From a virus, in the IMG/VR virus record IMGVR_UViG_3300038463_000318, positions 1 through 24,487 of that record: a stretch of DNA of 24,487 nucleotides. One strand, 5' to 3'. Positions 1 to 24,487 of the stretch are shown here, in pieces (within the stretch, counting starts at the first letter, position 1; every line of letters begins with the position of its first letter). Below the pieces are notes generated by a model that saw only the letters and a program-made list of their open reading frames with translations, was not told where the DNA came from and did not search any database. The position numbers were made by a program, and so were the translations under genes.

Positions 1-413
1 AACACCAGCTCCTGCACGCTATAGCCATAGGAGACGGCATCGAGCACGCAATCGAGCACTTCATCGAACTTGACCTTCTTCAGCTCCGCCTCGACAAACT
101 CCTTGGTATCCACGGCGGCCGAGTCGCCGTCGTTGGCCGGCTGCACCGTGATATTGCGGCTCATCACACTCAGCTTCAAATCGTCGAGCGCGTTGGCAAC
201 GTCTTCGTCTTTGTCTTCCAGCTCGCGATAGAAGGCCATGGTCTCCGGCATGCGATAGGTCATCGAAGCCCAGATATCCGAAGGGCTGCGCGTGCCCCCG
301 AAGGCCAGCGTGTTGCGGTAGAGCGAAATCTGCTGCATGTAGAGACTCTGGTCCGGAATCATCTCGCCCTTAGGCGGCAGCGGCGGTGCGGCTTGCGCTT
401 GGCTGGTAGTCAT
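1..413 (-). CDS. Mu gp29-like portal protein (DUF935), N-terminal part
   Basis: The gene is cut by the window edge; 137 codons from the ATG at 413-411 are visible. The translation starts MTTSQAQAAPPLPPKG and later reads FDEVLDCVLDAVSYGYSVQE. That is the conserved DUF935 element in which a helix is followed by a GYS/GFS-x-x-E motif. Portal proteins form the dodecameric head vertex through which DNA is packaged, working with the terminase encoded just upstream. The ATG overlaps the terminase stop by one base (TGATG), so translation is probably coupled. The family assignment rests on sequence style plus position after the terminase. The rest of the protein, including the channel-forming part, is outside the window. 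Confidence 0.85.
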   Translation of the reverse strand, partial: MTTSQAQAAPPLPPKGEMIPDQSLYMQQISLYRNTLAFGGTRSPSDIWASMTYRMPETMAFYRELEDKDEDVANALDDLKLSVMSRNITVQPANDGDSAAVDTKEFVEAELKKVKFDEVLDCVLDAVSYGYSVQELV

Positions 414-1876
414 CACATCAGTCCTTTCGTTCCTACGTAGGAAGCAGGCACATCCGGCGTCCCAATCTCAAGCGCACAGTTGCCGTCGTCGGCGGCCAGG
501 TCAGCCAGGGCCTTGGCCCAGAATGCGTCGGCGTGAGCGGTGACTTTCCTCTTTGCGCCGCCGGCGACGGCCGTGTCCACCTCAATGCGCGGCGCATCGA
601 AAGTGACCCCGCCACCTGTCGACTGGCGCTTGATGGCCTGCAGCTCGGCGCGGATCTGCGTGTCGTAAGGTATCCGGGCCTTGGCGTTTGAAAATTGATT
701 TTTGATGCGGACGGCCAGATCGATCTTCATCCGCACGCCCGCGTCGTTCGTGCCGCCGAAGTTGATACCCATCAGCCGGCCGGCGTTGGTCTCGGCCAGC
801 ATGTCGTAGAGCCCGGAGCCGATGCCGGTCTTGTCGATCGCGCCGCGCGTGCACATCTTTAAAATCGGATCCAGTATCCGGTGCTGGTTGGGAAAGGTGA
901 TGCCATGCAGCCAGAACACGCCGCGCGTCCAGCTCACATCGCCTATCTTTTCGTCTAGCCACGCGCAAGTGGCGTCGTGATCGCGGCCCACGTCAATGCC
1001 CAGCGACAGATGCCCGCGCGCTTTGAACCCGGCCATGTCGATCACAGTGCCGGCATTCGGGTCCATATGGATCAGTTTGGCGCCCGTGCTTGCGTCTTCG
1101 CATGCGGCGATGAAGGGCAGAGTCAGCCAGGAGCCTGTGGATTTGAGGAAGACGCAGCAGAATTCCTGATTCCATGTATCCTCATCGTTCAGGCCGCGCC
1201 GCATCTGCTCGATGTTGATCGGGCAGCCCTCGGCCACGGCCCGGTGAACATCGACCCAGTGACCCGACCACTCATTCTCGAACACCGGCAAGACAGCCGG
1301 CGCGACGCCCAGCTCAAGCCCGAGGTCGCGGGCGATGTCAAAGAATTTGCCTTGCTCGCCATTTGGAGTCGAAAGTACTTCAAGAGAATTGCCCAGCGCG
1401 ACCTGGCGGAAGACGGCCGCGAAAATAGCGTAGCTGTCTTCATGGTGCGCAAATTCATCCAGGACTGCGTCGCCGGGATAGCCGCGCGCCGTGCGCGGAT
1501 TGGCCGGCAGCGCAATGATGCGGCTCCCATTGGGAAAGCTGATGCGGCTCTGAATGGCTTCGATGTTTCCCAGCGAATCGATGAAGTCTTCGTTCGCGAT
1601 GTACTGTGCCGTGCCACCCATGAGCTGGCAGAGCTTTGCGCATGTCTCGACAAACTCCACCGACTGCGCCTTCGAAGCCGAAAGCACGGTAGTGGTGCGG
1701 CCCGGAACGCGCATCGAGATCAAGACGCGGCGGAGCGCCGTCGCGAACGAGTAGCCGATGCGAGCCGACTTGACCGCGCACTTGAAGCGCGAATCGTCGT
1801 CGATCCAGCGCTGCTGATACGGCCGCATTTGCAATACGGCCGGCAGCTTGATCTGGTGGCCGAGGACTTCGATCAT
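413..1876 (-). CDS. Phage terminase large subunit (Mu gp28-like)
   Basis: This 487-residue protein is the predicted packaging motor and headful nuclease. The ATPase half has a degenerate Walker A at about residues 34-43 (AVKSARIGYS), a Walker B with catalytic acid at 137-144 (AVLDEFAH) and a coupling motif near 168-173 (LSTPNG). The RNase-H-like nuclease half starts at 293-301 (GIDVGRDHD), with a further acidic site near the C-terminus in HADAF (D450). The KSxxIG form of Walker A is typical of Mu-type terminases. Length is close to what is usual for the family. It overlaps the upstream DUF3486 gene by four bases (ATGA) and the portal gene downstream by one base, forming a tight packaging operon. 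No inactivating change is visible. Confidence 0.93.
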   Translation of the reverse strand: MIEVLGHQIKLPAVLQMRPYQQRWIDDDSRFKCAVKSARIGYSFATALRRVLISMRVPGRTTTVLSASKAQSVEFVETCAKLCQLMGGTAQYIANEDFIDSLGNIEAIQSRISFPNGSRIIALPANPRTARGYPGDAVLDEFAHHEDSYAIFAAVFRQVALGNSLEVLSTPNGEQGKFFDIARDLGLELGVAPAVLPVFENEWSGHWVDVHRAVAEGCPINIEQMRRGLNDEDTWNQEFCCVFLKSTGSWLTLPFIAACEDASTGAKLIHMDPNAGTVIDMAGFKARGHLSLGIDVGRDHDATCAWLDEKIGDVSWTRGVFWLHGITFPNQHRILDPILKMCTRGAIDKTGIGSGLYDMLAETNAGRLMGINFGGTNDAGVRMKIDLAVRIKNQFSNAKARIPYDTQIRAELQAIKRQSTGGGVTFDAPRIEVDTAVAGGAKRKVTAHADAFWAKALADLAADDGNCALEIGTPDVPASYVGTKGLM

Positions 1877-2574
1877 TGACCCACCGTGAGCGGCGGCAAG
1901 CCAAACGTGCGCTCGCGCAATAAGTTGATGTCGGCAATGGAGAACTGCCCCGTGCCTTTCTTGGCGGCGGACTGCGTAGCCTGGTCGACTGCTTCGCGCG
2001 CACGCTGTTCGCGTTCTTCGAGAAGCTTCACCCTGCGCGCATCCACGTCCACCCGCTTAGCCTGCAGATCCACGCGTTGCAGCCGGCTCATTGTCATCGA
2101 CAGCAGGTTCAAGCCCTCAAGAAACTTTGCCTGGTCATGGGGCCCCACGTTCTGCATCAGGTTGAATACCTGGTCGCGCATGGCGTTCATCACCGCAGCA
2201 TTTTGGTCCGCCAGATCCTTGCCGGCAAAGATCTCCGCAAACGCGCGCGCCTTGGCGCTCTCTGCCAACACCTGGCTGCGCACCTGGCTCACGCGCAGAT
2301 CGAACCAGCGCTGCAGGCTGCTCTTCGCTAAACATAATCCGGGGAACAGATCGAGCGCGTCATCGTCGACAGTGACCCAGTCAATAAAGCCGCCGCCGTC
2401 TTTCTCCCAGTCTTTGCTGTAGGGCTTCGCCGATTGGTTGGCGATCTCGATCCATGTGCGGCCGCGGTTGTAGAGGCTCTCGATCGCGTCCTTCGCGCTC
2501 TGCGGCAGGCGGTCGATTTTCAGCGGCTGCTTGACTTTCCGCTTCTCTCCGGTCTTCGGTCTTGGCTTAATCAT
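1873..2574 (-). CDS. DUF3486 family protein (Mu gp27-like, candidate small terminase)
   Basis: The 233-residue protein begins with a basic segment (MIKPRPKTGEKRKVKQ) and then a helix-turn-helix-like stretch at about 24-50 (SAKDAIESLYNRGRTWIEIA). This is the hallmark start of DUF3486. The middle and C-terminal parts are predicted helical and charged (about 130-210). It ends FGLPPLTVGQ. In Mu-type phages this gene directly precedes the large terminase and is a candidate DNA-recognition (small terminase) subunit; that role is inferred from family and position. A GGAGGG ribosome site lies seven bases before the ATG. It overlaps the terminase by ATGA. Confidence 0.88.
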   Translation of the reverse strand: MIKPRPKTGEKRKVKQPLKIDRLPQSAKDAIESLYNRGRTWIEIANQSAKPYSKDWEKDGGGFIDWVTVDDDALDLFPGLCLAKSSLQRWFDLRVSQVRSQVLAESAKARAFAEIFAGKDLADQNAAVMNAMRDQVFNLMQNVGPHDQAKFLEGLNLLSMTMSRLQRVDLQAKRVDVDARRVKLLEEREQRAREAVDQATQSAAKKGTGQFSIADINLLRERTFGLPPLTVGQ

Positions 2575-2589
2575 CGCGCCCTCCGCGGC

Positions 2590-2913
2590 TTAATTGAAGA
2601 GCACGTCATCGTTGCTGCGGCCGGCGGTCATAAAGCGGAGACCAAGCGCGGTGAGTTCGATTTGGGTTATCTCGGTGCGCCCGCTGAACTCGTTAGCCTT
2701 TGATCTATAGGTGATGTATTCCAGCACCTCCAGATCCTGCAGCAGCGTTACCACCTGGTCGCGGCCCAGCACCTGCCCCATCTTCTGCAGCACGGCCCAC
2801 ACTTCGAAGTCATCCATGCGCGAGAGCTGGTTCTCGTGCCCCTCGCGGACGAGCTTGAGAATGATGCCCCTGCGCCGTTGTGCCAGGATCGCTCTACGGT
2901 CAGCCGTTTCCAT
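2590..2913 (-). CDS. Small winged-helix Mu-like phage protein (VpaChn25_0724-like)
   Basis: The 107-residue protein has a winged-helix pattern. A first helix covers about 7-24 (RAILAQRRRGIILKLVREG), a recognition region about 30-66 (MDDFEVWAVLQKMGQVLGRDQVVTLLQDLEVLEY) and the wing about 67-90, followed by a conserved LTALGL segment. This matches my memory of the small protein that sits immediately upstream of DUF3486 in many Mu-like phages; its function there is not known. The start is supported by a GAGGGGGAA ribosome site. Its first 14 bases overlap the end of the upstream membrane-protein gene. A DNA-binding role in packaging or late regulation is possible but inferred. Confidence 0.7.
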   Translation of the reverse strand: METADRRAILAQRRRGIILKLVREGHENQLSRMDDFEVWAVLQKMGQVLGRDQVVTLLQDLEVLEYITYRSKANEFSGRTEITQIELTALGLRFMTAGRSNDDVLFN

Positions 2914-3454
2914 CGCGTTCCCCCTCTTGCTTCTTCTCCAGCGCGTTCTTCTCGTTGCTCAACTTGGTGTGCAGACCCTTCATGCTCGAAGCCAGATCGC
3001 GCAACACCTCGTCCTGCCGGTCGAGCCGCTCATACAATCCGGGAAACTCGCTCGCCGCATAGATCGCCAGCCGCTCGACCTGCTCAGCCTGGCGTGTGCC
3101 CTGATCCGCCAGTCGAGTGAGCGCGTCCGCCGTTCTGCTCGACGCTTCCGCCGAAGCCTTCACTCCACCAGCCACCACGCTGAAACTTTCCCGCACGGTT
3201 GAATTCAGCCCGTCCAGGAACTTGCCCAGGATGAACATCGCCAGCATCGCCAGCAGAAATGCCGGGCCCCACGCCCTCAGTAAATCAAAGGCCTGGGCGG
3301 GCTCGCTTCTCAAAATGTCGTAGCCACCCAGGACAATCGCGGTTCCGCTCGCCCCGCCCAGCACCACGCCGATATGCTTCAGCCACCCAGCCCTGAAGCT
3401 CGCCTTCGCCTCGACGCCCTGGCTCGCCGCTTCGCCCAATCCCAGAACCGTCAC
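2900..3454 (-). CDS. Two-helix membrane protein with coiled-coil tail
   Basis: The 184-residue protein has two hydrophobic segments, at about 27-45 (HIGVVLGGASGTAIVLGGY) and 64-80 (PAFLLAMLAMFILGKFL). A long charged helical region follows to the C-terminus (about 85-180), rich in E, R, L and A with heptad-like spacing. The topology would put the coiled coil on one side of the inner membrane. Mu-like phages often encode a small membrane-anchored coiled-coil protein here (the DUF2730 type), but this one is longer and has two membrane spans, so I do not assign it to that family. It overlaps its upstream neighbour by ATGA and its downstream neighbour by 14 bases. Function unknown; a lysis accessory or superinfection role is conceivable. 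Confidence 0.75.
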   Translation of the reverse strand: MTVLGLGEAASQGVEAKASFRAGWLKHIGVVLGGASGTAIVLGGYDILRSEPAQAFDLLRAWGPAFLLAMLAMFILGKFLDGLNSTVRESFSVVAGGVKASAEASSRTADALTRLADQGTRQAEQVERLAIYAASEFPGLYERLDRQDEVLRDLASSMKGLHTKLSNEKNALEKKQEGERDGNG

Positions 3455-3807
3455 TTGACCTGGTCTCCCGAGGTGGAAGTCATTGCCGAGTTAGTAACTA
3501 GCGGAGGCACCAGGCTAAGAGCCGTCTTCTCCGCTAGCTGCACAGCGCCAGCCGAGTTACCCGACCTTATATCTACCGCCGCCTGAGCTACGCCCTGGAG
3601 AGCGGTGAGCAGCTCCGCCTGGTGACGGTTTGCCTTAGCGCTGAATCCCGCGATCGACAGCCCGAACCCCACAACCCCGAGGCCGCTTACCGGGTCGAGC
3701 TTGCCGTACGCCACCCCGGCAACCCCGGCGGCGATCACCAGGCACCCGCCCACGATGGTTTTCTTCCCCTGCCACCAGCCAACCACTGCCGCCCAAATCT
3801 TGCCCAT
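3451..3807 (-). CDS. Small membrane protein, possible holin-like
   Basis: The 118-residue protein starts MGKIWAAVVGWWQGKKTIVG. It has two closely spaced hydrophobic segments, about 18-35 (IVGGCLVIAAGVAGVAYG) and 38-56 (DPVSGLGVVGFGLSIAGFS), joined by a short turn. The C-terminal half is polar. Two short spans with a hairpin turn would suit a class II holin or a small membrane-anchored phage protein, but the gene is not next to the lysozyme, so this is only a possibility. The ribosome site is an eight-G tract at 3811-3818, three bases from the ATG. The stop overlaps the start of the next gene by ATGA. Confidence 0.7.
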   Translation of the reverse strand: MGKIWAAVVGWWQGKKTIVGGCLVIAAGVAGVAYGKLDPVSGLGVVGFGLSIAGFSAKANRHQAELLTALQGVAQAAVDIRSGNSAGAVQLAEKTALSLVPPLVTNSAMTSTSGDQVK

Positions 3808-3810
3808 CTA

Positions 3811-3818
3811 CCCCCCCC
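3811..3818 (-). promoter_or_regulatory. G8 tract acting as ribosome-binding site
   Basis: On the minus strand eight consecutive G residues are followed by TAG and then the ATG at 3807. No other Shine-Dalgarno-like sequence is near. Such a homopolymer could change length by slippage and so alter spacing and translation strength. Confidence 0.4.
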
Positions 3819-3834
3819 TAAGCTTTTCCAGTTT

Positions 3835-4143
3835 TTATTGCCTTAACCGCCCTCGGCCTTGCGAAACCTTTCGCCACGCGGCATTTTCGACACCGTCAAT
3901 GCGCGCCCAATCAGGCTCAAACATCGCTTCTAATTCGCCAAACGACTTGCAATCCGAGTAATGCAATGCGCTGGAAATCAAAGAGTTAACCTGTCTGATC
4001 GGCATATCGAGCCGGGTTGCGATTTCCATTGCTGCGCACCCACGGCCAACCCACACAGCCACCTCGTATTCGAGCGGCGACAGCCTCGCCCCAGATGACG
4101 GCCTTTCTATCTCTAGCCTCGGCTTGCGATTTCTGGACGGCAT
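3835..4143 (-). CDS. LuxR/GerE-type helix-turn-helix regulator, candidate late-gene regulator
   Basis: The 102-residue protein is essentially one GerE domain. LSPLEYEVAVWVGRGCAAME (about 22-41) matches the LSxxExEVxxLxxxGxxxxE signature, and IATRLDMPIRQVNSLISSAL (about 42-61) covers the turn and recognition helix. A region after the motif resembles the LGVxxRxEL tail. No receiver or ligand-binding domain is present, so it is a stand-alone DNA-binding module. It is the first gene of the leftward packaging unit, placed just after the terminator at 4214-4234, so it probably has its own promoter. In Mu the late activators Mor and C belong to a different family; a similar job here is inference. 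Its ribosome site is weak (AAGATAAG). Confidence 0.75.
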   Translation of the reverse strand: MPSRNRKPRLEIERPSSGARLSPLEYEVAVWVGRGCAAMEIATRLDMPIRQVNSLISSALHYSDCKSFGELEAMFEPDWARIDGVENAAWRKVSQGRGRLRQ

Positions 4144-4213
4144 TTTGCTTATCTTTGGCAGCTAAGAACCCCGTCAGGAAACCACTCTTTCCCCGCTAAG
4201 AGCCGCCGCCGGC

Positions 4214-4234
4214 AAAAAAACGGGGTATAACCCC
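4214..4234 (-). terminator. Rho-independent terminator of the lysis-gene unit
   Basis: On the minus strand the sequence reads GGGGT, a three-base loop, ACCCC, G, then seven T residues. It lies about 50 bases downstream of the PLD-like gene stop at 4285 and before the LuxR-type gene. It therefore separates the leftward lysis unit from the leftward packaging unit. The stem is short (five pairs), so readthrough is likely. Confidence 0.7.
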
Positions 4235-4284
4235 ACCCAACCCGAAGAAACGCCTAAAACTCGATCCTGAGCGTTTTTGCTCGC

Positions 4285-5055
4285 CTACTTCGCCTGCACC
4301 GCCTGGGCCACGGTCAGGTTGTCCGGCCGGACCCACATCGCCCGAAACTTGTTTTCGAAGACGGCCGCCACCACCGCATCTGTGGAAAACGTCGCCGAGT
4401 TGTCTTGCCGGCTCTCGCCCTGGACGCTGAAATTCGCCGACCCGTCCCGGATCAGCGCCTGGTCGACGGCGTAGCTTTTCAGGTGCATGAGTACCTTCGA
4501 GAACTTGACCCGGATATCTACGCCGGGGAAATTCATAAGTGCGTGGATAGGTGAGCGCTGGCAACTTATATCTCCCCGGCACTCCGCCTGTAACTCGCCC
4601 CGGTCGAGATAGATGCGTACTAATACCCCGGCCTGGGCCCGAGCCTTGATTGCATCGATCACAGCCTGGTCGGTGAGCGAGAACGCGGCCAAGTCAAGCG
4701 ATTGTTTCGCCGACGCGATCGCCGCCACATCCAGCGTCTCTAGGTTGGTCTCCGGCGAGTAGAAAGTGCCAGCCGGCAGCTGCGCCGGCGTCGGCGCGGC
4801 AACCGCCAGCAGCCGTTCCGTATTCCCAGTGAAGACAGCCAGGTCCATCGCCTGGATCTGTGCGACAATAGCGTCTCGATCATCGGGCTTGGCCACAGCC
4901 AGCCGCTGCTTCAACTCGTCATAGGTTTGCGCGTGGCAGAGCTTTCCCCCATCGCCGCCACAGCTCAACAGCCAGCCGAACACCGCGAGCATCAGCGCGA
5001 GCGCGGCAAAGCACCCCCTAACCCCTGACCCCTGATCCCTGATCCCTAACTGCAT
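4285..5055 (-). CDS. Secreted PLD-family nuclease-like lipoprotein
   Basis: The 256-residue protein carries a single complete HKD motif: H191-x-K193-x4-D198, followed by G205-S206-x-N208 and a downstream acidic/polar ESRQDN segment. This is the pattern of the Nuc subfamily of phospholipase D-type nucleases, which work as dimers. The N-terminus has a basic segment and a hydrophobic core (about 16-30), then LLSC with Cys32, so export and possibly lipidation are predicted. I chose the ATG at 5055 because GGAGAG precedes it by eight bases and it overlaps the upstream stop by only ten; an in-frame ATG at 5130 has no ribosome site. Residues 4-14 are encoded by tandem heptamer repeats. A likely role is cleaving DNA or lipid phosphodiesters in the periplasm; the substrate is unknown. 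Confidence 0.8.
   Translation of the reverse strand: MQLGIRDQGSGVRGCFAALALMLAVFGWLLSCGGDGGKLCHAQTYDELKQRLAVAKPDDRDAIVAQIQAMDLAVFTGNTERLLAVAAPTPAQLPAGTFYSPETNLETLDVAAIASAKQSLDLAAFSLTDQAVIDAIKARAQAGVLVRIYLDRGELQAECRGDISCQRSPIHALMNFPGVDIRVKFSKVLMHLKSYAVDQALIRDGSANFSVQGESRQDNSATFSTDAVVAAVFENKFRAMWVRPDNLTVAQAVQAK
5014..5048 (-). repeat. Tandem heptamer repeat, TAGGGAT/CAGGGGT type, five units
   Basis: On the plus strand five seven-base units follow each other: CCCCCTA, ACCCCTG, ACCCCTG, ATCCCTG, ATCCCTA. The array lies inside the start of the PLD-like gene and encodes the n-region of its signal peptide. The same family recurs at 5425-5455, 6506-6617 and 16524-16551. Confidence 0.8.
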
Positions 5056-5312
5056 TTCACACTCTCCACCAGTTGCCAGATCTTGCCTTCGATCAACCGC
5101 TCGGGGACGATGAAGGGTTTCTGCGTGCATTGAATCGTCAGGGCCTGGGTATCCTCTTCGTATGTCCAGGTCGCCATCATGCCGTAGCCCACAGCCGTTC
5201 CCGTGTCGCCCATAACCGTCGTGCAGTCCGCCTGCGCGTAGATCCGCGCCCGGATCGCCTTGAACTGCGGCCGCGTGATGTTGCGGAAAGTGATCGGCTT
5301 GCAGGCAGCCAT
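5046..5312 (-). CDS. Hypothetical 88-residue protein of the lysis unit
   Basis: I do not recognise this protein. It starts MAACKPITFRNITRPQFKAI and has a helix (about 13-28) followed by alternating hydrophobic/polar stretches (TWTYEEDTQALTIQCTQKPF, about 49-68) that look like beta strands. It ends with an amphipathic helix and VESVKCS. There is no signal peptide or membrane span. It lies between the 126-residue protein gene and the PLD-like gene and overlaps the latter by ten bases, so it is co-transcribed with the lysis unit. The ribosome site is weak. Three cysteines (4, 30, 61) plus a C-terminal one could form disulfides if it were exported, but nothing shows that. Confidence 0.6.
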   Translation of the reverse strand: MAACKPITFRNITRPQFKAIRARIYAQADCTTVMGDTGTAVGYGMMATWTYEEDTQALTIQCTQKPFIVPERLIEGKIWQLVESVKCS

Positions 5313-5324
5313 AAGGAAGGGCCC

Positions 5325-5345
5325 TCAGCTTTCAGCTATCAGCTA
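5325..5345 (-). repeat. Tandem heptamer repeat, TCAGCTN type, three units
   Basis: Three units read TCAGCTT, TCAGCTA, TCAGCTA on the plus strand, just upstream of the 88-residue gene. A related array (GCTGAAA/ACTGAAA) lies at about 16710-16730. Confidence 0.7.
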
Positions 5346-5356
5346 TAAGTTTCTGG

Positions 5357-5394
5357 CCGGCGGCGTGCGGCCTGGTTGTTCCGCACACCGCCGG
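5357..5394. other. Strong GC-rich inverted repeat
   Basis: CCGGCGGCGTGCGG (5357-5370) and CCGCACACCGCCGG (5381-5394) pair with one mismatch around a ten-base loop. It lies in the gap between two lysis-unit genes. No T tract follows on either strand, so it is more likely a transcript-stabilising or pause hairpin than an intrinsic terminator. Confidence 0.6.
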
Positions 5395-5424
5395 ATTGGC
5401 CGGGGTTGCAGTCAGGGCTTTTTC

Positions 5425-5455
5425 TAGTCCCTGCCCCCCGGCCCCTATCCCCTGC
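5425..5455. repeat. Degenerate C-rich heptamer repeat
   Basis: The stretch reads as decayed units of the same heptamer family (AGTCCCT, then GCCCCTA and TCCCCTG with an irregular insert). It ends directly before the stop codon of the gene at 5458-5838. Confidence 0.5.
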
Positions 5456-5457
5456 TT

Positions 5458-5838
5458 TTAACTTGTCGGCGCGGCCTTCGCGTTCAGCACAGCGACCACA
5501 ACGTTAGCCACATCCTCCACTGTGGAGGCGTCGGCCTGGATACCATCCGCGCTCAAAAGCTGCAGCACGGCCGGCGTGGTAATCGAGACAACTTCCGCCA
5601 GTTTCTGCGTTCCGGTTCCGTTTTGCTTCCCAGATGCGGCATATTTCTGCTCAATGGAGACCACGGTGTTTTGCACCAGGTTCACCGCGGCGGACGCGCC
5701 GGCGAGCGCGGCCTTGGCGGGCGGGAAGATCAGGCCGGCAATCCCAGCCACTTCCGGCTCGTACTTTTCGAAGAGCGTTACACCCTTCTCAAACTCGGTG
5801 CCGATCCATTCAAGAAACTTGACAACTTTATTACTCAT
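5458..5838 (-). CDS. Hypothetical 126-residue protein following lysozyme
   Basis: I do not recognise a family. From the chosen ATG (5838) the protein starts MSNKVVKFLEWIGTEFEKGV. It has an amphipathic N-terminal helix, a mildly hydrophobic Ala/Gly/Pro segment at about 30-55 (AGIAGLIFPPAKAALAGASA), a polar middle and a valine-rich C-terminal helix (EDVANVVVAVLNAKAA). An upstream in-frame ATG at 5892 lies inside the lysozyme gene. The 5838 start has AAGGAG four bases upstream and makes an ATGA overlap with the lysozyme stop, so it is preferred. Its place next to lysozyme makes a holin-like or lysis-timing role possible, but the hydrophobic segment is weak for a true membrane span. Confidence 0.65.
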   Translation of the reverse strand: MSNKVVKFLEWIGTEFEKGVTLFEKYEPEVAGIAGLIFPPAKAALAGASAAVNLVQNTVVSIEQKYAASGKQNGTGTQKLAEVVSITTPAVLQLLSADGIQADASTVEDVANVVVAVLNAKAAPTS

Positions 5839-6323
5839 GCGACTCCTTGTGCCGGCGCAGCGGCCGGGGTTTCTGGTTGCGTGCTGGTCCACAGGTTGAA
5901 TTCGGCTTCGCGCCGCGCTTTGAGGCCCGCGACCTCGATTTCCACGCCGCTCATGTCGGCATGGTCCCAGAACAGCAGCTGCCCGGCGGCGATGTCGTAG
6001 AAGCCTTGGTTGAGGTCTCTGAGAAGAGTGGAGCCACCCAGGCGGCCCGATCCGAGATTGAAGACGAAGTCCACAAGCGCATCGAACTGGCCCTGGGAGA
6101 GCGAGACTTTAACCAGGCTCGTGACAGCCTCTTCGGCCTCGCCGACATCGCAGGCAAGCATATGCTCGGCAGTCGCTTCGTCGATCCCGGCAGGGAACGC
6201 GTCTCTCTGCGTAAGCCTGTGGCCGTAGCCGATGGTAGGAATGCCGGCCACGTCGAGATAGGCTCTACCGCGGAACCCTTCGCATGTTTTGACCAGGGCA
6301 AGCCCCGCCGCGCTCAGTTGCAT
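5835..6323 (-). CDS. Phage lysozyme (endolysin), glycoside hydrolase family 24
   Basis: The 162-residue protein is a T4-type muramidase that cuts the MurNAc-GlcNAc bond of peptidoglycan at lysis. The catalytic triad is intact with the correct spacing: E15 in CEGFRGRAYLD, D24, then T30 in the TIGYGH motif. The later QFDALVDFVFNLGSG segment (about 78-92) is the conserved second block of the family. There is no signal peptide or SAR helix, so export would need a holin. A Pro/Ala-rich tail (TQPETPAAAPAQGVA) extends past the domain. The ribosome site GAGGG lies seven bases from the ATG and falls in the loop of a predicted mRNA hairpin. It is the first gene of the leftward lysis unit. Confidence 0.95.
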   Translation of the reverse strand: MQLSAAGLALVKTCEGFRGRAYLDVAGIPTIGYGHRLTQRDAFPAGIDEATAEHMLACDVGEAEEAVTSLVKVSLSQGQFDALVDFVFNLGSGRLGGSTLLRDLNQGFYDIAAGQLLFWDHADMSGVEIEVAGLKARREAEFNLWTSTQPETPAAAPAQGVA

Positions 6324-6324
6324 A

Positions 6325-6378
6325 CCGTTGCCCTCACATCAAGCAACGGCGCTGTTCGAGGAGACGAAGACAGCGCCG
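6325..6378 (-). promoter_or_regulatory. Two adjoining hairpins in the lysozyme mRNA leader
   Basis: CCGTTGC (6325-6331) pairs perfectly with GCAACGG (6343-6349), with the lysozyme ribosome site in the loop. CGGCGCTGT (6347-6355) pairs perfectly with ACAGCGCCG (6370-6378). The two stems share bases 6347-6349, so they compete at their base. A role in controlling lysozyme translation is inferred. Confidence 0.5.
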
Positions 6379-6505
6379 CACACCCGCTCTGGCACGCCGC
6401 GTCCTCTTTTTTGGATTAGCGGTGTGTACAGACGTCAGTGTGGGCGCGCCGATCAGGCACACGGGCAGAAGCTCACGAATTGGCCCTTAACGGTGAGTTA
6501 TTGGG

Positions 6506-6611
6506 GAGACAGGGGCTAGTGATTAGGGGTTAGGGATCAGGTCCTGCAGCTTTGCCGCCTGCATAGCGAACTTCTGAGACAGGGGCTAGTGATTAGGGGT
6601 TAGGGATCAGG
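6506..6611. repeat. Perfect 36-bp direct repeat made of heptamer units
   Basis: The same 36 bases (starting GAGACAGGGGCTAGTGATTA) occur at 6506-6541 and 6576-6611, 70 bases apart. They contain TAGGGGT and TAGGGAT units of the heptamer family. Apart from the lysozyme leader hairpins and this repeat, I see no gene or clear promoter in 6324-6623, although a promoter for the lysis unit must lie here or upstream. Confidence 0.9.
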
Positions 6612-6623
6612 GGCCAGGGGGAG

Positions 6624-6842
6624 CTAGAGCGCCTTCATGACGACGCCCAGAATCACCATCAATAGAGCAAAGGCACAGAGCGCGCCGAAGACGGCCCAGA
6701 AGATGGACACGGGACTAACTGGGCCGGGCGCGGGCTTAGGCGTAGCGCCTGGGATCGGCAGGCCCTTTTCAACGGCCACCGCGCAGTCTTCGTGGTATTC
6801 ATCGAACAGCCCACTCCATTTGCCGCAATGCACGCAAGTCAT
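6624..6842 (-). CDS. Small zinc-site protein with C-terminal membrane anchor
   Basis: From the ATG at 6842 the 72-residue protein starts MTCVHCGKWSGLFDEYHEDC, with a CxxC pair and a later His/Cys that could bind zinc. A Pro-rich linker follows (about 29-44). A single hydrophobic span of about 24 residues (IFWAVFGALCAFALLMVILG) lies near the C-terminus, so this looks like a tail-anchored cytoplasmic zinc module. An in-frame ATG at 6869 would add MRRLESERD and overlap the repressor gene by 20 bases; neither start has a strong ribosome site. It lies seven bases downstream of the repressor gene, so it is probably expressed in the lysogen. That makes it a candidate lysogenic-conversion or superinfection-exclusion gene, by inference only. 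Confidence 0.65.
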   Translation of the reverse strand: MTCVHCGKWSGLFDEYHEDCAVAVEKGLPIPGATPKPAPGPVSPVSIFWAVFGALCAFALLMVILGVVMKAL

Positions 6843-6849
6843 GTCGCGC

Positions 6850-7620
6850 TCACTTTCCAGACGGCGCATCGCCGATCCACTTCAGAACTTTCCCGACAAT
6901 ACTCCAGGCGCCGTCGTGGCGCAAGACGCGCACTGGGTGCTCCGCGTCTTCGCGAAGCGGCACCAGAAACCACGTATGGCCATCCTTACGGAGCTTCATG
7001 GGCTCGACGCCGTTTGTGGTACGGACGGCCACGACGCAGCCGAGTAACCGATCCGGATCCTTGCGCGACACGTCGACCAGCGCTATAAGTTCGCCGCTTA
7101 TGAACGGAGAAATCTCTCCCTCGAACCGGATTGCCCTGACTGCGGAATCCTTTGGGAACCATTGGGCGGGCAGGTTAAATGCAATCTCCACGTTTGATGC
7201 CAGCACGTCGTCTGGGTCCCCTAGTTTTTTTGGATTCTTGAGAAGGTGGATCGTATAAGGCGTGTCGGTCATCGGGTACTCCTCCAAAGTGGTAGAGCCG
7301 CTTCGAAGGGAACCCGCCACTACTTTCGTTGCTGCCTCCTGTATCTCGCTCAGCATGGGCGCGCCTTCGAAATACTCCAACGGAACGCCGGCCTCCTCAA
7401 GGAAGAAAAGCTTCTGGTCGCCGTCCGCGAGTCTCGCTATCTTCACGAACACGTCCGGGCTTGGCTTATTCTTTCCGGCTTCCCATTTTGAGACACTCGA
7501 CGGCCTTGTCCCGAGTTTCTCCGCGAAAATCGTCTGGTTCATTCCCAGCGACGTCCGCACCTCCTCTATGCGGCTCGCCACAGTAGAACTCGGCGGTTTG
7601 TGGCTCGGTTTAGGGGGCAT
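6850..7620 (-). CDS. Phage repressor: XRE helix-turn-helix plus S24/LexA-like C-terminal domain
   Basis: The 256-residue protein has an N-terminal XRE-type HTH at about 15-66, including SLGMNQTIFAEKLGTRPSSV and SKWEAGKNKPS. A linker follows, then a beta-rich C-terminal domain at about 150-250 like the LexA/CI peptidase fold (EGEISPFISGELIALVDVS, then VEPMKLRKDG). Lys209 sits where the catalytic lysine is expected. The Ser of the usual G-D-S-M-x-P motif is not in its normal place (GEISP, Ser171 shifted), so self-cleavage is doubtful. The ATG at 7620 has AAGGAAAA seven bases upstream; longer in-frame starts run across the operator. It is transcribed away from the early operon and probably binds the inverted repeat at 7640-7672. 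Confidence 0.88.
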   Translation of the reverse strand: MPPKPSHKPPSSTVASRIEEVRTSLGMNQTIFAEKLGTRPSSVSKWEAGKNKPSPDVFVKIARLADGDQKLFFLEEAGVPLEYFEGAPMLSEIQEAATKVVAGSLRSGSTTLEEYPMTDTPYTIHLLKNPKKLGDPDDVLASNVEIAFNLPAQWFPKDSAVRAIRFEGEISPFISGELIALVDVSRKDPDRLLGCVVAVRTTNGVEPMKLRKDGHTWFLVPLREDAEHPVRVLRHDGAWSIVGKVLKWIGDAPSGK

Positions 7621-7631
7621 GAATATTTTCC

Positions 7632-7661
7632 TTGACGAATTGTGAAAGCGTGCATTATGCT
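7632..7661 (+). promoter_or_regulatory. Candidate early promoter
   Basis: TTGACG (7632-7637) and TATGCT (7656-7661) are separated by 18 bases. Transcription would begin near 7668, ahead of the first early gene. A minus-strand -10-like CATAAT (7658-7653) overlaps it, so the two divergent promoters share their cores. Confidence 0.5.
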
Positions 7662-7672
7662 CAGTTTCACAA
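7640..7672. promoter_or_regulatory. Candidate repressor operator (inverted repeat TTGTGAAA-N17-TTTCACAA)
   Basis: TTGTGAAA at 7640-7647 and TTTCACAA at 7665-7672 are perfect 8-bp inverted arms, 25 bases centre to centre. They flank the -10 regions of both divergent promoters, between the repressor gene and the first early gene. This is the expected place for the lysogeny switch. Confidence 0.65.
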
Positions 7673-7686
7673 TCAGAGGATTTAAC

Positions 7687-7896
7687 TTGAGTCTGCACAT
7701 TAACACTACGACACCGGAGCTGGAGCAGGCTGCGCGATTTTACGGAATCTACAGCAGGGTTGCCCGAAAACTGGGCGTCACTCCCCAGCACGTTCGCCAC
7801 ATCGCGAAGGGTCTGGGCAAGTCCAAGAGGGTTTCCGCTGCCCTCGATCGCGAGATCCGGCGTATTAGGGAAAAGAGTTCGGAGCGCGCGGCATGA
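7687..7896 (+). CDS. Cro/Ner-like helix-turn-helix protein, first early gene
   Basis: Starting at a TTG codon the protein has 69 residues: MSLHINTTTPELEQAARFYG, then IYSRVARKLGVTPQHVRHIA. The latter is a compact helix-turn-helix with a basic C-terminus. AGAGGA at 7675-7680 is six bases before this TTG. Upstream GTG (7642) and ATG (7657) codons in frame lie within the operator and lack a ribosome site. As the first gene of the early operon, facing the repressor, it is placed like Ner in Mu or Cro in lambdoid phages, and would limit early or repressor transcription. It overlaps the next gene by ATGA. Confidence 0.75.
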   Translation: MSLHINTTTPELEQAARFYGIYSRVARKLGVTPQHVRHIAKGLGKSKRVSAALDREIRRIREKSSERAA

Positions 7897-8363
7897 TGAA
7901 GGAAAAGACATCATGCACCAAGTCTGAGGCAAACGTACCTTTCGCGTCACTGCCGCTCTTCGCACAAAATTCCTCCACCGAGATCCTTCCAGGAAGCCTT
8001 AACGACGATTCACTGGTGCGCGAGGTCGTTACCGAAGCCATCAAGCGCAGCGGAAAGAGCCGGGAGCAGGTGGCAGACGAGATGTCGCGCACGCTTGGGC
8101 TCTCGGTGACGGCCCGTATGATCACTTCATTCACAACCGAAACCAAGGAACTTCATCGCTGGCCAGGCGCGTGGGACCGCTCGTTTTGCGTTGCGGTCAA
8201 TAACAACCGCTTACTTTTCTGCCGCGTTGAACTGGCGGGATATCGGGTAATCGACGCGACCGAAGCCGATCTACTTGAGCTGGGTAAAGAGACGCTGAAA
8301 CAAAAACGCGCGGCCGAGAACGCCGCGATGCTCGAAAAGCGCCTGCAGGGGGTCGACCTATGA
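7893..8363 (+). CDS. Conserved early DNA-binding-type protein of Mu-like phages
   Basis: The 156-residue protein has a central block, LVREVVTEAIKRSGKSREQV (about 41-60), then ADEMSRTLGLSVTARMITSF and a segment around HRWPGAW and FCVAVNNNRLL. I recognise this layout from small proteins that lie just before the transposase in many Mu-like phages, where the block reads like a helix-turn-helix with a C-terminal FPAEYxxAFC-like element. The tail (about 125-156) is a charged helix. Its function in those phages is unknown to me. It begins in an ATGA overlap with the HTH gene; a second ATG follows immediately at 7896. Confidence 0.7.
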   Translation: MMKEKTSCTKSEANVPFASLPLFAQNSSTEILPGSLNDDSLVREVVTEAIKRSGKSREQVADEMSRTLGLSVTARMITSFTTETKELHRWPGAWDRSFCVAVNNNRLLFCRVELAGYRVIDATEADLLELGKETLKQKRAAENAAMLEKRLQGVDL

Positions 8364-8854
8364 CCGCCCAGCCTTCACGCCTCTCGCTCGCCCTTGATTT
8401 TGCCTGCGCCGCGATGCTCGTGCTCGTTTCCGGGCACGTCGCAGACGCGATGATGGCGCGGTCGATTCTCCCCCTGGAAGAAGAATTCGCCGACGTGTGT
8501 CTTAGTGGAAGGCGATTTTACAAACGTCTTGCTCCGGTGATCATCACAGATCGCGAATGCCTTATGTCGTGTCACACGCGCGACCGTCGCCTTGTTTTGC
8601 TGCGCAAAGCTTCGGTGATGCCGTCAGTGGCGATACTCGCGCTGATTGATGCGATCGGTTGCGACCCCTCTGAGAGGTTAGACATCGATTACAGAAAGCA
8701 TCGCCTGGTGTTCCCGGTCGTGGCCCGCGAACTTGGGGTGAGTGAGGCCTTTCTCCGCATGTGCTGGCAGACTGAAGCGGATCTCGACTCTCAATGGCGA
8801 TCCTACCGAGATGAACTCCTAAAGATCCGAGCTGAGTGGGCGGTGGCCGCATGA
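8360..8854 (+). CDS. Hypothetical 164-residue early protein
   Basis: I do not recognise this protein. A short hydrophobic segment near the N-terminus (about 8-25, LSLALDFACAAMLVLVSG) could be a membrane span or a buried helix. The middle contains several cysteines (47, 67, 71). The region RELGVSEAFLRMCWQTEADL (about 128-147) could be a second helix-turn-helix. It overlaps both neighbours by four bases (ATGA), so it is firmly part of the early operon just ahead of the transposase. Confidence 0.65.
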   Translation: MTAQPSRLSLALDFACAAMLVLVSGHVADAMMARSILPLEEEFADVCLSGRRFYKRLAPVIITDRECLMSCHTRDRRLVLLRKASVMPSVAILALIDAIGCDPSERLDIDYRKHRLVFPVVARELGVSEAFLRMCWQTEADLDSQWRSYRDELLKIRAEWAVAA

Positions 8855-8952
8855 CCAATCTGCAAACCTCAGTTCTAGCCGGCGCGTTTGTCTTCTCGGC
8901 CTTTGCCGAGTGGTTATCCCGGTTTCTCAACCGCGGTGCGGGCAAACGATGA
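8851..8952 (+). CDS. 33-residue hydrophobic microprotein
   Basis: The frame starts at an ATG overlapping the previous stop (ATGA) and ends at a TGA overlapping the next ATG. It reads MTNLQTSVLAGAFVFSAFAE, then WLSRFLNRGAGKR. A hydrophobic run of about 16 residues is followed by a basic tail, which suits a tiny membrane-associated peptide with the positive end inside. The double four-base overlap makes it very likely to be translated although it is too short for most gene finders. Confidence 0.6.
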   Translation: MTNLQTSVLAGAFVFSAFAEWLSRFLNRGAGKR

Positions 8953-9182
8953 TTGAAAAGCCCTGGTCATACAAGCAAATCACCGCTGCTGCCGAGAAAT
9001 CGATTCTCGGGTCTATGACGCTTGCCGCGAAAGCGACTGAACCTCTGGAAGCTATGCTTCATTGGCGGACGGCGTGGGGCGTCTTCCGTGGATGGGAATC
9101 TCTCACGATGGGTTGGCAGCAGAAAGCCGACGCCGAGCGCCTTGAAGCCGCGACCCTGCCACCAAAGAGGGACGCCTTATGA
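8949..9182 (+). CDS. Hypothetical 77-residue early protein before transposase
   Basis: The protein starts MIEKPWSYKQITAAAEKSIL and is predicted to be all helical, with a tryptophan-rich middle (HWRTAWGVFRGWESLTMGWQ, about 38-57) and a charged end. No family is recognised. The start at 8949 is chosen because it forms ATGA with the 33-residue gene; an earlier in-frame ATG at 8910 lies inside that gene. Its stop overlaps the transposase start by ATGA, so its expression is tied to transposase A. Confidence 0.65.
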   Translation: MIEKPWSYKQITAAAEKSILGSMTLAAKATEPLEAMLHWRTAWGVFRGWESLTMGWQQKADAERLEAATLPPKRDAL

Positions 9183-11095
9183 GCAGCCAACTAGCCCTCG
9201 CACTGCCCACCCCAACCGCAATCACGCCATCGCGGCCACAGCGCGTGGCGCTTGTGGACCCGGAGCAAGTCGCCCAGGCCGAACAGCGCTTCGCCATCTT
9301 AGAAACGATTCTGGCTTACAAGGCCGAGCCGCTCCGCTACGGCATGCTGCGGCTCAAAGACGGCACGCCGGTCACCAGCCATACGCGGATGGTCGAATAT
9401 ACGTCCGAGGTTTCCGGCGTCTCTCGCTCGCAGCTCTACCGCTGGCTCAGCGCTTTCAGTGAGGGTGGCAAGCCTGCCCTGGTAGACCGACTAAGACGAG
9501 ACAAAGGCAGCAGCCGCTTCTTCCGGACCTATCCCAAGGCCGCGTGGCTGGCCTGCTACCTCTTCTTCGGCGATCCGGACGCGCCGGAAGCACAGCGCCG
9601 GTTTATGGGCCAGAGCTCCCGTTTCTGCTTTGAAGCCATCCTGCGCGATCTCGACATGCTGGGCATTCCGGCAGAAGACGCGCCGTGCTATGACACCGTC
9701 CGCGCCTATCTGGCCTCAATGCCGCCGTCGCTCACGGTCTACGCGCGGCTGGGTAAAAAGGCCTATCGCGAGCGCATGGCGCCCTACTTGCGCAGCCAGT
9801 TCACCGACCTCTACGCCAACCAGGTGTGGGTGGGGGACCACATGATCCACGACGTCGAAGTGATGAACGATTGCTTTGACAACGTGGAGTGGGGCGCGCC
9901 GATCCGCATCCGCTTCAGCGTCATGATGGACCGGCGCTCGCGCCTGTTCGTGGGCGGGAGCTGGTGCTGGGAAGGCAGCTCGCGCGCCATCGCGGCATGC
10001 ATGCGCCGCGCAATTCTCAAATACGGACCGCCGGAGCACATCTATGTTGACAATGGCAAAGATTACCGTAAGGTGGCGCGTGGAGCCCTCCCTGGCTACC
10101 TGGTTGAGTCACCGCTTGCGCCCGTCGACTGGTGGCGCGCGGAACTCGATTCCATCGCAGCAACTGGTTTCCTCGCTCGGCTCGGCATCGCCGTCACTCA
10201 TTGCCTGCCGCATCACCCTCAATCCAAAAATGTCGAGCGCGCCTTTCGCACCGTGCATGAGCGCTTCGATAAAGCCTGGCCCACCTACACCAGCGGCGAT
10301 CCCTTCACCCGGCCCGACTCAACCGAGCTAGCCATGATGCAGCACCGGCGGCTGATCAAGGCCGGCCGCGTCGAGGACAGCAAGCATCCGCTGGCGTCAA
10401 AGTTCATTCTGGCGTGCCTTGCGTGGCTTGAGGAGTACTCCGACACGCCGCAGACCGGCCAGGGCATGGACGGCGGGACGCCGCGCCAGGTGTTCGAGGC
10501 CAACCTCAACCCAAACCAGAAGCCCGCGCCCGAGCCTGCCGCGCTGACCCTGCTGATGGCTGAGCGCGAGAAGCGCGGCGTGCATGAGTGCAAGGTGCGC
10601 CACGCCAACCGCTTCTATGAGGCCGCGGACGAAACCGGCTGGGCCGTAATGCACGCGTTCAATGAGCGCGATGTCCTGATCGTGTTCGACCCAGTAGACC
10701 TGAGCAACATTGCCGCTGTGGATGAGGACGGCAACTTTCTGGCGTGGCTCCAGCCTGAGCAGTTGACGCGCTTCGCGCCCTATGACAAGCGCACCCAGCT
10801 GCAAATAGCCGACAGCATGGCCACGCGGCGGCGCCTTGAAAAAGGGAACCGCCAGGTGCTTGAGGTGATCAGCCATGCCGCGCGCCAGAACGGCGGCCTC
10901 TCGCCCCTTGAATCTTTGGTCAAGAGACTCGAACTTCCAGCAGGTGAAACGGGCGCAGACCTGATCACCCAACGCAAACCGCGCTTCGCTCCGGATAACG
11001 ATGAACCGCAGAACCTCATTCCGGGGGAAGCCGCAGACCGCATGATTGCTTCGCTTAAAAGGAGTAAGACGAGTGGGACACCTCAGAACCAATAA
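9179..11095 (+). CDS. Mu-type DDE transposase (A protein)
   Basis: The 638-residue protein catalyses integration and replicative transposition of the phage. An N-terminal helix-turn-helix covers about 66-95 (SGVSRSQLYRWLSAFSEGGK). The rve/DDE core runs from about 205 to 365 with D220 (VWVGDH), D291 (IYVDNGKDY) and E353 (HHPQSKNVERAF), so all three metal-binding acids are present. The region from about 440 to 560 matches the Mu transposase C-terminal beta-barrel, ending with a basic helix and a tail likely to contact the B ATPase. The separate N-terminal enhancer-binding domain of Mu A is not evident, so the protein resembles the shorter BcepMu/Tn552-like form. The end overlaps the start of B by 23 bases. 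Confidence 0.95.
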   Translation: MSSQLALALPTPTAITPSRPQRVALVDPEQVAQAEQRFAILETILAYKAEPLRYGMLRLKDGTPVTSHTRMVEYTSEVSGVSRSQLYRWLSAFSEGGKPALVDRLRRDKGSSRFFRTYPKAAWLACYLFFGDPDAPEAQRRFMGQSSRFCFEAILRDLDMLGIPAEDAPCYDTVRAYLASMPPSLTVYARLGKKAYRERMAPYLRSQFTDLYANQVWVGDHMIHDVEVMNDCFDNVEWGAPIRIRFSVMMDRRSRLFVGGSWCWEGSSRAIAACMRRAILKYGPPEHIYVDNGKDYRKVARGALPGYLVESPLAPVDWWRAELDSIAATGFLARLGIAVTHCLPHHPQSKNVERAFRTVHERFDKAWPTYTSGDPFTRPDSTELAMMQHRRLIKAGRVEDSKHPLASKFILACLAWLEEYSDTPQTGQGMDGGTPRQVFEANLNPNQKPAPEPAALTLLMAEREKRGVHECKVRHANRFYEAADETGWAVMHAFNERDVLIVFDPVDLSNIAAVDEDGNFLAWLQPEQLTRFAPYDKRTQLQIADSMATRRRLEKGNRQVLEVISHAARQNGGLSPLESLVKRLELPAGETGADLITQRKPRFAPDNDEPQNLIPGEAADRMIASLKRSKTSGTPQNQ

Positions 11096-12056
11096 GCCTC
11101 ATCTGCAGAATCTCGGCCTGCCCAGCGATGAGGAAATGATCCGCAGGGCGCGCGCCTTCGAGCTGCGCGCCGGGCTCACCCATAACGAAATGGGCGAGAT
11201 GTGCGGGCTCAATCCGAATAGCTTCCGCGTGTGGATCAGCGGCAACTACGACCGCCACGCCAAATCTGACTCGAACACCCTGGCCGTGCGCGCGGCCGTC
11301 AAGCAAGTCATCGACCGGCACGAGCTGGCGGACCTGGCTGTCGTGTCGGGCCCGCATTATTCCACAGCTGAATATGACAAGGTTCGCGGCTCCATGCTGG
11401 CGGCGCTGCAGCAGGGAACGGCGTTCCTGGTCGATGGGCCGCCGGGAACGCAGAAGACTTACACCTTCCGCCGCGTGGCGGAGGAGATCAACAAGAGCAG
11501 CCACGGCCGCGCGGTCTACATCTATTCCCGCGTCGACCATTCGCCGCAGGCCTTCCTAGTGGAAGCGTGCACTGAGGCCGGCATTCCCAACCGGGGCAGC
11601 ATCGACCAGCTGCTGCGCAAGCTGCGCTACTTCCTCGGCCTCCACCGGTCGCTGCTGATCGTGGACGAAGGCCAGCATCTGCCCATGTCCACGCTTGAGA
11701 TTCTGCGCCAGCTGCTTGACACGCCGCCTTACTTCGGCGTGGTGCTGGGCGGAAGCCACGACTTGAGCGTGCGGCTGCGCGCATGGCAAATGGAGCAGTG
11801 GAGATCGAGACTGCGGCGCACGCACATCCTGAAAGGCCTGTCGGATGCCGAGGCGGCGCAGATCCTCAACGGCGAATTCGGCGCGGTTCCCCAGGAGTTC
11901 ATCGCGCAGAGCATCCAGGATGCAACCGTCCAGGCCGTGCGCAACAAGATCCCCTTCAAATACATCTCCGCGCGCAACCTCTTCTTTGCGATCGAGGACA
12001 CGCGCAATGCATTGGCTGATGCCGAAACACCCAACTTGAAAGAGGCGCTGGTATGA
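11073..12056 (+). CDS. Mu B-like AAA ATPase (transposition target selection)
   Basis: The 327-residue protein has an N-terminal helix-turn-helix at about 30-57 (FELRAGLTHNEMGEMCGLNP) and an AAA ATPase core. Walker A is GPPGTQKT at 122-129, Walker B LLIVDE at 194-199, and a sensor-like VVLGGSHD lies at about 223-230. This is the MuB/IstB-like architecture. MuB binds target DNA and activates transposase A. I chose GTG at 11073 because AAAAGGAG lies eight bases upstream; longer frames start at poor codons inside A. It overlaps the A gene by 23 bases and the next gene by four. Confidence 0.92.
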   Translation: MGHLRTNKPHLQNLGLPSDEEMIRRARAFELRAGLTHNEMGEMCGLNPNSFRVWISGNYDRHAKSDSNTLAVRAAVKQVIDRHELADLAVVSGPHYSTAEYDKVRGSMLAALQQGTAFLVDGPPGTQKTYTFRRVAEEINKSSHGRAVYIYSRVDHSPQAFLVEACTEAGIPNRGSIDQLLRKLRYFLGLHRSLLIVDEGQHLPMSTLEILRQLLDTPPYFGVVLGGSHDLSVRLRAWQMEQWRSRLRRTHILKGLSDAEAAQILNGEFGAVPQEFIAQSIQDATVQAVRNKIPFKYISARNLFFAIEDTRNALADAETPNLKEALV

Positions 12057-12412
12057 ACGAATCCGAAACGCACGAAACGTACAAATTGCCGCCATCGCTG
12101 GAGAACTTGCTCGATCGGTACGACGGGCAGGCGGAGAGCGAACGGCACAGCCAGGGCGTGCTCAGGACCGCGGTGCGGGGCTCGCATGTGGGTGTCACGG
12201 TGAGGCTGCGCACCTGGTGGACCTGGCTGATGGATCTGCAGCTCTCAGACGAGCAGCTCCGCCGCGTTGAGAAGTGGATCCGCAGGACAACGAGCGTGGG
12301 CGAGTTTTGGCTTGTCACCTTCATTATTGCGGCCGTCGCGTTCGTCGCCATTCGAGTAGTCGAGGCCTTTCTGCCCGGCGGCGCGGTCGATCGCCTGATC
12401 GGAGGCCGTTGA
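12053..12412 (+). CDS. Small membrane protein of the early operon
   Basis: The 119-residue protein has a polar N-terminal half, including LPPSLENLLDRYDGQAESER, then a tryptophan-rich stretch (RTWWTWLMDLQ). One clear membrane span lies at about 85-104 (FWLVTFIIAAVAFVAIRVVE), with a short tail after it. The layout implies an N-in or N-out single-span protein with a large soluble domain. No family is recognised. It follows the B ATPase gene by ATGA overlap and precedes a zinc-ribbon gene by TGATG overlap. Confidence 0.65.
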   Translation: MNESETHETYKLPPSLENLLDRYDGQAESERHSQGVLRTAVRGSHVGVTVRLRTWWTWLMDLQLSDEQLRRVEKWIRRTTSVGEFWLVTFIIAAVAFVAIRVVEAFLPGGAVDRLIGGR

Positions 12413-12564
12413 TGGCCCGGCCCGTTAAATGCAACCTATGCTGGCATGTCTTTCGGGGCGGCGGCGCGGCGCGCACGATGCGCAAGATCGCCTTCTTCTT
12501 TTGCGATAGCTGCTGGCGCAATCGCAAGCGGTGCGAAGAGTGGATGAGGAAGGTGGCGCTATGA
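12412..12564 (+). CDS. 50-residue zinc-ribbon microprotein
   Basis: The sequence MARPVKCNLCWHVFRGGGAA is followed by a basic stretch and CDSCW. Two CxxC pairs (Cys7/Cys10 and Cys31/Cys34) about 20 residues apart are the pattern of a zinc ribbon. The rest is strongly basic (Arg/Lys), suggesting nucleic-acid binding. GGAGG at 12401-12405 is six bases before the ATG, and the ATG shares a base with the previous stop. Function unknown. Confidence 0.65.
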   Translation: MARPVKCNLCWHVFRGGGAARTMRKIAFFFCDSCWRNRKRCEEWMRKVAL

Positions 12565-12845
12565 CCGGCAGAAGCGTTCTTGCCTACGTCGATAGCCAGG
12601 GCGATCTCCGCTGTGTCTCCGGGGCCGGGCTGATGGCGATCTCCGACGAAGGCTTCAAGGCTTTGACCGAATTGCAGGGGCACTTGGAGCTGGCCATCGC
12701 CTGCCGCGAAACGCTGGGCGGCATCCCTATCCCAGTGAAGCAAGCCTGCAGCCGCGACGCGGGCGCCATGCGCGACGCCCTGGCCGCCGCCCACCTGCTG
12801 CATGACATGGCGCTCACGCTTGCCGGCGAAAGGAAGGCCAACTGA
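12561..12845 (+). CDS. Hypothetical 94-residue early protein
   Basis: The protein starts MTGRSVLAYVDSQGDLRCVS and appears to have a short beta region followed by helices (about 35-60 and 70-92). No motif or family is recognised. The ATG at 12561 is chosen because it forms ATGA with the previous gene; an earlier in-frame ATG lies inside that gene. The stop shares a base with the next ATG. Confidence 0.55.
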   Translation: MTGRSVLAYVDSQGDLRCVSGAGLMAISDEGFKALTELQGHLELAIACRETLGGIPIPVKQACSRDAGAMRDALAAAHLLHDMALTLAGERKAN

Positions 12846-13090
12846 TGGATATCGCCACAACAGCATGCAACGTCTGCGGGCGGATGAAGCGTGAGACCAA
12901 CCATTGGCTCAAGGTCTACACCACGCCGTTATCTACCGCCATTTTGTTCGCGCCGGCCGCCGAACCGATTGATGCGACCGGCTATGTGAAGGAAGACATC
13001 TGCGGCCAGGAGTGCCTGCACAAGCGGCTCTCGCGCTGGCTTGAATCCCAAACCCCTCAACCCGCACCAGTAGAAAGTGTGACCGCATGA
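12845..13090 (+). CDS. 81-residue cysteine-rich early protein
   Basis: The protein starts MDIATTACNVCGRMKRETNH and later has KEDICGQECLHKRLSRWLE. The CxxC near the N-terminus plus CxxxC near the C-terminus, each before a basic segment, fit a single zinc-binding fold. The tail is Pro/Thr-rich. No named family is recognised. It starts in a TGATG overlap and ends in an ATGA overlap, so it belongs to the same coupled operon. Confidence 0.6.
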   Translation: MDIATTACNVCGRMKRETNHWLKVYTTPLSTAILFAPAAEPIDATGYVKEDICGQECLHKRLSRWLESQTPQPAPVESVTA

Positions 13091-13740
13091 ACAACGACTT
13101 CTTCGAGCAGCTCTTGGCTGTTCACGAACCCGCAGCCGGCGCGCCAAGCGAGCCCGCAGTTGAGGCCTCCGCAAACGGGCCGGACCCCGGCCGGCCGGCG
13201 CCCGCGCATGTCGACGAACTATGCATCTCCTTCGACGTGGCCAAGGCTACAGCCGAGCTGGCACAGCAGAAGCTCTCCGAGGCCAAGGGCGAGCTGCTTC
13301 CCCTGGTCGATGCTTACGGCCATGTGCCGGAGCATGCGCCGAAGACCACGCGCCTGGAAGGCATTCTCTACACGGCCGACGCCACCACGTCTTCAACCGT
13401 AGAAGTGAAGGAAGAGCCGGTGGCCACGTTGCGCGCCGAGCTTTCGCGCTTGGGCAAGCCGCGGCTGTTCAAGGAAATCTTCGACCGCCAGGTGAAGCAC
13501 TCGCTAAAGAAGGATGCCGGCGGCATTCTCAAGATCGCGATCGGCGGCATGGCCGAGGATAAGCAAGCTCATCTGCTGGGCCTGTTCGCGTTGTGCTTCA
13601 GCGTGGGCACCAAGGCTCCGTCGCTCAGCGTCGATCTCAGCGAAGCGTTGAAGGCCAAGGAAGCCGAGAAAGCGCAGAAGGCCGCAGCCAAGGCCGCCCG
13701 CGCCGCTACGCCGAAGAAGGCGAAGAAAGCAGGCAAGTGA
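13087..13740 (+). CDS. 217-residue early protein with Lys/Ala-rich tail
   Basis: I do not recognise this protein. It has an acidic, Ala/Pro-rich N-terminus (about 1-40), a helical region (about 48-72), a mixed region with strands (about 85-110) and further helices (ELSRLGKPRLFKEIFDRQVK, about 119-138). It ends in a roughly 35-residue Lys/Ala-rich histone-H1-like tail finishing KKAKKAGK. The tail suggests DNA or RNA association. The position after B could suggest a Gam-like DNA-end protector, but I see no similarity to Gam. The junction with the next gene carries a motif repeated at three later junctions. Confidence 0.6.
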   Translation: MNNDFFEQLLAVHEPAAGAPSEPAVEASANGPDPGRPAPAHVDELCISFDVAKATAELAQQKLSEAKGELLPLVDAYGHVPEHAPKTTRLEGILYTADATTSSTVEVKEEPVATLRAELSRLGKPRLFKEIFDRQVKHSLKKDAGGILKIAIGGMAEDKQAHLLGLFALCFSVGTKAPSLSVDLSEALKAKEAEKAQKAAAKAARAATPKKAKKAGK

Positions 13741-13976
13741 TGCGGAAAACCTCAGCCAAGATGTTGTGGCGCCGCGTGATAAACGTTGCGGCAGCGCTGA
13801 CCGCCGCGCAGGAGTATCTCTCCCAGGTTCTTGCCGACGGGCAATGCTCGCAGAGCGCGAGCTGCAGCGTGCTGCGGGCGATCAAGGACGCGGCGAAAGC
13901 GGCGGTCGAGATGCAGGTAATCGCGATGAGAATCTGGCACAAGGAAAAGCAGCCCGCGAAGAAAGTAGGCAAGTGA
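13740..13976 (+). CDS. Hypothetical 78-residue helical early protein
   Basis: The protein starts MRKTSAKMLWRRVINVAAAL, is predicted mostly helical, and contains two cysteines in QCSQSASCSVLRAIK. It ends KEKQPAKKVGK. No family is recognised. The ATG overlaps the previous stop (TGATG). The end of the gene repeats the terminal sequence of the previous gene almost exactly (22 of 23 bases, 13956-13978 against 13720-13742). Confidence 0.55.
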   Translation: MRKTSAKMLWRRVINVAAALTAAQEYLSQVLADGQCSQSASCSVLRAIKDAAKAAVEMQVIAMRIWHKEKQPAKKVGK

Positions 13977-14278
13977 TGGCGAAGCCCCCACGTACGGAAC
14001 CGATCACACCGCAAGGCATTCGCCGCGAACTCGGCCTTTACCTCGACAAGAAGCGGCTCGACTCAGCGACCCGCATCGCCGTCTATGTTGGGCCGCCCAC
14101 GGCGTTTGAGGGCGCGTGGTTTGCCTTCAGCTCAGCGACCCGCATCACCGTCTATGTTGGGCCGCCCCCGAGCACGCCGGAGCCGGATGAGAAGCGATTC
14201 TTTCTCTCGCGCTTCGGCGCCCATGTCGGCGTCTTCCTGCCACGCACGGATGCCGCGAAGAAAGCGGGTGAGCGATGA
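13976..14278 (+). CDS. 100-residue early protein with internal duplication
   Basis: The protein begins MAKPPRTEPITPQGIRRELG and contains the segment SATRIAVYVGPP followed 23 residues later by SATRITVYVGPP. The underlying DNA repeats for 37 bases with one mismatch, so this is a recent in-frame segmental duplication. It ends TDAAKKAGER. No family is recognised; the repeat looks like a small beta-strand unit. It starts in a TGATG overlap and ends in an ATGA overlap. Confidence 0.55.
   Translation: MAKPPRTEPITPQGIRRELGLYLDKKRLDSATRIAVYVGPPTAFEGAWFAFSSATRITVYVGPPPSTPEPDEKRFFLSRFGAHVGVFLPRTDAAKKAGER
14062..14167 (+). repeat. 37-bp direct repeat inside a gene, 69 bases apart
   Basis: Positions 14062-14098 and 14131-14167 are identical except for one base (G to A), which changes Ala to Thr. 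The offset of 69 keeps the reading frame. Confidence 0.9.
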
Positions 14279-14970
14279 GCACGGCTGTTACCACGCCCGC
14301 GCCGCGCGGCACACGGTGCACTGAATGCCTATGCTGCGACGCGGAAATCATTGTCGAGTTCGAGGGCAAGAAGCAAAGGCTCTGCGCCGCGTGTGACGAG
14401 GGCACGCACCCGGACCTCGGGGCCGCTGGCGACTGGGAAGCAATCCCGGAGCCGACCTCGCCACCGCAGGCCGTGGCCTTTCGCGATCTAGCCGCGCCTA
14501 TTCCCCCCCTCCGCCCCAGAAACACTTCCACTGCCACACCCATTAAGGAGACCACCGTGAACTCTCAGAAGACCGCCATCACAGTCGAGCAGATCCGGGC
14601 CATCAAAGATGCCCCCGCAACCGAGAAGGCATGCGATACAGCGCGTCGGCTCGGCATCACGCCACACCTGGCATATTACTGGGTCGACAAATTCAGAAAA
14701 GCGGCTGGCGTGAATGTCAACCCGACACCCGCAAAGCCAGCCGCAACGCAGATCGTCAAGCTGCACGTGCATGCAAAGCCCATAGCCGCGGAGAAGACCG
14801 CGACGCCTGCCCCGCAGGACGGTCAGGTGGTTGAGGTAACGCTGAGGCTCACCGAGGGCACGCTCGATAGCTGGTGGAGCAAGCTGCCGCTCAATGACAA
14901 GGCAACGATCATGGGCGGCAACTATGATTCCAAACTCGACAACATTCCACTGCTAGGCACGGTCGGCTAA
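14275..14970 (+). CDS. Zinc-ribbon plus helix-turn-helix early regulator-like protein
   Basis: The 231-residue protein has an N-terminal cysteine cluster (Cys15, Cys18, Cys20/21 and a CAAC near 37-40) that looks like a zinc ribbon. A Pro-rich linker follows to about residue 95. Next comes a helix-turn-helix-like region at about 102-142 (ITVEQIRAIKDAPATEKACD, then LGITPHLAYYWVDKF). The C-terminal part (about 160-231) may be beta-rich. An in-frame ATT/GTG region with GGAGA at about 14547 could allow a shorter product starting VNSQKTAI, which would contain only the HTH half. The role is probably DNA binding; the target is unknown. Confidence 0.55.
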   Translation: MSTAVTTPAPRGTRCTECLCCDAEIIVEFEGKKQRLCAACDEGTHPDLGAAGDWEAIPEPTSPPQAVAFRDLAAPIPPLRPRNTSTATPIKETTVNSQKTAITVEQIRAIKDAPATEKACDTARRLGITPHLAYYWVDKFRKAAGVNVNPTPAKPAATQIVKLHVHAKPIAAEKTATPAPQDGQVVEVTLRLTEGTLDSWWSKLPLNDKATIMGGNYDSKLDNIPLLGTVG

Positions 14971-15242
14971 TGACGACGCGCACGCACACAATGGTTATCC
15001 GGATCACCTGCCGCACGGCGCACAAATGCGACGAATGCCATGAAGCTATTCAACCAGGGGACACGATGGTTGTTTATGACGACATCGCCGTGGATAGCCT
15101 AGCGTCGTTCGCCACCGGCATCCAGCACACCCACGCCAGGCGGCGTTATTGCAAGAGCTGCGGCGAGCTGCTGGAAGACTCGCTCACAACAACGGGGGCC
15201 TGGGCGGCTACGAGCGGCCCGAGTTCGAGAAAGGACCTGTAA
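14970..15242 (+). CDS. 90-residue treble-clef or zinc-ribbon-like early protein
   Basis: The protein has CDECHEAIQPGDTMVVYDD near its start and RRYCKSCGELL near residues 58-68, with His residues between (QHTHARRR). Two CxxC pairs about 37 residues apart around a beta-hairpin region are typical of a small zinc-binding fold. The C-terminal tail is low complexity. The ATG shares a base with the previous TAA; its own stop shares a base with the next ATG. Confidence 0.6.
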   Translation: MTTRTHTMVIRITCRTAHKCDECHEAIQPGDTMVVYDDIAVDSLASFATGIQHTHARRRYCKSCGELLEDSLTTTGAWAATSGPSSRKDL

Positions 15243-15496
15243 TGACCGACAAGCCCACAGCCAAACCAGCCGGCGCGCTGATCGACGCGCTTATGCGTCA
15301 GTCGAAGCAGATCACGGCTGACCTGTTCGTGCTTAAAACGGAGATCGGCGCGGTGATCCCCGCGGTTCACAGGCGCGAGGCTTCGATCATCGAGCAACGG
15401 CTCTACCTCATCTCCGAACAAGGATATGACTTTCAAGAAAAGCTTCGCGCTCTCGGTGGCGTGGTTCGAGGGAGCAATCCGGATGAAACCGTTTAA
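15242..15496 (+). CDS. Hypothetical 84-residue helical early protein
   Basis: The protein starts MTDKPTAKPAGALIDALMRQ and is predicted to consist of two long amphipathic helices (about 10-38 and 44-70), compatible with a coiled-coil hairpin. No motif is recognised. The start at 15242 is selected by the TAATG overlap with the previous stop. A short gap follows before the next gene, which has its own strong ribosome site. Confidence 0.5.
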   Translation: MTDKPTAKPAGALIDALMRQSKQITADLFVLKTEIGAVIPAVHRREASIIEQRLYLISEQGYDFQEKLRALGGVVRGSNPDETV

Positions 15497-15520
15497 CCCC
15501 GCCTCGAAAGGAGTCTGCTA

Positions 15521-15796
15521 ATGCCATTCATCACCATCCCTACGAAAGACGGTCCGGTCACCGCGCATATTCTCCGCCGCAATCGCCGTTTCGGAAGCCT
15601 TTGCGAGTTCTGCCGCAACCAATACGTCTCGAAGCTGTGCGACTTCGCCACCGGCAAGAACAAAACGTGCGACGCCGGCATGTGCGACAAATGCGCTACC
15701 AACGTCGGCCGCAACCGGGACTATTGCCCGGCCCACAAACACCAGGCCCTGCCGCCGCAGCGGTCCCTTTTTGGAGGTCCAAATGAAGCAGCTTAG
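15521..15796 (+). CDS. 91-residue protein with multiple zinc sites
   Basis: The protein has seven cysteines and several histidines: CEFCRNQ (28-31), C40, then KTCDAGMCDKCATNVGRNRD and YCPAHKHQ. The spacing would allow two zinc ions, as in cross-brace or B-box-type fingers. The N-terminal strand region starts MPFITIPTKDGPVTAHILRR. The ribosome site AAAGGAG lies eight bases before the ATG. It is the most cysteine-rich member of the series of zinc microproteins in this operon. Its end overlaps the next gene by 14 bases. Confidence 0.6.
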   Translation: MPFITIPTKDGPVTAHILRRNRRFGSLCEFCRNQYVSKLCDFATGKNKTCDAGMCDKCATNVGRNRDYCPAHKHQALPPQRSLFGGPNEAA

Positions 15797-16076
15797 CCCT
15801 GAACAGCAGGAACGCCTCGATGTGCTCTATACCACCGTGGAGGCGCATTATGCCACGCTTCGGAATTTTACTCGATTGCAGCGGAACGGGCTCCGCCGCG
15901 GCGCTGCGATGCAGGTCCGGGTTTGCGATGCCACCATAACCACGCTCTCCCACAACGTCGGTCAGGTCTGGGCGGAGATCCTCTCCATCGTCAACCCGGC
16001 GATGAAGACGAAGCCGGAAGAACCCGCACCCGAACCAGAAGCTGCAACAGTCCCCGTAAAGGAGTGGAAACAGTGA
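15783..16076 (+). CDS. Hypothetical 97-residue early protein
   Basis: The protein starts MKQLSPEQQERLDVLYTTVE and is predicted helical to about residue 70, ending with an acidic Pro/Glu tail. The first 20 residues resemble the N-terminus of the GemA-like protein at 18357 (shared Q-x-S/T-P-x-Q-x-x-R-L-x-V-L-Y). GGAGG is six bases before the ATG at 15783. It overlaps the previous gene by 14 bases, and its TGA overlaps the GTG of the next gene. Confidence 0.55.
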   Translation: MKQLSPEQQERLDVLYTTVEAHYATLRNFTRLQRNGLRRGAAMQVRVCDATITTLSHNVGQVWAEILSIVNPAMKTKPEEPAPEPEAATVPVKEWKQ

Positions 16077-16540
16077 GCACACTCTTTGAGATGAAGACCG
16101 ACCGGGAGCTGCGCGCCGAGGCCGTGGCGGCCAATGGCCTGCTGATTCACCAGGCGCTGATGGGGCGCGGGCCGTATGAGCTGACCGACAGGCAGCGCCG
16201 CCTGGTGGAGTTACTGCGCGGCCGGCAGGGCCAGCTGCTGGCGACGCCCTGCGGCAACCTGGAGAAGGCGCTGGGCTGCGACGACCGCGCAATACGGCGC
16301 GAGGTGCGCGAGCTGGTGATGTTGTTCCGGCTGCCGATTGTGGCCAGCCGCGACGCCGAGAGCGGCGGCTACTTCTTCGCCATCACGCCGCAGGAGCGGT
16401 TCACATTTACCGAGCAGTACATAAAGGAGGGCCGCAGGCTGTTTGCGCGCGCCGCCATCATCCGGAACGAATTTGACATCGCCAAGCTGCTCGGCCAGAC
16501 CGTCATAGATCCGGAAGAAGCGGCAGGGAACAGGGACTAG
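16073..16540 (+). CDS. 155-residue winged-helix-like early protein
   Basis: The protein starts at GTG with GGAG eight bases upstream. It has a helix (about 8-30) and a segment like a winged helix at about 36-100. In that segment a stretch around LLRGRQGQLLATPCGNLEKA is followed by LGCDDRAIRREVRELVMLFR as the recognition helix, and by LPIVASRDAESGGYFFAITP as the wing. A C-terminal helix follows. The recognition region resembles helix-turn-helix domains of phage replication or regulatory proteins. The last codons run into a heptamer repeat array (…AAGNRD stop). Confidence 0.6.
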   Translation: MSTLFEMKTDRELRAEAVAANGLLIHQALMGRGPYELTDRQRRLVELLRGRQGQLLATPCGNLEKALGCDDRAIRREVRELVMLFRLPIVASRDAESGGYFFAITPQERFTFTEQYIKEGRRLFARAAIIRNEFDIAKLLGQTVIDPEEAAGNRD

Positions 16541-16551
16541 GGACTAGGGAA
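16524..16551 (+). repeat. Tandem heptamer repeat, CAGGGAC/TAGGGAC type, four units
   Basis: Units CAGGGAA, CAGGGAC, TAGGGAC, TAGGGAA follow one another across the stop codon of the preceding gene. Another heptamer family (GCTGAAA, ACTGAAA, GCCGAAT) lies at about 16711-16731 in the next gap. Confidence 0.8.
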
Positions 16552-16574
16552 GAGCCCTAACTGAAAGGATCGCA

Positions 16575-16700
16575 ATGAAGCTCAGAAGCTCTAATCCGTC
16601 AACCGCGCTGGTGTTTGCGCTCTTCCTCGACTTCCTCTTCATCGTCGGGGTCGTTGCAATCGTCTGCATACTGCACGCGAGCGTGCACAACTGCAAGTGA
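16575..16700 (+). CDS. 41-residue single-span membrane microprotein
   Basis: The frame reads MKLRSSNPSTALVFALFLDF, then LFIVGVVAIVCILHASVHNCK. It has a basic start and one strong hydrophobic span of about 24 residues. GAAAGGA lies six bases before the ATG. Heptamer repeats flank it on both sides. Function unknown; tiny phage membrane proteins of this kind can act as holins, antiholins or exclusion factors. Confidence 0.5.
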   Translation: MKLRSSNPSTALVFALFLDFLFIVGVVAIVCILHASVHNCK

Positions 16701-16736
16701 AGCACGAACAAGCTGAAAACTGAAAGCCGAATAGCC

Positions 16737-16934
16737 ATGCTAGCCAAACAGAGAGTCATCGCCGAAGTGGACCGCATCCGCAAGGAGTCTGGCGTGCAGA
16801 TGATTGTGGTGATCGCGGCGGAGTGGGGACACGCCAGCGTGGATGCAGGCCTGAGCCCCAGCGAAGCCGCCGCGCTGATGCGCAACGAAGTTCCAGCCGT
16901 CCAGAGTTTTCTGGATTCGAAAGCGGGCAAGTGA
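16737..16934 (+). CDS. Hypothetical 65-residue early protein
   Basis: The protein starts MLAKQRVIAEVDRIRKESGV. It has an N-terminal helix, a hydrophobic strand (VQMIVVIAAEWGHA) and a C-terminal helix, and ends FLDSKAGK. No family is recognised. No ribosome site is obvious before the ATG, because the heptamer repeat occupies that position. The stop overlaps the next start (TGATG), with the same end motif as genes at 13087-14278. Confidence 0.5.
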   Translation: MLAKQRVIAEVDRIRKESGVQMIVVIAAEWGHASVDAGLSPSEAAALMRNEVPAVQSFLDSKAGK

Positions 16935-17260
16935 TGCAAGTGCGCGCCGCAAAGACCGCTCAAGCCGGGCTGCATATCTGCCAGGTCCCAGGCTGCACGC
17001 TTGCTATCAGCCGCCGTCACCTGATGTGCGCAGCGCATTGGTTTGAAGTGCCCATGCCGATCCGCACGGAAGTCTTCAAGACGCTGGCCGGCTGGCTCAA
17101 CGGCGAAGACAGCGCGCGGCCCTATCTGATAGCGCGGCTCGCCGCCATCATCGCCGTAGCCACGCTCCACAAACTGGACGTGGCGGAACAGGAAGCAGCC
17201 AGGGAGCGCCTTCTCGCCACATTCAACCCATTCAACGCTCACGGAAACGCTGGAGAATAA
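16934..17260 (+). CDS. 108-residue protein with N-terminal zinc-finger-like site
   Basis: The segment CQVPGCTLAISRRHLMCAAH at about 16-35 supplies Cys16, Cys21, Cys32 and His35, a CxxxxC-x10-CxxH pattern that could bind one zinc. The remainder (about 40-100) is predicted helical. Similar small zinc proteins in Mu-like phages precede late regulators, but I cannot name the family. It starts in a TGATG overlap and is followed after two bases by the receiver-like gene. Confidence 0.55.
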   Translation: MQVRAAKTAQAGLHICQVPGCTLAISRRHLMCAAHWFEVPMPIRTEVFKTLAGWLNGEDSARPYLIARLAAIIAVATLHKLDVAEQEAARERLLATFNPFNAHGNAGE

Positions 17261-17262
17261 CC

Positions 17263-17682
17263 ATGAAATCCAAGAAAAGAATCCTGCTCGCCGCATCGCA
17301 AGAGGACCGCGCGAGTGTTTTGAAATTTACTCTGGAGACCAACCGCTTTTTCGTCATCGTCGCGGCCACGTCGCAGGAAGCAATCGCCAATCTGCCCGGC
17401 CGGGCGTTTGACCTGGTGCTGGTGGATTGGCCGCTGGACGGATGCGCCGCGGTGCTGGATGCCGCATACGCAGAAGAGACCCGCAGCCTGGTGCTGGCGG
17501 CTAAAGAGAAAAAGCGGCCCGGCTGCTGCGCGGACGACGTGATTATTTACCCCGCTTCGCCAGCGTATCTGATAGACCGCATCAAGGTGATGTGCGCGCG
17601 CAAGCGCGGCCCGCGGCCGACGAAGAAGCCGGTTGTCTCGCTGCCGGCGCTTCCGCACGCATACATGGAGCGGCGGGCATAA
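17263..17682 (+). CDS. Degenerate receiver-domain-like protein
   Basis: The 139-residue protein has the alternating pattern of a CheY-like receiver: a strand KRILLAAS, a helix, a strand RFFVIVAATS, a helix EAIANL, and a strand FDLVLVDWPLDG carrying Asp55 where the phospho-acceptor belongs. Further strand/helix pairs follow, then a basic tail. The acidic pair after strand 1 is shifted (SQED), and the conserved lysine before the last helix is replaced (YPAS instead of KP), so phosphorylation is uncertain. Phage-encoded stand-alone receivers are unusual; it may bind or mimic a host regulator. It starts two bases after the previous stop. Confidence 0.65.
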   Translation: MKSKKRILLAASQEDRASVLKFTLETNRFFVIVAATSQEAIANLPGRAFDLVLVDWPLDGCAAVLDAAYAEETRSLVLAAKEKKRPGCCADDVIIYPASPAYLIDRIKVMCARKRGPRPTKKPVVSLPALPHAYMERRA

Positions 17683-17723
17683 AAGCTTGGCTGCCGTGAA
17701 GGGCCAGGAGAAAGCAAACCATG

Positions 17724-17776
17724 CGTCTGGGACGCTTGAACTTTTCTTGAACAAAAAGCAACCAGTGTTCCAGACG
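17724..17776. promoter_or_regulatory. Inverted repeat enclosing two CTTGAAC boxes
   Basis: CGTCTGGGAC (17724-17733) and GTTCCAGACG (17767-17776) pair with one mismatch. Inside the loop, CTTGAAC occurs at 17735-17741 and 17746-17752, 11 bases apart, that is one helical turn. It lies in the largest gap of this part of the operon (17683-17789), just before the next gene. Regulatory role inferred. Confidence 0.4.
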
Positions 17777-17789
17777 TGAGGATTTAGAG

Positions 17790-17960
17790 ATGGAAAACTA
17801 CGACTTTCGCCCCAACAATCTCCTGAGCAACGCGGTCGAAAAAGTTTGCCAACAAAACCCGCGTTTGGTGCTTATGCCCTACGAACAGATGAGGGCCGCG
17901 GCTTTGGAACTTGCTCGGCAAATTGTGGCGGCTGCGGATGACGCCAAGGTGCAAGTATGA
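17790..17960 (+). CDS. Hypothetical 56-residue early protein
   Basis: The frame reads MENYDFRPNNLLSNAVEKVC and continues to a helical, alanine-rich end (YEQMRAAALELARQIVAAAD). GAGG lies eight bases before the ATG. The stop overlaps the start of the MazG-like gene by ATGA, so they are translationally coupled. No family is recognised. Confidence 0.55.
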   Translation: MENYDFRPNNLLSNAVEKVCQQNPRLVLMPYEQMRAAALELARQIVAAADDAKVQV

Positions 17961-18352
17961 ACGGGACTGCCAGAATTCAACGCGTAATCGCCCGCTGGGT
18001 CGAGTCGCGGTTCGGCCACCTGAACCAATCGTGCCCCCAGGAACGTGCTATGCGTGTGCTTGAGGAAGCGGTTGAGCTTGCGCAGAGTGTTGGTCTTAGC
18101 CAGGCCGATGCTACTCGCTTGATGAATCACGTCTATTCAAAGCCGACGGGGCATTACGCGCAGGAAGCGGCCGGATTGAACGTGTGCTTGCTAGCCTTTG
18201 CGGAATGCGTCGGAATCGACCTTGCTCACGAGACCAGCCGCGAGGTTACGCGCATTCATAAGATTCCAATCGATCACTTCAGAGAACGTCACCAGGCGAA
18301 AGCGCGTGCAGGCGTTGCGCTCTTTTTATCCGGCACGGAAAAGGATGACTAA
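17957..18352 (+). CDS. MazG-like all-alpha NTP pyrophosphohydrolase family protein
   Basis: The 131-residue protein has the helical block ERAMRVLEEAVELAQSVGLS (about 29-48) with the E-E-x-x-E metal site, and a second block QEAAGLNVCLLAFAECVGID (about 69-88). In that second block the first acid is kept but the usual second Asp is Gly; a Gly here is common in the phage subgroup as I remember it. The family hydrolyses nucleoside triphosphates to monophosphates, clearing unusual nucleotides or alarmones. Phage versions may adjust nucleotide pools or starvation signals. Activity cannot be judged from the sequence. It follows the 56-residue gene by ATGA. Confidence 0.7.
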   Translation: MNGTARIQRVIARWVESRFGHLNQSCPQERAMRVLEEAVELAQSVGLSQADATRLMNHVYSKPTGHYAQEAAGLNVCLLAFAECVGIDLAHETSREVTRIHKIPIDHFRERHQAKARAGVALFLSGTEKDD

Positions 18353-18356
18353 CCAA

Positions 18357-18875
18357 ATGAGCCAGATCACACCGAAACAACTAACCCGCCTGCAGGTTCT
18401 CTATAGCCAGCTCGCCGCGCACGAGCTGGGCGTGGGCACTGACCGCGAGAGCCGCATGCGCTGGGCCACGGAACGGCTGCGCAAGCCGGTGACGAGCTTC
18501 AGGAATCTCTCGGTCGACGATGCCGGCTACCTGATCGATAGCATCCAGACGCACCTGGGCGTGAAGGCCCCGCTCAAGAAACGCTTGCCGCGCGATCAGG
18601 CGCGCCGTGCAGGGCTCGACGGCCGTAAGGATGGCATTGAGTATAAAAACGCGCCGGAGATGGTCAGGGAGAGCGATTTGCGCGTTATCCAGCGGCTGCT
18701 CTCGGAACTCAACTGGGGCGAAGACAGCCTGCGTAAGCTGCTCGACGGCGGACGCTCGCCGCTGGGCAAGCGCGCCGACAAACAGATCCGTACCGTGTCT
18801 GACGCGAATCACGTGATCTGGGCGCTGAAGCGTTTCGCGCGCCAGAGGGCCAACGCCAACAAGGGGCCAGCATGA
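18357..18875 (+). CDS. GemA/Mu gp16-like early protein
   Basis: From ATG 18357 the protein has 172 residues. The N-terminal domain (about 1-70) starts MSQITPKQLTRLQVLYSQLA and includes RMRWATERLRKPVTSFRNLS and DDAGYLIDSIQTHLG. This resembles the GemA/DUF1018 domain with its conserved lengths and final helix. The C-terminal part (about 75-172) is basic with a helical region ESDLRVIQRLLSELNW. In Mu, GemA affects host gene expression and DNA supercoiling. An alternative ATG at 18345 (adding MTNQ) would overlap the MazG gene by eight bases; either is possible. The stop overlaps the next gene by ATGA. Confidence 0.65.
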   Translation: MSQITPKQLTRLQVLYSQLAAHELGVGTDRESRMRWATERLRKPVTSFRNLSVDDAGYLIDSIQTHLGVKAPLKKRLPRDQARRAGLDGRKDGIEYKNAPEMVRESDLRVIQRLLSELNWGEDSLRKLLDGGRSPLGKRADKQIRTVSDANHVIWALKRFARQRANANKGPA

Positions 18876-19540
18876 CAGAAAGCGCACAGCTCGTTCTTCC
18901 TTGCGCGGAGATCCAGGACCTCCGGGCTGCGGCTCCGCATTGGGAACGGCGCGAGCCGGAAAAGCAACGCCAGCAAAGGAGAGCCGGCATGACGCAGACA
19001 CTCCAGACCCTTCTTCCTTTCGCCGAGCGCGAATATGTGGACGCGGCGCGCGGCGCCCGCATTCTAGGCGTGAGCTTGACCACTGTGTACCGCCTGGGCG
19101 CGACGCTGGACTTTTATAATAAGCCGCTGATTACGATGGTGGAATACCGGCGCGGCTCGCGCAAGCGCATCCTTTATTCCTCCATCGTCTCCTTTTGTGA
19201 CAAGCTCCGCGCGCACTACATGATTGCCGATCGGCGTCCTGCGTTGGCCAATCGGCTCTTCCGGCATAGGGATGAGGATTTGTTGCCCTTCCCGCTGGCG
19301 GATACGATCCGCTCGGCGGAGGCGCTGGAAGCGCTGGGCTACCTGAGCAACAAGCCGCTGGTGGCGCTGATTGAGGAAGGACACTTCGAAGCGTATCGCC
19401 TGGTGCTCGATAACCCGTGGCGGATCTCGCGCAGTAGCTTTGCCGCGTATCTGCATGGCCTGCACGATAAACCCATCGAGGCGGTGGCACCCTACAAACG
19501 CGTGCCCCGGCCACGCGAGATCGGGAATACCTGCGCCTGA
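18872..19540 (+). CDS. Double helix-turn-helix (excisionase-like) protein, last early gene
   Basis: The full frame gives 222 residues. A first HTH at about 56-80 (DAARGARILGVSLTTVYRLG) and a second region at about 145-195 (IRSAEALEALGYLSNKPLVA, then WRISRSSFAAYLHGL) both resemble excisionase/MerR-type DNA-binding domains. Two starts are plausible. ATG 18872 overlaps the previous stop (ATGA). ATG 18989 has AAGGAG seven bases upstream and would give a 183-residue protein. The peptide after each start is similar (MTESAQLVLPCAE against MTQTLQTLLPFAE), which points to a duplicated 5' end. The protein could regulate late genes or transposition; the target is unknown. Confidence 0.65.
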   Translation: MTESAQLVLPCAEIQDLRAAAPHWERREPEKQRQQRRAGMTQTLQTLLPFAEREYVDAARGARILGVSLTTVYRLGATLDFYNKPLITMVEYRRGSRKRILYSSIVSFCDKLRAHYMIADRRPALANRLFRHRDEDLLPFPLADTIRSAEALEALGYLSNKPLVALIEEGHFEAYRLVLDNPWRISRSSFAAYLHGLHDKPIEAVAPYKRVPRPREIGNTCA

Positions 19541-19612
19541 ACTATTCATCGCTCGCCTATAGATGAGGCCTGCCGCCGCGCACCCCTCGCGCGCGTAAAG
19601 ATCGAGAGCAAC

Positions 19613-22600
19613 ATGGCCCCGATCACTATCGCTTCCGTCACCATTCCAGCCTGCAAACGCGCGCTCCGCTCATTGCTGGTTATTTTCTCGATCCTGCTCG
19701 TGCCTTTGGCGACCGCGTTCGCGTCCGTTTCTTACACTCTAATCACCGCGTCCCAGATTCAGGATGTGGGCGCCAACACGCTGCAGAACGGCAACATTAC
19801 CTTTGCTCCCGTCGATGCTTCAGGAAGCCCTCTCGCATCGCGGGGGATTATGGCCCGCAGCGTGGTGTGCCTGGTTGTTGCAGGCGCGATAACCACGCAG
19901 CAGAACGGTTTTTCCGCCTGCCAAGTGGCCGACGCGCTGGCGGCCAACCCCACGCTGTGCTACAAAATAGCGCTGTACGACACGGTAAAACAGTCGCAGA
20001 TTCCCACGCCTGGCCAATCGTGCGTGCAGCCGACGGGCAGCACCTGGTCGTATGACGCTTACACCCCGATCAATGCGTCAGTGCCGCTGCAGGTTGTCGC
20101 GGGGAGTGGACTCAGCGGGCTCACCGCGGATGGCGCAGGTGGCATCAATGTCGCGGGAAACGTCACAGCGGCGGGTGCCTTTTCAGGCGCGGGCACAGGG
20201 CTCACAGGCACCGCGCCGGCGCTTAGCATTGGCGGCAACGCCGCAACGGCTACCAGCGCAACCGACGCAACGGCCAGATCGGCGGCGGCGGCGGCTCAAT
20301 CCACAGCCAACACCGGCGTCGCGAACGCTGCCACGGCGGCCACAGCGGCCGCGGCCGCACAGGCCACGGCCAACGCCGGAGTGACAAACGCAGCGGCGGC
20401 ACAGACGACTGCTAACACCGGCGTCGCGAACGCTGCCACGGCGGCCACAGCGGCCGCCGCCGCGCAGGCCACGGCCAATGCCGCGCTGCCGGCAAATGGG
20501 TTAACCTCGACGACGGGCGGCAATGTCACCGGGGCGGGCGCGGCCACCTTTGGGACGGCCACAGCGGCGCAGCACTGCATAGGCACAAGCTGCATCTCCG
20601 TCTGGCCGCCTTCGGCGCAGTTGCCGCATTGGACGGCCAAGTTGCAGGCCGTGAAAACGGGGGGAACGCCAACTGTCGCCCAAGTCTGCATGATTGGGCC
20701 GTCCACAACTTATGGCGCGCACTGCGATGCCCTCGACCTAAATGACCCTCTTTGCTCAGTGGGCGGCCAAGCCGCTTATACCTTCAACACAAATTATGGG
20801 GTGCCGGCCACGTGGGATAGTTTCTTTGGGGATGCGGCCGCGGGTTCGGGCGGCACTCCGCCGACTGTTCCGCAGTACGGCAACTCCGACAGCCGGATCA
20901 CTCTTGGCTCATGGGCGCAGAACACGACGTATATCTCTCTGGGGCACTACACATTTTCTGCAACGTCTTCGGCTTCCCCGCTCACCTTCAGCCCGATTGT
21001 GCAGCTTGGCACCCCTAGCCAGGTGGACACTTTTCAAATCCTCTACCCGATCGCGCCGGGCTTAGGCTCCTTCTCGGCGAACATCGATGGGGGTACCCCA
21101 ACCGTTGTAAGTCAAACCGGCGCGAACGCTGCGGGCATGGTGACACTTACGGCATCGGCGGGCGTTGGTACACACACGCTCAATATTTCGGAAGCGTCCG
21201 GCACAGCTGATATTGACGGCGCGCGCGCGTACGACTCTACCACATCTCATGTTGTCTTCAACCTTGCCGGAAGCGGCTCCGAAAACAGCCAACAGGCAGC
21301 TGACACGTCCACAGCATATGGCGCAGGCCAATCGGCGATTTATTCAGCTCTCGGTTGCGACGTAACCGTGATCGATATGACATTGGGCATGAATAATGCC
21401 TATCAAGGTAACGAAACGGCCCACCCCACCCAGGCATCCATCCAGGCGCTCATCAATGCCGCGCAGACGGCGGGGAGCGATGTGGTGTTGCTTTCCCCTG
21501 TACGCTTTAACCCGTCCTCTTTCCCGCCGGCGACAGATCAGACGCCTTTTTACGCCATTGCGAAAGCCTTGGCGGCGGCCAACACAAATGCAAACGCCAA
21601 TGGCGCGCCGCTGCCGCTCGTGGATGATTACTCACAGGTCATATCGTATGCGTGGGGTGAGGTGCAACCCGTTCCATACTATTCATCGGTTGACAACCTG
21701 CATCCATCTGCTTTTCTTAACGGCATCATCGCCACGGACTTGCAGGCGGTGTTAGCTGCGGTCCCTGGCACTGGCTACGACAACGTGGTTGGCAACACAG
21801 GCAACAGCTCAGGCGCGACATCCCTCGCCCTCCCGTATGAAAAGTGCACAGCAAGCTGCACTCTCTCTACTAGTTACTCGGTTTACCACCTGGATACGGC
21901 TGGGATCACTGCAACACTCCCCACGATGGCCACCAAGCCCTTCGGCTTTGTCGTCGTGGCCAACGTTTCCGACGGGACAACCTACTTAGCGCTAGGCCCT
22001 GGTACTGTGGGGCTGGAGATGCCTGGAGGCTGCAACACATACGGCGGCTGCTCATCTCCCCTCGCGGCGGGGGCAAAAACCATTTTATGGTACGGCGGGG
22101 CTTCCGGGAATTATTGGACAGATGAGGGCGATATACCATCGCTTGCCCTGCTCGCCTCGATAGGGACCGCCTCTTTGCTGGACTTGCCGCACACCAGTGT
22201 TTCGGGTAATTACTCGCCGGTTGCCACGGACGCGGTGATTCTCGAGACCACAGGCGGAAGCACCTTTACCTTAAACACTATGGCGCAGAATCAGTTGGTT
22301 TATGTGCTCAACGAGAATGCCGGGACGATGACTCTGATCGCGGGCACGGGCGTTACTTTTTATAACATGACCTCGGGCTTGCAGTTGCAGGCAGGGCAGG
22401 GCATATGGCTCTATGCGAGCGGCGTCACCCCAGCTTGGATTAACCTTGGTATCTCCCCATCTGTTGCGCAACTGGCGGCAATCCCATCCACCTCGCAAGA
22501 AACAACGCTCGCAGCTGTCAATGCGGGAGGCACTGTTGGAACTTCATGGGGTGTGGGTGTGGGTGGCGTCCTTGGCTATTACGGCGCTTTGCAGAACATT

Positions 22601-23998
22601 CCCCACACGGTCATTTCTGGGAGCTATACCGTCCTCTCGACGGACGCCCTGGTGATTGAGAACGGGTCTAGCGGCACTCTCACTCTCAACGCGATGTCTG
22701 CCAATCAACTGGTTGGCGTGCTCAACAACGGCGCTGGGAGTTTGACGGCTGCGCCGGGCACCGGAGTTACGTTTCTTAATATGCCCGCTTCTAACATCTT
22801 TTCAGCCAATCAATTTACGTGGCTCTACTACAGCACTTCTTCGGCGTCCTGGATCAACCTTGGACTTATCCCGTCGGTTGCTCAGGTGGCCGCGATACCA
22901 ACGGCCGCGCAAACTGCGGAATTGGCCAATATTACAGCCGGGTCCACGCCAAGCACTTTCTGGGGCTTAAATTCCAGCGGCGTGCATGGCTTTTACGCTC
23001 CAACCGGAAGCGGCACGGTCAATTACTGCGCCAGTGCGGGATATGTCGCAATCTACAACACCGCTGGGACGGCTATCAGTTGCGTTAACTCACTCACCCA
23101 AAACACGACTGGCACGGCGGCCAACGTCACCGGCACGAACAATAGCACACTGACCACACTTTCAAGCTTGTCGCTTCCAGTAGGGCAGATCACGGGATTG
23201 GGCACCGGCGCCACGGCCACGATTGCCAATTACTGCCCGCTGGCGGGGTGTGCCATGACTGGCGCTCTAACTGACACCACGGCGTCGGCCTTTGCTTCCA
23301 CGCTGGCTGTCGGCACATCCACATTTAACGCGTATGGCGATGCGGCGTCTTTGGATATCTTAGGGGATATCATCGCCAGTAACTCAACTGGGGCAAATAC
23401 AAACTCTATCTCCCGCTTTTTAGGTGTTGCCTATAGCGGCCACGCTCAAACGTTGATTGCCGCCACTAGCTCATCTACCACGAACGTCGTAGACCTTTGC
23501 GGCGGCACACAGTATGGAGAACCTTGCACCGCTTTAGATATCTACATGGGCCCCGTTGGGACAAAGGCCGCAGGAACACTGGTGGCGCAATTTGCCTCTA
23601 CGGGGCTTGCGATGAGCGCTGAATCTATCAGCGGCGCATCAAGCTACTCGGGCAACGGCACAGCCTCATTTGCAGCAGGGACGACGGCCACGGCGGGCAC
23701 CTCGCCTGGTACCCCGGTATGCACAACTAGCCATGTTTGCGATTCATTCTCGGGAATTATGAGCTTCACCACGGGGACCGGGACTTCCGCCGCCGGGGTG
23801 TTGCTCACCATCACGCTGCCTACGACGCGGACAAACCTTCCCAACTGCTCTGGCCGCGTCTATCTTGCGGCCTCCCCTTATACCGAGCTTCCTTCGCGGC
23901 TCACCTACACCACATCCACGATCGTGTTTAATGTGGGCACAACACCCGCCGCAAGCACAGCCTACGAGCTTGTGTACGCCGGTTGTGGCGGTAATTAA
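19613..23998 (+). CDS. Large secreted/fibre-like protein with SGNH esterase-like domain
   Basis: The 1461-residue protein starts with a Sec-type signal peptide (basic Lys/Arg at 15-19, hydrophobic 20-36, likely cleavage after AFA at 35-37). Residues about 205-295 are an Ala/Thr/Asn-rich repeat. A candidate SGNH hydrolase domain covers about 355-715: block I IGPSTTYG with Ser364, an LAGSGSEN glycine block near 551, a GMNNAY asparagine block near 592, and the catalytic pair Asp694-x-x-His697 in VDNLHPSA. Beta-type units follow, two of them clearly homologous (DNA at about 22180-22590 and 22590-23010). A Cys-containing C-terminal domain ends in YAGCGGN. SGNH domains on phage fibres deacetylate host glycans, but a signal peptide is unusual for a fibre, so a secreted cargo protein is the alternative. 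Confidence 0.75.
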   Translation: MAPITIASVTIPACKRALRSLLVIFSILLVPLATAFASVSYTLITASQIQDVGANTLQNGNITFAPVDASGSPLASRGIMARSVVCLVVAGAITTQQNGFSACQVADALAANPTLCYKIALYDTVKQSQIPTPGQSCVQPTGSTWSYDAYTPINASVPLQVVAGSGLSGLTADGAGGINVAGNVTAAGAFSGAGTGLTGTAPALSIGGNAATATSATDATARSAAAAAQSTANTGVANAATAATAAAAAQATANAGVTNAAAAQTTANTGVANAATAATAAAAAQATANAALPANGLTSTTGGNVTGAGAATFGTATAAQHCIGTSCISVWPPSAQLPHWTAKLQAVKTGGTPTVAQVCMIGPSTTYGAHCDALDLNDPLCSVGGQAAYTFNTNYGVPATWDSFFGDAAAGSGGTPPTVPQYGNSDSRITLGSWAQNTTYISLGHYTFSATSSASPLTFSPIVQLGTPSQVDTFQILYPIAPGLGSFSANIDGGTPTVVSQTGANAAGMVTLTASAGVGTHTLNISEASGTADIDGARAYDSTTSHVVFNLAGSGSENSQQAADTSTAYGAGQSAIYSALGCDVTVIDMTLGMNNAYQGNETAHPTQASIQALINAAQTAGSDVVLLSPVRFNPSSFPPATDQTPFYAIAKALAAANTNANANGAPLPLVDDYSQVISYAWGEVQPVPYYSSVDNLHPSAFLNGIIATDLQAVLAAVPGTGYDNVVGNTGNSSGATSLALPYEKCTASCTLSTSYSVYHLDTAGITATLPTMATKPFGFVVVANVSDGTTYLALGPGTVGLEMPGGCNTYGGCSSPLAAGAKTILWYGGASGNYWTDEGDIPSLALLASIGTASLLDLPHTSVSGNYSPVATDAVILETTGGSTFTLNTMAQNQLVYVLNENAGTMTLIAGTGVTFYNMTSGLQLQAGQGIWLYASGVTPAWINLGISPSVAQLAAIPSTSQETTLAAVNAGGTVGTSWGVGVGGVLGYYGALQNIPHTVISGSYTVLSTDALVIENGSSGTLTLNAMSANQLVGVLNNGAGSLTAAPGTGVTFLNMPASNIFSANQFTWLYYSTSSASWINLGLIPSVAQVAAIPTAAQTAELANITAGSTPSTFWGLNSSGVHGFYAPTGSGTVNYCASAGYVAIYNTAGTAISCVNSLTQNTTGTAANVTGTNNSTLTTLSSLSLPVGQITGLGTGATATIANYCPLAGCAMTGALTDTTASAFASTLAVGTSTFNAYGDAASLDILGDIIASNSTGANTNSISRFLGVAYSGHAQTLIAATSSSTTNVVDLCGGTQYGEPCTALDIYMGPVGTKAAGTLVAQFASTGLAMSAESISGASSYSGNGTASFAAGTTATAGTSPGTPVCTTSHVCDSFSGIMSFTTGTGTSAAGVLLTITLPTTRTNLPNCSGRVYLAASPYTELPSRLTYTTSTIVFNVGTTPAASTAYELVYAGCGGN
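20309..20483 (+). repeat. 70-bp imperfect direct repeat, offset 105, coding Ala-rich repeat
   Basis: Copies at about 20309-20378 and 20414-20483 are nearly identical. They encode a 35-residue period of the form AxAQATANAGVxNAA. The period suggests a trimeric coiled or fibrous shaft. Confidence 0.8.
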
Positions 23999-24257
23999 AT
24001 GGGGTTAAAAGAGCGGTAAAAGTTTATAAAGTGGTAACGGTAGCGGTTTTGGTGGTTTGCGGCTGGATTTGAGGTCCTAGGATGGGCTGTTTTACTGGGC
24101 GAAAAGCGGCTCTGACCCGCGTCAAATCTATCGCTGATGAGTTTTCCACATTATGGGCGCGGAAGGTAGTTTGGAGCGTTTCATATTATGGTACAGTGTA
24201 TTTATTGTTTGACGAAGAATCAACAACTTACGCCTAGGGTTTGGCTTTTTTGGAACG

Positions 24258-24279
24258 ACCACTCTCATCAAACTTCCGT
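24258..24279 (+). repeat. 22-bp direct repeat, copy 1 (candidate transposase-binding site)
   Basis: The first 20 bases are ACCACTCTCATCAAACTTCC, followed by GT. It is identical to 24364-24385. The length equals that of a Mu A binding site. Confidence 0.7.
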
Positions 24280-24363
24280 TTTATTTATCTCGCCTTAATC
24301 TGTGGAAAACATCGTTTCACCCGCGTCAATCCTGCCGTTTCCCGCGCCGTCCCGTCTCATCCC

Positions 24364-24385
24364 ACCACTCTCATCAAACTTCCGT
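24364..24385 (+). repeat. 22-bp direct repeat, copy 2 (candidate terminal transposase-binding site)
   Basis: It is identical to copy 1, 106 bases away, and is followed by ACTCACAG, which could hold the terminal CA of the element. A weaker inverted match (AAGTTTATAAAGTGGT, 24020-24035) lies nearer the last gene. Confidence 0.6.
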
Positions 24386-24386
24386 A

Positions 24387-24487
24387 CTCACAGCGCTAGA
24401 GGATGGCGGCGAAACAGCCCGGCGTGTTACAAAACAGGCCGGCCACGCCGCAGCAGAGCTTCTTGCCGACACAAAAAAGCGCGTACA
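24387..24487 (+). pseudogene. Coding-like fragment running off the window, possible interrupted host gene
   Basis: In the frame of position 24387 the DNA reads LTALEDGGETARRVTKQAGH and then AAAELLADTKKRV, which looks like a real helical protein. No plausible start codon with a ribosome site is present for this frame. An ATG at 24403 in another frame gives an unconvincing peptide. If the phage ends just before, this would be the downstream part of a host gene split by insertion. Low confidence. Confidence 0.3.

Follow-up and report, generated by a model that had tools for sequence, protein, structure and literature searches.

Introduction

The textbook view holds that tailed phages produce their fibres and put them together within the cytoplasm. 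Tail and side fibres of lambda-like and B3-like siphophages are encoded beside TMP, Dit or J, and SGNH/GDSL modules (Lipase_GDSL_2) form part of phage tail fibres and tailspikes. Phage proteins that do leave the cytoplasm are known from other settings. Lambda Lom, Bor and T5 Llp are exported proteins of lysogeny or exclusion, with Lom being encoded directly after J, and the coat proteins pIII and pVIII of filamentous phages are virion proteins made with signal peptides, including disulfides in pIII; filamentous phages, however, are not tailed and are assembled in the membrane. Our search of openly accessible papers did not turn up any description of a Sec signal on a tail fibre.

Here we describe P0001, a fibre-type protein of 1461 amino acids with an SGNH module and predicted export, whose open reading frame (19613..23998, + strand) is part of IMG/VR record IMGVR_UViG_3300038463_000318, a 24.5-kb viral sequence (24,487 nucleotides, analyzed over its whole length and referred to as the window). 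P0001 shares with the SGNH/GDSL modules of tail fibres the Ser, Asn and Asp-x-x-His blocks and the location in a fibre, but has GPS instead of GDS, a Pfam score below the cut-off and a signal peptide in front. The protein family to which it belongs resembles lambda-like and B3-like tail and side fibres in gene slot, modularity and conserved N-terminus, whereas most of its members differ from these in having a Sec signal and even, paired cysteines. With Lom, Bor and Llp the family has in common the signal peptide, the phage origin and possibly the tail-operon location; unlike these, it consists of long modular fibre-type proteins with an enzymatic head and has signal-less homologues in the same slots.

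Results

Phage type and host group

The window derives from a transposable phage (MuA/MuB, B3-type terminase). It encodes a MuA-type transposase (9179..11095, + strand; phrog_310, E=2e-74), a MuB-like gene and a repressor; genes for a Mu gp27-type small terminase, the large terminase subunit (413..1876, − strand) and the portal are in leftward orientation, and the phage's own tail genes are not part of the window. When the large terminase was used as query, relatives of 50–81% identity were obtained from viral contigs and ten prophage contigs, the latter nearly all from Acidobacteriaceae/Terriglobia MAGs, and we therefore consider Acidobacteriaceae to be the host group; one contig was binned as a beta-proteobacterium, which is probably a binning matter. 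Near the terminase genes, the window also encodes a PLD-family protein (4285-5130, − strand; PLDc_2, E=6e-16) that has an HxKxxxxD motif, begins like a signal-bearing protein or a lipoprotein and is conserved in the phage clade (18 matches among the collected loci); the product looks like an exported nuclease or phospholipase.

Two conserved early-operon genes precede P0001: gene A (18198..18875, + strand) is found near the fibre slot in relatives, and gene B (18872..19540, + strand), with a weak excisionase-type HTH match, lies directly upstream of it. Promoter-like sites around the P0001 gene were not found above chance. The initial annotation had placed this gene apart from the leftward late genes, which is right for the window, and at the end of the prophage. 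The latter position is supported, short of proof, by a 21-nt element (~24212..24232, + strand) that recurs near the equivalent end of related phages and is a candidate for a phage end or a transposase site. A 22-nt perfect direct repeat (24258-24279 and 24364-24385), possibly representing transposase sites, was also noticed near the phage end.

Architecture of P0001

The predicted Sec signal peptide covers residues 1–37 (19613..19723, + strand), with an n-region containing R/K, the h-region LLVIFSILLV and an AxA-type site near residues 35–37, around which cleavage would occur. For signal peptides, we relied on a home-made heuristic score complemented by visual inspection; at 6.16, P0001 had the highest score of the window's 34 non-overlapping ORFs, the next one scoring 4.92. 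The signal is followed by an N-terminal domain (residues 38–165; 19724..20107, + strand) that is conserved among relatives and contains the cysteine pairs 86/103 and 116/137, by an Ala/Thr-rich repeat shaft (residues 206–300; 20228..20512, + strand) with 45 Ala residues and a 94-nt DNA repeat of 89% identity (20285-20378 versus 20390-20483), by an SGNH hydrolase module with an inserted beta region (residues 322–725; 20576..21787, + strand), and by two beta units of 127 amino acids each (residues 854–980 and 992–1118; 22172..22966, + strand) that are 49.6% identical to each other (E=1.7e-39). The C-terminal end contains Cys. The Sec signal, the alanine-rich fibrous repeat and the repeated beta units of the initial annotation were thus all recovered. 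Direct searches of the phages, viral_contigs and genome_contigs collections with P0001, its N-terminus or its SGNH part yielded no close relatives; the PDB sequence search with P0001 was empty, and PHROGs and NCBIfam gave no match for the protein.

The start of the gene deserves separate consideration. Its RBS region and first codons are identical in 55 of 64 nt to the start of a small gene in L176, and the first 12 codons (MAPITIASVTIP; 19613..19648, + strand) appear to be the remnant 5' end of this gene, which in relatives is separate and encodes ~130 amino acids. On the grounds of this match, the P0001 gene looks like an in-frame fusion following loss of the small gene. The latter is intact in four loci (L109:6475-6867 (−), L172:2070-2462 (+), L176:9755-10165 (+) and L173:4487-4924 (−)); its product is devoid of a signal peptide, and the gene lies directly upstream of, and overlaps, genes for signal-bearing fibres in transposable relatives.

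The SGNH module

Pfam Lipase_GDSL_2 matched P0001 below threshold (E=3.4e-4, 21.6 bits; cut-off 32.9). A better view of the module was obtained by alignment to L200:5675-8095(−), which is 31% identical to P0001 over the SGNH module, has the canonical GDS, GDND and DGLH blocks and itself remains slightly under the Pfam cut-off (E=4.3e-7, 31.1 bits). G362-P-S364 aligns with GDS of block I, D being replaced with P, which makes Ser364 (20702..20704, + strand) the putative nucleophile; G592-M-N594 aligns with GDND of block III and D694-N-L-H697 (21692..21703, + strand) with DGLH of block V. The initial annotation had claimed all four SGNH blocks. Its residue numbers for Ser364, Asp694 and His697 are exact, and blocks I, III and V stand by alignment, while the block II assignment, in which the Gly in FFGDAA of P0001 aligns with WFGQGN of L200, rests on these two sequences. 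A second relative, L289, has GDS, GIND and DxxHP blocks; this protein (L289:5698-7074 (+)), encoded on a different phage contig, is of the same SGNH subtype and has no signal peptide. Since the canonical blocks of L200 align with those of P0001 and L289 also has such blocks, which in our judgment outweighs the sub-threshold Pfam score, we regard the module as degenerate yet recognizable, with real blocks and a GDS to GPS replacement. An AF2 model of the module calculated from the single sequence, with no alignment, had a pLDDT of 34.

A family defined by the N-terminal domain

The initial annotation had described P0001 as an esterase/fibre hybrid; that this would be a one-off did not hold up when the ~125-aa domain directly following the signal peptide was used to define a family by HMM searches. 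The initial alignment of the domain was too divergent for use in scanning, and a scan with the N-domains closest to that of the window confirmed nothing; the HMM detected 36 proteins among the collected loci. Searches recovered the domain in 21/200 and 38/398 Acidobacteriaceae genomes and, beyond the family level, in 18/399 genomes when the class and 6/396 when the phylum was covered, and the viral scan added 22 contigs. After redundancy removal, the family comprised 70 members, found in prophages of Acidobacteriaceae and in viral contigs; 54 of them have a Sec signal and 16 lack one, a split that includes reassignment by eye of L270:2699-4087, whose signal the heuristic had missed, to the signal-bearing group. 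In the 54, the signal directly precedes the N-domain and AxA-type sites recur there; the 16 signal-less members begin directly at the N-domain. A chance signal peptide in P0001 was rejected on this family-wide conservation.

For relatives, a simple longest-ORF rule served to predict genes, and neighbours were labelled by PHROGs and phmmer. On this basis, 32 of the signal-bearing members reside in tail modules, 13 terminate the early operon of transposable phages and one lies in a head module, the remaining eight having no assigned module or being merely near some phage gene; among the signal-less members, 13 belong to tail modules and three to the early-operon end. Like 12 other signal-bearing members, P0001 occupies the last position of the early operon. 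Within tail modules, family genes are found between TMP and Dit or after a J-like tip. The TMP-fibre-Dit slot is occupied by signal-bearing proteins in L180, L185, L248 and L257 and by signal-less ones in L181, L183 and L247; no further large fibre-like gene was seen between TMP and J in the maps of L180 and L257. The members of L181 and L183 score above the Lipase_GDSL_2 cut-off. A 39-kb relative, G002, encodes a P0001 homologue at the equivalent place (41% identity over residues 15–152), followed by a second signal-bearing member. G015 encodes a signal-bearing SGNH protein at the end of its tail operon, following the J-like tip, and a fibre gene was not found at its early-operon end.

Beyond the conserved N-terminus, members differ in their modules (SGNH, collagen, beta-helix, beta-propeller, K1-lyase or CBM), SGNH matches being present in 10/54 signal-bearing versus 8/16 signal-less members. 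When searched by fold, the AF2 model of the P0001 N-domain (pLDDT 67.6) had weak matches among viral proteins (tail fibre, minor tail and collagen; 2.7e-3 was the best E value and none fell below 0.001), and the PDB fold search returned chance-level matches only. A tree of signal gain and loss, based on few columns, required ~4 changes (3–5 in bootstraps); the signal peptide may still have had a single origin in the family. Signal-bearing genes of related interest were also seen in a four-gene cassette between portal and head-protease genes, one gene of which includes the N-domain (L175:5866-10733 (−)), and, among relatives at a greater distance, as fibre-like proteins that have signal peptides but lack the N-domain (L121:13906-19086 (+) and L120:6688-8421 (−); G022 and G019).

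Cysteine pattern

If the signals are functional, paired cysteines are expected in the mature parts, as exported proteins prefer even Cys numbers (PMC7678975). In P0001, Cys14 lies in the signal peptide, and its removal leaves 24 mature cysteines, mostly in close pairs. In the first count of set 1, all 29 intact signal-bearing members were even in mature Cys (range 2 to 32); a recount gave 28/29, the difference being due to the cleavage site in L195. Because this pattern had been noticed after the fact, parity was retested on later sets, where 14/16 (set 2) and 5/6 (set 3) members were even (together 19/22, p=4e-4). Over all sets, 47 of 51 intact signal-bearing members had even mature Cys (p~1e-10), compared with 8/14 signal-less members as tabulated, with L270:2699-4087 still counted as signal-less (Fisher p=0.005), and with a background of 54% among 259 other ORFs of the loci; because members are related, the evidence is somewhat weaker than these p-values suggest. 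Odd numbers despite a signal were found in L250:8988-11267, L265 and L284, with L195 depending on the cleavage site. Chance parity was rejected by the background ORFs and the later sets. Inheritance alone does not explain the parity contrast, the counts being too widely different.

Within the N-domain, Cys was even in 51/53 signal-bearing versus 7/17 signal-less members. Cys116 and Cys137 were both present in 14 and both absent in 15 signal-bearing members, 29/30 thus being concordant, and were never both present in the five signal-less members examined. VKOR is encoded in 6/6 host genomes. Given that Cys parity and a co-varying Cys pair accompany the signal, export of the signal-bearing fibres into an oxidizing periplasm is well supported at the sequence level.

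Discussion

P0001 belongs to a family of fibre-type proteins, most of them signal-bearing, in phages of soil Acidobacteria, and the cysteine pattern of these proteins indicates real export. The sequences show the signal peptide, the SGNH blocks, membership in the family, cysteines that are paired and even in number, and the slot equivalence with signal-less forms. From these features we infer that P0001 may serve its transposable Acidobacteriaceae phage as a fibre or receptor-binding-type protein that would be exported through Sec with removal of its signal peptide, would form its disulfides in the host periplasm, possibly oligomerize and, at lysis, attach to released virions via the conserved N-terminal domain; the SGNH head would then de-esterify surface glycans, its presumed substrate, during adsorption. 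We assign this reading a probability of roughly 0.48. A fibre-type role is favored because the proteins headed by the N-domain are for the most part encoded in tail modules, where forms with a signal and forms lacking one share slots, because fibres typically combine a conserved N-terminus with exchangeable heads, and because the predicted mature N-terminus coincides with the point at which the signal-less forms naturally start. What counts against it is that we know of no route for adding an exported protein to a tailed phage, that the P0001-type gene in transposable phages closes the early operon, at a distance from the tail genes, that no N-domain fold match fell below E=0.001, and that three or four signal-bearing members have odd Cys numbers. 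A tail slot is in any case no proof of a virion role, as the exported Lom of lambda is encoded directly after J.

This leads to the most serious competitor, to which we would give about one chance in three: in line with the idea of the initial annotation, P0001 might be a secreted or surface-bound esterase-fibre outside the virion that alters or masks the host's own surface glycans, so that superinfection or adsorption to debris is prevented or the lysogen is converted. Such a protein would fit the signal peptide and the even Cys, exported phage proteins of tail operons are known from Lom, the phage has other exported-looking genes such as that of the PLD-family protein, and the slot at the early-operon end is shared by P0001 and 12 other members. 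However, 16 signal-less members occupy the same slots, half of them with SGNH heads, and, lacking a signal, could act outside solely on virions or post lysis; moreover, the conserved N-terminus and variable C-terminus follow the fibre pattern, and the promoter-like sites around the gene do not exceed chance. The initial annotation was supported in its point that a signal peptide is unusual for a virion fibre, whereas its proposal of a lysogenic-conversion gene is unsupported as stated, the family being mostly found in tail modules. It is improbable, in our estimation, that the signal stays on the protein as a membrane anchor, or is a functionless leftover, and that P0001 is an ordinary, cytoplasmically assembled fibre. 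Cleavage is a prediction, and the signal-less members do indicate that the N-domain can manage without export, but Cys parity and the co-varying pair accompany the signal, the P0001 count becomes even only after removal of the signal with Cys14, and AxA-type sites recur directly before the N-domain. Slightly less probable still is a defective gene, in which fusion to the start of the small gene and the GPS block would abolish export or catalysis; the in-frame fusion, the GDS to GPS change and the sub-threshold Pfam score would fit, but the frame is open across 1461 codons, the signal score is good, mature Cys remain even at 24, and Ser, Asn, Asp and His (S364, N594, D694, H697) are all retained.

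Extending the fibre reading of P0001, many tailed Acidobacteria phages might produce receptor-binding fibres via the Sec and disulfide pathway, fold them in the periplasm and add them to particles beyond the cytoplasm, while forms with and without a signal could replace each other within a slot; we consider this generalization tentative, at somewhat less than even odds. Exported fibres are a misfit with the textbook view of cytoplasmic fibre assembly: either fibre maturation takes place outside the cytoplasm in some tailed phages, or, throughout this host group, tail modules encode exported fibre-like proteins that serve a different purpose. Homologues with and without a signal in one slot constitute a natural control, and both alternatives are testable with existing isolates. 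The answer would be relevant to host-range prediction and to the use of such fibres, which may need oxidizing expression conditions.
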